Origin: Longimicrobiales bacterium | GTDB lineage: Bacteria > Gemmatimonadota > Gemmatimonadetes > Longimicrobiales > Gaopeijiaceae | DNA length: 64,000 nt | NCBI GenBank assembly: GCA_951813395.1 | Contig: OX638356.1 | Coordinates: forward strand, 971,340-1,035,339 | Direction: 5' to 3' | Shown: one piece after another, positions 1 to 64,000 of the stretch | How the letters are laid out: each line of letters opens with the position of its first letter | Numbering within the stretch: the stretch's first letter is position 1 | Program-made: the position numbers and the translations under genes | The notes under the pieces: model-generated | What the model saw: only the letters and a program-made list of their open reading frames with translations | Databases searched by the model: none | Told to the model about the DNA's origin: nothing

Positions 1-436
1 CCATGGTGCGGGCGACCTGTGGCGTGTCGGCGCCCCAGATGGGGAAGACGGGCGTGAATCCGGTGCCGGCCAGCCGGTCTTCGCGGTAGGCGCGCACGTC
101 TTCCAGAAAGAGGTCACCGAAGGCGAAGTGGGACGCGGTCCGGGCCTCGGGAAGCCGGCGCACCCGTTCCAGGAAGCCGCGCATCGCGGCCTCGTACATC
201 TCGTTCGTGCAGGGGTACGGGATTTCGATCTCGTAGAGGGGGAGTTCCAGGCAGCGGGCCTGCCGGGCCAGCACCCACCGCGGCGTGCCATGCACCGACA
301 CGCGATCGAATGCGGGGGTCACCGTGGTGAAGATCCCGCGCACGTCCCAGGCCTCCGGCTGCGCGCGGAGCACGTGCAGCGCCCACGCGGAGTCCTTTCC
401 GGACGACCAGGAGACGAGGATCGGGGTGGGTGGCAT
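1..436 (-). CDS. PP-loop ATPase, diphthine-ammonia-ligase-like (partial, C-terminus off window)
   Basis: The reverse strand from the ATG at 436 reads about 145 residues with no stop before the window edge. Residues 8-16 (SWSSGKDSA) form the SxGxKDS pyrophosphatase loop that binds ATP in adenine nucleotide alpha hydrolases. The following pattern, with GIFTTV, LPLYEIEIPYPCTNEMYE and FGDLFLEDVRAYRED, fits the Dph6-related bacterial group that adenylates a carbonyl before amidation. The substrate in bacteria is not known. The gene is divergent from the asparaginase at 554, leaving 117 bases for two promoters. Family call is firm; function is inferred. Confidence 0.8.
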   Translation of the reverse strand, partial: MPPTPILVSWSSGKDSAWALHVLRAQPEAWDVRGIFTTVTPAFDRVSVHGTPRWVLARQARCLELPLYEIEIPYPCTNEMYEAAMRGFLERVRRLPEARTASHFAFGDLFLEDVRAYREDRLAGTGFTPVFPIWGADTPQVARTM

Positions 437-553
437 TGGGGACCGGGTGTCGGGTGGCTCACCGGGGCCACCCATTCTACAATGTCCGTCGCCGCGGGGC
501 CCGGCCCCCGCCCGGCCGAACCGCGCTCGATCCCTTCGACTCTGGAGCCCCCC

Positions 554-1786
554 ATGAAACGACGCGACTTCGTGAAGACCGCAGCCGCGGGCGCCGCCGC
601 GGGCACCGTGCCCGCGCTGGCGACACCGTCCAGGGCCGACGCCACGGACCCGGCGATGCGCCCCGCCCAGCCGGCCCAACCCGCCGCCCCGGCCGTCCAC
701 GCCCGTGCCACCCGGCCCGTCCTCGTTGCCGATCTGTCCTCGATCCGGTTCCGCAACGGCGGGCCGGAGAGCGCGATCGAGCGCGCATTCCGGGGCATCA
801 CCGAGGGCGAGGACATCCTGGACGCGTGCGTCGCCGGCGTGAACATCCCCGAACTGGACCCCGAGGAGCACGGCATCGGATACGGCGGCCTTCCCAACGC
901 CGACGGCGTGGTCCAGCTCGACTCGTGCCTGATGCACGGCCCGCGCAAGTGGGCGGGCGGGGTGGCGGGTCTGGAGGGCGTGAAGACGCCGTCGCTGGTT
1001 GCGAAAGCGGTCGCAGAGCTGACCGACCACCACCTGATCGTGGGCAAGGGGGCGCAGGAGTTCGCGCGGGCGCTCGGCGTCGAGATCCACGACGACCTCA
1101 ACACGGAAGCCACGCGGGCCTACTGGCTGGAATGGCGCCGCCGGGTGGACCCCGGACATTGGCTCGATCCGGAGGAGCGGCTGCGCCGCAGGGGGCCCGC
1201 CGGCGAGGACGCGGACCTCAGCCCGGCCGCCCGCATGCGGCGCTTCCACGACGCTGCGCTCGCGGCCGGTCTCTCCATGGTCGACGACGGCCTCATCGAC
1301 GCCGACTCCTTCTGGGGCACGACGAGCCTCGAGGTCGTGTCGCCCGACGGCGATATCTGCGGCGTGACCACGACCAGTGGCCTCCCGTGGAAGATCCCCG
1401 GCAGGGCGGGGGACTCGCCGATCCTGGGCGCGGGCCAGTACGTCGACAACGATGTGGGTGCGGCGGGCTCGACCGGTCGCGGCGAGGCCAACCTCTACAA
1501 CCTGAGCTGCTTCATGATCGTCGAGTTCATGCGGCAGGGGATGTCGCCCATGGACGCCGGCATGGCCGTGCTGGAGCGCGTCCGCGACAACACGGTGGAG
1601 GCCCGGCTGCAGAACTCGCGCGGACTGCCGGGCTTCGACCTGCGCTTCTTCATCCTGAACAAGTCGGGCGAGTACGCGGGCGTGGCCATGTATGGCTCTG
1701 CGGAGTCGGCGTTCGCGGTGTGCGACGAGAACGGGGCACGGGAGGAGCCGCTCGTGGGGCTGCTGGAGGGGTCGCCGCGGGATTGA
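554..1786 (+). CDS. N4-(beta-N-acetylglucosaminyl)-L-asparaginase family Ntn hydrolase, Tat-exported
   Basis: 410 residues. The start at 554 is chosen because it opens a Tat-type signal (MKRRDFVKTAAAGAAAG) followed by a Pro/Ala linker. The mature part has family landmarks: DACVAG, the autocleavage region WGTTSLEVVSPDGDICG, TTTSGLPWKIPGRAGDSPI and GQYVDNDVGAAGSTGRGE. In this family the precursor cuts itself before a threonine that becomes the nucleophile, giving alpha and beta subunits. Here the residue before the predicted Thr is Gly, where characterised enzymes have Asp. It would cleave GlcNAc-Asn links from glycoprotein debris in the periplasm. It stands alone, just upstream of fic. Confidence 0.85.
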   Translation: MKRRDFVKTAAAGAAAGTVPALATPSRADATDPAMRPAQPAQPAAPAVHARATRPVLVADLSSIRFRNGGPESAIERAFRGITEGEDILDACVAGVNIPELDPEEHGIGYGGLPNADGVVQLDSCLMHGPRKWAGGVAGLEGVKTPSLVAKAVAELTDHHLIVGKGAQEFARALGVEIHDDLNTEATRAYWLEWRRRVDPGHWLDPEERLRRRGPAGEDADLSPAARMRRFHDAALAAGLSMVDDGLIDADSFWGTTSLEVVSPDGDICGVTTTSGLPWKIPGRAGDSPILGAGQYVDNDVGAAGSTGRGEANLYNLSCFMIVEFMRQGMSPMDAGMAVLERVRDNTVEARLQNSRGLPGFDLRFFILNKSGEYAGVAMYGSAESAFAVCDENGAREEPLVGLLEGSPRD

Positions 1787-1799
1787 GCTCTCCCGCGTG

Positions 1800-1829
1800 T
1801 TAGTATAGTTTATCTCACAACCTATACTA
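1800..1829 (+). promoter_or_regulatory. Promoter with overlapping 8-bp inverted repeat upstream of fic
   Basis: TAGTATAG at 1801-1808 and its exact reverse complement CTATACTA at 1822-1829 are centred 21 bp apart, two helical turns. The left arm overlaps a possible -35 (TTAGTA, 1800-1805) and the right arm a good -10 (TATACT, 1823-1828) with a 17-bp spacer. The stretch is sharply AT-rich against its surroundings. A dimeric repressor, possibly autoregulation, is the natural reading; no regulator is identified. Confidence 0.6.
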
Positions 1830-1848
1830 CTAGCCGAAAACGTTCAGG

Positions 1849-3042
1849 ATGCCCGGTCGCCACATCCGTCAATTCTGGCGCTATGATCCCACGCTCTATG
1901 CGCCGGCGAAGTACCGAAGGGCGTGCGCTTACGACGCCTTCATTCCGGACCGGCTCGCGGATCTGAGCCTCACGCTGGACGGGGCTGCGGCCGGAATTGT
2001 GTCGGATGCCGAGGGGTCGATCCGGGAGTTGAATGCACATCGGTCCGACGCCCTTGCAGCACTGGCTCGGCTGTTGCTCCGCACCGAGTCGCTCTCGTCT
2101 TCGCGGGTGGAGGGTTTGTCCGTCGGCGCCCGCGCGCTGGCGCGTGCCGCATTGCGTGCGGAAGCGGGCATGCGCGTAGGGCCCACGGCGTGCGAGGTAT
2201 TGTCCAACATCGACGCCATGCAGGCTGCGATGGACGCCGCCTCGGCCGACTGCCCGTTCACGGAGACGGACATCGCGGGCATACACGAGCGTGTAATGGC
2301 GTCCGCGCCGAACAGCCAGGTCGCCGGGCGTGTGCGTACCGTGCAGAACTGGATCGGGGGCAATGACTACAACCCATGTGGCGCCGATTTCGTGCCGCCG
2401 CCACCGGAACACGTGGACCCATTGCTCGCGGATCTCACCGATTCGGTGAACCGTGAGGACCTCCCTCCGCTCGTACAAGCCGCTCTGGTTCACGCCCAGT
2501 TCGAGACCATCCACCCCTTTGAGGACGGGAACGGACGGACGGGGCGCGCGCTGGTGCAGGTGGTGCTCCGCCGACGGGGCATCGCGCCCAGCTACGTTCC
2601 TCCGGTCAGCGTGATGCTGGCGGCCGAACGGGACGCGTACATCGATGGGCTCGGTGAGTTCCGGTTCGGCGAACCGATGCGCTGGGTGGCCCGGTTTGCG
2701 GTCGCCTGTGCACGAGCCGCCACATTGGCCGCGCGCTACCTGGAGGCTGTCGGCGCCCTGCAGGCAGAATGGCGCCAGCTTCTTGCATCGGCCGTGAACC
2801 CGCGGTCCGACGCGGCCGCGTGGATCCTGATCGGAGTCCTGCCCGCCAATCCGGTGATCTCTACGGCGGGGGCCATCGCTGCCACGGGCCGCACAAAGGC
2901 CGCGGTGCACACGGCGGTAGCGCAGTTGGTGGAAGCGGGAGTGCTGCTCCCCGTGTCTGCGTCGCGGCGCAACCGCCTCTGGGAAGCATCCGGGTTGCTC
3001 GACCTGGTGGAGGGGTTGGATGTGGGGCGGCCGCTGGGGTGA
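1849..3042 (+). CDS. Fic family protein, class II, with C-terminal winged-helix-like region
   Basis: 397 residues. The Fic core motif HPFEDGNGRTGR lies at residues 222-233; its His deprotonates the target hydroxyl during AMP transfer. The inhibitory helix motif S-x-x-x-E-G is at residues 84-89 (SSRVEG), N-terminal to the core, which makes it class II and self-inhibited. The N-terminal Fic/DOC region (LYAPAKYRR, FIPDRLADL) and the flap near PPPPEHV are also present. The last 100 residues resemble a winged helix (TAGAIAATGRTKAAVHTAV), as in Fic proteins that may bind DNA. No antitoxin gene is adjacent. Targets are unknown. Confidence 0.9.
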   Translation: MPGRHIRQFWRYDPTLYAPAKYRRACAYDAFIPDRLADLSLTLDGAAAGIVSDAEGSIRELNAHRSDALAALARLLLRTESLSSSRVEGLSVGARALARAALRAEAGMRVGPTACEVLSNIDAMQAAMDAASADCPFTETDIAGIHERVMASAPNSQVAGRVRTVQNWIGGNDYNPCGADFVPPPPEHVDPLLADLTDSVNREDLPPLVQAALVHAQFETIHPFEDGNGRTGRALVQVVLRRRGIAPSYVPPVSVMLAAERDAYIDGLGEFRFGEPMRWVARFAVACARAATLAARYLEAVGALQAEWRQLLASAVNPRSDAAAWILIGVLPANPVISTAGAIAATGRTKAAVHTAVAQLVEAGVLLPVSASRRNRLWEASGLLDLVEGLDVGRPLG

Positions 3043-3085
3043 AGTCGGGCCTGGCGCCGCCTTCCCCGGTCGCCGAAACGGGACT

Positions 3086-3463
3086 TCAGGCCCCCATTGT
3101 AGCGACCTCGTAGTCCGCAATCCGCGAGTCCCGCGTCACGAGAACCAGCCCCTCGGCCTGCGCCTTAGCGATGAGCATCCTGTCGAAGGGGTCGCGGTGG
3201 TGGGGTGGCAGGGCGGCCGCCCGCTCGGCGTGAGCGAAGGTCAGAGAAAGGTGTTCGAACCGCTTTTCCTCGACCACCGCGGCCAGGTTGTCCGGCGCGA
3301 CCAGCCGCCCCCTGGCTTTCTTGATGCCGATTTCCCAACCGGTGACGGCACTGACGAGTACCTCGTTGTTGGGGTCGGCGATGGCGGCCCGCGCCGACTC
3401 GGAGATCTGCTCCCAGTCGGATAGCCACCAGAGGAAGGTGTGCGTGTCAAGCAGCAGTCGCAT
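3086..3463 (-). CDS. vapC: PIN-domain RNase toxin, VapC-like
   Basis: 125 residues, the usual size of a VapC toxin. Acidic residues of the PIN metal site are visible: Asp6 in LLLDTH, Glu44 in GWEIG, Asp91/Asp94 in HHRDPFDRML and Asp112 in TRDSRI. These enzymes cut tRNA or rRNA when the antitoxin is degraded. It begins 2 nt after the antitoxin stop, so the two are cotranscribed and translationally coupled. The HHRDPFDRMLIAKA signature is typical of chromosomal type II modules. Confidence 0.92.
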   Translation of the reverse strand: MRLLLDTHTFLWWLSDWEQISESARAAIADPNNEVLVSAVTGWEIGIKKARGRLVAPDNLAAVVEEKRFEHLSLTFAHAERAAALPPHHRDPFDRMLIAKAQAEGLVLVTRDSRIADYEVATMGA

Positions 3464-3465
3464 CG

Positions 3466-3717
3466 TTACTCACCGCCCGGGAAGATCCTGGAATTCTCGA
3501 AGGCTGCGATGATCTCTTGGTCTGCGGCGTCGAAGTCCGGACCGACGACGATCTGACCCTCGAGCCCCCCAGGCTGGCGGTGTTCGACGGGCGCCCGGTA
3601 GGGCGTAAGGCGCACCCAGGGTTGCCCGGACTTGCAGATCACCACGTCCTCACCTTCCCGAACCAGCTTGGCGAGACGGGATAGCTGCGACTTTGCCTGG
3701 TGCATGTTGACCTTCAT
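3466..3717 (-). CDS. vapB: Phd/YefM-type antitoxin of the VapC-like toxin
   Basis: 83 residues. The N-terminal half (MKVNMHQAKSQLSRLAKLV, then GEDVVICKSGQPWVRLTPY) is the Phd/YefM DNA-binding fold; the C-terminal half, ending AAFENSRIFPGGE, is the flexible toxin-binding tail. It neutralises the downstream PIN toxin and should repress its own promoter through the palindrome at 3745-3757. Antitoxin-then-toxin order with a 2-nt gap is standard. Confidence 0.9.
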   Translation of the reverse strand: MKVNMHQAKSQLSRLAKLVREGEDVVICKSGQPWVRLTPYRAPVEHRQPGGLEGQIVVGPDFDAADQEIIAAFENSRIFPGGE

Positions 3718-3744
3718 GGGTCACTCCCATTCGTCTGGATCGAA

Positions 3745-3766
3745 TTAGCTAAGCTAAGTCTAGCTA
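3745..3766 (-). promoter_or_regulatory. Probable vapBC operator
   Basis: TTAGCT-A-AGCTAA at 3745-3757 is a perfect 13-bp palindrome about one base. A further TAGCTA half-like copy follows at 3761-3766. It lies 28 bp upstream of the antitoxin start, in an AT-rich island where the toxin-antitoxin promoter should be. Confidence 0.55.
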
Positions 3767-3842
3767 CGTCTCACTGCGGAGTCCATTCCCGGGAGACTGA
3801 TGGTGCACGCGCGCTGGACCGGGACCCGGGTCGCGGTGTCCG

Positions 3843-4847
3843 TCAGTGGTGCTGCAGCCACGCCCGCAGCCGGTCGGCCTCCGCGGCGGCTGACGGATCG
3901 AGCTCGGCCTGGTAGAGCCGGGAGCGGACGACGAACAAGTCGAAGTCGCCCGGGGGCGAGTCGCGCTCGACGATCGCCTGCACCTTGCGCCGGAAGAAAT
4001 TGCCCCAGTCCGGCCTGCGTCCGTCGATGTCGGCGAAGCCGTATTCCTTCGCCAGTCCCCAGCTCGAGAACAGCCCGCTGCTCTTCGCACCCACGTTCGG
4101 GTCGGCGGCCAGGGCGGCGATTGCGCGGCCGACGTAGCATGGGGTCTCGGACTCGGCGAAGTACTCGTCCTTCTGGATCGCGTCGCGCCAGTTGTCCTCG
4201 TTGACCCCGAAGTGGTCGAGCACCGCCTCGGACCGCAGGAATCCGGGGGTGATCGCCAAAGCCGTCACGCGGTGGGCGTGGAGGTCGGCGGACATCGCGA
4301 AGGCGAGGCGGATGGCGGCGTTCTTGGCCAGATCATAGAAGAGGTTGCCGCGATAGCCGAGGGTGTCGCCATCGGTGACCTCGACGATGAGCCCGGCGTT
4401 GCGTTCGACCATCAGCGGCGCGCCATGGCGGCTGGTGATGATGTGCGTATGGACGGCGCGCTCCAGCATGTCCACCCCATTTGAGGGGGATAGCTCCCAG
4501 AAGGGCTTCCCCCACTCCGTCAGAGCGTCGCCGCCCCAGATGTCGTTGACCAGGACATCGAGCCGGCCAGCCTCGGCGCGGACGCGGGCGAACAGCTGCT
4601 CGACTTCGGACTCGATCGTGTGGTCGGTGCGGATGGCAATCCCCTGGCCGCCCTCCGCCGAGACCAGCTCCGCGGTCTCCTCCAGCGTTTCCGGCCTCCC
4701 CGGGGTGGCGGGACGGCCCCGAACGCTACGGCCCGTGCAATAGACGGTGGCACCCGCCTCTCCCAGCATGCGGGCGATGCCGCGGCCGGCCCCGCGCGTC
4801 GCGCCGGCGACCACGGCCACCTGATCTCGAAGCGGGCGGTCCGGCAT
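3843..4847 (-). CDS. SDR family oxidoreductase, DHRS1-like
   Basis: 334 residues. The N-terminal Rossmann motif GATRGAGRGIA (TGxxxGxG type) binds NAD(P). The acidic/basic cofactor region follows at TGRSVRGR, then the structural motif LVNDIWGG, with YDLAK as the YxxxK catalytic pair. The long C-terminal part (ALAADPNVGAKSSGLFSSWGLAKEYGF) is longer than a classical 250-residue SDR and matches DHRS1-like proteins. Substrate unknown. It is the last gene of the minus-strand cluster, 91 bp beyond the amidohydrolase stop, so it may have its own promoter. Confidence 0.85.
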   Translation of the reverse strand: MPDRPLRDQVAVVAGATRGAGRGIARMLGEAGATVYCTGRSVRGRPATPGRPETLEETAELVSAEGGQGIAIRTDHTIESEVEQLFARVRAEAGRLDVLVNDIWGGDALTEWGKPFWELSPSNGVDMLERAVHTHIITSRHGAPLMVERNAGLIVEVTDGDTLGYRGNLFYDLAKNAAIRLAFAMSADLHAHRVTALAITPGFLRSEAVLDHFGVNEDNWRDAIQKDEYFAESETPCYVGRAIAALAADPNVGAKSSGLFSSWGLAKEYGFADIDGRRPDWGNFFRRKVQAIVERDSPPGDFDLFVVRSRLYQAELDPSAAAEADRLRAWLQHH

Positions 4848-4938
4848 GGGGTCTCCTTTCAGGCAGAGAAATCAGCCCGTCGGTGTCGTTCGAGTGCCCT
4901 TCCGGCTGCGGCACCTGCACGACCGGACGCCGCCGCGC

Positions 4939-7900
4939 TTACCGCCGGCGGTCCCAATAGTCGATCGGGCGGACATCCCGTCGATACATTTCCGGCCGGA
5001 TCCAGTAGTGGTCGCCGTAACTGCGCGGAGTCGGCCACACCTCGTCCAGCGAGTTGGCGTCGAAGAGTCGGCCGTGCTTCATGACGTACTGGATGTTGGC
5101 CGTCTCGCGAATGTCTTGCAGCGGGTCGCCGTTCAGCACCACGAGGTCTGCGATCTTGCCCTGAGTGATCGTGCCAAGGTCATCCTCGACGCCGAGATAG
5201 ATAGCGCCGTGGAGGCTTGCGATCTCGAGCGCGCCCATGTTGCCGACAGCCTCGGCATTCATCCAAACGTCCCAGTGTGCCCCGATTCCAGGCTGCTGCC
5301 CGTGTGTCCCGACGGATCCGTAGCCACCCGCCGCAACGACATCGGCGAGCCCCTGCGCCAGGATGTCCTTCGCGTAATCGGTCGCCGGACGCCAGGTGAA
5401 CCTCCGGGTGTGGGGGATGAGTTCGCGCCAGGGAATCCAGTCCTGCAGCTTGCTGTCCAGCCAGACCGGGCTCTCCTGCCACCAGTATTCCTCGCCCCAG
5501 GGCCCCATGAGGCTGACGAGCGGAGTGTAGTCGTAGACGATTCCGGCCCGCCCCAGAAAGGTGGTGAGGTCGCCGTACACGGGAGCATTGGGGATCGAGT
5601 GCGTGAAGCTGGTATGTCCGTCCATCGCCAGCGACATGATCCAATTGAGGTCGCCTCCTTCGCCCGTAACCCGGACCCCGATTTCGCGGGCGGCGTCCAT
5701 GACCCACTGGCGCTGGGTCCGCGTTGGCTGCCGATACTGCTTGACGAGGAGCGAGCCCCAGGACGTCCGGCGCCTCACCTCGTGCATGGCGACCAGACGG
5801 CTCGTGATTTCGGTACTCGCCGCACTCCGGTTGGGCCACATTGCCTCACCGCTGCTGAATGAGCGAGGTCCGACGACCTCGCCGGCTTCGATCAGCTCCC
5901 CCGTCGGGAACGCGGACACCATGGTCGCGAACGGATCATGAGTCGTCGTGACGCCGTAGGCCAGATAGACGGCCACCTCGAAGTCGCGCGGGGGGTTCAT
6001 CCCGAGGTGATACTTGTGCTGGTGAGAGTGCATATCGAACCAGCCGGGGATTATCGTCTTGCCTGAAACATCCACCACCCGGTCGACTCCCTGTGTCGTA
6101 CACTCGCCGACGCAACTGATCCTTCCAGCCCTGACCACGACGGTTCCGCTCGGGAGGACCTGCCGATTGTCGAGGGTGATGATCCGTGCCCCGGTGAGCG
6201 CGATCGATCCTGGCGGAACCGCCCTCGGCACTCTCAGCGCAACCGACAGGGAGTCGGTCCGCCCCGTCGCGGCGTCGAAGGCGTAGAATCGGTTGCCGCT
6301 CGTGATGTCGAGCATCGAGGTGGAGCGCCACCTCGGCTGGATTCCACCCTCCCTGGTGAGCTGTCTGCTGGCGAAGGTCCCACCAGTCGGAGCAAGCGTC
6401 GGTGCGGCATCGCCCGTACCGCTCTCAGGCAGTTGGGCCAGGTAGACGTTCCCACCGTGGGTGAATGCCACCCGCTGGCCATCCGGCGCGACGGCAACAT
6501 CCAGCGCGTCGCGAATGATCGCGTGGATCCTGGAGTCGCTGCCGTCCAGCCGTGTCGACCGGACCTCGACCAGGGTCGGGAAGACGTATTCCTCCCCGAC
6601 GGTCATGTAGTAGACGCGATCGTCGCTGGTCACCGACGGTCGAAGCTCGGCCACCGACGGTCCGATGAGGCCGGTACCCGCGGCAACCTCTGCGATGGCG
6701 GTCTCGGGACCCCCCCCGGCCGACAGCCTGACCAACTCGTAGTAGCCGTTGCGGGAGAGGCTGCTCCCACGGGCGGTGGACCCCGCCCCGCGGACCGCCA
6801 CGATCTCCTGCGCATCGTGTGTCCACGCCGGGCTGAGGTACTCCCCCGGTGCCTGCGTGAGCTGTTCGGGCGTCCCGCCCGTGGATGGAACGCGCCAGAG
6901 CGCCCCTCGATTGTCGTTGTCCACGCTTGTGAACGCTATCCAGCGGCCATCCGGGGACCATGCCGGCTGGAACTCGAACGGCAGGAATCCGGTTGTCAGG
7001 CGTCGCGGCTCGCCACCGGGAAGATTCTGCACGTAGATGCGCCCCAACGCCTGGAACGCGAGGGTTCGGCCATCCGGAGAGACCGTTGCCCAGCGGATGA
7101 AGCGAACGTCCAGGGGACCGTCGCCCAGCCTGGTCCTGGCCCAGGCCTGCTCCGAAATGGTGCGGAGCACCCGGGCCCTGAACGGGATGGTTGAGACCTC
7201 GCCCGTCACAACGTCGACTCGGCGGATCTTCCCTCCTTGATGAATCACGATGCTCTGCCCGTCCGTCATCCAGCGGTAGCGTGGGTATGACCCCACGAAG
7301 GACTCGGACTGGTCCATCTCAACGGGATCCATGAGCAGTCGTTCACTCCCGGACTCCAGGTCACGGATCCACAGGGCGGAACGGGGTCCGAACTGGTGGC
7401 CTTTGTACTCGATGGTGCCGCCCGGCACCTTTCGTATGAACGCCACGTAGCGTCCGTCGGGACTCGGCTCGGCGCCGAACCCCCCGCCGCTGGTCAGGCG
7501 CGCCTGCGACATCGCCTGGCCAAAGGTGATCGCACGGTCGGTGCCTGTCCCGAGATCATACCGGTGGATCTGCACCCCTCCCTTGAGCACGTCCGTTCCC
7601 TGGGGCTGGCGAAGGTCATAGTAGACAAACCGGCCATCGGCGGACGTCGAGGGACGAGAGGCGCGCATCCCGGCCTCGGAGAGGATTGCCAGCCCGGCAC
7701 CGCCATCCAGGCTGTACATCGCGAGTCCACTTTGACCCTGCCGATCTCCCAGGCGGGCGCCGGTTTGAAAGACCAGGATGAAGCGCCCATCTGCGGTCCA
7801 CGCCGGCGTACTCATGCGGACGCGCGGATCAAGCGCCACGGGTCGTGGATTCGTCCCGTCGGCGTCCATGATCCAGAGATTGTCCTGCCCGTTCCGGTCG

Positions 7901-8247
7901 GAGATGAAGGCGATCGTTGATCCGTCCGGCGAGTACTGCGGATGGTAGTTGAGGGCGATCCCGCTGCCCTGGGTCAGGCACTCGGCGTCGCCTCCGGTGA
8001 TGGGTACCCGATAGATGTGGCTCAGAAGGTCGAAGACGACCCACCTTCCGTCGGGTGATACGTCTACGGAAGTCCCCGTTCCAACGTCGGTTGTGAAGTC
8101 GATGGTGCGCACGATGCCCCGAGGCTGTGTGACGTCCCAGTCCGGTTGGGTCGAGGTCGCCAGGCTGGATTGCGCTGCCAGGAAGCTCCCGGTTGCAATG
8201 ATCAGGGCCGGGGGAAGGAGCGCGATACTCTTCGCGAAGCCTTTCAT
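4939..8247 (-). CDS. Exported TolB-like beta-propeller fused to amidohydrolase
   Basis: 1102 residues from the ATG at 8247, which opens a signal peptide (MKGFAKSIALLPPALIIATG). Starts further upstream would run into the neighbouring gene. Residues from about 50 to 650 carry WD40/PD40 repeats of the TolB kind (SPDGSTIAFISDRNG, SPDGRTLAFQ, SPDGRWIAF). The last 400 residues are a metal-dependent amidohydrolase, with the HxH metal motif in IPGWFDMHSHQH and the C-terminal KIADLVVLNGDPL strand. Such fusions are common periplasmic proteins of unknown substrate. It lies 34 nt downstream of the D-aminoacylase-like gene on the same strand. Confidence 0.88.
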   Translation of the reverse strand: MKGFAKSIALLPPALIIATGSFLAAQSSLATSTQPDWDVTQPRGIVRTIDFTTDVGTGTSVDVSPDGRWVVFDLLSHIYRVPITGGDAECLTQGSGIALNYHPQYSPDGSTIAFISDRNGQDNLWIMDADGTNPRPVALDPRVRMSTPAWTADGRFILVFQTGARLGDRQGQSGLAMYSLDGGAGLAILSEAGMRASRPSTSADGRFVYYDLRQPQGTDVLKGGVQIHRYDLGTGTDRAITFGQAMSQARLTSGGGFGAEPSPDGRYVAFIRKVPGGTIEYKGHQFGPRSALWIRDLESGSERLLMDPVEMDQSESFVGSYPRYRWMTDGQSIVIHQGGKIRRVDVVTGEVSTIPFRARVLRTISEQAWARTRLGDGPLDVRFIRWATVSPDGRTLAFQALGRIYVQNLPGGEPRRLTTGFLPFEFQPAWSPDGRWIAFTSVDNDNRGALWRVPSTGGTPEQLTQAPGEYLSPAWTHDAQEIVAVRGAGSTARGSSLSRNGYYELVRLSAGGGPETAIAEVAAGTGLIGPSVAELRPSVTSDDRVYYMTVGEEYVFPTLVEVRSTRLDGSDSRIHAIIRDALDVAVAPDGQRVAFTHGGNVYLAQLPESGTGDAAPTLAPTGGTFASRQLTREGGIQPRWRSTSMLDITSGNRFYAFDAATGRTDSLSVALRVPRAVPPGSIALTGARIITLDNRQVLPSGTVVVRAGRISCVGECTTQGVDRVVDVSGKTIIPGWFDMHSHQHKYHLGMNPPRDFEVAVYLAYGVTTTHDPFATMVSAFPTGELIEAGEVVGPRSFSSGEAMWPNRSAASTEITSRLVAMHEVRRRTSWGSLLVKQYRQPTRTQRQWVMDAAREIGVRVTGEGGDLNWIMSLAMDGHTSFTHSIPNAPVYGDLTTFLGRAGIVYDYTPLVSLMGPWGEEYWWQESPVWLDSKLQDWIPWRELIPHTRRFTWRPATDYAKDILAQGLADVVAAGGYGSVGTHGQQPGIGAHWDVWMNAEAVGNMGALEIASLHGAIYLGVEDDLGTITQGKIADLVVLNGDPLQDIRETANIQYVMKHGRLFDANSLDEVWPTPRSYGDHYWIRPEMYRRDVRPIDYWDRRR

Positions 8248-8281
8248 GAAACGGACCCTCTGGTAGAATTGTTGACGGGCG

Positions 8282-9883
8282 TCAGGACGGGGCGGGAATG
8301 CCTTCTCGCCGGAGGACTCGCCCGGGACGGGTGCCCGTTGTGCCGCCGTCGCTCCATACGACCTTTCCGTTGACCCAGACGCGAGCAATTCCGACCGACT
8401 CGAGATGCGGCTGGTCCGTCGTGGAGCGGTCGATCACTGTGGCCGGATCGAAAAGCACCAGGTCGGCATAGTTGCCGGGTGCGATCGTACCACGGCGCTG
8501 CAACCCCACGTGCTGCGCCGGCAGACTGGTCATCTTGCGGACGGCATCTTCGAGCGTGAGCGTGCCCTTCTCCCGCACGTATCTGCCCAACACGCGCGGG
8601 AAGGCCCCGAAACCGCGCGGGTGGGCCCCGTTCAGCAGCCCATCCGAGCAGATGTTCGCATGCTCCCACGCGATGAGTCTATCGATATCGCCTTCGTCCA
8701 TTGCGGTGGCGACCACGCTCTCGACGGCGGCGGAAACCACGCCGTCCTCCGGGCCCTCGGGGAGCCTTTCGCTCGCCAGATCCCGCGATTCCCGGATCAG
8801 GCCCATCAGCGTCGAGGCCGGGTCTTCATCTCGAAGGACGGCGATCTCGGCAACTGTCTTGCCCGCGTACGACGGGTTGGGTCCGAAGGCACCGATCAGC
8901 AGACCTTCCGGTTTCACGATCTCCCGCAGGATCCTTTCCGCCTCCGTGCGGTTGTCGAAGTCGCGGTTGGGGAAGAGCACGGTGAGCGTCGACTGCCAGT
9001 AGGCATAGGGGTAGATGTCTGCGGAGACATCGATGCCGCTCGCCCGGGCCCGGGCGAGCACGCTCAGCAGACTGTCCGCCTTACCCCACAGCGGGACCAT
9101 CGCCAGCTTCAAGTGGCTGATCTGGACAGGGAGTCCGGCCTCGCGCCCGATGGTGATGACCTCGTCGATCGCCTCCCAGAACCAGCGGTCCTCACTGCGG
9201 ATGTGGGTGATGTACCGGCCGCCGAGTTCAGCCGCCACTCTGGCGAGGCTCAGTAGCTCCGACGGATCGGAGAAGATGCCGGGATCGTATTCGAGACCGC
9301 TCGATAGCCCCAACGCTCCTGCATCGAGTTCTCGCCGGAGGAGGACGATCATCGAGTCAACCTCCGTATCGGTGGCCGGACGCCTGAAGTCGTTCCCCAT
9401 CACAGCCGCCCGGATCGTGCCGTGGCCGGCGTAGTAGGCCACGTTGACAGCCGGCGCGGACTGCTTGAGCGAGGCCATGGCGGCGGCCAGCGGCATCGGA
9501 TGGGCGCCGTCCTGGCCTGAAATGATGGTCGCAATCCCCTGACTGACCACCGGAAGCGCTTCGGGCGCCTCCGCGAGACCCACGTCATGGTGACTGTGTG
9601 TATCGATGAATCCGGGCGCGAGCACCAGGCCCCTGCCGTCCACCACGACATCGCCGGACAGCGGCGCGACCGCCGGGCCCACCGCGACGATCGAGTCCCC
9701 GACGAATCGGACCGCGCCGCTTACCGCGGGCGCGCCGGTGCCGTCGATGATTCGGACTTTGGTGATCGTGGTGGCTTCGGGAAGTCGCTCAGGCGAAGAG
9801 CAGGACAGAAGGAGGACACCGGGCGGCAATAGCAGCAGGGCCAGGCGGCCGATACGAGTCGTTGTCATGTGCGTCTCGGTCAC
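8282..9883 (-). CDS. N-acyl-D-amino-acid deacylase-like amidohydrolase lipoprotein
   Basis: 533 residues if started at the GTG at 9883, which overlaps the upstream stop (GTGA). An ATG at 9868, five codons later, is an alternative. A lipobox (LLLSC) follows a hydrophobic stretch, so it is anchored in a membrane. Amidohydrolase signs: APGFIDTHSHHD with the HxH metal pair, QISHLK, and the C-terminal GNYADLVLFDPATV strand. The SSGLEYDPGIF segment and overall length match D-aminoacylases, which remove acyl groups from N-acyl-D-amino acids. Substrate is not proven. Confidence 0.85.
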   Translation of the reverse strand: MTETHMTTTRIGRLALLLLPPGVLLLSCSSPERLPEATTITKVRIIDGTGAPAVSGAVRFVGDSIVAVGPAVAPLSGDVVVDGRGLVLAPGFIDTHSHHDVGLAEAPEALPVVSQGIATIISGQDGAHPMPLAAAMASLKQSAPAVNVAYYAGHGTIRAAVMGNDFRRPATDTEVDSMIVLLRRELDAGALGLSSGLEYDPGIFSDPSELLSLARVAAELGGRYITHIRSEDRWFWEAIDEVITIGREAGLPVQISHLKLAMVPLWGKADSLLSVLARARASGIDVSADIYPYAYWQSTLTVLFPNRDFDNRTEAERILREIVKPEGLLIGAFGPNPSYAGKTVAEIAVLRDEDPASTLMGLIRESRDLASERLPEGPEDGVVSAAVESVVATAMDEGDIDRLIAWEHANICSDGLLNGAHPRGFGAFPRVLGRYVREKGTLTLEDAVRKMTSLPAQHVGLQRRGTIAPGNYADLVLFDPATVIDRSTTDQPHLESVGIARVWVNGKVVWSDGGTTGTRPGRVLRREGIPAPS

Positions 9884-11244
9884 AGGGCGCCCGCCAGGCG
9901 CCCTCGGCCTCCCAGATCCACCACCTCGATATTCCGCCAGCGCACCTTTATCCCGCCACCGTCGTGGATCTGTAGCGCGATCGAGCCTGTGCCGGCGCCG
10001 ACGCCCTCATCCACCAGATCCACCATACGGGTACCGTTCAGCCAGGTCGTGACGCGGTCGCCCACTGCGCGCACCCGCATCGTGTTCCAGTCGCCCATCC
10101 GGAGCGCGGCGTCGAGTGCGGGATCGGGCTGGATGAGCCATCCGCGGCCGTAGGACTCGTAGATGCCGCCGGTGAACAGGCCCGGGGGCGCGACTTCGGC
10201 CTGCCAGCCGCTGACGGTCGTGCCTTCGACGCTGGAGCGGAAGAACACGCCGCTGTTGCCGTCGGCCTCCTGCTTGAAGTCGACGGTCAGGTCGAAGTCT
10301 CGGAAGGTCCGGTCGGTGGCGAGATAGCCGTAGGCCGCGTCGGGGCCGCTCTCGCAGACGAGCTCGCCGTTCTCGACGTACCAGCGCTCGGTTCCATGCA
10401 CCTGCCACCCGTCGAGGCTCTCGCCGTTGAAGAGGGAGACGGCGGCGAGGGGCAGGATCCTGATGTTGCGATAGAAGACGTTGCGGCCGTGATCCTGCAG
10501 GCCGATCGGGCCGGACGCCGCGCGGCCGTACTGCGGGAAGGGCGCGAACTTGCTGGCGGCGACGAGCGCTTCCCACTCCGGCGAGCCGAGGACGTACTCC
10601 ACCGTCTTCGTCCCGTTCAGCCAGTGCTCGACGACGTTGTTGGCCACGCGGATGCGGGCGGTGTTCCACTGGCCGGGGCCGTGCAGGGTCTTGGTGCCGG
10701 CGGCGTGCAGGTCGTAGTTGTCGCCGGTGAGGTGCGTGTTCATGTCCATCGTGCCCATCTCGATGTACGCGGTGTCGTCGAGGACCTGGTACTCGGGCGC
10801 GTTGTGCCAGATCGCGGCGCCGGGCTCCTCGATCACGCGGTAGAGGACGCCGCTGTTCGCCACCTCGGAGAGCATGAACTCGAACTTGAGGTCGAAGTCG
10901 GTGAAGGACTCGGTGGTGACGATGTCGCCGCCGATGGGAACGTCCGGGTCGGTGGCGGTCGCGCCGACGACGAGGGCGCCGTCGACCACCGCCCACCCGG
11001 TGTCGGGGAACGCCTCGAGGTTGTAGCCGCGCCAGCCCTCGGTGGTCTCGCCGTCGAAGAGGAGGCGCCAGCCGGCGGCGCGCTCGGCCTCGGTGAGGGT
11101 GTTGGGGGGTGGGGCGGCGGCGTCCGCCGGGTCGGTGGTGGGGGAGCCGGCCGCGTCGGCTGCCGGCTGGGCATCGGGGCCGTCGGAGCAGGCGGCGAGC
11201 AGGAAGAGCGGGGGCAGGAAAAGCGGGGGCAGTCTGCGCATCAC
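9880..11244 (-). CDS. Tandem DUF1080 (3-keto-disaccharide hydrolase-like) lipoprotein
   Basis: 454 residues with a lipobox (LLAAC) after MMRRLPPLFLPPLF. Two copies of the DUF1080 jelly-roll follow. The first starts near WRLLFDGETTEGWRGYN and includes FDLKFEFMLSEVANSGVLYRV; the second starts near SLFNGESLDGWQV and includes FDLTVDFKQEADGNSGVFFR. The family is linked to concanavalin-like folds and, in some members, to hydrolysis of 3-keto glycosides. The Gfo/Idh oxidoreductase directly upstream, overlapping by 4 nt, fits a pathway that oxidises a glycoside and then cleaves it. Confidence 0.88.
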   Translation of the reverse strand: MMRRLPPLFLPPLFLLAACSDGPDAQPAADAAGSPTTDPADAAAPPPNTLTEAERAAGWRLLFDGETTEGWRGYNLEAFPDTGWAVVDGALVVGATATDPDVPIGGDIVTTESFTDFDLKFEFMLSEVANSGVLYRVIEEPGAAIWHNAPEYQVLDDTAYIEMGTMDMNTHLTGDNYDLHAAGTKTLHGPGQWNTARIRVANNVVEHWLNGTKTVEYVLGSPEWEALVAASKFAPFPQYGRAASGPIGLQDHGRNVFYRNIRILPLAAVSLFNGESLDGWQVHGTERWYVENGELVCESGPDAAYGYLATDRTFRDFDLTVDFKQEADGNSGVFFRSSVEGTTVSGWQAEVAPPGLFTGGIYESYGRGWLIQPDPALDAALRMGDWNTMRVRAVGDRVTTWLNGTRMVDLVDEGVGAGTGSIALQIHDGGGIKVRWRNIEVVDLGGRGRLAGAL

Positions 11245-12644
11245 AGCAGCCTCATGTCGTCGGGATCCCAGCGAACGATTCGGTCCTCGAAGTAGCTGGT
11301 GTTGCAGGCCAGCGCCGGGGCTGCCGCGCGCAGCCCGAAAGCCGCGTCCTCGAGGGCGGGAGGGCCGCCGCGGATGGCCTGGAAGAAGTTGAAGAGGTGG
11401 TCGACGTGGGCGCCTCGGTAGCCGCGCTCGACCTCGTATCGGGCCTCGGCCGGGGGCAGCATGCGAACCCGCGCGGGGAGGCCGCCTTCGTCCGCCGCCG
11501 CTTCGGCCATCTTCTCCTGCGAGAAGGCGTCCATGGGGTCGACCGCTACGTTCTTGCGAAGCACTACGTCAGTCCAGGTCACGTCCATGGCACCCTCGCT
11601 CCCGACCAGGCGCAGGAAGGTGCTGCCCGAAGTCCCGTCCACGAAATTGACGCGGAGCGACAGGTTGAACCCGGGATGCGTGTCGGTCTCGGGGTAGTCG
11701 AAAACGCCGAGGAGCACGTCCGGGACCTCGCGGCCGTCCTTCCAGTAGCGGAGGCCCCCCGCGGCCTGGACGCGCGTGGGCCCGTGCGAGCTGACGACGA
11801 AGTGGAGGCTGGAGAAGAGGTGAACGAAAAGGTCGCCGGCGACACCGGTGCCGTAGTCGCGGTAGTTGCGCCAGCGGAAGATGCGCAGCGGGTCGTAGGG
11901 GCGTTCGGGGGCGGGTCCGAGAAAGCGCTTCCAGTCGACGGTCTCCTCGGACGCGTCCGTCGGAATGGGATACTGCCACGCTCCGATGGGATCGTTGCGG
12001 GCCCAGAAGCCCTCGGCGTAGTTGAGCTGGCCGATCGCGCCGGCTTCGTAGAGCTCCTTCGCCTTCTCGTTGCCGAGCGAGCTCATCCCCTGGCTGCCCA
12101 CCTGAAAGACCTGGCCCGATTCCTCCTGTGCGCGGATCAGATCGTGGCCCTCCGCGATATTGTGGACCATCGGCTTCTCGCAGTACACGGCCTTGCCGGC
12201 GCGCAGCGCGTCGACCGAAATGGGCTGATGCCAGTGGTCGGGCGTGCCCACGATGACCGCGTCGATGTCGTCGCGGGCGAGCACCTCGCGGTAGTCGCGC
12301 GTGGTGAAGATGTCGCCGTGGCGCTCGCGGGCGGCGTCCAGGCGGCCGTCGAAGACGTCGCAGGCGGCCACAAGCTCGACGCCGGGGATCCGGAGCGCGG
12401 TGTTGACGTCGGCCATCCCCATCCCGCCCGCACCGATCACGGCCAGGCCGATGCGGTCGGAGGGGGGAACCCGGGTTCCAGGGAGCGAGGCGCGCGACAT
12501 CGTCCGGCGTCGCGCGCGCGCCTCGCCCGAAAGTGCGGAGGGGATTCCCGCGGCGAGCGCCGAGGTGGCCGCGACGGACTTGACGAAGTTGCGCCGGCTA
12601 CTGGCGGCGGGTCGCTCGGGGCTGGACTTTCTCTCTTGGCTCAT
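11241..12644 (-). CDS. Gfo/Idh/MocA oxidoreductase with Tat signal
   Basis: 467 residues. A Tat-like signal (SSRRNFVKSVAATSALAAG) precedes an NAD(P)-binding Rossmann segment (RIGLAVIGAGGMGMADV). YCEKPMVHN is the EKP motif of the family and GTPDHWHQPISVDALRAG is characteristic of the secreted subgroup. It probably oxidises a sugar or glycoside hydroxyl, perhaps at C3, handing product to the DUF1080 protein whose start overlaps this gene's stop by 4 nt. It is the first gene of the minus-strand catabolic cluster. Confidence 0.9.
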   Translation of the reverse strand: MSQERKSSPERPAASSRRNFVKSVAATSALAAGIPSALSGEARARRRTMSRASLPGTRVPPSDRIGLAVIGAGGMGMADVNTALRIPGVELVAACDVFDGRLDAARERHGDIFTTRDYREVLARDDIDAVIVGTPDHWHQPISVDALRAGKAVYCEKPMVHNIAEGHDLIRAQEESGQVFQVGSQGMSSLGNEKAKELYEAGAIGQLNYAEGFWARNDPIGAWQYPIPTDASEETVDWKRFLGPAPERPYDPLRIFRWRNYRDYGTGVAGDLFVHLFSSLHFVVSSHGPTRVQAAGGLRYWKDGREVPDVLLGVFDYPETDTHPGFNLSLRVNFVDGTSGSTFLRLVGSEGAMDVTWTDVVLRKNVAVDPMDAFSQEKMAEAAADEGGLPARVRMLPPAEARYEVERGYRGAHVDHLFNFFQAIRGGPPALEDAAFGLRAAAPALACNTSYFEDRIVRWDPDDMRLL

Positions 12645-12749
12645 GGTTGCGACTGCGTGGAGGGGTGGGGTCGCGGGCCCTGCGCCCGCGGCTGGCCCGA
12701 AAACGTAAGCGCCTGCCGATCAGGTCAGCAAAAGGAAGGGGAGAGGACA

Positions 12750-13451
12750 GTGCGAAGATTCGGAATCCCGTGGACACCCCGGCGCGGATCCGTCGGCCTG
12801 ACACGTCGTTGGGGGAAGACCGCCTTGCTGTCCCTGTTGGCGTCCGGGGCCTCGGGCCTCGGATTCGCGCTGCCCGGCGGCACGGGTCCCGCCCCACTCG
12901 GCGGCTCCCAGCCGACTCTGCCCCCAGCCGCCGACCCCGTGCGGGTCGTCGTCGAAACCGACATGGGCAGCTTTGAACTGGACGTCGACGTCGACCGCGC
13001 TCCCGTCACCGCCAACAACTTCCTCCGCTACGTCGACGGCGGCCTCTACGACGGCGGCACCTTCTTCCGCACGGTGCACGCGGCGAACCAGCCCACCGAC
13101 TCGATCCGGATCGCGGTGGTGCAGGGCGGCCGCTCACCGGGCGCGGCTGCGGAATCCTTCCCGCCGATCCCGCTGGAACGCACCAGCGAAACCGGCATCC
13201 TTCACGGCGACGGCGCGGTGTCGATGGCGCGCGGCGGCCCGGACACCGCCACCCACAGCTTCTTCATCTGCATCGGCGACCAGCCCTCACTCGATTTCGG
13301 CGGCATGCGCAACCCCGACGGGCAGGGGTTCGCGGCGTTCGGGAGGGTGGTGGCGGGGATGGACGTGGTGCGCTCGATCCACGCGGCGCCCTACGAGGCG
13401 CAGCAACTGACGCCGCCGGTGCGCATTGTGAGGGTGTATCGGAAGGTGTAG
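12750..13451 (+). CDS. Cyclophilin-type peptidyl-prolyl cis-trans isomerase, exported
   Basis: 233 residues from a GTG at 12750, preceded by a good GGAAGGGGAGAGG ribosome site. The N-terminus has a basic stretch and a hydrophobic segment (TALLSLLASGASGLGFAL), so it is exported or anchored. The cyclophilin domain starts at VVVETDMGSFELDVD; landmarks are TANNFLRYVDGGLYDGGTFFR, VSMARGGPDTATHSFFI and FAAFGRVVAGMDVV. The usual FHR loop reads FFR. It should help fold periplasmic proteins. It is divergent from the Gfo/Idh gene. Confidence 0.88.
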   Translation: MRRFGIPWTPRRGSVGLTRRWGKTALLSLLASGASGLGFALPGGTGPAPLGGSQPTLPPAADPVRVVVETDMGSFELDVDVDRAPVTANNFLRYVDGGLYDGGTFFRTVHAANQPTDSIRIAVVQGGRSPGAAAESFPPIPLERTSETGILHGDGAVSMARGGPDTATHSFFICIGDQPSLDFGGMRNPDGQGFAAFGRVVAGMDVVRSIHAAPYEAQQLTPPVRIVRVYRKV

Positions 13452-13480
13452 ACCAGGCATTACATAATGTCATGTCTGGT
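13452..13480. repeat. 29-bp imperfect palindrome between convergent genes
   Basis: Starting directly after the cyclophilin stop, ACCAG-x-CAT-x-ACAT and its mirrored half ATGT-x-ATG-x-CTGGT form an imperfect palindrome that also covers the last two codons of the convergent minus-strand gene. It is AT-rich and has no long U-run, so a bidirectional hairpin terminator or a protein-binding site are both possible. Confidence 0.4.
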
Positions 13481-14498
13481 TTACATTCTGCTGAGAGTAG
13501 CGAGACAGTAGGCGGGATACACCTTTGGGCAAGAGGAGATCGTCCGCAATCGCGGCGATCTCCTCGGCGTCCCGCCAGGCCTGTTCGAGTCGCCAAAGCT
13601 CGCCTTCGAGTGCTCTGCGTTCCTGGTCCTCGTGGAGCGCCATCTCAAGCCCGAGCTGGATCGGTTTCGGCATCTTGTTGACGTAGCCACTGAGACCGTT
13701 CCGAGCATAGCTGTCCTTCCGGCCGGCTATGTCGCGGAGGAATCGCTGAGGGCCACCTCGGGATTCGATCTCGGAAACCGCTTCCCGTACGGCCGTTTTC
13801 CTTGCACCCATGACATTGAAAGAGGGAAGGATCGTGGCGAGAGCACGCTGAGCGTCCTCTCCCGCCAACCATTCCCTGTGACCGCCAACCCAGATTCCGG
13901 AAGCAGTCTGCATTCGAAAGCCGACCTCGTCGTCTGTGGCTTCGATACGGGTGGCCGACCAAACGTCGTTGCGCTTCATCGTCGTCACCCCGCCGTCGGA
14001 ACCGCGAATCCGGATGCGGGCCCGGGACACCGACAGCTGGATTACGAAGTTGGCGAGATTGAAGGCGAAGGAGCCACCGGCGAAACCTATCAACATCCCG
14101 CCAACCGCCACGCCGCCAGCCGTCGCCAAACCCGCGACGCCAGCGTGGAGAAACATCCGGTTGCGCCGCCTGCCGAATTGATCCCCGTACCGCCAGGCCG
14201 CGAACTCCGGCCGCAGCGGTTTACCAATCCGTACCAACTCCAACCCCTCGGGGTGACGGGCCAGCCCGATATTCTCCGACGAAGTGCGTACGCGCGTGCC
14301 GCGGAAGAGCTTCTCACACGTCTCCACCGCCTCCCATCGCTCCTCCAGCGGAGTGAGGTTCCACCGCTCGCAGCTTGGACACACCACCCAGAGCCGCCCC
14401 TTCGCCGCGTCAAATGCCAGGCGGCGCCCGATGGGGAACTCCTCGACGACCTCGTTCGTCTGGAGCGAGTTGTTGCAGAACATGCATGTGGTGTACAT
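13470..14498 (-). CDS. Unknown protein with N-terminal zinc ribbon and a membrane segment
   Basis: 342 residues, family not recognised. Two CxxC pairs near the N-terminus (CMFC at 5-8 and CPSC at about 40-43) suggest a zinc ribbon. A Gly/Ala-rich hydrophobic segment (AGVAGLATAGGVAVGGMLIGFAGG) at about 119-142 probably spans or dips into the membrane. The C-terminal third has charged helices (ALHEDQERRALEGELWRLEQ). The stop lies inside the 13452-13480 palindrome. Nothing nearby points to a function. Confidence 0.7.
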   Translation of the reverse strand: MYTTCMFCNNSLQTNEVVEEFPIGRRLAFDAAKGRLWVVCPSCERWNLTPLEERWEAVETCEKLFRGTRVRTSSENIGLARHPEGLELVRIGKPLRPEFAAWRYGDQFGRRRNRMFLHAGVAGLATAGGVAVGGMLIGFAGGSFAFNLANFVIQLSVSRARIRIRGSDGGVTTMKRNDVWSATRIEATDDEVGFRMQTASGIWVGGHREWLAGEDAQRALATILPSFNVMGARKTAVREAVSEIESRGGPQRFLRDIAGRKDSYARNGLSGYVNKMPKPIQLGLEMALHEDQERRALEGELWRLEQAWRDAEEIAAIADDLLLPKGVSRLLSRYSQQNVNQT

Positions 14499-14619
14499 GG
14501 CTCTTGGCTCTGCTCAGGTCACGGGGTCCAACGGAGTCCAACAGAGTCCTGTCGGATACCGATAACCTATTGTGAAAATGGATATTACTGCAATCACACC
14601 CGGCTTCAGTGAGGACACC

Positions 14620-14905
14620 TCACGACACGTGGTCCGACCCCGCCGACGCCGTCTCGTCCTCCGTCGCGTAGTCCACCGTCACCGTCCCCGACGACGCGCG
14701 GCCCCAGCGTCACGGCGAAGTCGATGGGCTTGCCCTCTTTCGCCTGGCCGCCCGCCACCTTCAGACCCGGCAGAGCCCGAATCGTCGCGCTCTCCGTGTT
14801 CGACATCGGCCGCCCGTCCGGCGTGCACACCGCGCCCGCCTCGTCGCAGTCCCGGCCGCCCGCAAGCGTCACCCCGACCGGAGCGGATGCCTCCCGGAAG
14901 CTGTA
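14620..14905 (-). pseudogene. Frameshifted C-terminal remnant of a Calx-beta repeat protein
   Basis: Read on the reverse strand, one frame gives VTLAGGRDCDEAGAVCT, then SNTESATIRALPGLKVA and KPIDFAVTLG. The next frame continues GRASSGTVTVDYATEDETA and SAGSDHVS to a TGA at 14620-14622. Joined, this is the pattern of Calx-beta-type adhesin repeats. The frames meet at a run of four C on the plus strand (14702-14705); removing one base restores VTLGRASSGTVTVDYAT. No upstream part of the gene is present. It is either a decayed piece of a large surface protein or, for the frameshift alone, an assembly error. Confidence 0.6.
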
Positions 14906-15695
14906 CGGGGCCGGCATTGTTGTCGGGGCGCCGATTGGATTCTTCGGGGCCAAAGCGATCACGCGATCGCGACCCGTTTCCCGGGGACAGGCGGTGGCGA
15001 TCTCCTGGGGCGGCTATTGGGGCGGGGTTCAGGGTTACCTGTTGGCCGCCGCGATGGATCCGGCGGAAGGCGGCGCGCTGAAATCGGCCAGCACCGAGGA
15101 TGCCGCGGCGTCAGTCATCGTGGGCAGCGCGCTCGGCCTGGCCGGTGGTCTGCTGGCCGCACGCCAGGGGATCAGCTACCGCACCGCCAATTCCGCCATG
15201 ATGGGCAGCGTGTGGGGCAACTGGTTTGGAGTGGCGTCCTGGCAGCTGATGGGTGAGGACCGGGGCTGGTCTGGATCCGCCTTGCTGGCGCTGGCGGGGA
15301 ATGCGGGGCTCGTGGGCGGCGCGATTGTCGGCAATCGGCTGGAACTCACCGAGTCCCAGTCGCGCTGGATCAACATGTCCGGATACGTCGGCGCAGCGGC
15401 GGCCGGGGGCCTCGAGCGGGTCACGCGTGGAGACGGGAAGCCAGCCACCTTTGCCTATGCATTGCCGGGCAGCATCCTGGGTCTCGCCGTGGGCGCTGTG
15501 CTCGCTCGCACACGGGGTGGGAAGGACGACACCAGCGAGGGGTCCGTGGATGCGCCGGGCGCCCTGCTGAGCCGATCCCGCGGCGCGTGGTCGCTCTCGG
15601 CCCCGGTCCTGTCGCTGGCGCGGGAACCCGCGCTGCGCCCGGACGGACGTGACGCGCTGCTCTGGAAGGTCCCGCTCCTGAAGGTTCGGTTCTGA
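14906..15695 (+). pseudogene. 5'-truncated glycine-rich multi-pass membrane protein
   Basis: About 260 codons read without interruption, but no credible start codon is seen where the coding character begins (KLYGAGIVVGAPIGFFGAK). Upstream, the frame merges into antisense of the Calx-beta remnant. The protein has repeated Gly/Ala hydrophobic segments (AISWGGYWGGVQGYLLAAAMD, GSALGLAGGLLAARQG, GLVGGAIVGNRLELT) as in small-residue-packed membrane proteins. The C-terminal 50 residues are polar. I do not recognise a function. The head-to-head junction with the remnant suggests a deletion or rearrangement removed both 5' ends. Confidence 0.45.
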
Positions 15696-15732
15696 TCGAG
15701 CCGCAACCGCACTAAAGCGGTAGTCGGTCACG

Positions 15733-15746
15733 TCCCCTTCGGGGGA
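15733..15746. terminator. UUCG-tetraloop hairpin between convergent genes
   Basis: TCCCC-TTCG-GGGGA forms a 5-bp stem with an extra-stable tetraloop, 38 bases after the stop at 15695 and 23 bases from the convergent stop at 15769. It could end transcription from both sides, although no U-run follows. Confidence 0.5.
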
Positions 15747-15768
15747 AATCTGTCAGGTGATTACTGTT

Positions 15769-17262
15769 CTACAACACCCCAGGTGGTCCCCCGGGCCCCG
15801 GCGGCGGCTCGCCGAGCACGAAGTCCCGCCGGTGGTACAACGTGCCGCGCTTCACCGTAAGCTCCACCGAGCGCAGGCTCTCCGCGCCGGCCAGCGGGTC
15901 CTCGCGCAGAAACACGATGTTGGCGTGCTTGCCGGGCTCGAGCGTGCCGATCCGGTCCTCCAGGCCGAGGGCGACCGCACCGTGGTAGCTGGCCGCCTTG
16001 AGCACGTCCAGCATCGGCATGCCCACGTCCTCGTGCAGGAGGCGGATCTCCTCGTGGAGTGCCGGGAAGAGTGAGTCGGGCGGGGTCATGCCGTCGGTGC
16101 CCGCCGCGATCATGACGCCGGCCTCGTAGGCGCGGCGCGTCAGGGCCATCGCGTCCGCGGTCTCGCACCTGGGGCGCACGCCGCGGCGGCGGCGGTCGAC
16201 CGGTGGAAGGGGCGGACGGTCCGGCGCGGCGCGAGCGCTGTCGGCGGCCGCGCCCGGGGGTCGGGCCCCAACCGTGTCTATCGCGGCCATGCGCCGCTGC
16301 CCGATCTGCACCACGATTCTCAGCGTCGCGTCCAGAACCGTGCCGTTTCGACTCATCGTGGCGAACACCGAATCGATTGCCGGGTCATTGAGGTCGACCT
16401 CGACAAACCCGGTGCGCCGCCCTTCCTGGCCCTCCCTGTAGACGTCTTCGGGGATCGCCGCGCTCCCGAGGTCGCATACGTGAGACATCGCACGCACGCC
16501 CGCGCGAGCCACTTCCAGAGCCCGCGCGGGCCCGACGTGCACGTGTGCCCACACCGGGATCCCCTGCCGGCGGGCCTCGGCCGCGATCGCAGCGAGCAGC
16601 TCCCCGCTGATCGCCGCATAGGTCTTGATCCCGTTGGCCCAGGTCCCCCTGGCGAGCGTCACCGCCTCCACGAGGTCGGTGTCTTCGGTGACGGCCTGCA
16701 TCCACGTCACGGCGCCCGGAGTCTCGCCCGCCGCCGACGATACAGTACGCGGATCCGTGAAGAATTCGGGGCCGGCCATCAGCGCCGAGAAGCGCAGGTC
16801 GGGCGCGTCGATCTCCTTCACCAGGGACGCGCGCTGCAGGTCCATGAGTGAGCGCACGTCGCCCGCCATGTCCCTGGCCGTGGTGATGCCCCCGTACAGC
16901 TGCCGGTTGAGGATGAATTCGGCCCGGGCGCGGTTCGCCATCGTGGCCACGTGGGTATGCGACTCGATCAGGCCCGGGATCGCGAACCAGGCACTTGCAT
17001 CCACCACTTCGGCCCCATCGCGCCGCTCGGCGCCCACTTCGCCGGCCGGAACGACCGCGACGATCTCTTCCCCCTCCACAACGATGGCCATATCGGCCTG
17101 CGGAGGGGCACCAGTGCCGTCAAGCACGGTCGCGCCCTCGAAGATGATCCTGTCCGGCGCCTCGGCCGCCTCCTGCGCGTCGGCCTGGGCATGCAGAACG
17201 GTCGGCACGCCAGCCGTCCACAAAGCGATCAGCACCGCGATTCCGCTGCCCCGTGCGTTCAT
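15769..17262 (-). CDS. Exported amidohydrolase (imidazolonepropionase/prolidase-like group)
   Basis: 497 residues with a signal peptide (SGIAVLIALWTAGVPTVLHAQ). Amidohydrolase landmarks: GATVLDGTGAPPQADMAIVVEG at the start of the beta-sandwich, IPGLIESHTHV with the HxH metal pair, VWAHVHVG, AGTDGMTPPDSLFPALHEE with the metal Asp, and LEPGKHANIVFLREDPL at the end. A low-complexity Pro/Arg linker (PPLPPVDRRRRGVRPR) interrupts the barrel. Substrate unknown; relatives act on dipeptides and cyclic amides. It is 21 nt downstream of the propeller gene on the same strand, so they are probably cotranscribed. Confidence 0.85.
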   Translation of the reverse strand: MNARGSGIAVLIALWTAGVPTVLHAQADAQEAAEAPDRIIFEGATVLDGTGAPPQADMAIVVEGEEIVAVVPAGEVGAERRDGAEVVDASAWFAIPGLIESHTHVATMANRARAEFILNRQLYGGITTARDMAGDVRSLMDLQRASLVKEIDAPDLRFSALMAGPEFFTDPRTVSSAAGETPGAVTWMQAVTEDTDLVEAVTLARGTWANGIKTYAAISGELLAAIAAEARRQGIPVWAHVHVGPARALEVARAGVRAMSHVCDLGSAAIPEDVYREGQEGRRTGFVEVDLNDPAIDSVFATMSRNGTVLDATLRIVVQIGQRRMAAIDTVGARPPGAAADSARAAPDRPPLPPVDRRRRGVRPRCETADAMALTRRAYEAGVMIAAGTDGMTPPDSLFPALHEEIRLLHEDVGMPMLDVLKAASYHGAVALGLEDRIGTLEPGKHANIVFLREDPLAGAESLRSVELTVKRGTLYHRRDFVLGEPPPGPGGPPGVL

Positions 17263-17283
17263 GACCTCCGCGTCTCCGTCACC

Positions 17284-18675
17284 CTACCTGACGTCCGCCG
17301 GCAACGTCCTGACGACGATGCTCGGCACGTCGAATTCGTCCAGCTCGATGAACGCCACTCGTCCGTCCGGGCCGAAGGCGTCCGGCATGCCGGTCCGGTC
17401 TTCGCTGAAGGTACCCACGTACTGCCCGTCCGCGCTGAAGACGTCGATGGGGCCGGAATCGTCCCACGGCTCCTCGCCGCGCCGCTGGATCCAGAGGCTC
17501 CCGTCCCAGGTGGCCCGGATCGCGCGTATCACGGGGATCTCGTGGTAGAAGGGCGAGCTCTCGAGTCCCTCGCGCATGGCCTCCATGGGGTCTCCGGGCA
17601 GCAGGGCCATCATTCCGCGCGCCATCGCCGGGCCGGACTCCATGCCCTCCTGCATTTGCTCAATTCGCCGCTCGATAGTTGCGGCCCGGATCCGGGGCGT
17701 CACCGTTTCAGGATGCAGCTGACGTCGCACAACGATACTCGTGGCGCCGTCGGTACTCAGCAGCTTGATCGCGTACGCCGACGAATCGGAGTAGGCGATG
17801 GTGCCGTCGGGGAGGAGGTCCCAGAGCAGCGCCGGCTTGTAATGGGTGACCTGCCCGATCGTCTGCGTGAGGACGGCCGAGACGTCCATCATGTCGTCCA
17901 TGGTCAGTGCTTCGGCGGTCTCGGACGGCGGAGACCACGCCTGCAGGACCGGTTCCGCAACGACCACGTCACCGGCGAGGTCCAGGCGCTCCAGGCCGCG
18001 ATCGTCGACCCTGTCGCCATCCTCCACCTCCGTGCCCATCATCTCGGCGAACATGCCTGACATCCCGCCAAGCACCTCCGGCACGCCCTGTGCGACGAGC
18101 GCTCCACCGTCCGGGGTGCCACGGATTTCAGTCCGCAATGTGGTCATGGCGGCGAAGGGGCCATCGCCACCGCCCATTCCGACGAAGTGTTCCAGTTCGC
18201 CCGCAGGGTTGAACACCTGGTACGCGTTGTGCCCCATGTCGGCGACGGCGATGCGGCCATCGCGCCAGACCACCATGTCTGCGGCGGACCGGAATTCGCC
18301 GGGCCCTTCCCCGGGACCACCGATGGTTCGGACCAGTTGACCCTCGGCGCCGATCACAATGACCTCTGCCGCCAGGAGGTCCAGCACGAACAGGTTGCCC
18401 GATGCGTCGAAGCCCACCGTTTCGGGTCTGGTGAACTGTGCCCACTCGGGCGCGGCGACGCCCCCGACCCGGTAGATCTCCTCGAAGCCTCCATCCAGGG
18501 GCTGGTCCCGGTCCTGGGCGGTTGCGGGCGCGGCGGTACCCATGAATGTGGCGGTGCCCACGCACGCGAGGGTCAGGCCGGCCACCAGGGTCGGGCGGTA
18601 CGATTTCGCGGGTTGCGAACGAGCCGGCGGGCTGCCGGGCCTGCCGGGGAAGGGGGGAGTTGCAACGCTCTTCAT
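17284..18675 (-). CDS. Exported 6-bladed beta-propeller (NHL-like) protein
   Basis: 463 residues from the ATG at 18675, which opens a long signal region (PTLVAGLTLACVGTATFMG, cleavage near TAQD). NHL/6-bladed repeats are visible: FTRPETVGFDASGNLFVLDLLAAEVIVI, GEGPGEFRSAADMVVWRDGRIAVAD and ATWDGSLWIQRRGE. The GPGEGPGEF turn is typical of this group. A Met/Glu-rich insert (MAEMMGTEVEDGD, EQMQEGMESG) sits in the middle. Likely periplasmic, role unknown. It precedes the amidohydrolase and is divergent from accA. Confidence 0.8.
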   Translation of the reverse strand: MKSVATPPFPGRPGSPPARSQPAKSYRPTLVAGLTLACVGTATFMGTAAPATAQDRDQPLDGGFEEIYRVGGVAAPEWAQFTRPETVGFDASGNLFVLDLLAAEVIVIGAEGQLVRTIGGPGEGPGEFRSAADMVVWRDGRIAVADMGHNAYQVFNPAGELEHFVGMGGGDGPFAAMTTLRTEIRGTPDGGALVAQGVPEVLGGMSGMFAEMMGTEVEDGDRVDDRGLERLDLAGDVVVAEPVLQAWSPPSETAEALTMDDMMDVSAVLTQTIGQVTHYKPALLWDLLPDGTIAYSDSSAYAIKLLSTDGATSIVVRRQLHPETVTPRIRAATIERRIEQMQEGMESGPAMARGMMALLPGDPMEAMREGLESSPFYHEIPVIRAIRATWDGSLWIQRRGEEPWDDSGPIDVFSADGQYVGTFSEDRTGMPDAFGPDGRVAFIELDEFDVPSIVVRTLPADVR

Positions 18676-18780
18676 GGTGCTTCGTCCTGTGTCATGGCCG
18701 GGTTGCACCCCGGCTTGGGCGTCGCCGCCCACCCTCGGACAATGTACGACATTCATGGCCGGGCTGTTCACCACGCGCTT

Positions 18781-18808
18781 TTGCTCCGGTGAACAAATGG
18801 CGTACTTT
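18781..18808 (+). promoter_or_regulatory. Probable sigma70-type promoter of accA
   Basis: TTGCTC (18781-18786), a 16-bp spacer, and TACTTT (18803-18808). Transcription would begin near 18815, about 60 nt before the GTG start at 18875. This also argues against the in-frame ATG at 18797, which would lie inside the promoter. Confidence 0.5.
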
Positions 18809-18874
18809 GGAGCTTCCCCGTCTTCTGGCGCTGTGCGGGGAGCTGAACACAACAACACGGGAGTATTCCGCCAA

Positions 18875-19837
18875 GTGTCTTCTTCAGCACATCTGGCGTT
18901 CGAGCGGGACATTGTCGAGCTGGAGGACCAGATCGCCCGGCTGCGGGAGATGGCGTCCAAGCGAGGCCTGGACGTGGCGGACGAGGTCCGCGTCCTGACC
19001 GCCAAGCTCGATGTGCTTCGCGACGAGACGTATCGCAACCTGACCCCGATGGAGCAGGTGCAGGTGGCCCGCCATCCGCGGCGCCCGTACACGCTGGACT
19101 ACATATCGGGAATCTTCACCGACTGGTTCGAGCTCAAGGGTGACCGGGGCTATCGCAATGACGAGGCGATCGTGGGCGGCTGGGCCCGGCTGAACGGACA
19201 GTCCATCATGGTGATCGGGCACCAGAAGGGCCGGGACATGAAGGCGAAGCTGCGCCGCAACTTCGGGATGCCCCACCCGGAGGGCTACCGCAAGGCGCTC
19301 CGCCTCATGCGCATGGCGGAGAAGTTCGGCCGTCCGGTCGTGACCATGATCGACACGCCTGGCGCGTATCCCGGCTTCGGCGCGGAAGAGCGCGGCCAGG
19401 CGGAGGCGATCGCCACGAACCTGCGCGAGATGGCCCGCCTGCGAGTCCCGACGATCTCGGTCGTGATCGGCGAGGGCGGCTCCGGGGGGGCGCTGGCCCT
19501 CGGAGTCACCGACCGCATCCTGCTACTCGAGCATTCGATCTACTCGGTGATCTCGCCCGAGGGCTGCGCCGCCATCCTGTGGCGTTCCGCCGACGAGCGG
19601 GAGAGTGCCGCCGAGGCGTTGCGGCTGACTTCGGCCGACCTGCTGTCGCTGGGCGTGGCCGACGAACTGATTCCCGAGCCACCGGGCGGGGCCCACGCCG
19701 ATCCTCCGTCGACGATGGTCGCGCTCGCCGACGCCCTGAAACGGCACCTCGACGAAATCGGCGGGATGGCGCCCGACGACATGGTGGCCCGGCGCTGGGC
19801 GAAATACGAAGCCCTCGGCGAATGGTCCGAGGCTTAG
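18875..19837 (+). CDS. accA: Acetyl-CoA carboxylase, carboxyltransferase subunit alpha
   Basis: 320 residues from a GTG at 18875, matching the usual length near 319. The conserved N-terminal helix (LAFERDIVELEDQIARLREMA) follows at once, and GGGAG lies upstream. With AccD it transfers carboxyl from carboxybiotin to acetyl-CoA, the first step of fatty acid synthesis. Landmarks: RPYTLDYISGIF, FELKGDRGYRNDEAIVGG, GHQKGRDMKAKLRRNFGMP, TPGAYPGFGAEERGQAEAIA and GEGGSGGALALGVTDRILLLEHS. It heads the plus-strand run that continues into the ricT-like gene 7 nt later. Confidence 0.97.
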   Translation: MSSSAHLAFERDIVELEDQIARLREMASKRGLDVADEVRVLTAKLDVLRDETYRNLTPMEQVQVARHPRRPYTLDYISGIFTDWFELKGDRGYRNDEAIVGGWARLNGQSIMVIGHQKGRDMKAKLRRNFGMPHPEGYRKALRLMRMAEKFGRPVVTMIDTPGAYPGFGAEERGQAEAIATNLREMARLRVPTISVVIGEGGSGGALALGVTDRILLLEHSIYSVISPEGCAAILWRSADERESAAEALRLTSADLLSLGVADELIPEPPGGAHADPPSTMVALADALKRHLDEIGGMAPDDMVARRWAKYEALGEWSEA

Positions 19838-19844
19838 CAGCCGG

Positions 19845-20690
19845 ATGTCCGGTTTCGCGGAGGTGAGTTTCAAGGGCACGCGCCGGGGCTACTTCCGGTT
19901 CGACGCGCTCGACCTGTCCCCCGGCGACCGGGTGATCGTGCAGTCGGACCGGGGGGAAGACCTGGGACGCGTGACCGCGCTGGGAAGCATCGCCGAGCGC
20001 AAGTGTTCGTCCTCGGGCGGATGCGCCACACCCACGCCCGCGCTGCGCGTGATCCGCCTTGCGGGGTCCGAAGAGGTGCAGCGCGCGCGTCACAAGACCG
20101 ACGACGAACGGCGCGCCCGCCTGGAAGCACGCGAACACGTCGCGCGCCACGGTCTCAAGATGAAGGTCACGGAGACCGAATGGCAGTTCGACCGCAAGAA
20201 GCTGATCATCTATTTCACCGCCGAGAAACGGGTGGACTTCCGCGCGCTGGTCCGCGACCTGGCCCGCGCCTTCCGCACCCGTATCGAGCTCAAGCAGATC
20301 GGCGTCCGGGACGAAGCCGCGCTGCTGGGCGGGGTGGGACGCTGTGGACGCGAGCTGTGCTGCTCGACATGGCTCCCCGAACTGAGGCCCGTGAGCCTGC
20401 AACTCGCCAAGGACCAGAGCCTGTCGCTCAATCCGGCCCAGATTTCCGGGTGTTGCGGCCGCCTGATGTGCTGTCTGATGTACGAACACCAGAGCTATGT
20501 GGAGGCCCGCCGCCGGTTCCCGCGCGAGGGCAGGAAGATCCGCACCGGGCTCGGGTACGAACGCGTGATCAACGTGAACATCTTCACCGAGACGATCACG
20601 CTGCGGAGCGACGACGGTCAGCAGCGGGTCGTGACCGTCGCCGAACTGAAGGACGAGATGGCGACCCGGCAGGGAAGACGGACCCGATGA
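19845..20690 (+). CDS. ricT: PSP1-domain protein, RicT (YaaT) family
   Basis: 281 residues. The N-terminal half is a beta-rich domain (FRFDALDLSPGDRVIVQSDRGEDLG) and the PSP1 core spans LKMKVTETEWQFDRKKLIIYFTAEKRVDFRALV. Cysteine clusters CGRELCC and GCCGRLMCC near residues 165-210 match the iron-sulfur sites of the RicAFT complex, which in Bacillus governs RNase Y-dependent RNA processing. RicA and RicF are not in this window, so the partner and exact job here are open. The stop overlaps the next gene's ATG by 4 nt. Confidence 0.88.
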   Translation: MSGFAEVSFKGTRRGYFRFDALDLSPGDRVIVQSDRGEDLGRVTALGSIAERKCSSSGGCATPTPALRVIRLAGSEEVQRARHKTDDERRARLEAREHVARHGLKMKVTETEWQFDRKKLIIYFTAEKRVDFRALVRDLARAFRTRIELKQIGVRDEAALLGGVGRCGRELCCSTWLPELRPVSLQLAKDQSLSLNPAQISGCCGRLMCCLMYEHQSYVEARRRFPREGRKIRTGLGYERVINVNIFTETITLRSDDGQQRVVTVAELKDEMATRQGRRTR

Positions 20691-22498
20691 AGCCCATTGC
20701 CTCGACGAAGCGCATTGCTCCCGTGAAGCGCATTGCCCCCATGCTTGCACTGTGCGCGTCGGCCGTGGCCTGCGCCGACTCCGCCATGACGGATGACCCC
20801 GCGCAGACGCTGACGGCCGTGGCCGAGGACGTCTGGCAGCGCCAGCTCGAGGTTGACCTGCGGGCGCGGGCGAGGGAGGGCCTGCCCCTGGAGCGGCTGC
20901 CGATTCCCACGCTCGAACGCGCCCGGTCCGACGCCGACTTCAGCCGCGCGGTCCTCGACCGCCTTGACGGGATCGACGCCGACGCCCTCGAAGCCGACGA
21001 CAGGATCACGTGGGAGCTGTTGCGCCGCGGCGCGGAGATGACGATCGAGAGCCTCGATCACTACTGGGTCATCACCAACGTCCTCACTCCGTATTCGTCG
21101 CCGATCGGGGCCATGCGCCAGATCTTCGGACTGGTGCCGGTGGCCGACGACGCGGGCCGGCAGGACTACCTCGCGCTCCTTGCCCAGGTGCCCGGGGCGG
21201 TCGCGTTCGTCGAGTCGCATGTCCGGGGCCAGATGGAGCGGGGCATCACCGTGCCCGATGCCAACATGGACGCCGTGGTGGGGATTGTTCGTGCGGGTAT
21301 CGCCCCGTTTTCCACCGGTCCCTTCGCGGTGGCGGAAGCGCGCCTCGGGGCTCAGGGCGAAGATCCGGACGCGGGAAGCGGCACGGCGGCCTTCTTCGCC
21401 GAGGCCGAGCGCATCGTCGCGGACGAGATCAACCCCGCGCTGGAGCGCCTAGCAGCCTTCCTCGACGGCGAATTCAGGGAAGCCGCGGCGCCGGAGGTCG
21501 GGCTCTCGCGCCAACCCGGCGGCGAAGCGGCCTACCGCTACCTGGTGCGGTTGCACACCACCATGGACATCACCCCGGAGGAGATCCACGAGATCGGCCT
21601 CCGCAACGTGGCCGAAATCGAGGAGCAGATGCTCGCGGTACAGGCGCGGATCGGCTTCGAGGGATCGATCGACGACTTCCGGCGCCACATCCCGACCAAC
21701 CCGGACTACTTCCCCAAGACGGTGGAAGAGGTGCGGGAACGCTTCGATTCGCCTTCCCGGCAGTTCTTCGAGCGCGCGGACGAGTTCTTCCTCAGCAAGC
21801 CCGACGCGCCCTTCGGCGCCCGGCGCCTCGATCCGGCCCTCGAGGGGTCACAGACCTTCGGCTACTACAATCCGCCCACGCCGAACGACCCCGTCGGCTA
21901 CTACAACTTCAACGGCTCCGACCTGGACCAGCGCAGCTGGCTGACCTACGCCGGGATCTCGCTTCACGAGCTCTTCCCCGGCCACCACTTCCACATCACG
22001 CGCCAGTACGCCAACGACGCCCTCCCGGCGGTTCGGCGCAACGCCCTGCACACGGCGTACACGGAAGGGTGGGGCATGTACTCGACCTTCCTGGGGATCG
22101 ACTCGGGCTTCCTCGCGGACGACCCGCTGAGCGAGTACGGGGCCTACATGATGGAGATCTTCGTCGCCACGCGGCTCGTCGTCGACACGGGAATGAACCT
22201 GCTCGGCTGGACGCTGGAAGAAGGCCGCCAGTACATGCGCGAGCACATCTTCGACTCCGAGACCCAGATCGCGTCCGAGTCCCTGCGCTATTCGACCGAC
22301 ATGTGGGGACAGGCGCTAGGCTACCAGATGGGCAAGCGCGCGATCCTGGGGCTGCGGCGCAAGGCGGAAGCCGAACTGGGTGACGATTTCGACCTGCGCC
22401 GCTTCCACGAAGCCGTACTCGGGCCGGGATCGCTGCCGATGACGGTCCTGGAAAGCCACATCGACCGCTTCATCGAGGCGGAGCGGAGCACCTCGTGA
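20687..22498 (+). CDS. DUF885 family metallopeptidase-like lipoprotein
   Basis: 603 residues. A lipobox-like end (ASAVAC) follows a hydrophobic run. The DUF885 zinc site is HELFPGHHFH near residue 430, with a downstream glutamate region (HTAYTEGWGMYSTFLG) also typical. The length matches the family's usual 550-620 residues. The N-terminus contains three near-copies of a short KxIAP unit (KPIAS, KRIAP, KRIAP), visible in the DNA as a 12-18 bp repeat. ATGA overlap with the ricT-like stop and GTGA overlap with the M20 gene indicate one operon of secreted peptidases. Confidence 0.9.
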   Translation: MKPIASTKRIAPVKRIAPMLALCASAVACADSAMTDDPAQTLTAVAEDVWQRQLEVDLRARAREGLPLERLPIPTLERARSDADFSRAVLDRLDGIDADALEADDRITWELLRRGAEMTIESLDHYWVITNVLTPYSSPIGAMRQIFGLVPVADDAGRQDYLALLAQVPGAVAFVESHVRGQMERGITVPDANMDAVVGIVRAGIAPFSTGPFAVAEARLGAQGEDPDAGSGTAAFFAEAERIVADEINPALERLAAFLDGEFREAAAPEVGLSRQPGGEAAYRYLVRLHTTMDITPEEIHEIGLRNVAEIEEQMLAVQARIGFEGSIDDFRRHIPTNPDYFPKTVEEVRERFDSPSRQFFERADEFFLSKPDAPFGARRLDPALEGSQTFGYYNPPTPNDPVGYYNFNGSDLDQRSWLTYAGISLHELFPGHHFHITRQYANDALPAVRRNALHTAYTEGWGMYSTFLGIDSGFLADDPLSEYGAYMMEIFVATRLVVDTGMNLLGWTLEEGRQYMREHIFDSETQIASESLRYSTDMWGQALGYQMGKRAILGLRRKAEAELGDDFDLRRFHEAVLGPGSLPMTVLESHIDRFIEAERSTS

Positions 22499-24081
22499 CG
22501 CGCGCGTCCGGCACGTTCGCGCGTTTGGCAATCCCGCGCGGCGCGGCCCTCCTGGCGCTGTCGGCGCTCGCTGGTCCCCCGCACCCCGTCTCCGCGCAAT
22601 CCGGGGCGGACGTGGCCAGCGCGTACCGTCGCGCCCACGAGGCGGAGATCGTGCGCGACTTCGCCGAGATGCTGACCTACCCCAACCGCGCCCGGGACAT
22701 CGAGGACATCACGCGTGCCGGGCTCTACATCCGGGACCGCCTGCGCGAAGCCGGCGCCGCATCGGAGTTGCTGACCCTGGACGGCGTTGCGCCGCTGGTC
22801 TACGGCAGGCTGTCGGTGCCCGGCGCGACCCGCACACTGGGCATATACGTGCACTACGACGGCCAGCCGGCCGACCCGGCCAATTGGACCCACCCGCCGT
22901 TCGAGCCCACGCTCTACTCGGCCTCCATGGAGGCGGACGGCGAGCCTATCCCGTTCCCGGAGGCGGGCGAGGCGGTCGACCCCGAATGGCGCATCTACGC
23001 GCGTTCGGCGGGCGACGACAAGGCTCCCATCGCCGCGGTTCTCGCAGTGCTGAGGGCCTTCCGCGAAGGCGGCGTGACGCCCACCTCGAACCTGGTCTTC
23101 TTCTTCGACGGCGAGGAGGAGGCGGGCTCGCGGAACCTGGGCCGCTACATGGACCTGCGGAGCGAGGTGCTCGACGAGATCGACATCTGGCTCTTCTTCG
23201 ACGGCCCGGCCCACCAGAGCGGACGGCCCCAGCTGACCTTCGGCGTGCGCGGATCCATGGGCATGGAGGTCACGGTGTACGGGGCCTCGCGCAACCTGCA
23301 TTCGGGCCACTACGGGAACTGGACACCCGACACCGGCAACATCCTGGCGCACCTGCTGGCGTCGATGAAGGACGAAGACGGCCGCGTGCTGGTAGAGGGC
23401 TGGTACGACACCGCCGACCCCATCGGCGACGAGGAACAGGCCGCGCTCGCGTCGATTCCCGACGTGGACCCGCTCCTGCGCGAGGAACTGGGGCTCGCCT
23501 GGACCGAGGGGCAGCCCGAGACGATCGCCGAGCGGCTGCTGCTGCCCGCGCTGAACGTGCGCGGCATGACGAGCGGGAACACCGGCGCGCTCGCGCGGAA
23601 CGTCATTCCCAACACGGCGGTGGCCGCGCTGGGCATCCGCCTGGTGAAGGGCAACGATCCCGCCCACCTGCGCCAGCTGGTCGTGGATCACATCGAGGGG
23701 CAGGGGTTTCACGTGGTGTCCGAGGATCCCGACATGGAGACGCGGTTGCGCTACCCGAGGATCGCCAGGGTGACGGGCGGCGGCGGGTATCCGGCGGCCC
23801 GCACAAGCATGGCGGACCCCTTCGTGCAACAGGTCATCGGGGCGGCTTCGCGGGCCGCCGACCGCGCGTTCGGGCCGGGAGCGCTGGTGCTCGCGCCGGG
23901 CATGGGGGGCACGCTGCCGCTCTACCTCTTCACCGACGTGGCGGGCAAGCCCGCGATCGTGGTCCCGGTGGCCAATCACGACAACAACCAGCACGCCCCC
24001 GACGAGAATCTGCGCATCGCGAACCTGTGGTACGCGATCGACCTCTACGCGGCGCTCCTCACGATGCCGGGGGGCGTGTAG
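22495..24081 (+). CDS. M20 family metallopeptidase, exported
   Basis: 528 residues from a GTG that overlaps the DUF885 stop. A signal peptide (GAALLALSALAGPPHPVSAQ) is followed by the M20 di-zinc catalytic domain: YVHYDGQPAD (His metal ligand and Asp), ARSAGDDKAP (bridging Asp), FDGEEEAGS (catalytic Glu pair). A dimerisation lid follows (FGVRGSMGMEVTVYG, NLHSGHYGNW), and the last His ligand is near NHDNNQHAPDENL. It would cleave di- or tripeptides or acyl-amino acids in the periplasm. It ends one base into the start of potA. Confidence 0.92.
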   Translation: MTRASGTFARLAIPRGAALLALSALAGPPHPVSAQSGADVASAYRRAHEAEIVRDFAEMLTYPNRARDIEDITRAGLYIRDRLREAGAASELLTLDGVAPLVYGRLSVPGATRTLGIYVHYDGQPADPANWTHPPFEPTLYSASMEADGEPIPFPEAGEAVDPEWRIYARSAGDDKAPIAAVLAVLRAFREGGVTPTSNLVFFFDGEEEAGSRNLGRYMDLRSEVLDEIDIWLFFDGPAHQSGRPQLTFGVRGSMGMEVTVYGASRNLHSGHYGNWTPDTGNILAHLLASMKDEDGRVLVEGWYDTADPIGDEEQAALASIPDVDPLLREELGLAWTEGQPETIAERLLLPALNVRGMTSGNTGALARNVIPNTAVAALGIRLVKGNDPAHLRQLVVDHIEGQGFHVVSEDPDMETRLRYPRIARVTGGGGYPAARTSMADPFVQQVIGAASRAADRAFGPGALVLAPGMGGTLPLYLFTDVAGKPAIVVPVANHDNNQHAPDENLRIANLWYAIDLYAALLTMPGGV

Positions 24082-25238
24082 TGACCTCGCCGGGAGCGGC
24101 AGCGGGGGGGGGCGGCGGCGAGGCCGCACACGTTGCGTTCGAAGGGGTCAGCAAGAGCTACGACGGCACCAACCTGGTCGTGAAGGACTTCAACCTCGAG
24201 GTCGGCAAGGGCGAATTCGTCACCCTGCTCGGCCCCTCGGGGTCGGGCAAGACCACGATCCTGATGATGCTGGCGGGCTTTCAGGCGCCTACGTCCGGAC
24301 GCATACGGATCGAGGGCGAATCGGTGGAGGACCTTGCCCCGCGAAGTCGCGGCATCGGGATGGTGTTCCAGAACTACGCCCTCTTTCCGCACATGACCGT
24401 TGGACAGAACCTCTCCTTTCCCCTCGAGGTCCGGGGCATCGATGGGGAGGAACGGCATGAGCGGGTGGAGCGCGCGCTCAAACTGGTTCGCCTGGAGGGG
24501 ATGGAGAACCGTCGTCCGGGCCAGCTCTCCGGCGGGCAGCAACAGCGCGTCGCGATCGCGCGCGCGCTGGTCTTCGAGCCGAGCCTTGTCCTCATGGACG
24601 AACCTCTCGGAGCGCTGGACCGGAGCCTGCGCGAGGAGATGCAGTACGAGATCCGCCGCATCCATCGCGAGCTGGCGGTCACGGTCGTGTACGTGACCCA
24701 CGACCAGCAGGAGGCGATGGTCATGTCCGACCGGATCGCTGTTCTCAAGGATGGCGAAGTCGAACAGATCGCCCCGCCGGAGGTGCTCTACGAAGAGCCG
24801 GAACGTGCGTTCGTGGCGCGCTTCATCGGCGAGAACAACCGGCTGCACGGGCGCGTGGCGACGGTCGAAGGCGGACTCTGTGAAGTGGAAACCGGCCGGA
24901 CGCGCATCCGCGCGCTGCGGGTTGTGGACTGCGAGCCTGGGGACCGGGTGACCCTGTCGATCCGCCCGGAGCGGGTCTCCGTCAACCCCGAGCCGGGCGT
25001 GTTCGGAAACCAGGTGGGCGCCACCGTGCAAGACCTGGCGTTTCTGGGCGATCACCTGCGCGTACACATGGAGGCCTGCGGCCGCAGCGACTTCATCGCG
25101 AAGATCCCCAACATTGTGGGACACGGCGGGATTCTGGTGGGCGACACCGTTCGGGTTGGCTGGACGGTGACCGACTGCCGGGTCCTCGACTACGAAACCA
25201 GAACGAACCGAGAGGCGGAACATGACGAGACGACGTGA
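24081..25238 (+). CDS. potA: Polyamine-type ABC transporter ATP-binding protein
   Basis: 385 residues from a GTG (TAGTG overlap with the M20 stop). Walker A LGPSGSGKTT, Q-loop MVFQNYALFPHMTVGQNL, signature QLSGGQQQRVAIARAL, Walker B LVLMDEP and the H-loop VTHDQQEAMVMSDRI are all intact. After residue 245 comes the TOBE-type regulatory domain (IGENNRLHGRVATVEGG, LSIRPERV), as in PotA. It powers uptake through the PotB and PotC channels encoded downstream. The N-terminal GGGGGE is a short low-complexity leader. Confidence 0.93.
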   Translation: MTSPGAAAGGGGGEAAHVAFEGVSKSYDGTNLVVKDFNLEVGKGEFVTLLGPSGSGKTTILMMLAGFQAPTSGRIRIEGESVEDLAPRSRGIGMVFQNYALFPHMTVGQNLSFPLEVRGIDGEERHERVERALKLVRLEGMENRRPGQLSGGQQQRVAIARALVFEPSLVLMDEPLGALDRSLREEMQYEIRRIHRELAVTVVYVTHDQQEAMVMSDRIAVLKDGEVEQIAPPEVLYEEPERAFVARFIGENNRLHGRVATVEGGLCEVETGRTRIRALRVVDCEPGDRVTLSIRPERVSVNPEPGVFGNQVGATVQDLAFLGDHLRVHMEACGRSDFIAKIPNIVGHGGILVGDTVRVGWTVTDCRVLDYETRTNREAEHDETT

Positions 25239-26385
25239 GTTCGCTCACCATTGGCAGCGGCTTCGCGCGCCGGGCCGGTTCCGCCGCGACACGGGAGTTC
25301 GCCGCGGCCTGCCGGGGTGGGCCGCTCTCCTGGGAATCGCGTGGGCCGGCGCCTTCCACGGGGCACACGGACAGTCCCTCACGACCGTTTCCTGGGGAGG
25401 CTCATACGGGCGGGCGGTGAACGAAGGCATCAACATCCCCTTCACGGCCGCGACCGGGATCAGGATCAGCGTGGAGGACTACAACGGCGGGCTCGCGCAG
25501 ATTCGCGCCCAGGTGGACGTGGGCAACATTCACTGGGACGTCGTGGACCTCGAAATCGCGGACGCCGTACGCGGATGCGACGAAGGGCTCCTCGAACTGA
25601 TCGACATCACGTCGCTGCCGGCCGGCCCCGATGGAACGCCCGCGGCAGATGACTTCGCTCCCGACTCCCAGACCGACTGCGGAGTGGGGGCCGTCTACTG
25701 GTCGACGGTATATGCCTACAACTCGGAGAACATCCCGGGCGAGAAGCCCGCGACGATGGCGGACTTCTTCGACCTGGACAGGTTTCCCGGACGGCGGGGC
25801 ATGCGGCGGGTGCCCCAGGTGAACCTGGAGTTCGCACTCATCGCCGACGGTGTTCCGCTGGACGAGGTGTACGCGGTGCTCGACACGCCGGAGGGCCTGA
25901 ATCGGGCTTTCCGCAAGCTGGACACCATAAAGGACCAGGCGATCTGGTGGGAGGCCGGTGCCCAGCCGCCGCAGATGCTGGCGGACGGGGAGGTCGTGAT
26001 GAGCACGGCGTACAACGGCCGCATCTTCAATGCGCAGGTGCTCGAGAATCAGCCGTTCGTGATCGTCTGGGACGGGCAGCTGCTCGACGTCGGGCAAATC
26101 GGAATCGTGGCGGGCACCCCAAGGCTGCAGGAGGCGCTCCGGTACGTCGCCTTCGCCAGCCGTGCCGAGCAGCAGGCCGCGGTCGGGCGGCGCATTTCAT
26201 ACTCTCCGACCCGGCGGTCCGGAGCACCCCTGGTCACCACCCACGTCGAGACGGGTGTGGAGATGGCGCCACACCTGCCCGCCAGTCCCGGCAACGTGGA
26301 TCGCTCGCTGCGCTACGACTGGCAGTGGTGGGTGGACAACCAGGACGAGTTGAACGAACGCTTCAGCGCCTGGCTGGCGCGCTGA
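25222..26385 (+). CDS. potD: Periplasmic solute-binding protein, PotD/PotF-like
   Basis: 387 residues; it overlaps potA by 17 nt. A long basic leader precedes the signal segment (WAALLGIAWAGAFHGAHG). The mature protein starts SLTTVSWGGSYGRAVNEGI, the usual opening of spermidine/putrescine-type binding proteins, with WDVVDLEIADAVRGCDEGLL and the conserved WWEAGAQPPQMLADGEVVMS motif. The ligand cannot be read from sequence; relatives bind polyamines, GABA or other small amines. The potA-D-B-C order makes a complete importer. Confidence 0.9.
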   Translation: MTRRREFAHHWQRLRAPGRFRRDTGVRRGLPGWAALLGIAWAGAFHGAHGQSLTTVSWGGSYGRAVNEGINIPFTAATGIRISVEDYNGGLAQIRAQVDVGNIHWDVVDLEIADAVRGCDEGLLELIDITSLPAGPDGTPAADDFAPDSQTDCGVGAVYWSTVYAYNSENIPGEKPATMADFFDLDRFPGRRGMRRVPQVNLEFALIADGVPLDEVYAVLDTPEGLNRAFRKLDTIKDQAIWWEAGAQPPQMLADGEVVMSTAYNGRIFNAQVLENQPFVIVWDGQLLDVGQIGIVAGTPRLQEALRYVAFASRAEQQAAVGRRISYSPTRRSGAPLVTTHVETGVEMAPHLPASPGNVDRSLRYDWQWWVDNQDELNERFSAWLAR

Positions 26386-26389
26386 ACGA

Positions 26390-27649
26390 ATGAGCCGGTC
26401 GGCCCGGGCGCGTCGCTTGTCCCGCTCTTCGCCGAGCGGGGGGCCGGGAAGCGCGCGCGCCCTGGCGGACCGCGAGCGCCTGCGGGCGGTGGTGCTGGTG
26501 GTGCCGTTGCTGCTCTTCATCGGCATCACGTTCCTCGCGCCCCTGGGGATGATGCTGCTTCGCAGCGTGCACGATCCCGTGGTGGCGGATGCCCTTCCCG
26601 AAACCCTGGCAGTCCTTGGCGAGTGGGACGGCGAGGGACTTCCCCCCGAGGCCGCCTACGAGGCACTCGCGCGTGAGCTGACGCGTGCCCGCGAGGAGCG
26701 CACGCTCGGTCAGGTGGCGGGGCGGGTCAACCGCGTCGAGAGCGGGATGCGCAGCCTGTTCACGCGGAGCGCGCGCGGGTTGCAGGGTGTGACCGAGGGT
26801 CCCTGGCGCGAGGTCATGGTGGAGCTGGACGAGGCGTGGGGCCAGCCGGCGGTCTGGAATGCCGTTCGCGCCACGGGGCAGCGCTTTACGGCGCGACACT
26901 ACCTGAACGCGGTCGACATGCAGCGGCTGCCCGACGGTTCCGTGACCCGGCAGCCGGAAGAGCGCCGGATCTACCTGGCGCTGCTGTGGCGGACGCTTTG
27001 GGTCAGCGGGGTGATCACGCTGCTCTGTCTCATCCTGGGCTACCCGATCGCACATCTGATCGCCCATTCGCCGCCGCGCAGGGCCAACCTCTTCCTGCTG
27101 CTGGTCCTGGTCCCCTTCTGGACCTCGCTGCTGGTGCGCACGACCGCATGGATCGTACTGCTCCAGACGCAGGGCGTGCTCAACGATATCATGGTCGCGA
27201 TCGGGCTGGTCGGCGACGACGGCCGCCTCACCATGATCTACAACATGACCGGCACGATCGTGGCGATGACGCACGTGCTGCTTCCCTTCATGGTCCTCCC
27301 GCTGTATTCGGTGATGCGCGCGATCCCCCCGCGGTACATGGACGCCGCCGCTTCTCTCGGCGCGACGCCCGTACAGGCCTTTCGCCGCGTGTACTGGCCC
27401 CAGACGCTCCCCGGCGTCGGCGCGGGCTCGCTTCTCGTCTTCATCCTGGCGATCGGGTACTACATCACCCCGGCGCTCGTTGGCGGCTCCAGCGGCCAGC
27501 TCATCTCCAACATGGTGGCCTATCACATGCAGACGTCGCTGAATTGGGGGCTTGCCGGGGCGCTGGGCGGAATCATGCTGGCCGGGGTCTTCGTGCTGTA
27601 CGTGCTGTACGACCGGCTTGTGGGCATCGAGCGGCTGAGCCTGAGCTGA
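26390..27649 (+). CDS. potB: ABC transporter permease, PotB-like, with long periplasmic insert
   Basis: 419 residues, about 130 more than typical PotB. The extra part lies between the first membrane helix (VVLVVPLLLFIGITFLAPLGMML) and the remaining helices. It runs from about residue 65 to 200 and includes GQVAGRVNRVESGMRSLFTR, as in a known long subgroup. The permease core follows: LWRTLWVSGVITLLCLILGYPIAHL, then the EAA-type cytoplasmic loop MDAAASLGATPVQAFRRVYWPQTLPG that docks on PotA. It begins 4 nt after the potD stop. Confidence 0.9.
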   Translation: MSRSARARRLSRSSPSGGPGSARALADRERLRAVVLVVPLLLFIGITFLAPLGMMLLRSVHDPVVADALPETLAVLGEWDGEGLPPEAAYEALARELTRAREERTLGQVAGRVNRVESGMRSLFTRSARGLQGVTEGPWREVMVELDEAWGQPAVWNAVRATGQRFTARHYLNAVDMQRLPDGSVTRQPEERRIYLALLWRTLWVSGVITLLCLILGYPIAHLIAHSPPRRANLFLLLVLVPFWTSLLVRTTAWIVLLQTQGVLNDIMVAIGLVGDDGRLTMIYNMTGTIVAMTHVLLPFMVLPLYSVMRAIPPRYMDAAASLGATPVQAFRRVYWPQTLPGVGAGSLLVFILAIGYYITPALVGGSSGQLISNMVAYHMQTSLNWGLAGALGGIMLAGVFVLYVLYDRLVGIERLSLS

Positions 27650-27656
27650 GATCGCC

Positions 27657-28508
27657 GTGTCCGTCCTGACCCCGGCCGCCGGTTCGCGCCACGTGGCGCT
27701 GGGCCGTTACGCCTACCTGACGTTCTGCGCGCTGGTTTTCCTGTTTCTGGTGGCGCCGATCCTGGTGATCGTGCCGCTCAGCTTCAACGCCGAACCGTAC
27801 TTCACCTTCACCGAGGGCATGCTGCGCTTCGACGCGGAGGCGTACTCGCTGCGGTGGTACCGGGAGATCGTGGAGAACGAGGAGTGGCGCCGGAGCCTCG
27901 TGAACAGCCTGACCATCGGGACATCGGCGACCGTTCTTGCCACCGTTCTGGGGACGCTCGCCGCACTGGGACTCTCCAATTCTCACATGCCCGCCCGCCG
28001 CCTGGTCACGGGCCTGCTGATCTCGCCGATGGTGACCCCGGTGATCATCTCCGCGGCCGGGATGTTCTTCTTCTACTCGAGCGTCGGCCTCGGCCAGACG
28101 CACCTGGGCCTGATCCTGGCACACACCGCGCTGGGCATCCCCTTCGTGGTGATCACCGTGACCGCCACGCTGGCAGGCTTCGACCGCAACCTGACCCGCG
28201 CGGCCGCGTCCCTGGGGGCAGGCCCCGTGCGCACGTTCCGCAAGGTGCAGCTGCCGCTGATCGCGCCGGGCGTGCTTTCGGGGGGGCTGTTCGCGTTCGC
28301 GACGTCCTTCGACGAGGTGGTGGTGGTGCTGTTCATGGCCGGTGTCGAGCAGCGCACCATCCCACGCCAGATGTGGGCAGGCATTCGCGAGCAGATCAGC
28401 CCCGCCATCCTGGCGGTTGCGACATTCCTGATCGGGTTCGCCGTGCTCCTGCTCCTGGCCGTGGAGTGGCTGAGAAGGCGGAACGGATCCGCGCCCCCGC
28501 GCCGCTAG
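27657..28508 (+). CDS. potC: ABC transporter permease, PotC-like
   Basis: 283 residues from a GTG 7 nt after potB. Six hydrophobic helices are visible, beginning YAYLTFCALVFLFLVAPILVIV. The binding-protein-dependent transport loop is LTRAAASLGAGPVRTFRKVQLPLIAPG. FATSFDEVVVVLFMAG near the C-terminus is a strong PotC/YdcV-type signature. It pairs with PotB to form the membrane channel and is the last gene of the plus-strand run; the next gene is convergent. Confidence 0.92.
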   Translation: MSVLTPAAGSRHVALGRYAYLTFCALVFLFLVAPILVIVPLSFNAEPYFTFTEGMLRFDAEAYSLRWYREIVENEEWRRSLVNSLTIGTSATVLATVLGTLAALGLSNSHMPARRLVTGLLISPMVTPVIISAAGMFFFYSSVGLGQTHLGLILAHTALGIPFVVITVTATLAGFDRNLTRAAASLGAGPVRTFRKVQLPLIAPGVLSGGLFAFATSFDEVVVVLFMAGVEQRTIPRQMWAGIREQISPAILAVATFLIGFAVLLLLAVEWLRRRNGSAPPRR

Positions 28509-28541
28509 CCGCGCCCCGGCGCCGCCCGCCCAGCCCGCCGC

Positions 28542-29003
28542 TCAGTTGTTCGGCGCGCCCGCCTCGATCCACGCCCGGATCAGCGCAATCTCCTCTTCGG
28601 GTACCGGGTCGCCCGTCTCGGGCATGGTCCCGTCGGTGATCATGTCCAGCAGGAAGCTGTTGGCCGGGTCTCCCGCCTCGATGACCGTCCCGAATTCGGA
28701 CCCGGCCATGACCCTCTCGTAGTTGAGCAGGTTCAGGCTGACCTCGGTGCGCACCTCGCCGTTTTCGTCCTCGGCGCCATGACACTCGGCACAGCGCTGC
28801 CGAAAGATGGGCAGGATGTCCTCGGCGAAGCTGACGGTATCCTGGGACGCACCCGCAACGGCCGCGTCCACAACCTGCGCCGCATCTGACGCGCCGGACC
28901 CGGCCGTGTGGGACCCCGACGCCCCCAGGCTTGCCACCACCGCACCCGCCACCAGAATCGCGGACGCACCTCGTGCCGTGTTCACAATTCGTTCAGTTCT
29001 CAT
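28542..29003 (-). CDS. Exported protein with c-type cytochrome (planctomycete-type) domain
   Basis: 153 residues. A signal segment (SAILVAGAVVASLGASG) is followed by FAEDILPIFRQRCAECHG, whose CxxCH motif attaches heme c. Then come LNLLNYERVMAGSEFG and DPANSFLLDMITDGTMP, as in PF07635-type domains. The distal Met in GTMPETG could be the second heme ligand. The role may be electron transfer or a heme sensor; none is proven. It is 16 nt downstream of the His-rich gene on the same strand. Confidence 0.85.
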   Translation of the reverse strand: MRTERIVNTARGASAILVAGAVVASLGASGSHTAGSGASDAAQVVDAAVAGASQDTVSFAEDILPIFRQRCAECHGAEDENGEVRTEVSLNLLNYERVMAGSEFGTVIEAGDPANSFLLDMITDGTMPETGDPVPEEEIALIRAWIEAGAPNN

Positions 29004-29019
29004 GGATGCTCCGAGGCGG

Positions 29020-29673
29020 TCAACCCAGCCCCTCGGCCTCCTTCATCAGGCGCAGATGCGTAGCCGCCTGCTCCAGGCCGCCTTCGCCCTCGCCCCAGGC
29101 CACGCGTCCATTCCCGTCGGCGTCGGTGCCGGACAGGATCGCCTGGGTCATCGCGGCGATCTCTTCCGCGAGCGCCTTCGCCGCCGCCATGTCGGTCGCC
29201 GCGGCCACCGCCGCCGCTTTCTCGGCGATGCTCTCGGCCCACGCCGCGACGTTGCCGCAGCTCGTCCCGACATGGTTCGAGTGCGCCTTGACCGCGTCCG
29301 AAGCGTCGTCGGACCCGCCGGCCATCCCGATATGCTGGGCACAACCGCCGGCTGCCCTGGCGAGCCCGTAGCCCTTGCCGGGTCCCCTCTCGGAAGTCGA
29401 CGGATCGATCGCGTGCAGCACGTGGACAATGTGTCGCTGGATCCCGGCCAGATCGTCGGATCCCGCGGCGAGGCCGGCGTGCTGGGCGGCGACTTCAGCT
29501 TCGGCCTGAGCGGCCGCGAGCAACCCCACGTTGTCCGGGGTGCCGTTGAACATGTCGCCGACATGGCCGATGTGACGGTGCGCGGCGCTCTGCGCTTCTG
29601 CGCTGTCGGGCACCGCGCTCACGAGGACTGCGGCTGCGAGGGCTGCGCCGATCGCGAGGTTCGCTTTCGCCAT
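29020..29673 (-). CDS. Exported His-rich protein with a C-terminal EF-hand-like loop
   Basis: 217 residues from the ATG at 29673, with AAGGAG 7 nt upstream. The signal peptide is NLAIGAALAAAVLVSAVPDSAEA. Histidines recur in HxxH spacing (HRHIGHVGD, IQRHIVHVLHAID, AHSNHVGTSC), with two Cys. A DxDxNGRVxWGEGE segment near the end resembles an EF-hand calcium loop. The pattern suggests metal or heme binding, and the cytochrome-domain gene behind it fits, but I recognise no characterised family. IS-A copy 1 is inserted 96 bp upstream, so its promoter region may be shortened. Confidence 0.7.
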   Translation of the reverse strand: MAKANLAIGAALAAAVLVSAVPDSAEAQSAAHRHIGHVGDMFNGTPDNVGLLAAAQAEAEVAAQHAGLAAGSDDLAGIQRHIVHVLHAIDPSTSERGPGKGYGLARAAGGCAQHIGMAGGSDDASDAVKAHSNHVGTSCGNVAAWAESIAEKAAAVAAATDMAAAKALAEEIAAMTQAILSGTDADGNGRVAWGEGEGGLEQAATHLRLMKEAEGLG

Positions 29674-29769
29674 GGTGCTACTCCTTGGGTCTAGAGTGTA
29701 GACGATTTCGTAAGACAGGTCGTTTGCGGGCGAAAAAGGTACGCATCTTTGCCGGGCTGAACCAGATGG

Positions 29770-31310
29770 AGTCTTGTCCAACGGCAAATGAGCCTGAACG
29801 CGGGGCCGGTTTCCAGCGGGAAGTGAGCCTGAAGGCCGGGGCGAAGAGATCATTGGAGGATGATCGTGACACTTCGCACCGAACGAATCCGGACGCTCGA
29901 CCAGATGCGCGCCTTCGTGGAAGGCAACGAATCTGCGGACTTCCAGATCACCGACCGCACTTCCGCCTACGTCTTCGTCCGCCGCACGCTGGTCCGCTTC
30001 GAGTACCACGGCCTCGGGAAGCCCGACAAGGGGCTGGTGAAGCGGTTCCTTGAGAAGGCGACGGGCATTTCCCGCGCCCAGGTCACCCGCCTGATCCGAC
30101 AGCACCGCCGGACGGGCCACATCCGCGACCACCGCAACAAGCCCCCGGCCAACGCCTTCCGGCGGCGCTACACGCCCCACGACGCCGCTCTGCTCGCCGA
30201 GGTCGACGAAGCCTTCGGCCAGCCCTCCGGACCCGCCACCAAGGTGGTCCTGCAACGCATGCACGAGGTCTACGGCGACGGACGCTTCGCACGCCTCGCC
30301 TCGATCTCCAACGGCCACATCTACAACCTCCGCAAGACCCGCGCGTACCGGACCGGCCGCCTCACCTTCCGTAAGACCCGGTCCACTCCCATCGCCATCG
30401 GGATCCGCCGCAAGCCGCGGCCGGATGGCAAACCCGGCCATCTCCGCGTCGACACCGTCCACCTCGGCGACCGCGACGACCGGAAGGGCATCTATCTCAT
30501 CAACGTCGTCGACGAAGTCACGCAGTTCCAACACCTTGGAGCCGTGCCGCGCATCACCCAGCACTTCCTCGTCCCGCGCCTCGAAGCCCTGCTGGCCGCC
30601 TTCCCCTTCACCGTCCACGCCTTCCATGCGGACAACGGCAGCGAATACGTCAACGGCCGGGTGGCCGCGCTGCTCAACAAGCTCCACGTCGGCGTCTTCA
30701 CCAAGTCCCGGCCCCGCCATCCCAACGACAACGCGCTGGTCGAGACCAAGAACGGAGCCGTCGTCCGCAAGTGGCTCGGCCACATCCACGTCCCCCACGC
30801 CCTCGTCCCCCAGGTCAACGCCTTCCTCCACGACCACCTCTGCCCCTTCCTCAACTTCCACCGGCCCTGCCTCTTCCCCACCGAAATCACCAGCCCCACC
30901 GGCCGAGTCAAGCGGCGCTACCGGCAACAGGACGTGACCACGCCCCACGAGCGCTTCAAGGCCCTGCCCGGCGCCGAAGCCTTCCTCCGGCCCGGTGTCA
31001 CCCTCGGTGCCCTCGACCAACTCGCCGCCGCAACCACCGACCTCGACGCCGCCCAAGCCGTCCAGCGCTCCCGCGACGAACTCTTCCGCGCCATCGGCCA
31101 GTCCAGCAACTCCGCCGCGTGATCCGACTCGCGCCAACCGCAAGCTTGCCGGAGACCCTCCTGCCTCTCCGGCGTCCCACGGCCCGCCGGTTGCCTCTCT
31201 CCCCCGTACAAGGAGATAATGATACACCCTCAACTGCCACCTGCCCCGGGCTCGGGCCTCACCCCTCGCACCTTCTCCGGTTCAGGCTCATCTCCGTATT
31301 GGAAAAGACT
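29770..31310 (+). mobile_element. IS-A copy 1: 1541-bp insertion sequence with 5-bp target duplication
   Basis: Both ends match between this copy and 44445-45985. The terminal inverted repeats are imperfect, beginning AGTCTTGTCCAACGG on the left and AGTCTTTTCCAATACGG on the right (reverse strand), both reaching ATGAGCCTGAAC. GATGG flanks it directly on both sides (29765-29769 and 31311-31315), the expected staggered-cut scar. A second TGAGCCTGAA unit near 29824 is probably another transposase binding site. The element holds one gene. Its family is an rve-type DDE group; I do not assign it more exactly. Confidence 0.93.
29860..31122 (+). CDS. IS-A transposase (rve-type DDE)
   Basis: 420 residues. 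An N-terminal helix-turn-helix region (KGLVKRFLEKATGISRAQVTRLI) recognises the ends. The catalytic core has Asp in LRVDTVHLGD, Asp in HAFHADNGSEYVNG and Glu in NDNALVETKNG, the DDE triad. GGAG sits right against the ATG, with one base between this copy and copy 2 differing just before the start codon (G at 29859, A in copy 2). The protein is identical to that of copy 2, so both are likely active and recently copied. Confidence 0.95.
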   Translation: MIVTLRTERIRTLDQMRAFVEGNESADFQITDRTSAYVFVRRTLVRFEYHGLGKPDKGLVKRFLEKATGISRAQVTRLIRQHRRTGHIRDHRNKPPANAFRRRYTPHDAALLAEVDEAFGQPSGPATKVVLQRMHEVYGDGRFARLASISNGHIYNLRKTRAYRTGRLTFRKTRSTPIAIGIRRKPRPDGKPGHLRVDTVHLGDRDDRKGIYLINVVDEVTQFQHLGAVPRITQHFLVPRLEALLAAFPFTVHAFHADNGSEYVNGRVAALLNKLHVGVFTKSRPRHPNDNALVETKNGAVVRKWLGHIHVPHALVPQVNAFLHDHLCPFLNFHRPCLFPTEITSPTGRVKRRYRQQDVTTPHERFKALPGAEAFLRPGVTLGALDQLAAATTDLDAAQAVQRSRDELFRAIGQSSNSAA

Positions 31311-31440
31311 GATGGGGCACCGCGCCTGCACGGCCAGGCACGCTACGCCTGGCCTCTGTTGCCGCCCGGGCCCGAACCATAGACTTGGCGCAAGCCGGTG
31401 GCCAAGCCGGTCGCGACCCCTCGAATACGGCCGGAATGCC

Positions 31441-32304
31441 ATGTCCCCGCAGCAGCCGAAGACCCCGACGCTCCCCATGTGCCTGTCGCTGGTTGTAACC
31501 GTCGCGACGGCCCTCTCCGCTGCCGCATGCGCCGCTCCCGAACCGTCGGACAGCGCGGGCACGGGCACAGAAGCAGCCGGCGATCCCGCCACAGCCGCTG
31601 CCGACGCGTCCGCGCTGGCCCGGCTCCTCGCGGACGGTCAGGCGGTCTTCGGCGCATTCTCCGGCCCGACCACCGCCGAGCAGGGGACGCTCATGGGCCA
31701 GAACCGCGAGCTCGACTTCGTTTTCTACTCCCTGGAGTCCGGTCCATTCGACATTATGTCAACTAAAGTTTACATGTCGGGCGTCGCAGAGGGGTCGGGT
31801 ACCGAGGCGCCGCACCCCCTGATTCTGCGCGTGCCACCGATCCGAAACGGTGTGGACGCGGCCGGGGCCAACGTCGCCGAGGCGCTCGACGCGGGAGTGG
31901 CGGCGATCGTCTTCCCCCATGTGGAGTCGGCGGAGGACGCCGCCGTGGCGGTCTCGGTGATGGGCGATGAACTCTGGCCAGGCAACCCGGCGGGCACACT
32001 GCTCAGTATCCTGATCGTCGAGGACCGCAGCGGGGTCGAGCGCGTGGACGAGATCGTCGCGACGCCGGGCGTGAGCGTCGTCTTCGCCGGCCCGGGCGAC
32101 CTCCGCAGCTCCTACGAAGGCGACATGGAGGCGGTGGAGGGCGCGATCCAGGCCGTGCTCGCGGCGTGCCAGGCCCACGGCGTGCCGTGCGGCATCACGG
32201 CCGGGGTCGATGACATCGCCGAACGCATCGAGCAGGGCTTCCGCATGTTCATCGTGAGCGACCCGGCGACGGTCACGGCGGGGAGGACGGCGGCGGGACG
32301 GTAG
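31441..32304 (+). CDS. HpcH/HpaI aldolase-like lipoprotein
   Basis: 287 residues. A lipobox-like LSAAAC follows a hydrophobic segment. The TIM-barrel pattern of HpcH/HpaI aldolases follows: VFGAFSGP, LDFVFYSLESGPFD, PLILRVPPIRNG, ALDAGVAAIVFPHVESAEDA, LSILIVEDRSGVERVDEI (metal Glu region) and VSVVFAGPGDLRSSY (metal Asp region). Cytoplasmic members cleave 2-keto-4-hydroxy acids; a lipid-anchored version is unusual. Codons around 31751-31779 (I-M-S-T-K-V-Y-M-S) are strikingly AT-rich for this genome and resemble DNA at 13462. The IS-A insertion lies 130 bp upstream. Confidence 0.75.
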   Translation: MSPQQPKTPTLPMCLSLVVTVATALSAAACAAPEPSDSAGTGTEAAGDPATAAADASALARLLADGQAVFGAFSGPTTAEQGTLMGQNRELDFVFYSLESGPFDIMSTKVYMSGVAEGSGTEAPHPLILRVPPIRNGVDAAGANVAEALDAGVAAIVFPHVESAEDAAVAVSVMGDELWPGNPAGTLLSILIVEDRSGVERVDEIVATPGVSVVFAGPGDLRSSYEGDMEAVEGAIQAVLAACQAHGVPCGITAGVDDIAERIEQGFRMFIVSDPATVTAGRTAAGR

Positions 32305-32323
32305 CGGCCTGGCGAGCAGCCGG

Positions 32324-33511
32324 CTACCGCCACTCCTCGCTCGGCATGATCCGGCGCATGAACCCGTCGAAACGTGGCACGGTGAAGGCGATCTCGCCGT
32401 GACCCGGGCTCCAGATCATTCCCTTCGAGATCAGTTGTGCGCGTAGCGGACCGAGCGACGTGACCGCCCGGTCCAGCTGCGAAGCGATATCACCGGAGCG
32501 ATGGGGCCCGGCCCCGAGTTCGGCCATTGCACGCAGGTAGCGCTTTTCCGAAGGCGTCAACCGGTCGAACCGCACCATGAAGAAGCTCTCGTCGAGGGTG
32601 GCGACGGTGGCTGGGGTGGCGGCCACCACCACCTCACGGTCGATGCGTGAGTGGTCGGCTGTGTCCCAGACGTGCCGGCCCCACTCCTGTAGGAAATAGG
32701 GGTAGCCCTCGGACTCCCGGAAGATCAGCGAGATCGCGTCGTCTGCGTATTCGACGCCCAGTGCTGCTGCCGGTTTCGCGATCGCCCGGGCCGCTGCTTC
32801 CGGAGGGAGCGGTCCCACCGTGGGGAAGTCGAAGAGGCGCTCCGCATACGACTTGGCCCGGCCGAGCCGACCGCGAAGCTGAGGCAGACCCGCGGCCAGC
32901 AGCATGACAGGAAGCCGGCGTTGTGCGGTTCGGTGAAGGGCCACGACCAGTGCCGCGAGCTCTTCTTCGGCCACATACTGCAGCTCGTCCACGATCATGA
33001 TCAGACCTGTGTCGCCACTGAGGCAGGCCTGCCCGACGGCTTCCACCAGTTCCTGCAGGTCGAGTTCCAGGTCTCCGTTGTCGGCGAGTCCAGGTTCCGG
33101 ATCCAGATCCAGGCCGACCTCGATGTCGTGGTATTTCACCTTTAGCGCGCCCACGAACCCGGCCAGAGCGCGGAGCGCACGCCGGGACGCCTCGCGAGTC
33201 CGGGACCGCCGGGCCAGCTGAATCAGAACGCGACGGAGCCCGGGGGCGAGCATGGCGGGAAGGGACCGCGATTCGGGAGCCTCCACCTGCAAGGACAGAA
33301 GGCCACGGGCTTCCGCATAGTCCCGCATTCTCAGCAGCAGAACGGTCTTGCCGACGCCTCGGAGCCCTATCAGCATCACGCTCTTCGTCGGTCGACCGGC
33401 CCGGACTCGACCCAGTGCGATGCGGACCTTGTCCAGCACATCCTCGCGACCCGCCAGTACCGGCGGGGGCATGCCGGCACCCGGTGAGTAAGGGTTCAGT
33501 ATAGGGTCCAT
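32324..33511 (-). CDS. AAA-family ATPase with C-terminal winged helix (STAND/archaeal-ATPase-like)
   Basis: 395 residues. Walker A is GLRGVGKT at about 49-56, Walker B LIMIVDELQY near 165-174, and an arginine-bearing sensor region follows (LLAAGLPQLRGRLGRAKSYAERLF). EGYPYFLQEWGRHVWD is typical of archaeal-type ATPases and Orc1/Cdc6-like regulators. The C-terminal 100 residues (LTPSEKRYLRAMAEL, HRSGDIASQLDRAVTSLGPLRAQLISKGMI) form a winged helix. The partner is unknown; similar proteins sit in mobile or defence-like contexts. The promoter region is AT-rich with an inverted repeat. Confidence 0.8.
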   Translation of the reverse strand: MDPILNPYSPGAGMPPPVLAGREDVLDKVRIALGRVRAGRPTKSVMLIGLRGVGKTVLLLRMRDYAEARGLLSLQVEAPESRSLPAMLAPGLRRVLIQLARRSRTREASRRALRALAGFVGALKVKYHDIEVGLDLDPEPGLADNGDLELDLQELVEAVGQACLSGDTGLIMIVDELQYVAEEELAALVVALHRTAQRRLPVMLLAAGLPQLRGRLGRAKSYAERLFDFPTVGPLPPEAAARAIAKPAAALGVEYADDAISLIFRESEGYPYFLQEWGRHVWDTADHSRIDREVVVAATPATVATLDESFFMVRFDRLTPSEKRYLRAMAELGAGPHRSGDIASQLDRAVTSLGPLRAQLISKGMIWSPGHGEIAFTVPRFDGFMRRIMPSEEWR

Positions 33512-33518
33512 CGTCTCC

Positions 33519-33570
33519 AGTTATGCAGAGTTTAGACAGTTTATGCCAATGACATAATATCACTAAACTC
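33519..33570 (-). promoter_or_regulatory. AT-rich promoter and operator-like repeat of the AAA ATPase gene
   Basis: On the minus strand TTGGCA, an 18-bp spacer, and CATAAC read as a promoter ending near 33519, only a few bases before the ATG at 33511, so the mRNA might be nearly leaderless. GAGTTTAG (33528-33535) and CTAAACTC (33563-33570) form exact 8-bp inverted arms. TTATG/CATAA (33541-33545 and 33553-33557) is a smaller nested one. Confidence 0.45.
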
Positions 33571-33732
33571 ACTATAAATCGACCCCGCCGCCCAGAAAGC
33601 CTGGGAAGCTCTCGGCTGGTACCGAGGGCACGGCTTGCGCCTACCGCCCGCATCTCGTCCCTTTGCGGCGTGGGCCGCCCACATCGGCATCGCTCCCGCG
33701 CCCACCAGCTTCCCACGAACCCGGACGCACCC

Positions 33733-36387
33733 ATGCGACACCACTCCTCGACTCCCGCAGGCGCCACCGTGACGGCAACGCGGATCGTCAGCGCGCTCAT
33801 CGCGGCCGCGCTGGCCGCCCTCGCCCTCCCTCCCCAATCCACCGTCGCCCAGGCCGCCCACGCACAGGGCGCGCCGATCCCCTCGCCGGAGGAGTTCTTC
33901 GGCCACCAGATGGGCGCGGACCGCAAGCTGGCCCACTGGGACAAGCTGGTCGAGTACTACGAGCTGATCGACGCGGCCAGCGACCGCGTGCAGGTCGTCC
34001 ACATGGGCCCGTCCACGCTGGGCGAGCCGTTCCTCTCGATCTTCGTCTCGGCGCCCGCCAACCTCGCCCGCCTCGACGACTTCAAGCGCATGAACGCGGT
34101 GCTTCAGGACCCGCGCGGCCACACCCAGGCCGAAATCGACGACGCGATCGCGAACGGCAAGGTCGTTTTCGTCCAGTCCTACGCGCTGCACTCGACCGAG
34201 GTCGCCGGCGCCCAGTCGCCCGCCGAGATCATGTATCTCTTCGCCACCCGCGACGACGCCGAGATCCACGAGATCCTCGACAACACGATCTCGATCCTCA
34301 TCCCCGCCTTCAATCCCGACGGCGTCGGCATCGTCAACGAGTGGTACGACCGCTGGGTCGGCACCGAGTACGAGGGCGCCAGCCCGCCCGAGCTCTACCA
34401 CCACTACATCGGGCATGACAACAACCGTGACGCGTTCATGCAGAACACGGTCGAGTCGCGCTACGGGGCCGAGATCATGTTCCGCGAGTGGATCCCGCAG
34501 GCGTTCATCGACCATCACCAGATGGGGCCGTACACGGCGCGCATCTACCTGCCGCCGTATGCCGAGCCGATCCGGCCCGAGGGCGACCCGCTCGTCTGGC
34601 GCGAGATGTCCTGGTACGGCGCGCACATGGCGTACCGCATGGAGGAGGCCGGCTTCGAAGGCACGGTCAACGCCGCCATCTACTCGGGGTGGGGACACTT
34701 CGGGTTCCACTGGATCACCCCGTTCCACAACATCGCGGGCATGCTCACCGAGTCCGCCAGCGCCCGCCTGGCAACGCCGCTCTACGTGCATCCGGACCAG
34801 CTGCGGGGCTCGCGACAGCTCCCCGAGTACGAGGCCCAGACGACCTTCCCGAACCCGTGGCCGGGCGGCTGGTGGCGCGTGCGCGACATCGTCGAGCGGC
34901 AGATCGTCGCGACCTTCTCACCGCTCGAAATCGCGGCCAGGAACCGCGAGACGGTTCTCCGCAACGCCCACAACAAGTCGAGCCGCCAGATCCAGCGCGG
35001 CCTGGAGGGCGACGTCAAGGCCTACGTGATCCCCGCGGCCCAGCACGACCCGCTCACCATGACCAGGATGGTCAACAAGCTGCTGCTTCAGGGCATCACG
35101 GTGGAGCGCGCGCCCGCCGGCTTCACCCACGAAGGCCGCGTCTACGGCGAAGGCAGCTACATCGTGTCGCTCGCCCAGCCCAAGCGCGGCGTCATCCGCT
35201 GGCTCCTCGGCCAGACGTACTATCCGGACAACAGCTACACGCGCACCGCGTCCGGCGACCCGATCCGCCCCTACGACATGTCGGCCGACGTGATCGCCGA
35301 GTTCATGGGCGTCAGGGTCGACCCCGTCGGCACGGCCGTGAAGGCCGGCCTGACGGCGGTGTCCGGCCCCGTTGAGCCTGCGGGAATGGTCTCCACGTCG
35401 GCGCCCCACGGACACCGGATCGACGGCTCCCTCAACGACGCGTTCAAGGCCGTCAACATGCTCTTCGCGGCGGGAGCCTCGGTGCGCCGGGTGACCGGTG
35501 GCGGCGCGGGACCCACGCCCGGCGACTTCATCGTCGAGCCCGGGACCGCCCCCGCCGCGCTCGCCGGGATCGCCGCCGCCACCGGCGTCGACTTCACCGC
35601 GCTCGCCGGCGACGCCTCCGGGATCAGCCAGCCGCTCACGCAGCAGCGCATCGGCATGTACCAGCGCTTCTACGGCGGCAACATGGACGAAGGGTGGACG
35701 CGCTGGTTGCTGGAGGACTTCGGCTTCGAGTACACGTCCCTCTTCGACGCCGAGATCCTGGCCGGCGACCTGCACGAGCGCTGGGACGTGATCATCCTGC
35801 CCAACGACTCACGCACAATGATGCTCGGACCCACCGAGCGGGCGCCCGGCGGCCGCGGCCCCGATCCGTCCGGCACCCCTCCCGACTACCGCAGCGGCTT
35901 CGGCGAAGCGGGCGTGACGGCCCTGGACGCTTTCGTGCAGAACGGCGGCACGCTCGTCACGTTCGCCCAGGCCGGCGACCTCGTCCTCCAGGGCTTCGAC
36001 GTCCCGGTGCGCAACGCCGTGGCTGGTATGTGGGGCAACGAGTTCTGGGCGCCCGGCTCCATGCTCAAGGCCAGGGTCGACACGTCGAGTCCCTACGCAT
36101 TCGGCATGCCCGGCGACGCGTTGGTGGCGTACCTCGCCGGCGGCCAGGTGTACGAGACCTTGCCCGGCGCGCGCAGTTCCGACGTGCGGCGCGTGGTCAC
36201 CTACATCGACCGCGACATCCTCCAGAGCGGCTGGCTCCTGGGCGAAGAGGCGATTGCCAACAAGGCCGCCATGGTCTCGGTGGCCCACGGCGAGGGCACG
36301 ATCGTCATGATCGGCTTCCGCGCCCAGCACCGCGCGCAAACGCACGGGACGTTCAAGCTGGTGTTCAACGCGCTGGTGGGGGGGTAG
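33733..36387 (+). CDS. M14 family zinc carboxypeptidase, exported
   Basis: 884 residues from the ATG at 33733, which opens a signal peptide (IVSALIAAALAALALPPQSTVA). The M14 domain has ALHSTEVAG (zinc HxxE), ILIPAFNPDGVGIVNEWYDR, HYIGHDNNRD and FIDHHQMGP with the third His. A long C-terminal part from about residue 480 to 884 (YVIPAAQHDPLTM, VIILPNDSRTMML, GEGTIVMIGFRAQHRAQTHGT) resembles a glutamine-amidotransferase-like fold found in this large secreted group. It would trim C-terminal residues of peptides in the periplasm. Confidence 0.9.
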   Translation: MRHHSSTPAGATVTATRIVSALIAAALAALALPPQSTVAQAAHAQGAPIPSPEEFFGHQMGADRKLAHWDKLVEYYELIDAASDRVQVVHMGPSTLGEPFLSIFVSAPANLARLDDFKRMNAVLQDPRGHTQAEIDDAIANGKVVFVQSYALHSTEVAGAQSPAEIMYLFATRDDAEIHEILDNTISILIPAFNPDGVGIVNEWYDRWVGTEYEGASPPELYHHYIGHDNNRDAFMQNTVESRYGAEIMFREWIPQAFIDHHQMGPYTARIYLPPYAEPIRPEGDPLVWREMSWYGAHMAYRMEEAGFEGTVNAAIYSGWGHFGFHWITPFHNIAGMLTESASARLATPLYVHPDQLRGSRQLPEYEAQTTFPNPWPGGWWRVRDIVERQIVATFSPLEIAARNRETVLRNAHNKSSRQIQRGLEGDVKAYVIPAAQHDPLTMTRMVNKLLLQGITVERAPAGFTHEGRVYGEGSYIVSLAQPKRGVIRWLLGQTYYPDNSYTRTASGDPIRPYDMSADVIAEFMGVRVDPVGTAVKAGLTAVSGPVEPAGMVSTSAPHGHRIDGSLNDAFKAVNMLFAAGASVRRVTGGGAGPTPGDFIVEPGTAPAALAGIAAATGVDFTALAGDASGISQPLTQQRIGMYQRFYGGNMDEGWTRWLLEDFGFEYTSLFDAEILAGDLHERWDVIILPNDSRTMMLGPTERAPGGRGPDPSGTPPDYRSGFGEAGVTALDAFVQNGGTLVTFAQAGDLVLQGFDVPVRNAVAGMWGNEFWAPGSMLKARVDTSSPYAFGMPGDALVAYLAGGQVYETLPGARSSDVRRVVTYIDRDILQSGWLLGEEAIANKAAMVSVAHGEGTIVMIGFRAQHRAQTHGTFKLVFNALVGG

Positions 36388-36441
36388 GCGGCGGGACGTC
36401 TGCGGGGCGGGGACGTCTGCGGGTTGCCGGCCCCTGCCCGC

Positions 36442-37248
36442 TCACCGCCCCAGCAGCACGTCCCGCAAGCGCTCGAGCCCCTCGCGCGTGTTGGCCGCCA
36501 CGACCGAGCCCGGCGTCGCGTCGAGCCGTCCGCCCTCGACACGCTGCGCCACGCCCCCCGCCTCGGTCACCAGCAGCACTCCCGCGCCGAAGTCCCAGGG
36601 CGCCAGGCGGGTCTCCCAGAAGCCGTCCAGGATGCCGTTGGCGACGTAGGCCAGGTCGATCGCGGCGGCTCCCGTGCGCCGCACGCCCGAGGTGTGCCGC
36701 AGCGCCCGGCCCAGTTCGGCCAGGTAGGGGGCGATCACGTCGTGCGCCTTGAAGGGGAAGCCCGTGCCCAGCAGGTAACGCTCGGTGCGGGAGGTGCCGC
36801 TGACCTGGATCCGTCGGCCGTTCTCGTACGCGCCCCGTCCCCGCGCCGCGAACCACGTCTTGCCGAGCACGCGGGCCTCGACCGCCGCCGCAAGGGGGCC
36901 TTCCGCGTCCCAGACCGCCACCGATGCCGCGTGGTACGGGTGGCCGTGCAGGAAGTTGGTCGTGCCGTCGAGCGGGTCCACGAGCCACAGGTACTCGGTG
37001 CCTTCCGCGCCGGGACGGCCGCCGCCCTCCTCCTCGGCGAGGATGCGATGACCCGGATGCCTGGCGGCGATGACCTCCAGCGCGGCTTCCTGGGCGCTCA
37101 TGTCCACGTCCGACACGAAGTCGCTGGACATCGTCTTCTCGCTGACCCATCGTCCGCGGCCGTCGCCGATGGCCGACTCGTGCACCGAGGCCGCCACCTG
37201 CGCCGCCTCGCGCGCGGTCTCCAGCAGCAGTTCAGATCTTTCTCGCAT
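36442..37248 (-). CDS. Inositol monophosphatase family protein
   Basis: 268 residues from the ATG at 37248. An in-frame start eight codons upstream is possible but less likely. The metal and catalytic motifs are intact: ILAEEEGGG (Glu), WLVDPLDGTTNFLHG (DPxDGT), and LAPWDFGAGVLLVTEAGG (WDxxAG variant, WDFGAG). RRTGAAAIDLAYVANG is also conserved. Mg-dependent enzymes of this family hydrolyse inositol phosphates, fructose bisphosphate or PAP; which one cannot be said. It is divergent from trpS. Confidence 0.9.
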   Translation of the reverse strand: MRERSELLLETAREAAQVAASVHESAIGDGRGRWVSEKTMSSDFVSDVDMSAQEAALEVIAARHPGHRILAEEEGGGRPGAEGTEYLWLVDPLDGTTNFLHGHPYHAASVAVWDAEGPLAAAVEARVLGKTWFAARGRGAYENGRRIQVSGTSRTERYLLGTGFPFKAHDVIAPYLAELGRALRHTSGVRRTGAAAIDLAYVANGILDGFWETRLAPWDFGAGVLLVTEAGGVAQRVEGGRLDATPGSVVAANTREGLERLRDVLLGR

Positions 37249-37402
37249 GGTTGAATCCGCGGGGTCTTGCACGGGGTGCAGGGTCGAACTCGGGGCCCTG
37301 CTACGCTAACTTAGCTGCCGGCAGCAACAACCCCGTTGCTCCGGTGCCCCGCGCCCGCAACGATCCGCCAACCAATCCGTAACACAAGCGCCCGGCCGAC
37401 CC

Positions 37403-38470
37403 ATGCCCACTCGCAAACGCGTCTACTCCGGCATCCAGCCCACCGCGGTCATGACCATCGGCAACTATTTCGGGGCCGTGCAGAACTGGGTGAGGCTGCA
37501 GGACGAGTGCGACTGCGTCTACTGCGTCGTGGATCTTCACGCCATGACGGGCAGCTACGACGCGGAGGAGCTCCGGCGATCGTCGCGCGAGATGTTCGTG
37601 AGTCTCCTGGCCGCCGGGATCGACCCGGAGCGGGCCACGGTCTACATCCAGTCCACCGTGCCGGAACAGACCGAGCTCTGCTGGATGCTGGCCACGCTGA
37701 CATCCCTCGGCGACCTCTCGCGCATGACCCAGTTCAAGGAGAAGTCCGGCCTCCTCAAGGGCGGTCTGGCCGAGGACGCCGGGACCTTCGTTTCCGCGGG
37801 GCTGCTCTTCTATCCGGTGCTGCAGGCGGCCGACATCCTGGCGTATCGATCCGACTGCGTGCCCGTCGGTCAGGACCAGTCGCAGCATCTGGAACTCAGC
37901 CGGGGGATCGCCCGCAGATTCAACTCGCGCTTCGGGTATCTCTTCCCCGAACCCGAGACACTGCACACGCCGGTCACCAAGGTCCTTTCCACCGCCGACC
38001 CCACCCGCAAGATGAGCAAGAGCCTCGGGCCACGGCACTACATCGGGCTCTTCGAGGAGGAAGACTCGATTCGCGGGAAAATCCGTTCGGCCGTGACCGA
38101 CTCCGGAATGCCGGCGAAGGTCGGGGCGACCGGCGACAACGACGGCGGCGAACGGCGGGCCAGCCCCGGGATCGAGAACCTTCTGACCATGCTGACGGCG
38201 TGCGGCCACGCGGACGATGCCGAGCAGATGCGCACGGACTACTTCGCGGGTACCTTGCGTTACGTTGACCTGAAGGGGCGCACGGCCGATGCCCTGGTCG
38301 CGCTGACGGGCCAAATGCGCGAGCGCCGGGCCGACATCCTGCGGCGCGAGACCGACGTGGACGGGCGAATCATGGAGATGGCGGAGAAGGCGCGCGCCAT
38401 GGCCGGGGAGACGCTGGCGCTCGCGAGGGAAAAGCTCGGAGTATTCCAACCAAAAGGAGCGGTACCATAG
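37403..38470 (+). CDS. trpS: Tryptophanyl-tRNA synthetase
   Basis: 355 residues, in the usual 330-360 range. The class I HIGH motif appears as MTIGNYFGA and the KMSKS motif as RKMSKSLGP. RVYSGIQPTA at the start, CVVDLHAMT, FYPVLQAADILAYRSDCVPVGQDQSQHLELSR and DPTRKMSK are all typical. It charges tRNA-Trp. No clear attenuator or T-box was seen in the 130 bases upstream. Its TAG stop shares two bases with the probable AUA start of the next gene. Confidence 0.97.
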   Translation: MPTRKRVYSGIQPTAVMTIGNYFGAVQNWVRLQDECDCVYCVVDLHAMTGSYDAEELRRSSREMFVSLLAAGIDPERATVYIQSTVPEQTELCWMLATLTSLGDLSRMTQFKEKSGLLKGGLAEDAGTFVSAGLLFYPVLQAADILAYRSDCVPVGQDQSQHLELSRGIARRFNSRFGYLFPEPETLHTPVTKVLSTADPTRKMSKSLGPRHYIGLFEEEDSIRGKIRSAVTDSGMPAKVGATGDNDGGERRASPGIENLLTMLTACGHADDAEQMRTDYFAGTLRYVDLKGRTADALVALTGQMRERRADILRRETDVDGRIMEMAEKARAMAGETLALAREKLGVFQPKGAVP

Positions 38471-39375
38471 ACATCAGCGGAGTGATGATCCCGACAACCA
38501 CGCCCTTCCACCCGGTCACGGGCGAAGTCGACCTGGCGGGCCTGAGGGCGAACGTCGAGAGGTGGGCGACGACCGGGGTCAGCGGACTCGTTGTCGGCGG
38601 CTCGACCGGTGAAGCCGTCTTCCTCGACGAGTCGGAGCGCGACCGGTGCTGGGCCGTCGCCAGCGATTCCGTGCCCGACGACATGACGCTCGTCGCGGGA
38701 ACCGGCGCCGAATCGCTGCGCACAACCCTGCGCCTGACCGCGATGGCCGTGGCCCGGGGATTCGATGGGGTGCTGGTCCAGCCGCCGGCCTTCTACAAGG
38801 GGGCGATGAGCGACGCGGTGGTGCGTGACCACTACGTGGCCGTGGCGGACGCAGCCGAGGTCCCGGTCATCGTGTATCAGGTGCCCACGCGGTTCAGCAC
38901 GCTGGACTTCCCAACCGGGTTGATCGCCGAAATCTCCGAACACGAGAACATCATCGGAATCAAGGATTCGCGTGGATCCCTGGAGAAGGTGGGCGAGCTG
39001 GTAACGCAGACCGACGACACGTTCCAGGTGCTTGTCGGGAGTGGAAGCCTTCTCTACGCGTCCCTCGAGATCGGGGCGGTCGGCGGCATCCTGGGCGTGG
39101 CCAACCTGGCGCCGGCCGAGAGCGCGGACATCCATGCGCTCTTCGCCGAGGGTGACAGGGCGGGCGCGGGTGCCCTCCAGGAGCGCGTTGGCCCCCTTCA
39201 CAACGCCGTGGTCGCGGGGATGGGCGTCGCGGGAGTCAAGTACGGACTCGATGTGATCGGCTACCACGGCGGCGCACCGCGGGCGCCCCTCAAGCCGTTG
39301 CCCGAGGGCCGCCGTGGCGCGGTGATCGAGCATCTCGACAAGGCCGGCGTGTTGACCGTCGGCGCGACTTCCTGA
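38467..39375 (+). CDS. Dihydrodipicolinate synthase/N-acetylneuraminate lyase family protein, probable AUA start
   Basis: 302 residues if started at the ATA at 38467. AAAAGGAG ends 7 nt before that ATA, and starting there restores the conserved N-terminus DISGVMIPTTTPF; ATA also overlaps the trpS TAG as ATAG. Otherwise a GTG (38482) or ATG (38485) cuts into the first beta strand. Family residues: GGSTGEAVFLDESER (GTTGE-like), catalytic Tyr in VIVYQVPTRF and Schiff-base Lys in IIGIKDSRG. It may make dihydrodipicolinate for lysine and peptidoglycan, but 4-hydroxy-2-oxoglutarate aldolase-type activity is also possible, so no symbol is given. Confidence 0.85.
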   Translation: MDISGVMIPTTTPFHPVTGEVDLAGLRANVERWATTGVSGLVVGGSTGEAVFLDESERDRCWAVASDSVPDDMTLVAGTGAESLRTTLRLTAMAVARGFDGVLVQPPAFYKGAMSDAVVRDHYVAVADAAEVPVIVYQVPTRFSTLDFPTGLIAEISEHENIIGIKDSRGSLEKVGELVTQTDDTFQVLVGSGSLLYASLEIGAVGGILGVANLAPAESADIHALFAEGDRAGAGALQERVGPLHNAVVAGMGVAGVKYGLDVIGYHGGAPRAPLKPLPEGRRGAVIEHLDKAGVLTVGATS

Positions 39376-39387
39376 CCGGCGGTTTCA

Positions 39388-40677
39388 GTGGACGAAAATG
39401 TGCTGGGCGGATCCTGCACCGTGGTGGTCGGCTGCCAATGGGGGGACGAGGGCAAGGGGAAGATCGTCGACGTGCTCGCCGGTGACGTGGATGTCATCGC
39501 GCGCTACCAGGGGGGCGCCAACGCCGGGCACACGGTGCATGTCGGGGAGCAGCACGTCGTGCTGCACCAGGTCCCATCGGGCGTGCTCCACCCGGAGAAG
39601 CGGTGCCTGCTGGGCAACGGGGTCGTGCTGGATGTGGCCCGGTTCTTCGGCGAACTCGACGAACTTGCCGAGCGCGGGATCGATCCGGGCGGGCGCATCG
39701 GGGTGAGCACCCGCGCTCACATCGTCTTCCCGTACCACAAGGCGCTCGATCACGCCGCAGAGGATGTCGCCGACGACAAGATCGGGACCACGGGCCGGGG
39801 AATCGGCCCCGCGTACGAGGCCAAGACCGGTCGCCGCGGGTTGCGGGTCGCCGACCTGCTCGAGCGCGGCAGCGTGGTCGACAAGGTGATTCGCGGGGTC
39901 GAGTGGGCGCGGCTGCGGCTGCGCGAACTGAATGCGGATCCCGATCTCGCCGGCACCGTGCAGGAAGCGCTCGCGCTCTCGCATCGGCTGCCCGCGGTCG
40001 CCACGGACGTAGGGGACGAGATCGCCCGCGCACTGAAGGACGGCAAGCGCGTGCTTCTCGAGGGCGCGCAGGGGACGGCGCTGGACGTGGACCACGGCAG
40101 CTACCCGTACGTGACGTCGTCCAACACCACGGCCGGGTCCGCCGCGGTGGGCACGGGGATCGGCCCCACGGCGATCGATTCGGTCGTCGGCGTGGTCAAG
40201 GCCTACACCACCCGGGTCGGAAACGGCCCGCTGCCCACGGCCTTCGACGACGAGATGGACCGGGTCGTGCGCGAGCTGGGCGCAGAGTTCGGCGCGACAA
40301 CGGGCCGGCCGCGCCGCTGCGGCTGGTTCGACGCGGTACTGGCCTCCTACTCCGCGCGGGTGAACGGGCTGACCGGAATCGCCGTCACGAAGCTGGACGT
40401 GTTGGACACCCTGCCCGAATTGAAGATCGCGACCGGCTACCGGATCGAAGGCGTGGTGCAGTCGCTCTTCCCGGCCGGCGTACGGGAACTGGAGGGCGCC
40501 GAACCCGTGTACGAAACCCTGCCGGGCTGGCAGGCCCCGACGACCGGCGCGCGCACGATGAGCGACCTTCCGCCCAACGCGCGCGCATACCTGCGCCGGG
40601 TCGAGGAGTTGGTGGAAACCCCCGTTGCAATGGTGTCGGTCGGGACCCGTCGAAGCCAGGTGATTTGTCGGCAGTGA
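39388..40677 (+). CDS. purA: Adenylosuccinate synthetase
   Basis: 429 residues from a GTG at 39388, the standard length. GTP-binding GCQWGDEGKGKIVD opens the enzyme; GGANAGHTV, TTGRGIGPAYEAK, LEGAQGTALDVDHGSYPYVTSSNT and VGNGPLPTAF follow in order. It joins IMP and aspartate using GTP on the way to AMP. The gene starts 12 nt after the dapA-like stop. Confidence 0.97.
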   Translation: MDENVLGGSCTVVVGCQWGDEGKGKIVDVLAGDVDVIARYQGGANAGHTVHVGEQHVVLHQVPSGVLHPEKRCLLGNGVVLDVARFFGELDELAERGIDPGGRIGVSTRAHIVFPYHKALDHAAEDVADDKIGTTGRGIGPAYEAKTGRRGLRVADLLERGSVVDKVIRGVEWARLRLRELNADPDLAGTVQEALALSHRLPAVATDVGDEIARALKDGKRVLLEGAQGTALDVDHGSYPYVTSSNTTAGSAAVGTGIGPTAIDSVVGVVKAYTTRVGNGPLPTAFDDEMDRVVRELGAEFGATTGRPRRCGWFDAVLASYSARVNGLTGIAVTKLDVLDTLPELKIATGYRIEGVVQSLFPAGVRELEGAEPVYETLPGWQAPTTGARTMSDLPPNARAYLRRVEELVETPVAMVSVGTRRSQVICRQ

Positions 40678-40693
40678 AGCGTTCGACTATCTT
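40665..40693 (+). promoter_or_regulatory. Sigma70-type promoter of ffh-rpsP-rimM-trmD
   Basis: TTGTCG (40665-40670), a 17-bp spacer and TATCTT (40688-40693) lie across the end of purA, 33 bp before the ffh ATG. Spacing is ideal and both boxes match four of six consensus bases. Confidence 0.6.
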
Positions 40694-40726
40694 TAAGGGC
40701 TGTACCGCCTACCACGGCGGACCTGG

Positions 40727-42034
40727 ATGTTTGAAGATCTAAGCAGGAAACTGGACGAGGTTCTCGGGCGTTTCCGCCAGCGCGGAGTGCTCACGGAACC
40801 CATGATCCGTGACGGCCTTCGGGAGGTGCGCCGCGCCCTTCTCGAAGCCGACGTCAACTTCAGGGTCACGCGGGACTTCCTGAAGCGGGTCCAGGAAAAG
40901 GCGCTGGGCGAACGGGTGATCAAATCGGTTTCGCCCGGGCAGCAGATCGTCAAGATCGTGAACGACGAACTGGCCGCGCTGATCGGCAGCGAGGGCGAAA
41001 CCGCGCTGACCTGGTCGTCGGCTCCTCCCACCGTCATCATGCTGGTGGGGCTCCAGGGCTCCGGAAAGACCACCACGGCGGTGAAGCTCGCAAGGAGGTT
41101 GGCCCGGCAGGGTCGGTCACCCTTGCTCGCGGCGTGCGACCTGTACCGGCCCGCGGCCGTCGATCAGCTGAGGGTGCTTGGCAGGCAGGTGGGGGTGCCG
41201 GTGCACTTCCAGGAAGGCGCCAGCGATCCGGTGGCCGTGGCGAAGGATGCCCATGAGCGGGCGCGCCGAACGAAGGCGGGCGTACTGATCGTCGACACGG
41301 CGGGGCGACTCCAGATTGATGAGCCCCTGATGGATGAACTGGCTCGGCTGAAGGACGTGCTGAAGCCGCGTGAGATCCTGTTGGTTGCGGATGCGATGAC
41401 CGGACAGGAAGCGGTCCGGATCGCCGAGGGGTTCGACCGGGTGCTCGATCTGACCGGTTTCGTCCTGGCCAAGACGGACGGCGACGCGCGTGGCGGAGCG
41501 GCCCTGTCGATCCGGAGCGTGACGGGCAGGCCGCTCAAGTTCGTCGGCACCGGCGAAGCGATGGACGCGTTCGATGCGGTGGACCCGCAGCGGATCGCCG
41601 GCAGGATCCTGCAGCAGGGGGACGTCGTCGGGCTGGTCGAGCGCGCGCAGGGGGTGGTCGATGCCGGCGAGGCCGAGGCGCTTCAGGACAAGGTGCTCGG
41701 GAAGGGGCGCTTCACACTGGAGGATTTCCTCGTCGCGATGCGGCAGGTGCAGAAGATGGGACCGCTGGACCAGTTGTTGAAGCTGGTTCCGGGGGTGCCG
41801 CGCTCGCTCTCGCCGAACGACGTGGACCCGAAGAAGATGAAACACATCGAGGCGATCATCCTGTCGATGACGCCCGAAGAGCGCCGCCGGCCCGAGATCC
41901 TCAACGGGTCGCGCAGGAAACGGATCGCCCGCGGAAGCGGCCGCCCCGTGTCCGAGGTGAACCGGCTCATGAAGCGGTTCGCCGAAATGGAAGGCATGAT
42001 GAAGAGAATGAAGGGGCTGATGCCCCAGTTGTGA
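40727..42034 (+). CDS. ffh: Signal recognition particle protein Ffh (SRP54)
   Basis: 435 residues. N domain: [30 protein letters not shown] domain: P-loop [15 protein letters not shown], then [24 protein letters not shown] and [19 protein letters not shown] domain: [23 protein letters not shown] through [38 protein letters not shown] to a Met-rich tail ([13 protein letters not shown]) that binds signal sequences and 4.5S RNA. It targets nascent membrane proteins. The usual operon order ffh-rpsP follows at 25 nt. Confidence 0.98.
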
Positions 42035-42059
42035 TCCCGGAAAACCCGGCAGGGAAAAA

Positions 42060-42596
42060 ATGTCAGTAAAGATTCGCCTCAGGCGGATGGGAAAGAAGAA
42101 GCAGCCTCACTACCGCATTGTTGTCGCCGACAGCCGTTCCCCGAGGGACGGCCGGTTCGTCGAGAACCTGGGGTACTACAACCCGATCCCGGACCCGGCC
42201 CGTCTGGTCGTCGACCTCGACCGGGTCGACTACTGGCTCGGTCAGGGCGCCATACTGAGCCACACGGTCGGCAACCTGGTGTCGAAGGCCCGGGTTGGTG
42301 GGGATGGCAGCGTGGCACTGGGAGATCGGGCCGCCGAGGAGATCGCCGCCGAGAACGGAAAGGCAGCCGGGGCGGAAGCTTCACCCGCGCCTGACGCGGC
42401 CTCCGAGGCCGATGCCACCGCCGCGACGGATGCCTCGCCCGAAGGGGATGCCACGCCCGAAGGGGAGGCGGAGCCGGAATCCGCCGCCGATGCCGAGTCC
42501 GAAGACGCCGCCGCCGAGCCTGCCGCTGCCGCCGAGGCACAAGCGGAATCCGAAGCCGACGCCGGGCCCGAGCCCGCGGAGGGCGAAACCGCGTAG
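42060..42596 (+). CDS. rpsP: 30S ribosomal protein S16 with long acidic tail
   Basis: 178 residues. The first 80 are ordinary S16 ([24 protein letters not shown], then [29 protein letters not shown]). About 90 more residues follow, made almost only of Ala, Glu, Asp, Pro and Ser, roughly twice the normal protein length. Such tails are known in a few phyla but vary; it should protrude from the ribosome surface. A purine-rich AGGGAAAAA ribosome site lies just before the ATG. rimM starts 6 nt after the stop. Confidence 0.96.
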
Positions 42597-42602
42597 TCGG
42601 CC

Positions 42603-43145
42603 GTGGCCAGCGGCGACAACCCTCAATTCCTGGTCGTGGGCCACCTCAACAAGGCCCACGGTACGCAGGGCGAGTTGTTCGTCTGGCCGTTGACGGACTA
42701 TCCGGAGACGCACTTCGCTCCCGGTGTGGTCCACTTGCCGGGGGATGACGAGGGACAAACGCCCTCGACCGACCTCGCACCGCTCACCATCGAGTCCGTT
42801 CGGCCCTACCGGAAGGGCTTTCTGGCCAGATTCCGGGGGATCCACGATCGGACGGCCGCGGAACAACTGCGCGGCCGCTATCTCCTCCGGCCGTTTGAAG
42901 CGATGGACGAACTGGCCGAGGGCGAGATCTTCTACCACGAGCTCCTGGGGTCCACCGTCGTCACGCGCGACGGATCGGTGCTGGGCAGCGTCAGGGAGGT
43001 GTACGCGCTCAAGCCCGCCGACCTGCTCGAGGTGGCGGGTCCCGATGGCGACATCATGCTTCCGCTGATTCCCGAGATGGTTGTCGAGTTCGATCGGGAG
43101 GGGGGCAGGGTCGTGGTCGACCCACCCGAAGGACTGCTCTCCTGA
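42603..43145 (+). CDS. rimM: Ribosome maturation factor RimM
   Basis: 180 residues from a GTG. N-terminal domain: FLVVGHLNKAHGTQGELFVWPLTD, with YRKGFLARFRGIHDRTAAEQLRGRYLL. The C-terminal PRC barrel has EGEIFYHELLGSTVVTRDGSVLGSV and IMLPLIPEMV. It helps assemble the 30S head around S19. Its stop overlaps the trmD ATG by one base. Confidence 0.95.
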   Translation: MASGDNPQFLVVGHLNKAHGTQGELFVWPLTDYPETHFAPGVVHLPGDDEGQTPSTDLAPLTIESVRPYRKGFLARFRGIHDRTAAEQLRGRYLLRPFEAMDELAEGEIFYHELLGSTVVTRDGSVLGSVREVYALKPADLLEVAGPDGDIMLPLIPEMVVEFDREGGRVVVDPPEGLLS

Positions 43146-43798
43146 TGCGGGTCAACGTCGTGACCATCTTCCCGGGGTTCTTCACAACGCCGCTCCAGGC
43201 CAGCATTCCCGGAAGGGCCGCGGGGTCGGGGCTGGTGTCCTACCGCGTGGTCGACCTGCGGGACTACACGCACGATGTGCATCGCACGGTCGACGATCAG
43301 CCGTACGGGGGTGGCGCGGGCATGGTGATGAAGCCCGAGCCGTTCTTCGAGGCGATCGACGATCTCGGCCCGGCCGGTCCCATCGTGCTGCTGTCCGCCC
43401 GCGGGCGGCGATTCCGCCACGACGACGCGGTCCGACTGTCGCTGGAGTCCGAGGTCACATTCCTGTGCGGGCACTACAAGGACGTGGACCAGCGTGTTGC
43501 CGACCACCTGGCCACGGAAGAGCTGTCGCTCGGGGACTTCGTCGTCTCGGGCGGCGAGGTGGCGGCGCTGGCCATGATCGACACGGTCGTGCGCCTGCTG
43601 CCCGGCGCGCTCGGCGACCACGAGTCGGCGTCCTCGGATTCGTTCTACGACGGCGACGCGATATCCGCCCCCTCCTACACGAGGCCGGCGGAGTATCGGG
43701 GCATGAAGGTGCCCGAAGTCCTGCGCAGCGGGGACCACCGGCGCATCGAGGAGTGGCGCGCGGCCGAGTCGAAGCGACTTACGCGCAGGCGCGCCTAG
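43145..43798 (+). CDS. trmD: tRNA (guanine37-N1)-methyltransferase
   Basis: 217 residues, somewhat short because the C-terminal domain is trimmed. The SPOUT knot is intact: MRVNVVTIFPGFF, VDDQPYGGGAGMVMKPEP, FLCGHYKDVDQRV and the SAM loop LSLGDFVVSGGEVAALAMIDTVVRLLPG. SFYDGDAISAPSYTRPAEYRGMKVPEVL gives the tRNA-binding part. It methylates G37 to prevent +1 frameshifting. In most bacteria rplS comes next; here 3.8 kb of other DNA intervenes. Confidence 0.97.
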   Translation: MRVNVVTIFPGFFTTPLQASIPGRAAGSGLVSYRVVDLRDYTHDVHRTVDDQPYGGGAGMVMKPEPFFEAIDDLGPAGPIVLLSARGRRFRHDDAVRLSLESEVTFLCGHYKDVDQRVADHLATEELSLGDFVVSGGEVAALAMIDTVVRLLPGALGDHESASSDSFYDGDAISAPSYTRPAEYRGMKVPEVLRSGDHRRIEEWRAAESKRLTRRRA

Positions 43799-43831
43799 CA
43801 GCCGCTCCTGGAAGTGGCCCGGCGCGGGGGT

Positions 43832-44335
43832 TCAGCGTTCGCCGGCCCCGTTCTCCCTGAGCTGCTCGGCCAGCGCTTCCCGCAGACGCCGCTGCTGTTC
43901 AGCATAGTCCTTGATCGCCTCCAGGCGCTCCCGCACGGCTTCCGCCTGTTCCTTCGCCACCTCTGCCCGCTCGGCCGCCGTGGCGGCGCGTTCGGCGGCC
44001 TCGCCGAGTCTGATCGCCAGTCGATCCGCAGTCAGCTTCATCCGCGGCGTGACGATGGTCAGGTGCCTGCAGTGGCCAGTGGCCTCGTGCAGGGCTTCCG
44101 GAACCTGAACGCCTGTATGCCAACGCAACGAGTGGGGCGTGCTCGTCACGGCGGCGCCGTCGACGGTCACTGCGTACCTTACCGACCAGTGAGCTCCCAG
44201 CGGCGTACACCCAGCCGTGGCGTCCTGCGTTTCCACGGGGTTCGCGCGCGCAAACGCAAGCGTCGCGGCTACGGCCAGCGCGGTACTCCCTGCGATCACC
44301 CCGGTTGCCATCAAATCGGTACCCGTCCGGCGCAT
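43832..44335 (-). CDS. Unknown anchored protein with C-terminal coiled coil
   Basis: 167 residues from the ATG at 44335, chosen because GGAGGAGGGG lies directly upstream. An N-terminal hydrophobic segment (DLMATGVIAGSTALAVAATLAF) acts as signal or anchor. The middle has three Cys or His-rich patches (AGCTPLGAHW, ATGHCRHLTIV). The last 70 residues are Ala/Glu/Arg-rich with heptad character (RLGEAAERAATAAERAEVAKEQ, LEAIKDYAEQQRRLREALAEQ), a probable coiled coil. No family recognised. It is convergent with trmD and lies on the wrong strand for that operon. Confidence 0.65.
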   Translation of the reverse strand: MRRTGTDLMATGVIAGSTALAVAATLAFARANPVETQDATAGCTPLGAHWSVRYAVTVDGAAVTSTPHSLRWHTGVQVPEALHEATGHCRHLTIVTPRMKLTADRLAIRLGEAAERAATAAERAEVAKEQAEAVRERLEAIKDYAEQQRRLREALAEQLRENGAGER

Positions 44336-44400
44336 TTGTCCCCTCCTCCCTCTGGTGATCGTGTGTTCGTGCGCTTGAGACACTCACAACGCCCGAGAGG

Positions 44401-44444
44401 GTTGCCGGCGGATTGCCGACGGGGTTTCCGGCGGGTTGCCGGGG
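44401..44444. repeat. Degenerate 11-bp tandem repeat next to IS-A copy 2
   Basis: Four imperfect units of TTGCCGGCGGG-type sequence run head to tail (GTTGCCGGCGG, ATTGCCGACGG, GGTTTCCGGCGG, GTTGCCGGGG) and stop exactly at the IS-A boundary. The last bases, CGGGG (44440-44444), are the left copy of the IS-A target duplication. Confidence 0.5.
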
Positions 44445-45985
44445 AGTCTTTTCCAATACGGAGATGAGCCTGAACCGGAGAAGGTGCGAGGGGTGAGGCC
44501 CGAGCCCGGGGCAGGTGGCAGTTGAGGGTGTATCATTATCTCCTTGTACGGGGGAGAGAGGCAACCGGCGGGCCGTGGGACGCCGGAGAGGCAGGAGGGT
44601 CTCCGGCAAGCTTGCGGTTGGCGCGAGTCGGATCACGCGGCGGAGTTGCTGGACTGGCCGATGGCGCGGAAGAGTTCGTCGCGGGAGCGCTGGACGGCTT
44701 GGGCGGCGTCGAGGTCGGTGGTTGCGGCGGCGAGTTGGTCGAGGGCACCGAGGGTGACACCGGGCCGGAGGAAGGCTTCGGCGCCGGGCAGGGCCTTGAA
44801 GCGCTCGTGGGGCGTGGTCACGTCCTGTTGCCGGTAGCGCCGCTTGACTCGGCCGGTGGGGCTGGTGATTTCGGTGGGGAAGAGGCAGGGCCGGTGGAAG
44901 TTGAGGAAGGGGCAGAGGTGGTCGTGGAGGAAGGCGTTGACCTGGGGGACGAGGGCGTGGGGGACGTGGATGTGGCCGAGCCACTTGCGGACGACGGCTC
45001 CGTTCTTGGTCTCGACCAGCGCGTTGTCGTTGGGATGGCGGGGCCGGGACTTGGTGAAGACGCCGACGTGGAGCTTGTTGAGCAGCGCGGCCACCCGGCC
45101 GTTGACGTATTCGCTGCCGTTGTCCGCATGGAAGGCGTGGACGGTGAAGGGGAAGGCGGCCAGCAGGGCTTCGAGGCGCGGGACGAGGAAGTGCTGGGTG
45201 ATGCGCGGCACGGCTCCAAGGTGTTGGAACTGCGTGACTTCGTCGACGACGTTGATGAGATAGATGCCCTTCCGGTCGTCGCGGTCGCCGAGGTGGACGG
45301 TGTCGACGCGGAGATGGCCGGGTTTGCCATCCGGCCGCGGCTTGCGGCGGATCCCGATGGCGATGGGAGTGGACCGGGTCTTACGGAAGGTGAGGCGGCC
45401 GGTCCGGTACGCGCGGGTCTTGCGGAGGTTGTAGATGTGGCCGTTGGAGATCGAGGCGAGGCGTGCGAAGCGTCCGTCGCCGTAGACCTCGTGCATGCGT
45501 TGCAGGACCACCTTGGTGGCGGGTCCGGAGGGCTGGCCGAAGGCTTCGTCGACCTCGGCGAGCAGAGCGGCGTCGTGGGGCGTGTAGCGCCGCCGGAAGG
45601 CGTTGGCCGGGGGCTTGTTGCGGTGGTCGCGGATGTGGCCCGTCCGGCGGTGCTGTCGGATCAGGCGGGTGACCTGGGCGCGGGAAATGCCCGTCGCCTT
45701 CTCAAGGAACCGCTTCACCAGCCCCTTGTCGGGCTTCCCGAGGCCGTGGTACTCGAAGCGGACCAGCGTGCGGCGGACGAAGACGTAGGCGGAAGTGCGG
45801 TCGGTGATCTGGAAGTCCGCAGATTCGTTGCCTTCCACGAAGGCGCGCATCTGGTCGAGCGTCCGGATTCGTTCGGTGCGAAGTGTCACGATCATTCTCC
45901 AATGATCTCTTCGCCCCGGCCTTCAGGCTCACTTCCCGCTGGAAACCGGCCCCGCGTTCAGGCTCATTTGCCGTTGGACAAGACT
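44445..45985 (-). mobile_element. IS-A copy 2: 1541 bp, inverted relative to copy 1, right end later hit by IS-B
   Basis: Same length and ends as 29770-31310; one base difference noticed (45896 versus 29859). The left flank is CGGGG (44440-44444). The base after the right end is followed by CGGTG, which does not match, because IS-B inserted there. The true right flank CGGGG is found at 47550-47554, beyond IS-B and behind a repeated copy of the IS-A terminus. So this copy was a normal 5-bp-duplicating insertion. Confidence 0.93.
44633..45895 (-). CDS. IS-A transposase, second copy
   Basis: 420 residues identical to the protein at 29860-31122, with the same DDE residues (VDTVHLGD, HADNGSEYVNG, NDNALVETKNG). 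The base just before the ATG is A rather than G, so the ribosome site reads GGAGA-ATG. All parts needed for activity are present, although the element's right terminus is now separated from its original flank by IS-B. Confidence 0.95.
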   Translation of the reverse strand: MIVTLRTERIRTLDQMRAFVEGNESADFQITDRTSAYVFVRRTLVRFEYHGLGKPDKGLVKRFLEKATGISRAQVTRLIRQHRRTGHIRDHRNKPPANAFRRRYTPHDAALLAEVDEAFGQPSGPATKVVLQRMHEVYGDGRFARLASISNGHIYNLRKTRAYRTGRLTFRKTRSTPIAIGIRRKPRPDGKPGHLRVDTVHLGDRDDRKGIYLINVVDEVTQFQHLGAVPRITQHFLVPRLEALLAAFPFTVHAFHADNGSEYVNGRVAALLNKLHVGVFTKSRPRHPNDNALVETKNGAVVRKWLGHIHVPHALVPQVNAFLHDHLCPFLNFHRPCLFPTEITSPTGRVKRRYRQQDVTTPHERFKALPGAEAFLRPGVTLGALDQLAAATTDLDAAQAVQRSRDELFRAIGQSSNSAA

Positions 45986-45988
45986 CGG
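45972..45988. repeat. 17-bp direct repeat, left copy (IS-B target duplication)
   Basis: CGTTGGACAAGACTCGG occurs here and at 47536-47552, directly flanking IS-B. The first 14 bases are the last 14 of IS-A and the last 3 are chromosomal flank. Confidence 0.9.
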
Positions 45989-47535
45989 TGTGAAACCAAA
46001 GTAGAAATGTCCGGGGTTTGTCCAAAGTAAGAATGTCCGCCTCTAGAGTTGGGATTTTGGGGCCTTGGTGGGAGGGCGCGCGCGCCCTCCCACCAAGGTG
46101 ACCCCCTCCGCGGATATCCCAGCCGCTTCACCGGTCCTTCCCAGCAGTCTCGTCGCGCTCCCGCGCCTTCCGCTTCGCGGCAGCCAGCCGGACATCGTTC
46201 TCGAAGCCCCGCCGCCAAGGGTGGTTCGGCCGGGGCTTCGGCGGCGAGGACTTGGCCCTCGCAGGCTTCTCGGGCGTGGGCGCCGGACGGGGCCTGGGCC
46301 GTGCTCGCCCCAAGCACTCGGCCTCCAGATACCGGTCTGCGGCGCGGATGCGGGTCTCCCCGTTGAGCCGCAGTTCCACGACGACCGAACTCCCGGGCGA
46401 TACGTGCACGGCCTCCCGCTCCGGGATCTGCCAGTACACATTGCGGAAACGGATCGTGAAGTCGCGCTGGACCTCCCGTGTCTCCGTCTCCGCGAAGAGC
46501 GCCTCCAGGTCCACCCCGGGCGGCAGCGGCCGGTGCGCGTCCATGGGATCGCGCGGCTCGACCGTGAAGCGGTCGTTCCAGAACGGTGTCCACCACTCGG
46601 TCAGGAAGCGGTTCGCCCCGCCGAGGGTGTCGATGCCTGCGACCCGCATCTCCTTGATCAGCCGGTCCTGCGCCGTCCCGAAGCTGCGCTCGACCCGGCC
46701 CTTCGCCTGGGGAGAACCTGCCAGGATCACCTCGACGCCCAACACGTCGAGCCCCCGCGCGATGATCGTGTCCGTCCGCTCCTCCTTCCTCGACAGCCAC
46801 TGTCCGAAGTGCCCGGCATGGTCGGTGTAGACGGCCAGGGGGCGGCCGTGGCGGCGCAGATACCCGATGATCGCCCGCCGGTTCTCCGCTCCGTCGTCGC
46901 GCTCGACGAACCGCCCCATCATCAGGCGGCTCGTCGCGTCGTCGTGGATCGAGATCAGCACGCACTCCCCCGCCCGGTCCTCCAGCCACCGGTGCACCGA
47001 ACTGTCCCACTGGCCCAGCTCCCCCAGCGCCGCCCGCCGCTCCCGCCGCCTGCGGTGCTTCGCACGCCTTCGCCGCCGCTCCCACAGACCATCGGCGAGC
47101 ATCCAGTTCCGCAGCGTCTCCACGCTTACACGCACGCCGAAGGTCCGCTCCAGGTGCTCGGCAAGCAGCGTCGGCCCGAAGTCCCGGTACAGCGGATCTC
47201 TCGCGACGGCCATCACCCGCTCCCGAACCTCGGTCGGCAGCGACCGGTTCGACGGCCGCCCGCGCAGACCGTGAACGACGGCCGCGTCGCCCTCGGTCTC
47301 GAACCTCCGCCGCATCCGCCGAAAGTGCCGCCGCGTCACCCCCAGCCGTTCCGCCCCCGCCGCCGGTGTCAACACTCCCTCGCTCACCTGCCTCAACACC
47401 GAAATCCGGTCCCGCTCCTTCACACTCAGGTCCATACGCTCCTCTCTCGTCACGCGTTCGGCTACCAACCGAACATGATCCGAAAGAGGACATTTCTACT
47501 TTGCTAAGACCGGACATTTCTAAATCGGTACGACA
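45989..47535 (-). mobile_element. IS-B: 1547-bp insertion sequence with 17-bp target duplication, IS1202/ISNCY-like
   Basis: The element begins TGT and ends ACA. The outer inverted repeats share TGT and then TAGAAATGTCC about 13 bases in. Further copies of the AGAAATGTCC-like unit lie inside both ends (AAGAATGTCC near 46026, GTAGAAATGTCC reversed near 47490), suggesting several transposase sites. Long target duplications of this size are, to my knowledge, a mark of the IS1202-related group once listed under ISNCY; the transposase fits that group. It carries one gene. Confidence 0.88.
46128..47435 (-). CDS. IS-B transposase (DDE, ISNCY/IS1202-like)
   Basis: 435 residues from the ATG at 47435, preceded by AGAGAGGAG. 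An in-frame TTG 33 bases upstream is possible. The N-terminus is a helix-turn-helix (VLTPAAGAERLGVTRRHFRRMRRRF). The catalytic core has GQWDSSVHRWLED (first Asp) and LAVYTDHAGHFG (second Asp); the third acidic residue is probably the Glu in SPQAKGRVERSFGTAQDRL. The C-terminal part (VYWQIPEREAVHVSPGSSVVVEL) is a small beta domain, then a basic tail. It appears intact. Confidence 0.92.
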   Translation of the reverse strand: MDLSVKERDRISVLRQVSEGVLTPAAGAERLGVTRRHFRRMRRRFETEGDAAVVHGLRGRPSNRSLPTEVRERVMAVARDPLYRDFGPTLLAEHLERTFGVRVSVETLRNWMLADGLWERRRRRAKHRRRRERRAALGELGQWDSSVHRWLEDRAGECVLISIHDDATSRLMMGRFVERDDGAENRRAIIGYLRRHGRPLAVYTDHAGHFGQWLSRKEERTDTIIARGLDVLGVEVILAGSPQAKGRVERSFGTAQDRLIKEMRVAGIDTLGGANRFLTEWWTPFWNDRFTVEPRDPMDAHRPLPPGVDLEALFAETETREVQRDFTIRFRNVYWQIPEREAVHVSPGSSVVVELRLNGETRIRAADRYLEAECLGRARPRPRPAPTPEKPARAKSSPPKPRPNHPWRRGFENDVRLAAAKRKARERDETAGKDR

Positions 47536-47552
47536 CGTTGGACAAGACTCGG
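47536..47552. repeat. 17-bp direct repeat, right copy (IS-B target duplication)
   Basis: Second copy of CGTTGGACAAGACTCGG. It restores the IS-A terminus followed by CGG and the following GG, giving the IS-A target duplication CGGGG at 47550-47554. Confidence 0.9.
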
Positions 47553-47568
47553 GGTTCCAAAAAACCCC
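47551..47568. other. Small hairpin upstream of rplS
   Basis: GGGGTT-CCAAAA-AACCCC can fold into a 6-bp stem. No U-run follows, so terminator function is doubtful. It lies at the chromosome side of the IS junction and may belong to the native trmD-rplS intergenic DNA. Confidence 0.3.
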
Positions 47569-47642
47569 TGCCGATTCTACCTTTCAAGGCTACCAATTGG
47601 AGCGGTGGACAACGGAAACAGCTTACGATGAGGAGCCCGGCC

Positions 47643-48002
47643 ATGGCGGACATCCTCCACCAACTCGATACGGAACAGACCAGGACCGACCTGCCCGACT
47701 TCGCCCCCGGCGACACGATCAAGGTGCTCTACCGGGTGCGCGAAGGACAGAAGGAGCGCATCCAGGTCTTCGAAGGCGTATGCCTGGTGCGCCGGGGTTC
47801 CGGCATGGGCGAGACCTTCACCGTCCGCAAGCTGTCCGGCGGCATCGGCGTCGAACGCGTATTCCCGGTCAACGCACCGACCGTGGGCGGCATCGAGGTC
47901 GTGCGGCGCGGCCGCGTGCGGCGGGCGAGGCTGTACTATCTGCGCGGTCTGCGTGGCAAGGCCGCCCGGATCAAGGAGAGACGTACGCACCGGCCCAATT
48001 AG
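47643..48002 (+). CDS. rplS: 50S ribosomal protein L19
   Basis: 119 residues from the ATG at 47643, with GAGGAG upstream at a good distance. Landmarks: [57 protein letters not shown] and [19 protein letters not shown]. It sits at the 30S-50S interface. It is cut off from trmD by two insertion sequences and an antisense gene, so it needs its own promoter or one supplied by the insertions; none is obvious. Confidence 0.97.
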
Positions 48003-48014
48003 TGCGCCGGGGTC

Positions 48015-48665
48015 GTGGAATCCCACGACGGTGTCCTCGAATACGAGCGAGATCTCTGGGCACGCGGCGTCGCGCGGGTTGCCGGGGTCGATGAGGTCGG
48101 GCGCGGACCGCTGGCGGGGCCGGTCGTAGCAGCCGCGGTCATCCTTGCCGAAGACGTGGCGATCGATGGCGCGATGGACTCGAAGGCGCTGACCCGGGAG
48201 CGCCGCACGGAACTCGCCAGGGAGATCGAGGCTCGTGCGGCGGCGATCGCGCTCGGTGCGGCGTCCGTCCGTGAGATCGACCGGATGAACATCCTGCGCG
48301 CCACCACGCGGGCCATGACCCGTGCCCTGGCGCGCCTTCCATTGGCACCGGATCACGTGGTGGTGGACGGATTGCCGGTCCGGGATCTGGGCTGGGAACA
48401 CGAGGCGGTGGTTGGGGGTGACGCGCGGGTCCACTCGATTGCGTGCGCATCGATCGTCGCCAAGGTCTGCCGCGACCGCCTGATGACGCTGCTGGCCGCG
48501 CGGTATCCGGACTACGGGTGGGATCGCAACATGGGCTACGCGACCCGCCGGCACCGGTCGGCCTTGCGTGCGTCGGGGCTGACTCCGCACCACCGCACAA
48601 CGTTCGGGCTGCTGCAACTGGAGCTGCCCTTCGCCGACCTGACAGTCGGACTGACGCCGGACTGA
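48015..48665 (+). CDS. rnhB: Ribonuclease HII
   Basis: 216 residues from a GTG 12 nt after rplS. Catalytic pattern: ARVAGVDEVGRGPLAGPVVAAAV (Asp, Glu of the DEDD set), VVVDGLPV (third Asp) and HSIACASIVAKVCRDRLM (fourth Asp). YPDYGWDRNMGYATRRHRSALRASGLTPHHRTTF is the usual C-terminal signature. It removes ribonucleotides from DNA and RNA primers. The rplS-rnhB pair is the conserved end of the rpsP operon. Confidence 0.96.
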   Translation: MESHDGVLEYERDLWARGVARVAGVDEVGRGPLAGPVVAAAVILAEDVAIDGAMDSKALTRERRTELAREIEARAAAIALGAASVREIDRMNILRATTRAMTRALARLPLAPDHVVVDGLPVRDLGWEHEAVVGGDARVHSIACASIVAKVCRDRLMTLLAARYPDYGWDRNMGYATRRHRSALRASGLTPHHRTTFGLLQLELPFADLTVGLTPD

Positions 48666-48756
48666 CCGGAAAAAGCCGGAGGAACGCAAGAAGGAGCCGG
48701 AGGCACCCCGCGGGCATGGTGTCCCGCTCACGCCGGGCGTGCGTTACTTTTTCGGC

Positions 48757-48829
<73 letters not shown>

Positions 48830-48865
48830 TTCGGCCGCCCTACCCCTCCCCCCCAGGAGCGCACC

Positions 48866-49948
48866 ATGCCCCGAAGGACACCTGCCCCCGCCACCATCCG
48901 GCGCACCCCCCTCATCACCCGGCTTCGCCCTCATTCCACTGCGGCCGCCCTGTCCGCCCTGCTGATCCTCTCGGCTCCCGCCTGCGCCCAGACCACCCGC
49001 ACTTTCGGCGACGATCCCGGCCTCGCCCACCTCGCCGACGAGGTCGCGCGGCTGGCCGAACACGCCCAGGGCACGGTGGGCGTCGCGGCCTACCACCTCG
49101 AAACGGGACGCGGGATCACGCTCAACGGCGGCGAACGCTTCCCGATGGCGAGCACCTACAAGGTCCCCATCGCGGTGCAGATCCTCACGATGGTCGACAA
49201 CGGCGAACTGTCGCTCCACGACCTCGTCGAAGTCGACCAGAAGGACGTCTACCTGACCGCCAGCGCGATCAGCGACCTCATCGACGACCCGGGTCTCCAG
49301 ATCTCGATCCACAACCTGCTCGAGATGATGCTCCAGATCAGCGACAACATCGCCACGGACCTGCTCATGCGGGAGGCGGGCGGATCCGCCGCCGTGACCG
49401 AGCGCATGGCCGCGGTCGGGGCCGACGGCATCCGGGTCGACCGCCCGACCTGGGCCCTGATCGCCAACTGGCTCGGCGATGCGGACATATCGGAGGACAA
49501 CCAGCCCCACCCGGACGACTACCGGCGGCTGCTGGAATCGGAGCGCACCGAAGCGTCGCTGGCGCCTCTCAACGCCGCCTTCAACGCCGACCCGCGCGAC
49601 ACGTCGACGCCCGAGGCCATGTCGTCGTTGCTGCAGAAGATCTGGAACCGGGAGATCCTGTCCGAGGAGAGCTCGGCGCTGCTGATCGACATCATGTATC
49701 GCTGCCAGACCGGCGAGGCGCGGCTCAAGGGCGCGCTGCCGCCGGGCACCGAGGTCGCGCACAAGACCGGAACGATCGGCCAGACGACCAACGACGTGGG
49801 GATCATCGATCTGCCGGGCGGTGCGGGCCATGTGGTGACCGTCGTGTACATCAAGGAATCGGAGGTCGAAAGCGTCGCCGACCGGGAGCCCGTGATCGCG
49901 CAGATCGCGCGGGCGGTGCACGACTACTTCGTGTTCAACCGTGGGTAG
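48866..49948 (+). CDS. Class A beta-lactamase-like serine hydrolase with altered omega loop
   Basis: 360 residues with a signal peptide (AAALSALLILSAPACAQ). Class A motifs: S96-T-Y-K99 (SxxK), S159-D-N161 (SDN) and K300-T-G302 (KTG). The omega loop is odd. RVDRP at 190-194 sits where other enzymes read RxDRWE with Glu166, but no Glu follows. About 35 extra residues intervene before PLNAAFNADPRDTSTP, which matches the rest of the loop. Without that base, fast deacylation of beta-lactams is doubtful, so it may be a slow lactamase, a peptidase or an esterase. The stop overlaps the next gene by 8 nt. Confidence 0.85.
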   Translation: MPRRTPAPATIRRTPLITRLRPHSTAAALSALLILSAPACAQTTRTFGDDPGLAHLADEVARLAEHAQGTVGVAAYHLETGRGITLNGGERFPMASTYKVPIAVQILTMVDNGELSLHDLVEVDQKDVYLTASAISDLIDDPGLQISIHNLLEMMLQISDNIATDLLMREAGGSAAVTERMAAVGADGIRVDRPTWALIANWLGDADISEDNQPHPDDYRRLLESERTEASLAPLNAAFNADPRDTSTPEAMSSLLQKIWNREILSEESSALLIDIMYRCQTGEARLKGALPPGTEVAHKTGTIGQTTNDVGIIDLPGGAGHVVTVVYIKESEVESVADREPVIAQIARAVHDYFVFNRG

Positions 49949-51533
49949 GATCCGGCGGCGCGCCCGCCGGGTCATGGGCTGGCGGGCCGGGCGGCTGGCC
50001 GCGGCGGTCGGGGCTGTCGCGCTGGTCGCGCGGCCGGCCGCCGCCCAGAGCGCCCCGCTCGAAGGGCTGGACGACTACGTCACCGCGGCGATGGAAGCGT
50101 GGCGCGTCCCGGGTCTGGCGCTCGCCGTGATCGCGGACGGCGAGGTCGTGCACGCGCGCGGCTACGGCGTTCGCGACGTGCGGACCGGCGCGCCGGTCGA
50201 CGAGCACACGCTCTTCGCGGCGGGGTCGACATCGAAGGCGTTCACCTCGGCCGCGCTGGGCCTGCTGGTCGACGAGGGCCGCGTGAGCTGGGACGACCGC
50301 GTCATCGACCACATCCCGTGGTTCGCCATGTACGACCCGTATGCCACCCGGGAGCTCACGGTGCGGGATCTGCTCACGCACCGCAGCGGTCTGGCGCGCG
50401 GCGATGCGGTGTGGTCGCGCTGGCCGCACGATCGTCGCGAGATCATCCGCCGCGTCCGCTTCCTCGAGCCGACGCGCAGCTTCCGGGGAGCCTGGCAGTA
50501 CCAGAACCTGATGTTCCTCACCGCGGGCGAGGTGGTGTGGGCCGCTTCCGGGCGGACCTGGGACGACTTCGTGGACGAGCGGATCTTTACGCCGCTCGGA
50601 ATGGACCGCAGCGTCACCTCGGTGACCGAACTCGACCGATTCGACAACGTCGCGACGCCGCACGTGCACGTCGACGGGGTCGCTACGCCGGTCGAGCACA
50701 AGAACATCGACAACGTGGGCCCGGCGGGGTCGGTCTATTCCAGCGTGGCGCAGATGGCCCGGTGGGTGGACCTGCATCTGGCGGGCGGTGTCCATGCCGG
50801 CCAGCGGCTCTTCAGCGACAGCGTCATGGTGGAAATGCACCGGCCGCAGATGCTCATTCAGGCCGACGCGCCGGAGAACCGGCTTCACCCGCGCGATGCC
50901 CCCATGAACTTCAACGCCTACGGGCTGGCGTGGTGGATCATCGACTACCGGGGGCGCAAGGTGGTCGACCACGGAGGCGGGATCGACGGCATGCGCGCGC
51001 ACGTCGCCTTCATGCCCGAGGAGGGACTCGGGATGGTGGCGCTCTCCAATGCCCGTCCCAACAACCTGATCGTGGCGCTCATGTACCGCGTGTTCGATCA
51101 CTTCCTGGGGGTTGGTGGGGGTGACAAGCCCGATGTGGGCGACGCGCCCGACGCGGGCGGCGCAATGGCTGATTGGAGCGCGCTCATGCTTGCGGAATAC
51201 CGCGAATCCGCCGCGGCCCAGGCCGACGCGCGCAGCCGCCGGCAAGCCGACCGCGCCGCCGGCACGGCTCCCTCCCGACCGCTGACCGAGTACGCCGGCA
51301 GCTACGGCCACGAGTACTACGGCGCCGTGGACATCACCCACGAGAACGGCACGCTGCGCTTCAGCCTGGGCGGCAAGACCACGGGGCGCCTGGAGCACTG
51401 GCACTACGACGTGTTCCGCGCGGTACCGGACAACCCGGCCAACGGCGAGATGTTCATGACCTTAACGGTGGGGCCGGACGGTGTTGTGGGCGTGCTCGAG
51501 GTGGAAGGCCTGGGGAGCTTTGGGCGGCTGTAG
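49941..51533 (+). CDS. Class C beta-lactamase-family serine hydrolase with C-terminal DUF3471-like domain
   Basis: 530 residues from a GTG at 49941; the ATG at 49974 is an alternative that still leaves the signal (GRLAAAVGAVALVARPAAAQ). Motifs: nucleophile in AAGSTSKAFTSAAL (SxxK), tyrosine in WQYQNLMFL (YxN) and KVVDHGGGIDG as the HxG element. After a linker rich in Ala/Arg, a C-terminal beta domain (YAGSYGHEYYGAVDI, LEHWHYDVFRA, LTVGPDGVVGVLEV) covers the active site as in DUF3471 proteins. Peptidase or esterase activity is likely. A paralogue lies at 52504. Confidence 0.88.
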   Translation: MGRIRRRARRVMGWRAGRLAAAVGAVALVARPAAAQSAPLEGLDDYVTAAMEAWRVPGLALAVIADGEVVHARGYGVRDVRTGAPVDEHTLFAAGSTSKAFTSAALGLLVDEGRVSWDDRVIDHIPWFAMYDPYATRELTVRDLLTHRSGLARGDAVWSRWPHDRREIIRRVRFLEPTRSFRGAWQYQNLMFLTAGEVVWAASGRTWDDFVDERIFTPLGMDRSVTSVTELDRFDNVATPHVHVDGVATPVEHKNIDNVGPAGSVYSSVAQMARWVDLHLAGGVHAGQRLFSDSVMVEMHRPQMLIQADAPENRLHPRDAPMNFNAYGLAWWIIDYRGRKVVDHGGGIDGMRAHVAFMPEEGLGMVALSNARPNNLIVALMYRVFDHFLGVGGGDKPDVGDAPDAGGAMADWSALMLAEYRESAAAQADARSRRQADRAAGTAPSRPLTEYAGSYGHEYYGAVDITHENGTLRFSLGGKTTGRLEHWHYDVFRAVPDNPANGEMFMTLTVGPDGVVGVLEVEGLGSFGRL

Positions 51534-51556
51534 GTGCGGGGCGTGCGGCGGAGGCA

Positions 51557-51583
51557 TTGACCCTGACGTAACGTGAGGGTCAA
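51557..51583. repeat. 27-bp palindrome, left member of a pair
   Basis: TTGACCCT-g-ACGT-a-ACGT-g-AGGGTCAA pairs perfectly except one G:G mismatch. Its centre, ACCCTGACGT/ACGTGAGGGT, is two bases different from the palindrome at 52412-52432. With almost no loop it looks like a dimer-binding site more than a transcription terminator. Confidence 0.6.
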
Positions 51584-52110
51584 GGGGGAGGGGATCAAGG
51601 CAAGGAATCGTCCAAAGTCAACTGGGACTGCACGATCTGCGCTTCTTGCCGTTGGGGGGTATCTCACGCTGTCCTCACGGAATAGCGGGAGAATCGGATC
51701 AGATTGGCGGGAATCCGGCAATCTCCCGTTCCGGTTCAGCCTCCCGTCTCTCTGCCCCCGGCTTCACTCTCCCCCCCTCCTTCGGAGCAGCGCACCCTTG
51801 CGATCCAGCGCGCAAGTAGCACCGAACCCGGTTATTCGGTAGAGTCAATGGACCATGAATCTCCGCCCGATCCGTCCCACTCAGTCAACCCAAATCGCTA
51901 GCCCGGGTATCTCGCAACCTGGACGCCCCACCGGAGACGCCGTGCCCGCGCTCGACACCGGCGATCCAGAGGAGGCGGTTGGAGTCAATAAGGAAGCTGA
52001 AGCGGTTCGGGAGGCTGGTCGAGAATTTGCCATGAGCCTCCCACCGGGAGGAAATGCGGTGATCACGATTCACATGGCCAGTCCGTCCTTTGGGCCTTAG
52101 GCTAACAGCT
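51584..52110. other. Mostly empty intergenic stretch
   Basis: About 530 bases between the left palindrome and the ribosome site of hicB. Codon character is weak apart from the short open frame at 51855-52100. Composition is slightly less GC-rich than neighbouring genes. No RNA gene or repeat was recognised. Confidence 0.5.
51855..52100 (+). CDS. Possible small unknown protein
   Basis: 81 codons from ATG to TAG. The second half (KEAEAVREAGREFAMSLPPGGNAVITIHM) looks protein-like, an amphipathic helix followed by a beta strand, whereas the first half is Pro/Thr-rich and unconvincing. No ribosome site stands out. It ends 22 bases before the hicB start and might be the remnant of a longer gene. 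I do not recognise it. Confidence 0.3.
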   Translation: MNLRPIRPTQSTQIASPGISQPGRPTGDAVPALDTGDPEEAVGVNKEAEAVREAGREFAMSLPPGGNAVITIHMASPSFGP

Positions 52111-52122
52111 AGGAGGTCTGTT

Positions 52123-52344
52123 GTGGACCTGCAATGCATGGCGGTGTTCCGGAAGGTTCCTGAAGGCTACATCGCCTTCATTGAGGAGTTTCCCGGTGCC
52201 AACACCCAAGGCACTTCCCTCGAAGAAGCTCGGTCGAACCTTCGCGAAGCCGTCGCCATGGTGATCGAAGCCAACCGGGAAATGGCCCGCGAAGACGCCG
52301 ATGGCGGCGCGGTCATCAGAGAGCCCATCACCGTCACGGCGTGA
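52123..52344 (+). CDS. hicB: HicB-like antitoxin
   Basis: 73 residues from a GTG at 52123; a perfect AGGAGG ends 6 nt before it. The fold is HicB-like: AVFRKVPEGYIAFIEEFPGANTQGTSLEEARSNLREAVAMVIEANRE, where GxxxxG-SxEEAxxNxxEA is the usual signature. The partner HicA starts in the stop codon (GTGA) but is truncated after 25 residues, so this antitoxin may be orphaned. Confidence 0.85.
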   Translation: MDLQCMAVFRKVPEGYIAFIEEFPGANTQGTSLEEARSNLREAVAMVIEANREMAREDADGGAVIREPITVTA

Positions 52345-52418
52345 AGCGCCGGGACTTGCTGCGGCACTTGGCACGGCACGGCTGCGCCTTCCAATGGCAC
52401 ATATATGAGACACCCTGA
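52341..52418 (+). pseudogene. hicA: Truncated hicA toxin remnant
   Basis: GTG AAG CGC CGG GAC reads VKRRDLLRHLARHGCAF, the N-terminal helix of HicA proteins (KRRDLLRHL...HGC), then QWHIYETP and TGA. A full HicA has about 60-85 residues with a catalytic His in the middle strand, which is missing here. The reading breaks within a few codons of the palindrome at 52412-52432, suggesting the 3' part was lost in the event that placed the palindrome. Confidence 0.65.
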
Positions 52419-52432
52419 CGTTACGTCAGGGT
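52412..52432. repeat. 21-bp perfect palindrome, right member of a pair
   Basis: ACCCTGACGT-T-ACGTCAGGGT is perfect about a central T. It overlaps the stop of the hicA remnant and lies 72 bases upstream of the second serine hydrolase start. Confidence 0.65.
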
Positions 52433-52503
52433 TAGCGGAAAAGAACTGCCCAACCGAGGGCCGCTGGTGGGCTTGGCGCGTCGCCCTTCGGCCCGGGCAA
52501 CGA

Positions 52504-54123
52504 ATGTCCCGCTGGCGCGCCGCGGCGGGCCTGCTCGCCGTCTGCTGCGCGACCGCCGCCGGGAGCCTGCACGCCCAGGATGTGCAAGACCCTGCGCCGG
52601 GCCGGACCCCCCACGCCCTCGCCGACCTCGACACCTACATCGCCCAATCCATGCCGGACTGGGACATTCCCGGGCTTGCGGTGGCGGTCGTGCACGAGGG
52701 CGAGGTGGTTTTCGCGCGGGGCTTCGGGGTGAAGGAAGCGGGCAGGGACGATCCGGTGGATGCGCGCACCCTCTTCCAGATTGGCTCGGTGACCAAGTCC
52801 TTCGCCGCGGCCGCCATCGGCGCGCTTGTCGACGAGGGGCTGGCGGCGTGGGATGACCCCGTCATCAAGCACCTCCCCTGGTTCCGCGTGAAGGACCCGT
52901 GGATCACGCGCGAGATCACGTTGCGCGACCTGCTGTCGCACCAGTCCGGCATGCCCGGGGCCGCGTATCCGGTGCTGGCGGTCGTGGACGCGCGCGAGAC
53001 CGCGGAGGGCCTTCGCCTGCTCGACAACCAGGGCCCGCTCCGGCAGGGCTACCGGTACAGCAATCAGGCCTATGGCGTGGCCGGACTCGTGGTGGAGGCG
53101 GCTGCGGGCATGAGCTGGGGTGCGTGGGTGCGGGAGCGGTTGCTGGCGCCTCTGGAAATGCGGAACACCGGGACAAGTCCATACGACGTTTGGGACTCCG
53201 TGCACGTCGCACCGACCTTCCTCGGCAGCGCGCCGGCCGGGATCCCCGGCATCGACCATGCGCCGGGGCGCAACGTGGCCATGCCCCACGGGGTCGACCG
53301 CAGCGGGGATCGGCGGGTTCTGTCGTGGCAGTCCTACGACAACATGCAGGCGGCGGGCAGCGTTGTGTCCAACGTCGTCGACATGGCGAACTGGGTTCGG
53401 ATGCAGCTCAACCATGGCCGATTCGATGGCGTCGCCGTCCTGGATTCCACGACCGTGTCCGAGATGCACGCGCCGCAGGTTCGCACCGCGTCCACATTCG
53501 TCTTCGCCGACCCCGGCTCCGGCAGCTACGGGCTGGGATGGGCGCGCGCGAGCTTCCTCGGGCACGCGTACATCTCCCACGGCGGCGGCATCTTCGGCTT
53601 TCCGGCGTACGTGGCGATGCTGCCCGAGGCGAACGCGGGCGTCGTCGTGCTGGCCAACGGCAGCATGTGGACGCCCTACTACCCCCACCACGAGATCGCG
53701 GCCTGGGTCTTCGCGCGCCTGCTGGGGGTCGAGGGACGGGACTGGCACGGCGAGGTCATGGCCCGGACCGAGGCGATCCACGGCCAGGTCGAGGCGGCGC
53801 TGAGCGCCCGGGCGGCAGGGCGCATCGAAGGGACCCGGCCGTCGCTCCCGCTGGCCGCCTACGAGGGGCGCTACGAGGACGAATACGGAGCCGCGGCGGC
53901 GCATGTGGTCCACGGCGACGGCGGCCTGCGGGTGCACTTCGGGGCCGCGGGCTCATTCTCGGGCGACATGGAGCACTGGCATCACGACGTGTTTCAGCTC
54001 CACTATGACGGCGGGGATGGCCAGGCGTACGGGAGTTCGTTCGTGACCTTCACCGTCGGTCCCGACGGGGGCGTCGCGCAGATGGACATGGGATTCATGG
54101 GACGGTACCGGAGGGTGCGTTGA
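52504..54123 (+). CDS. Class C beta-lactamase-family serine hydrolase with C-terminal DUF3471-like domain (paralogue)
   Basis: 539 residues from the ATG at 52504, which opens a signal peptide (RAAAGLLAVCCATAAGSLHAQ). Motifs: GSVTKSFAAAAIGAL (SxxK nucleophile), YRYSNQAYGVAG (YxN) and ISHGGGIFGF (HxG). The C-terminal domain (YEGRYEDEYGAAAAHVV, MEHWHHDVFQLHYDG, TFTVGPDGGVAQMDMG) parallels that of 49941-51533, so the two are old tandem duplicates. Earlier in-frame starts run into the hicA remnant and palindrome. It is followed by a TTG-started hydrolase with a 4-nt overlap. Confidence 0.9.
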   Translation: MSRWRAAAGLLAVCCATAAGSLHAQDVQDPAPGRTPHALADLDTYIAQSMPDWDIPGLAVAVVHEGEVVFARGFGVKEAGRDDPVDARTLFQIGSVTKSFAAAAIGALVDEGLAAWDDPVIKHLPWFRVKDPWITREITLRDLLSHQSGMPGAAYPVLAVVDARETAEGLRLLDNQGPLRQGYRYSNQAYGVAGLVVEAAAGMSWGAWVRERLLAPLEMRNTGTSPYDVWDSVHVAPTFLGSAPAGIPGIDHAPGRNVAMPHGVDRSGDRRVLSWQSYDNMQAAGSVVSNVVDMANWVRMQLNHGRFDGVAVLDSTTVSEMHAPQVRTASTFVFADPGSGSYGLGWARASFLGHAYISHGGGIFGFPAYVAMLPEANAGVVVLANGSMWTPYYPHHEIAAWVFARLLGVEGRDWHGEVMARTEAIHGQVEAALSARAAGRIEGTRPSLPLAAYEGRYEDEYGAAAAHVVHGDGGLRVHFGAAGSFSGDMEHWHHDVFQLHYDGGDGQAYGSSFVTFTVGPDGGVAQMDMGFMGRYRRVR

Positions 54124-55184
54124 GGCGTTGGAGTCGGCGCGTGGCGGGGCTTGCGGGCGCCCTCGGGGGCCTGCTCTGGGCCTGTGGCGGTGGAGGCGGC
54201 GACATGACGACCACGCCGACCGACCCGACCACACCCGTCGATCCTCCCGCGCGGCCCGTTCCGTGCACCTTCGCGAATTCGACCTGCGCCGAGCGCGTCG
54301 AGATCGCCAGCGGGCTGTACCTTCCCGTTTTCAGCACGCACCTCCTGTCCGAGGGACATCAGGGGGTGACGCGGGCGCTCGTCGTCGTGCACGGCAACAA
54401 TCGCAACGCCGACGACTACTTCGAGAGCGGCTTCATGGCTGCCGCCGAGGTCGGCTTTGGGCCCACAACGGTGGTGGTGTCGCCACACTTTCAAACCGAC
54501 GACGACGGTCCGGAGTCGGACGAGCCCTTCTGGTCCAGCGCGGGCTGGAAGCGCGGGAACCTGTCCCGGCCCGAGGGTCCGTCGCCCCGGGTCAGCTCCT
54601 ACGCGGCGCTCGAGACCGTAGTGGAGCAGCTGCTGGACGCCAACCGCTTCCCCGCCGTGCGGGAGGTGACCGTTACGGGACATTCGGCCGGGGGGCAGGT
54701 GCTCCACCGCTTCGCCGCGTCGAGTCTGGTTGAAGAGGGCGTGCGGGACGGCGTGTCCTTCCGGTACGTGGTCGCGAATCCGTCGACCTACCTCTACCTG
54801 GGGCCCCAGCGGCTGGACGCGAACGGCGAGTTCAGCGTGCCCGGCGGCGGATGCGAAGACTACGACGAATGGCACTACGGCCTGCAGGATCGCAACACCT
54901 ACGCCTCAAGGCTCGAGGCCGACACCATTCGCGCGCTGCTGACCCGCCGCGACGTACGCATCCTGGTCGGTGACGCCGATACCCTCAGCGCGTCGCTGGA
55001 CGTGAGTTGCGGAGCCAACCTGCAGGGCCCGAACCGCTACCAGCGCGGCCTGACCCTGGTGCGCTTCATGGAGACGCTGTACGAGGACAATGCCCACCGG
55101 CAGATGGTCGTGCCGGGCGTGGGGCATTCCAGCCGTTCCATGTGGCTTTCGGAGGTGGGGAAGAGCGCCCTCTTCGGGAGCTAG
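54120..55184 (+). CDS. Alpha/beta hydrolase lipoprotein
   Basis: 354 residues from a TTG that overlaps the previous stop (TTGA). A lipobox (LLWAC) follows a hydrophobic segment, then a Thr/Pro/Asp linker. Catalytic set: oxyanion region VVVHGNNRNADDYFE, nucleophile elbow VTGHSAGGQVLHR (GHSAGG), Asp in LVGDADTLSASLD, His in VVPGVGHSSRSM. It may be an esterase or polyester depolymerase-type enzyme; the substrate is unknown. Four Cys in the mature part (PCTFANSTCAE, GGGCEDYD, VSCGANL) suggest disulfides in the periplasm or outside. Confidence 0.85.
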   Translation: MRRWSRRVAGLAGALGGLLWACGGGGGDMTTTPTDPTTPVDPPARPVPCTFANSTCAERVEIASGLYLPVFSTHLLSEGHQGVTRALVVVHGNNRNADDYFESGFMAAAEVGFGPTTVVVSPHFQTDDDGPESDEPFWSSAGWKRGNLSRPEGPSPRVSSYAALETVVEQLLDANRFPAVREVTVTGHSAGGQVLHRFAASSLVEEGVRDGVSFRYVVANPSTYLYLGPQRLDANGEFSVPGGGCEDYDEWHYGLQDRNTYASRLEADTIRALLTRRDVRILVGDADTLSASLDVSCGANLQGPNRYQRGLTLVRFMETLYEDNAHRQMVVPGVGHSSRSMWLSEVGKSALFGS

Positions 55185-55390
55185 GAGGGGGCTGGGTGGG
55201 CCCGTTCGCGTCCGCGCGCGGGGAACGGTATTGAACGTCCGTGTAGACACCCGGCGGATTTCTCCGAGATTAGATAAACGGGTGAGGTCGGCAGCCGCAT
55301 CCGATGAGCGGGTGCGCGCAGCCCGGCCTCGACGACCCGGGGGCCCGCTTACCGCGGATTCTTCCGGGTTCTCCAGGGGGCGGTACCAAA

Positions 55391-58300
55391 ATGCGAGCAT
55401 GGATGCCTTGGGTGGTGGCGGGTGTGGTCCTTCTTCCCCAGACCAGCGCACAGGCGCAACAGACGTCGTTCGAGGACGGGGATGGTGAGGGGGTGGCGAG
55501 TGTGGGGGAGGGTCGCGTCGACGCGCGGGGACCGCGTGCGGTAGCGGGATCGCGCGGTGTGCCGAGAATCATCAGCATCACGACCGACGCGGACCTTCCT
55601 ACGAACGACGAGTTTACGGTAACGGTCGAGTTCTCGGAGGATGTCGATGATTTCGACCTCAGCGATGTCCAGGTCCCCCCACAACAAGGCGACGCCACCA
55701 GTTTTAGCGAAGTCTCGCCCGACGAGTACCATGTCTTTATCGAGCCGGAGGACGACTACGAGGGACCCCTGACGGTCAGGATCAGGAGCGGCGCGGTGGA
55801 AAGTGTGTCCACGAAAGATCCGAATGCTGCGGCAAGCGAGACCTTCGAAGTCGACACGGTCGAGCCGGAATTGGACGACGCCACCGTGGAAGGCGACGAA
55901 CTCGTTCTGGAGTACGACGAGGACCTCGACGAGGGCTCGGTACCGCGAACGACCCGTTTCGACGTCGAGGTGAATAGCGCTGGCCGGTTCGTCGACAACA
56001 TCACTGTCAGGGGCGACAGAGTGATCCTCACGCTCGAAAGCCCGGTTGAACCGCGTGACAATGTACGGGTTACCTACGATACTCGAGCCGGGGCGCTCAT
56101 CCAGGACATCGCGGGCAACGAGGCTGACGAGTTCGACAACGAACGCGTCACCAACAACACCCAGACCAGCACCAGCGCTCCCAGCGCCCCCCGTGACCTT
56201 ACCGCCACCGCCGATGGACAAACCGTCATCGAGCTTGACTGGCGGGCGCCCTCCAGTGAAGGCGCCAGCAGCATCACCGGCTATCGCATCGAGTATTCGA
56301 CCAACGAGGGGACGACATGGAGGACGCTGGAGAGCGACACCGGTGACGACGACACGGATTACAGGGACACCGGCCTCGATAAGGGGACGACCCGGCACTA
56401 CCGCGTATCCGCCATCAACGACGACGGCAGGGGGCCGGTTTCCAACGTCGCCTCCGCGACCACGGACTCCGACCAGCCCGGCGCGCCCACGGGATTGACG
56501 GCAAGGGCGAACGGCACCGACCGAATCGTTCTTTCCTGGACGCGCCCGACCAACGAGGGCGATGGCATCACCGGCTACCGGATCGAGGTTTCCCCGGATG
56601 GCAACAGCTGGACGACGCGCGCGACCGTCACGGGCCGGAACACGACCACCTACACTCATAGTGGGCTGACCCCGGGGACTACTCGGCACTATCGGGTCTA
56701 CGCGATCAGCTCGGCGGGTGAGGGCCCGCCGTCCAACGTTGACAGCGCCACGACCGACATCGGCAGGCCAAGCGCACCCCTGGAACTCTCGGCGACCGCC
56801 GTCGGGCAGACCAGCATCAGGCTCGCCTGGACGCCTCCGCTCGACGACGGCGGCGCGCCGATTACACGCTACCGGATCGAAGTGTCGCGGACGGGCACGT
56901 CCGGTTGGCTCCTGGTGACTTCCAACAACCGGTCCACAACCTACACGCACCCGGGGCTCAACCCTGGAAGCCGGCGCTACTACCGGGTCGCGGCGATCAA
57001 CTCTGAAGGTACCGGTCCGTTCTCCGGGGTTGCGAACGCCATTACCGACGCCACGACGCCCAGTGCGCCGACCAATCTGGTGGCTACGGCTCACGGCCGC
57101 ACCCAGATTAACCTGTCGTGGCGAACACCCCTGATCGATGGCGGCGCACGGATCACCGGTTACCGGATCGAGGTTTCGTCGGACGGGGGTAACAACTGGA
57201 CGACCCGCGTGGGCAACACGGGTACGATCGCGACCACGTACGTGCATCCCGGACTGAGCCCCGCCACTACACGGCACTATCGGGTCTACGCGATCAACTC
57301 GGCGGGCACGGGCCCGGCGTCGAATGTCGCCAACGCCACCACCGACGCTACCGTCCCGGGCGCGCCTCAGCGTCTTACGGCGACCGCCAAGGGACAGTCC
57401 CGAATCGACCTGGCCTGGACGCCACCGACCAACGACGGCGGGGCGGCGATCACCGGCTACCGGATCGAGACCTCGACCGACCGGAGGACGTGGAGGGCTC
57501 TGCGCGGCAACCACTCGTCGACCTCGTTCCCGCATGTCGGCCTGGCGCCGGCCACGACGCGGCACTACCGGGTCTTCGCGGTCAACGTCGCGGGCACGGG
57601 CCCGGCTTCGAACGTCGCGACCGCCACGACGGACGCCACGGTTCCCGGCGCGCCCACCGCACTGTCCGCAACGGCCTCCGGCACGTCGCAGATCGACCTG
57701 TCCTGGACGGCCCCGAGCTACGACGGGGGTGCGGCGCTGACGGGGTATCGCATCGAGGTGGCGGAGACCGGCAACGGGCCGTGGTCCAATCTGGAGGCCA
57801 ACACCGGCTCCACCGCGACAACGTACCCCCACACCGGATTGGACCCCGCGAGCACCCGCTACTACCGGGTCTACGCGATCAACTCGGTGGGCAGCGGAAG
57901 AGCCTCCGGCGTCGTCAGGGCCACCACCGACGCCACTGTGCCGGACGCACCCACCAACCTGCAGGCGACGGCGACGAGTCCGACACAGATCGACCTCACC
58001 TGGAGCGCCCCCGGCTACGATGGCGGTGCCCCCGTGACCAGCTATAGAGTGGAGATCTCGGCGGACGAAGGTTCGACCTGGGGTGTGCTTGCGCCCTCCA
58101 CGGGCTCGACCGGCACCGCGTACCCGCACAGCGGACTGCAGCCGGGCAGCACGCGGCACTATCGGGTCTCGGCCATCAACGTCGCCGGCACGGGCCTCGC
58201 CTCGAATGTCGCCAACGCCAGCACGGACGATCCGCGGCAAAGGGCGGGGCGGGTCAATGCGGAGGTGCTGCCCCACGCGGTCGCCGCGATGACCGCGAGC

Positions 58301-59632
58301 ACTGTCTCGGCGATCAGCGGCCGGATCGAGGCGGTGGCTGCCGGGGTTCCGTATGGACGGCAGGCGACCATGGGTCTGCTCTCTTCCGGGATGAGCGGGG
58401 CCATGATTGGCCAGGGTGGCGGTGCAGCCGGGTTCGGCCCGGACCGCGACCTGGGCATGGGTCAATTGCTGGACGGGGCCTCCTTCCTGGTGCCCCTCGG
58501 TGGAAGCGGTGTGCAGGAGGCGGGGGGCGGGCTCCCGAACATCGCGACATGGGGCAGCGGCGAATACCAGAGCCTGTCGCGTAACCGCGGCGGAGTGGTC
58601 GATTGGGAGGGGACCATGTTGAACCTGCACATGGGTGCCGACGTCCAGCTGCGCTGGGATATCCTCGTGGGACTCGCGGCCAGCCGGTCTGCGGGCGACT
58701 TCGACTTCACGGACGACAACGGACCCATGGCGGTCGACGGCACCTATCAGAGCGAGATGACCACCGTGAACCCGTACGCGGCCTGGTTCCTCGGCCGCGG
58801 CGGCGTGGTTGCGTGGGCGACCGCCGGTATCGGGTGGGGCGACGTCGAAATCGAGGACGAACGCCAGGCACTGCGCCGGAGCGGCACCAACATGCGGACC
58901 GCCGCGGCGGGCGCCAGCGGGATTCTCCTGTCGAGGGGCAGCGCCAAGTTGCGTGTCCGGGCCGAAGGCTGGATGTCGCAGGCCGAGGTGGAAGGGGGCA
59001 CGGAGGTCGACTCGATGTCCCTTGAGGTTCGGCGGGGGCGTCTGGCCCTCGAATGGCAGCAGGGGTACCGGTTCCGTTCGGGTCACGAGGTCGCGGCCCT
59101 TATCGAAGGCGGACTGCGATACGACGACGGCGACGGCGGCCAGGGCGAAGGAGCCGAGGTCGGGGGTGGACTCCGTTACGTGAGCCCGCAGTCAAGGCTG
59201 ATCGTCGAGGGTCGGGGACGAGTCCTCGCGACCGGGCACTTCGGATACGAGGAGTGGGGTGTCAGCGGTCTGGTCCAGTTCGACATGCACCGTCGCGGCG
59301 AGGGACTGTCCATGCGGCTGGCCCCCGCCTGGGGCGAGGCGTCAAGCGGTGTGCAGCAGCTGTGGGATCGAGGGGTGACCGACCGGCTCGGCACCGGCGC
59401 GGCACTTGCCAGGGCCCGTCTCGACGCCGAGGTGGAATACGGCCTGCCGGACTTCGGCGGCACACCCTACGGGCGCGTCTACCTGCTGGATGGCGGGGAC
59501 CGCGCGTTCGGAACCGGGGTGCGCTACGAAATCAGCCGCGCCATGAATCTGCGTATCGAGGGGACCCGGCGGGAAAGCGTCCTCAACGGGCCACGGCACG
59601 GCCTAACCCTCAGAGGCCGGTTGAGGTTTTAG
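55391..59632 (+). CDS. Fibronectin III-repeat autotransporter adhesin
   Basis: 1413 residues from the ATG at 55391 with signal peptide MPWVVAGVVLLPQTSAQAQ. Next are an Ig-like segment and, near 155-256, a SwmB-like domain (VEGDELVLEYDEDLDEGS, DNVRVTYDT, IQDIAGNEADEF). Residues about 261-950 hold seven fibronectin III repeats, each with TGYRIEVS and TTRHYRVYAINSAGTGPASNVA-type strands. From about 960 a translocator follows, with alternating beta strands and a final Phe (LTLRGRLRF), as for outer-membrane barrels. It should expose the repeats on the cell surface. The gene has no operon partner; 205 bases upstream are free. Confidence 0.88.
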   Translation: MRAWMPWVVAGVVLLPQTSAQAQQTSFEDGDGEGVASVGEGRVDARGPRAVAGSRGVPRIISITTDADLPTNDEFTVTVEFSEDVDDFDLSDVQVPPQQGDATSFSEVSPDEYHVFIEPEDDYEGPLTVRIRSGAVESVSTKDPNAAASETFEVDTVEPELDDATVEGDELVLEYDEDLDEGSVPRTTRFDVEVNSAGRFVDNITVRGDRVILTLESPVEPRDNVRVTYDTRAGALIQDIAGNEADEFDNERVTNNTQTSTSAPSAPRDLTATADGQTVIELDWRAPSSEGASSITGYRIEYSTNEGTTWRTLESDTGDDDTDYRDTGLDKGTTRHYRVSAINDDGRGPVSNVASATTDSDQPGAPTGLTARANGTDRIVLSWTRPTNEGDGITGYRIEVSPDGNSWTTRATVTGRNTTTYTHSGLTPGTTRHYRVYAISSAGEGPPSNVDSATTDIGRPSAPLELSATAVGQTSIRLAWTPPLDDGGAPITRYRIEVSRTGTSGWLLVTSNNRSTTYTHPGLNPGSRRYYRVAAINSEGTGPFSGVANAITDATTPSAPTNLVATAHGRTQINLSWRTPLIDGGARITGYRIEVSSDGGNNWTTRVGNTGTIATTYVHPGLSPATTRHYRVYAINSAGTGPASNVANATTDATVPGAPQRLTATAKGQSRIDLAWTPPTNDGGAAITGYRIETSTDRRTWRALRGNHSSTSFPHVGLAPATTRHYRVFAVNVAGTGPASNVATATTDATVPGAPTALSATASGTSQIDLSWTAPSYDGGAALTGYRIEVAETGNGPWSNLEANTGSTATTYPHTGLDPASTRYYRVYAINSVGSGRASGVVRATTDATVPDAPTNLQATATSPTQIDLTWSAPGYDGGAPVTSYRVEISADEGSTWGVLAPSTGSTGTAYPHSGLQPGSTRHYRVSAINVAGTGLASNVANASTDDPRQRAGRVNAEVLPHAVAAMTASTVSAISGRIEAVAAGVPYGRQATMGLLSSGMSGAMIGQGGGAAGFGPDRDLGMGQLLDGASFLVPLGGSGVQEAGGGLPNIATWGSGEYQSLSRNRGGVVDWEGTMLNLHMGADVQLRWDILVGLAASRSAGDFDFTDDNGPMAVDGTYQSEMTTVNPYAAWFLGRGGVVAWATAGIGWGDVEIEDERQALRRSGTNMRTAAAGASGILLSRGSAKLRVRAEGWMSQAEVEGGTEVDSMSLEVRRGRLALEWQQGYRFRSGHEVAALIEGGLRYDDGDGGQGEGAEVGGGLRYVSPQSRLIVEGRGRVLATGHFGYEEWGVSGLVQFDMHRRGEGLSMRLAPAWGEASSGVQQLWDRGVTDRLGTGAALARARLDAEVEYGLPDFGGTPYGRVYLLDGGDRAFGTGVRYEISRAMNLRIEGTRRESVLNGPRHGLTLRGRLRF
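56173..58230 (+). repeat. Seven tandem fibronectin III coding repeats
   Basis: Units of about 290 bp recur with near-identical segments around TGYRIEVS and RHYRV-A-N-AGTGPASNVA. Each ends in TTDA/TTDS-V-P-AP linkers. The middle units are the most alike, which favours unequal recombination and length variation. Confidence 0.8.
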
Positions 59633-59655
59633 GGTGGGTCCGGCGGGCGTTGGTT

Positions 59656-60078
59656 TCAGGGTATGCGCCAGAGCCGTAGGGACGAAATGCCCCCGGCCCC
59701 CGAGACGCGGCGCAAATACCGTTCGTCCGCCGTGACGAACACGCCCTGGAGGCCGAGCGCCACGGCGTGGTAGGCGGCGTCGTAGAACGCGACACCGTAT
59801 CTTATTGATAGTGACACGGTGCGAGCTCTCCACCTTGCGTCCAGCTTCGCTTCAGTCAGGCCGAAGTCCGCAAGCGACGCGAGCAACTCGTCGGCGTCCT
59901 CGGGAAACCGCCTCGCCAGCGTGTTGCCCACTTCGTAGATCCAGAGTTGGGGAACCACCAGGTCGAGCGTCCCGGCCGCCGCCTCGTCACGCAGGGCGAG
60001 CGCCGCGTCGGTGTCTTGCTCGTCGTCACCCGGAAGAACCCACTTGAGAAGAACCGATGCGTCCGGCGTGACGATCAC
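59656..60078 (-). CDS. PIN-domain toxin, VapC-like
   Basis: 140 residues from a GTG at 60078 that overlaps the antitoxin stop (GTGA). Asp6 in VTPDASVLLKW, Glu in LWIYEVGNTL, Asp in GVAFYDAAYHAVAL and Asp in FVTADERYLRR give the four acidic PIN residues. It probably cuts RNA when released from its antitoxin. The C-terminus ends LRLWRIP, 24 bases from the convergent autotransporter stop. Confidence 0.88.
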   Translation of the reverse strand: MIVTPDASVLLKWVLPGDDEQDTDAALALRDEAAAGTLDLVVPQLWIYEVGNTLARRFPEDADELLASLADFGLTEAKLDARWRARTVSLSIRYGVAFYDAAYHAVALGLQGVFVTADERYLRRVSGAGGISSLRLWRIP

Positions 60079-60308
60079 GGGAGCCGCCGCTCCCGCCCCT
60101 CCCGTATCCACCGGACGATCCGGTCGGTCTCGATCGCAGGCAGCCGAGCGCGCAGCGCATCCATGCGCGCCGAGGCCTCGCGCTTCCTGGAGGCACCGGA
60201 CCACTCCCGGATCGCGGCGTTGACGGCGCGGCTTCGGCTACCTCGCGGAAGCTTTTCGATCACGCGCCACGCTTCCTCGTCCATCATGATGTTGACTCGT
60301 CGAGCCAT
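60075..60308 (-). CDS. Antitoxin of the second PIN pair
   Basis: 77 residues from the ATG at 60308, with GGAGG 6 nt upstream. The N-terminus MARRVNIMMDEEAWRVIEKLPRGSRSRAVNAAIREW is a ribbon-helix-helix DNA-binding fold. The rest is Arg-rich and helical (ARLPAIETDRIVRWIREGRE), fitting the toxin groove. It should repress its own operon at 60340-60356. The 4-nt overlap with the toxin couples their translation. Confidence 0.85.
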   Translation of the reverse strand: MARRVNIMMDEEAWRVIEKLPRGSRSRAVNAAIREWSGASRKREASARMDALRARLPAIETDRIVRWIREGRERRLP

Positions 60309-60339
60309 GCTGGCCTCCTCCAAGAGCGCTTCGATCGCA

Positions 60340-60356
60340 TGTGTAACGATTACACA
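60340..60356 (-). promoter_or_regulatory. Palindromic operator of the PIN toxin-antitoxin operon
   Basis: TGTGTAA-CGA-TTACACA is a perfect 7-bp inverted repeat centred 40 bases upstream of the antitoxin start, in an AT-rich patch. The permease stop codon TAA (60350-60352) lies inside it. Confidence 0.6.
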
Positions 60357-61882
60357 CTTCGGTGAGCGCGGCAAGTCCACGACTCCGGCCGCCGCGCCGA
60401 TGCCGGGCTCCGAGGACGGAGACGACACCCCAGCGCGACGACGAGCCCCGTTGAGTCCGCTCCCCGCACCCGGCCGAGCCCCACCCCGGCGCCAACGCCC
60501 GCCAGCGCGAGGAGTCCGCCCAGGACCGTGAGCGGAACACCCGCGCGGCGTGTGACGTCGGTGGATTCCTCGTCCGCGAGACGGAACCTGGGCACGTCGG
60601 GAAGGACGCTGGCGTCCATTTGCTCGCTGGCGAGGATTGCGGGCACGAAGAACTCCCGCCATTGCTCGGCGAACGCGCGCACCTGCGACTGGAAGTGGGC
60701 GAAACGCGCGTCGCCCGTTCCCGCGGCGTCGATGAGCACCTCCTGCGCCAGGAGCGCCGGCGACAGGAATCGGTAACGGCGCACCAGCGCGATCTGCTCG
60801 CCGCGGCGTGCATCGTGTTCTCCCGTCACTTCCTCAAGGCGGCGGTTCACGGCGTCCGTGGCGGCCCAGGAGAGCGCGCCCAGGCCGGGCTCGTCGGCCA
60901 CCACGCCGCCCGCCATCTCCGGATGGTCCTCCAGATAGCGGGCGAGGAGTTCGCTGCGTTGGTTCACGGCGTCGTTGGAGACCTCGCGCTGGGCGGTGAC
61001 CATCTGAACGCGGGAGGGCAGCGGGTGCAGCAGGCCCGACGCGATGTTGATGGCGGCCGGGAGCACCACCACCAGGACCAGCCACGCGCCCACCAGTACC
61101 GTGGCGTTCCAGGCGGAGGATCGCCGCAGGGTGTTCACCCACGCCGCGAGCACGAACCAGAAGAGCGCGTAGGTGACCACCGTGGCGCACCAGAGAGCCA
61201 CCCGGCCAGGCGAACCGAAGCCCCCCGTGACCAGAATGCCGAGCAGCGAGGCCGCCAGCACCATGCCCACGATCAGCAGTGCCCGGAAGGCCAGCTTCGC
61301 GGTCACGACGCCGCGGGCCGACACGGGCTGCGAGAGCGTCAGGGCCAGGGTTCCCTGCTCCCGCTCCTCGGACAGAACGTTGTAGCTGAGCGCCAGGACC
61401 AGAAGCGGCAGAAGGTAGATCACCACGAACGCCAGGTCGAAGCGCCCGACCATGAGATTGAGGGGATTCTCGACCTCGCCGTTCTGGTGGAACGACGACT
61501 CGTTGGTGTAGATGTTGACGTCGTAGTAGTACGGCAGGAGATCGCTCTGACCAACCGCGAGAGCCGTCAGGGGACCCGGTTCGAGCACCGCGGTGTGGCT
61601 GCCGCGGGCCCCACCCAGCACGTTGGGAGCGCGGGGATCGGCGAAGGGCGACGCCGGCTCGGCGCCGTTCTCGATGGCGGCAAGTTCCTGCTCGATGGCA
61701 CGGACGCGCTCGACGTTGTCGGTCTGCACGGCCTCCACCGTGCGCTCCTGAAACCGCATCCAGACGACACCGCTGGCCAGCGCGTAGACGAGAAGGACGG
61801 CGAAGAACCCGAGCACGATGCGGAGCGCCCGATCGGCCATGAGCAGACGCCATTCGTTCCGGAGTACGGTGCGCGCGGTCAT
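60350..61882 (-). CDS. ABC-2 type permease (DUF3526-like)
   Basis: 510 residues. N-terminal VLRNEWRLLMADRALRIVLGFFAVLLVYALASGVVW is the first membrane helix, followed by a long outside loop with YYYDVNIYTNESSFHQ. Then come membrane helices around YLLPLLVLALSYNVLSEEREQGTLALTLSQPVS, LIVGMVLAASLLGILVT and LVGAWLVLVVVLPAAINIASG. A second outside domain (LLARYLEDHPEMAGG) precedes the last helix (LTVLGGLLALAGVGAGVGLG). The final 40 residues are Arg-rich and end in the toxin-antitoxin operator, so the native end may have been lost. It forms an exporter with 61884-64000. Confidence 0.8.
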   Translation of the reverse strand: MTARTVLRNEWRLLMADRALRIVLGFFAVLLVYALASGVVWMRFQERTVEAVQTDNVERVRAIEQELAAIENGAEPASPFADPRAPNVLGGARGSHTAVLEPGPLTALAVGQSDLLPYYYDVNIYTNESSFHQNGEVENPLNLMVGRFDLAFVVIYLLPLLVLALSYNVLSEEREQGTLALTLSQPVSARGVVTAKLAFRALLIVGMVLAASLLGILVTGGFGSPGRVALWCATVVTYALFWFVLAAWVNTLRRSSAWNATVLVGAWLVLVVVLPAAINIASGLLHPLPSRVQMVTAQREVSNDAVNQRSELLARYLEDHPEMAGGVVADEPGLGALSWAATDAVNRRLEEVTGEHDARRGEQIALVRRYRFLSPALLAQEVLIDAAGTGDARFAHFQSQVRAFAEQWREFFVPAILASEQMDASVLPDVPRFRLADEESTDVTRRAGVPLTVLGGLLALAGVGAGVGLGRVRGADSTGLVVALGCRLRPRSPASARRPESWTCRAHRSV

Positions 61883-61883
61883 G

Positions 61884-63290
61884 CTAACCCACCTCCGCGC
61901 GCCGTACCCGCGCCGCGGCCACCAGGATGGTCCCGACCAGCCACGTCCCCAGAACCAGGATCGACAGGATGCGGTTGCCCAGCACCCAGCCCAGCGTCGG
62001 GGCGGCGTACTGGAGCGGCGGCGTCTCCTCCCAGAGCTCGGATCCGGCCAGGTAGACCTCGCCGGTGCGGGAGTTCTCGGCCAGGTCGCCGTTCATCCGC
62101 CGCATCAGATCCCGGCGGTACGCCTCCGCGGCCGTCGCAAAGTGCCGATGCTGCTCTACATCGGTCCCGGCCAGTCCCATCGACAGCGTGCGCACCGCCA
62201 GCAACGGCGCCACCACCGCGAGCGTCTCGTGCACGGCGCCCTAGCGCTCGAAGGTGTCCCACAACGCGCCGTAGTTGCGGTCGAAGATCCGGTTGCCGAA
62301 CTCCTCGCTCTCCTGCAGATAGACAGCCACCGCATTCACGGGCAGATCCTCGACCCGCTCCGCTCCGTGCTCGGCCAGCAGGCGCGCGGTCGACGCGTCC
62401 AGGTCCGGCCGGTGGATGTCCTCCACGCCGGAGGCCATCTCGCGTTCGATGTTGCGGGCGAACTCGATTGCCGATGGCGTCGGGTGCAGCCACTTCGACA
62501 GATCCACCGCGACACGAGGCGCCACCAGCCCGTTCACCACCCACACGCCGAGCAGGATCGCCAGCGCGGTGCGCGCCGAGCGCGCCCAGGCGGACACGGC
62601 CAGGGAGAGCGCCAGGAAGGCGGTGAAGTAGGCAAGGTAGACGGCGGCCAGGACGGCACCGCGGGCAATCGGGGATGCCGCCGGACCGGGGCTCCCGACA
62701 ACCAGGGCCGCCGCGCCCACCAGTGCCGCCGGAACCAGCAGCAACGCCAGCGCCCCGGCTACGCCCAGCGCCTTTCCCAGAGCCAGCTCTCGCCGGCCGA
62801 TTCCGGTGGCCAGCAACTGGCGCAGCGTGCCCCGCTCCCGCTCGCCGGCGAGCGCGCCGAAGGTGAGCAGGATGATGAGCAGGGGCACGAGGTGCTGCAG
62901 CACCTGCGCCGCCGTCAGTACCCCGATGCGCTGGGCTGCCGTTGCATCCTGCGCCGGGCGCAGAAGGAAGTCGTTCTGCCGGTGCGCCTCGAGCCAGACC
63001 GAGGTGCCGGTGTAGGGATCGACGCCCTCGTCGACAAAGGACAGCGCCAGCCTCGGCTTGAACGCGTACATGCCGTAGTGGGCCGCCGAATGGGGATTCT
63101 TCTCGCCCTGCGACTCCCAGTGGTCGCGGGCGGTGTCCTGCGCGGCCGCGTGCTCCTGCTGCGCGCTGCGTGCCTGAACCCACCCGTGGCCCAGGGAAAC
63201 CAGCAGGAGCGCGCCCACCAGGACCGAGCACCAGCGGAAGCGCCCGTCCCGGAGGATGTCCGTGAACTCCTTGCGTACTATGTGCTTCAT
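61884..63290 (-). pseudogene. ABC-2 type permease (DUF3526-like) interrupted by an in-frame amber codon
   Basis: One continuous frame of 469 codons, except for TAG at 62241-62243. The upstream part (349 residues) has membrane helices RWCSVLVGALLLVSLGHGW, LVPLLIILLTFGALAGERERGTL and AVYLAYFTAFLALSLAVSAW, and ends NYGALWDTFER. The downstream part resumes GAVHETLAVVAPLLAVRTLSMGLAG without a frame change and ends with the last helix (ILVLGTWLVGTILVAAARV). CAG to TAG is the simplest cause. A GTG at 62234 could restart translation of the second piece. It is paired with the permease below and the ATPase above. Confidence 0.8.
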
Positions 63291-63299
63291 CGTCGTCTC

Positions 63300-64000
63300 C
63301 TAGTCGTGCATGTGCTTCAGATAGATGCGCTCGAGATCCGCGTGGCCGATCTCTTCGGTGCCCATCTCCGTGACCAGGCGTCCGTAGCGCATGATGCCCA
63401 CGCGCGTCCCTGTCTCCTTGGCGCGAAACAGATCGTGGGTCGCCATCAGCACCGCGACGCCGCGATCCTTGAGCCGTTCGATCAGCTCGGAGAACTCGTT
63501 GGAGGCCTGCGGGTCGAGACCGGAGGTCGGCTCGTCGAGAAGCAGCGCGTCGGCCTCCTTGGCGATCGCGATCGCGATGCCGACCTTCTGCCGCATGCCC
63601 TTGGAGTACCCGGACACGCGGTCCTGGACCGCGGCGCGCTGAAGTCCCGCTTCGACCAGGATGTCGGTGAGCCGGTCCGGGGACAGCGATCCCCTCCCGC
63701 CCAGAGCGGCGAAGTACTCCAGGTTCTCCAGGCCGCTCAGGTTGCGGTAGAGCATGACCTGCTCGGGGATATACGCGATCCGCTGTTTCGTCTCGCGGTC
63801 GTGGGCGGACACGTCCAGGCCGGCGATCAGCGCCTGCCCGGATGTGGGCGCCACGAATCCGAGGAAGAGGTTGATGGTGGTGGTCTTGCCCGCCCCGTTG
63901 GGGCCGAGGAGGCAGTAGACCTCTCCGGGGGCTATGGCCAGGTCGAGGGAGTCGAGGGCCCGGGTCGCGCCGTAGTTCTTGCTGAGGCCTCGGGCTTCGA
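63300..64000 (-). CDS. ABC transporter ATP-binding protein (partial, N-terminus off window)
   Basis: About 233 codons visible, entering from the right edge. GLSKNYGATRALDSLDLAIAPGE leads to Walker A LLGPNGAGKTTT, then Q-loop AYIPEQVMLYRNLSG, signature SGYSKGMRQKVGIAIAIA, Walker B ALLLDEPTSGLDP and H-loop VLMATHDLFRA. The short C-terminus (IGHADLERIYLKHMHD) is typical of the NosF/CcmA-like exporter group that pairs with DUF3526 permeases. It begins the minus-strand operon whose two permeases follow 9 nt later. Confidence 0.93.
   Translation of the reverse strand, partial: EARGLSKNYGATRALDSLDLAIAPGEVYCLLGPNGAGKTTTINLFLGFVAPTSGQALIAGLDVSAHDRETKQRIAYIPEQVMLYRNLSGLENLEYFAALGGRGSLSPDRLTDILVEAGLQRAAVQDRVSGYSKGMRQKVGIAIAIAKEADALLLDEPTSGLDPQASNEFSELIERLKDRGVAVLMATHDLFRAKETGTRVGIMRYGRLVTEMGTEEIGHADLERIYLKHMHD

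What the first reader, a model, noticed from the sequence alone, without database searches (positions are those of the whole stretch)
48866..49948. Class A beta-lactamase fold without Glu166 and with an enlarged omega loop
SxxK, SDN and KTG are all in place, but RVDR is followed by P-T where the class has W-E166. About 35 extra residues sit before PLNAAFNADPRDTSTP, the second half of the loop. Candidate replacements are Glu210, 224, 226 or 229. The protein may acylate without fast turnover, or use a different base, and could be a distinct branch of serine hydrolases.
Basis: partly seen in the sequence, partly recalled or inferred. Interest (0 to 1): 0.5.

Follow-up and report, generated by a model that had tools for sequence, protein, structure and literature searches.

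The report
Glutamate-free relative of class A beta-lactamases
This bacterial gene makes a probably secreted protein shaped like a common penicillin-destroying enzyme but without the amino acid that lets such enzymes release the used drug, so it probably does another job even though automatic annotation would call it a resistance enzyme.

Summary
In detail: the 360-residue ORF at 48866-49948 has SxxK (S96-K99), SDN (159-161) and KTG (300-302), Thr195 where class A enzymes have Glu166, and an omega loop 37 residues longer than a TEM-like homologue's. It is not a one-off: 48 of 395 Gemmatimonadota genomes carry a Thr166 long-loop protein, and with a small Val166 branch these form one clade (97/99). 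The idea that an insert glutamate replaces Glu166 is not supported: Glu occurs at 210, 224, 226 or 229 in only 7 to 17 of 52 clade proteins, and the homologous insert also occurs with Glu166 intact (24 of 395 genomes; 12 genomes hold both forms). The core is under purifying selection, so the protein is in use. A confident predicted model (pLDDT 91.8) is closest to LRA-5, a solved class A-fold protein that also lacks Glu166 and turns over poorly. Best reading: an acylation-competent, slowly deacylating serine enzyme working like LRA-5 or the DD-peptidase PBP-A, not a resistance beta-lactamase. New variant of a known kind. Activity, substrate and active-site distances were not measured.

The parts
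48866..49948 (+). class A-fold serine enzyme without Glu166 (360 aa)
   Evidence: PF13354 1.5e-50; NF033103 bla_class_A 231.9 bits, cut-off 200; AF2 model pLDDT 91.8, closest LRA-5
48866..48988 (+). probable Sec signal peptide, residues 1-41 (ends A-C-A)
   Evidence: read from the sequence by eye; no signal-peptide tool was run
49151..49162 (+). SxxK motif S96-T-Y-K99 (Ambler 70-73)
   Evidence: S and K in 51 of 52 Thr166 long-loop proteins, the other a contig-edge fragment with a gap
49340..49348 (+). SDN motif 159-161 (Ambler 130-132)
   Evidence: S and N 52 of 52; middle residue D 46, E 6 of 52
49442..49444 (+). Arg193 (Ambler 164), first anchor of the omega loop
   Evidence: 52 of 52
49448..49450 (+). 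Thr195 in the place of catalytic Glu166
   Evidence: alignment column: Thr in 52, Glu in 24, Val in 4 of 80 long-loop proteins
49451..49588 (+). enlarged part of the omega loop, residues 196-241
   Evidence: 37 residues longer between the anchors than TEM-like L034; homologous to the insert of Glu166-bearing relatives; modelled helices 195-202, 216-224, 229-241 (model number + 49)
49598..49600 (+). Asp245 (Ambler 179), second anchor
   Evidence: 52 of 52
49763..49771 (+). KTG motif 300-302 (Ambler 234-236)
   Evidence: 51 of 52, one gap in a contig-edge fragment
49941..51533 (+). downstream PF00144 + DUF3471 serine hydrolase; its mechanical ORF start overlaps the stop of the gene
   Evidence: a PF00144 gene follows in the closest orthologues
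48757..48829 (+). tRNA-Lys just upstream
   Evidence: ARAGORN
48015..48665 (+). RNase HII gene upstream
   Evidence: PF01351 1e-38; conserved neighbour in close relatives

Best explanation
A probably secreted serine enzyme with the class A beta-lactamase fold that can form an acyl-enzyme (Ser96, Lys99, Ser159, Lys300 all in place) but has no Glu166 base to release a beta-lactam quickly. It most likely works like LRA-5 or cyanobacterial PBP-A: it recognises penicillin-like or D-Ala-D-Ala-like groups, is slowly released from beta-lactams, and has a peptidase or related acyl-transfer role in the cell envelope rather than antibiotic resistance. Shown: motif conservation, absence of Glu at 166, one clade, purifying selection, predicted fold. 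Inferred: secretion, acylation competence, slow deacylation, substrate.
For: Acylation residues conserved in 51-52 of 52 Thr166 long-loop proteins. Core dN/dS 0.055-0.22 against 10 orthologues. Predicted fold pLDDT 91.8, pTM 0.92; best match LRA-5 8EO5, Z 38.2, rmsd 1.5 over 264 residues (rows within 1 Z are tied, and 6V4W and 8EO6 are), LRA-5 also top by Foldseek and by sequence. LRA-5 lacks Glu166, gives no MIC increase, and its turnovers are below 0.05 per second except for nitrocefin and cefepime (PMC12777564: abstract, sections 5 and 10, passages). PBP-A, considered a DD-carboxypeptidase, is described as differing from class A enzymes by this missing glutamate (PMC11189452, passages). Twelve of 395 genomes carry both a Thr166 and a Glu166 long-loop paralogue, which argues for separate jobs. 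The gene keeps its place after rplS-rnhB and before a PF00144 hydrolase in close relatives.
Against: No activity data of any kind. A different water-activating group, in or outside the loop, is not excluded. The 37-residue loop extension has no counterpart in LRA-5. The tree does not place LRA-5 next to this clade with support. PBP-A was not aligned residue by residue here, and is not among the 50 entries listed or the 50 rows.
Confidence: 0.55

Rival explanations
1. An active beta-lactamase in which an acidic residue of the enlarged omega loop takes over the role of Glu166.
For: The loop is modelled confidently (block pLDDT 89-95). Among the 14 closest proteins E210 is kept in 13 and D/E at 207 in 14. 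Column 211 is D or E in 39 of 52.
Against: Across the clade no acid between the anchors is kept in 52 of 52 except D242 and D245, which ordinary class A enzymes share. In each of the ten orthologue comparisons the loop segment has a higher dN/dS than the core (0.17-1.23 against 0.055-0.22). The homologous insert is present in proteins that still have Glu166.
Confidence: 0.1
2. An esterase or other acyl hydrolase on a non-peptidoglycan substrate, comparable to Cpe (ORF12) of Streptomyces clavuligerus, a class A-like protein without detectable beta-lactamase activity.
For: Cpe shows that the fold without the omega-loop deacylation residues can be a cephalosporin esterase and be needed for biosynthesis (PMC6478378, passages). 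The downstream gene is a PF00144 hydrolase.
Against: Cpe has KAG or KGG for KTG and an extra N-terminal domain; here KTG is intact and Pfam finds no other domain. By eye the ORFs between about 37 and 60 kb show no biosynthetic cluster; no cluster tool was run.
Confidence: 0.2
3. A non-turnover beta-lactam trap or sensor that is stoichiometrically acylated and signals or protects.
For: Acylation motifs intact, deacylation base missing.
Against: Among the nine neighbouring proteins scanned with Pfam none is a signalling partner over its cut-off. A trap would need high expression, which was not testable.
Confidence: 0.1
4. A decaying beta-lactamase gene that lost its base and is on the way out.
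For: Glu166 is absent.
Against: Purifying selection in the core; no internal stop in the 14 closest loci (13 same genus including the own genome, 1 same family); 48 of 395 genomes with the Thr166 long-loop form. Ten of the 22 other genomes of the genus had no close orthologue, so the gene is dispensable, or missed in incomplete assemblies.
Confidence: 0.03

Closest known systems
LRA-5 (PDB 8EO5, 8EO6), Alaskan soil metagenome
   Same: class A fold, SxxK, SDN and KTG intact, no Glu at 166 (Val there), nearest solved structure by sequence and by fold
   Different: short omega loop; Tyr69 instead of Ala69; 31-36% identity in the structural alignments; not joined to the window clade in the tree with support
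PBP-A of Thermosynechococcus elongatus (PDB 2J9O, 2J7V, listed as TLL2115 protein)
   Same: class A-like fold without the omega-loop glutamate; sequence hit at 7.4e-27 (that TLL2115 is PBP-A is recalled)
   Different: described as found only in cyanobacteria and as a DD-peptidase; weaker match than LRA-5; loop not compared here
Cpe/ORF12 C-terminal domain of Streptomyces clavuligerus
   Same: class A-like domain whose omega-loop deacylation residues are missing
   Different: KAG instead of KTG and an N-terminal isomerase-like domain; needed for clavulanic acid biosynthesis
Glu166-bearing long-omega class A proteins (L131 of Sinorhizobium meliloti; L027, L028 and most of L090-L110 of Gemmatimonadota)
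   Same: homologous enlarged omega loop of nearly the same length
   Different: keep Glu166 and fall outside the Thr/Val166 clade; I saw no assay of any of them
PER and TLA class A beta-lactamases and NCBIfam subclass A2
   Same: fold, motifs and strong profile or structure matches
   Different: PER-1 keeps Glu at this column and has a short loop (L132); the others were not checked residue by residue

Membership tests
class A beta-lactamase (Ambler) | SxxK, SDN and KTG motifs | tested here: met
class A beta-lactamase (Ambler) | class A fold | tested here: met
   predicted model, Z 35-38 for the 50 entries listed; a prediction, not a structure
class A beta-lactamase (Ambler) | catalytic Glu166 in the omega loop | tested here: not met
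   Thr195 in the window protein and in the 13 closest relatives
class A beta-lactamase (Ambler) | hydrolysis of beta-lactams with turnover | not testable with these tools
   needs an assay
NCBIfam NF033103 bla_class_A | score above the curated cut-off | tested here: met
   231.9 and, for the mature part, 232.7 bits, cut-off 200; the model does not demand Glu166
LRA-5 type | class A fold without Glu at 166 | tested here: met
   Thr here, Val in LRA-5 (PMC12777564)
LRA-5 type | common clade with LRA-5 | tested here: inconclusive
   LRA-5 is on a long branch, placed with L115 at 76/58; only two printed stretches of LRA-5 were used
LRA-5 type | short omega loop | tested here: not met
   53 residues between the anchors here; in the alignment to LRA-5, 52 unaligned query residues face 13 of the chain
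PBP-A | missing omega-loop glutamate | tested here: met
   Thr here; PBP-A described so
PBP-A | DD-peptidase activity | not testable with these tools
   needs an assay
PBP-A | cyanobacterial family | tested here: not met
   Gemmatimonadota by the record titles of the seven orthologues; family membership by tree was not tested, as PBP-A was not in the tree
Cpe/ORF12 | altered KTG and N-terminal isomerase-like domain | tested here: not met
   KTG intact; only PF13354 and PF00144 hits on the same domain

The most novel reading that the evidence does not exclude
A class A-fold enzyme family conserved across much of the Gemmatimonadota with Thr or Val at position 166 and a large structured omega lid, in which the lid, shared with Glu166 enzymes, forms the pocket for a native cell-wall substrate; natural pairs of paralogues, with and without the base, live in the same genomes.
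Probability: 0.35. Interest if true: 0.6.

Novelty: new variant of a known kind. Interest (0 to 1): 0.42.

Why it matters
It shows that the class A beta-lactamase fold without its deacylation base is not a single curiosity but a selected protein clade in at least 48 of 395 genomes of a phylum, in 12 of them beside a Glu166 paralogue with the same enlarged loop. That gives natural matched pairs for asking which way the step between penicillin-binding and penicillin-destroying enzymes went. It also flags a practical annotation problem: the current NCBI model accepts such proteins as class A beta-lactamase, so resistance-gene counts in environmental metagenomes may be inflated.

Tried and rejected
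Rejected: insert acid as replacement base (conservation). Rejected: pseudogene (dN/dS). The first structure job, with 8 orthologues, gave pLDDT 42.8 and was not used. Viral-contig scans with A2, A4 and the Sinorhizobium protein found no relative; A3 found five loci; four DNA-pattern scans served to deepen the alignment for the second structure job. Distances from loop residues to Ser96 could not be measured: no coordinates were available. PBP-A is not among the 50 entries listed by VIA-align; that is no evidence against it. Paper searches for Gemmatimonadetes with Glu166, LRA-5 with PBP-A (no paper), naturally Glu166-less proteins, omega-loop insertion, Sinorhizobium class A with omega loop and Gemmatimonadota with class A or penicillin-binding terms showed no description of this clade in the rows listed (8 to 20 a search, titles and abstract starts only); the library holds open-licence papers only. 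PMC6273383 was searched for Glu166 terms without a match; of PMC9146315 passages were seen.

Limits of the counts: the 102 proteins are distinct homologues taken by score, not a random sample; exact duplicates were dropped, the rule against pieces under 200 aa removed none, and 14 distant paralogues were set aside. The 71-row tree started from 101 rows, left out rows at 88% identity or more, the 14 distant paralogues and the omega columns, and added references. Its group test leaves 21 rows in no group uncounted. Genome counts are lower bounds: partial rows of G298 and G198:C39 were not fetched, and rows above E 1e-30 were not listed. Loop comparison by shuffling was done for one of the two Glu166 groups only.

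Full report
Observation. The ORF at 48866-49948 (+) encodes 360 residues. SxxK (S96-K99), SDN (159-161) and KTG (300-302) are present; R193 (Ambler 164) is followed by P194 and T195, so the catalytic Glu166 is missing, and Ambler 170 is Ile199. Between the loop anchors R193 and D245 there are 53 residues against 16 in a TEM-like homologue, 37 more.

Identity. Pfam gives PF13354 at 1.5e-50. NCBIfam NF033103, bla_class_A, scores 231.9 bits against a cut-off of 200, and 12 of 12 members of a family alignment (10 with Thr166, 2 with Glu166) match it at E 1e-58 or better, so routine annotation would call this a class A beta-lactamase although Glu166 is absent. The best solved relative by sequence is LRA-5. 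The genome is Gemmatimonadota, judged from the record titles of seven orthologues of 74-94% identity.

Family survey. Twelve of 22 other genomes of the genus hold a close orthologue, and a profile search of 395 genomes of the phylum found matches at E 1e-30 or better in 74. Of 102 distinct homologues aligned, 52 have Thr at position 166 with the long loop, 24 Glu with the long loop, 4 Val with the long loop, 8 have short loops (4 Glu, 3 Tyr, 1 Met), and 14 are distant paralogues set aside. By genome, 48 of 395 carry the Thr166 long-loop form, 24 of 395 the Glu166 long-loop form and 12 both.

Tree. With the omega columns left out, the 35 Thr/Val166 long-loop rows of a 71-row tree are one side of a branch with 97/99 support. 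After removing nine long-branch rows the group remains (SH-aLRT 100, quick tree). Glu166 status needs at least five changes on the full tree and loop length at least seven; without the nine rows Glu166 needs two. Several deep branches, LRA-5 and the Sinorhizobium protein among them, are long and weakly placed, so the direction and number of changes are not settled.

The insert. Profile comparison of loop residues 196-241 alone matches the Thr group to the two Glu166 groups at 69.9% and 84.3% probability; 30 column-shuffled controls of the first of these groups reached at most 0.7%. The two Glu166 groups match each other less well (36.7%). A Sinorhizobium meliloti protein annotated as class A beta-lactamase has an enlarged loop of this kind with Glu166. 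So the insert is a shared feature that occurs with and without the base, which speaks against its being the base's replacement. Glu is found at 210 in 17, 224 in 10, 226 in 10 and 229 in 7 of the 52 Thr166 proteins; with Asp counted too, 224 is acidic in 14 and 229 in 23. Only D242 and D245 of the acids between the anchors are kept in 52 of 52; they correspond to 176 and 179, which I recall as structural positions of class A enzymes. Against this reading: among the 14 closest proteins E210 (13) and an acid at 207 (14) are well kept, and column 211 is acidic in 39 of 52, so a role of a loop acid is not excluded.

Selection. Against ten orthologues the core has dN/dS of 0.055-0.22, the loop segment 0.17-1.23, higher than the core in each of the ten. 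The protein is maintained; the loop segment is freer to vary.

Structure. A model from 15 sequences has mean pLDDT 91.8 and pTM 0.92, with 89-95 in the blocks of the loop; the loop itself was informed only by the 8 close sequences of that alignment. The best match is LRA-5 8EO5 (Z 38.2, rmsd 1.5 over 264 residues; LRA-5 also first in Foldseek). The loop contains three helices, the first beginning at Thr195.

Neighbourhood. trmD (named by eye) - two transposase-like ORFs - rplS - rnhB - tRNA-Lys - this gene - PF00144/DUF3471 hydrolase. In the closest orthologue loci with enough flank rplS and rnhB precede the gene and a PF00144 hydrolase follows; the 51-60% relatives with a few kilobases held show none of these neighbours. 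The setting looks chromosomal and housekeeping; of nine neighbouring proteins scanned none is a known beta-lactamase regulator.

Mechanism. Conserved Ser, Lys, Ser and Lys of the acylation machinery with the deacylation base absent predicts an acyl-enzyme that forms but is released slowly with beta-lactams. LRA-5 is the measured precedent (PMC12777564: abstract, sections 5 and 10, passages) and PBP-A the precedent for a peptidase with this fold and without this glutamate (PMC11189452, passages). Cpe shows the esterase alternative (PMC6478378, passages). I favour an LRA-5/PBP-A-like envelope enzyme; this is inference until assayed.

Verdict. The protein is real, conserved and Glu166-less. It fails a defining feature of class A beta-lactamases and should not be filed as one; it is a new long-loop variant of the known kind of Glu166-less class A-fold proteins.

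Noticed in passing
L002/L140, own genome C1:493379-494401: A distant paralogue (29% identity, PF13354 190 bits) also has no Glu at the 166 column and another long loop; none of the 14 such distant proteins set aside has Glu there, though the alignment is unsure at this distance. Its best solved match is 4EWF, then TLL2115/PBP-A.
   Followed up: partly
12 genomes, e.g. L067 with L093 (G099): Thr166 and Glu166 long-loop paralogues occur in the same genome.
   Followed up: partly
L134 (Sphingomonas plasmid) and L201 (viral contig): Two short-loop proteins with Ile at position 166, joined in the tree on long branches: another branch without the glutamate.
   Followed up: no
L029, L030, L032; L031: Short-loop Gemmatimonadota homologues with Tyr (three) or Met (one) at position 166.
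   Followed up: no
44633-45895 (-) and 46128-47468 (-): Two transposase-like ORFs (rve below its cut-off; HTH domains) lie in the 3.7 kb between trmD and rplS, which are under 1 kb apart in the six relatives where both were found (L004-L007, L009, L010).
   Followed up: no
49941-51533 and 52405-54123: Two PF00144 + DUF3471 hydrolases downstream, about 0.9 kb apart; one or both are found in close relatives.
   Followed up: partly
55304-59632: A 1442-residue protein with seven fibronectin type III matches.
   Followed up: no
NCBIfam NF033103: The curated class A model accepts proteins without Glu166, so resistance annotation may be inflated.
   Followed up: partly
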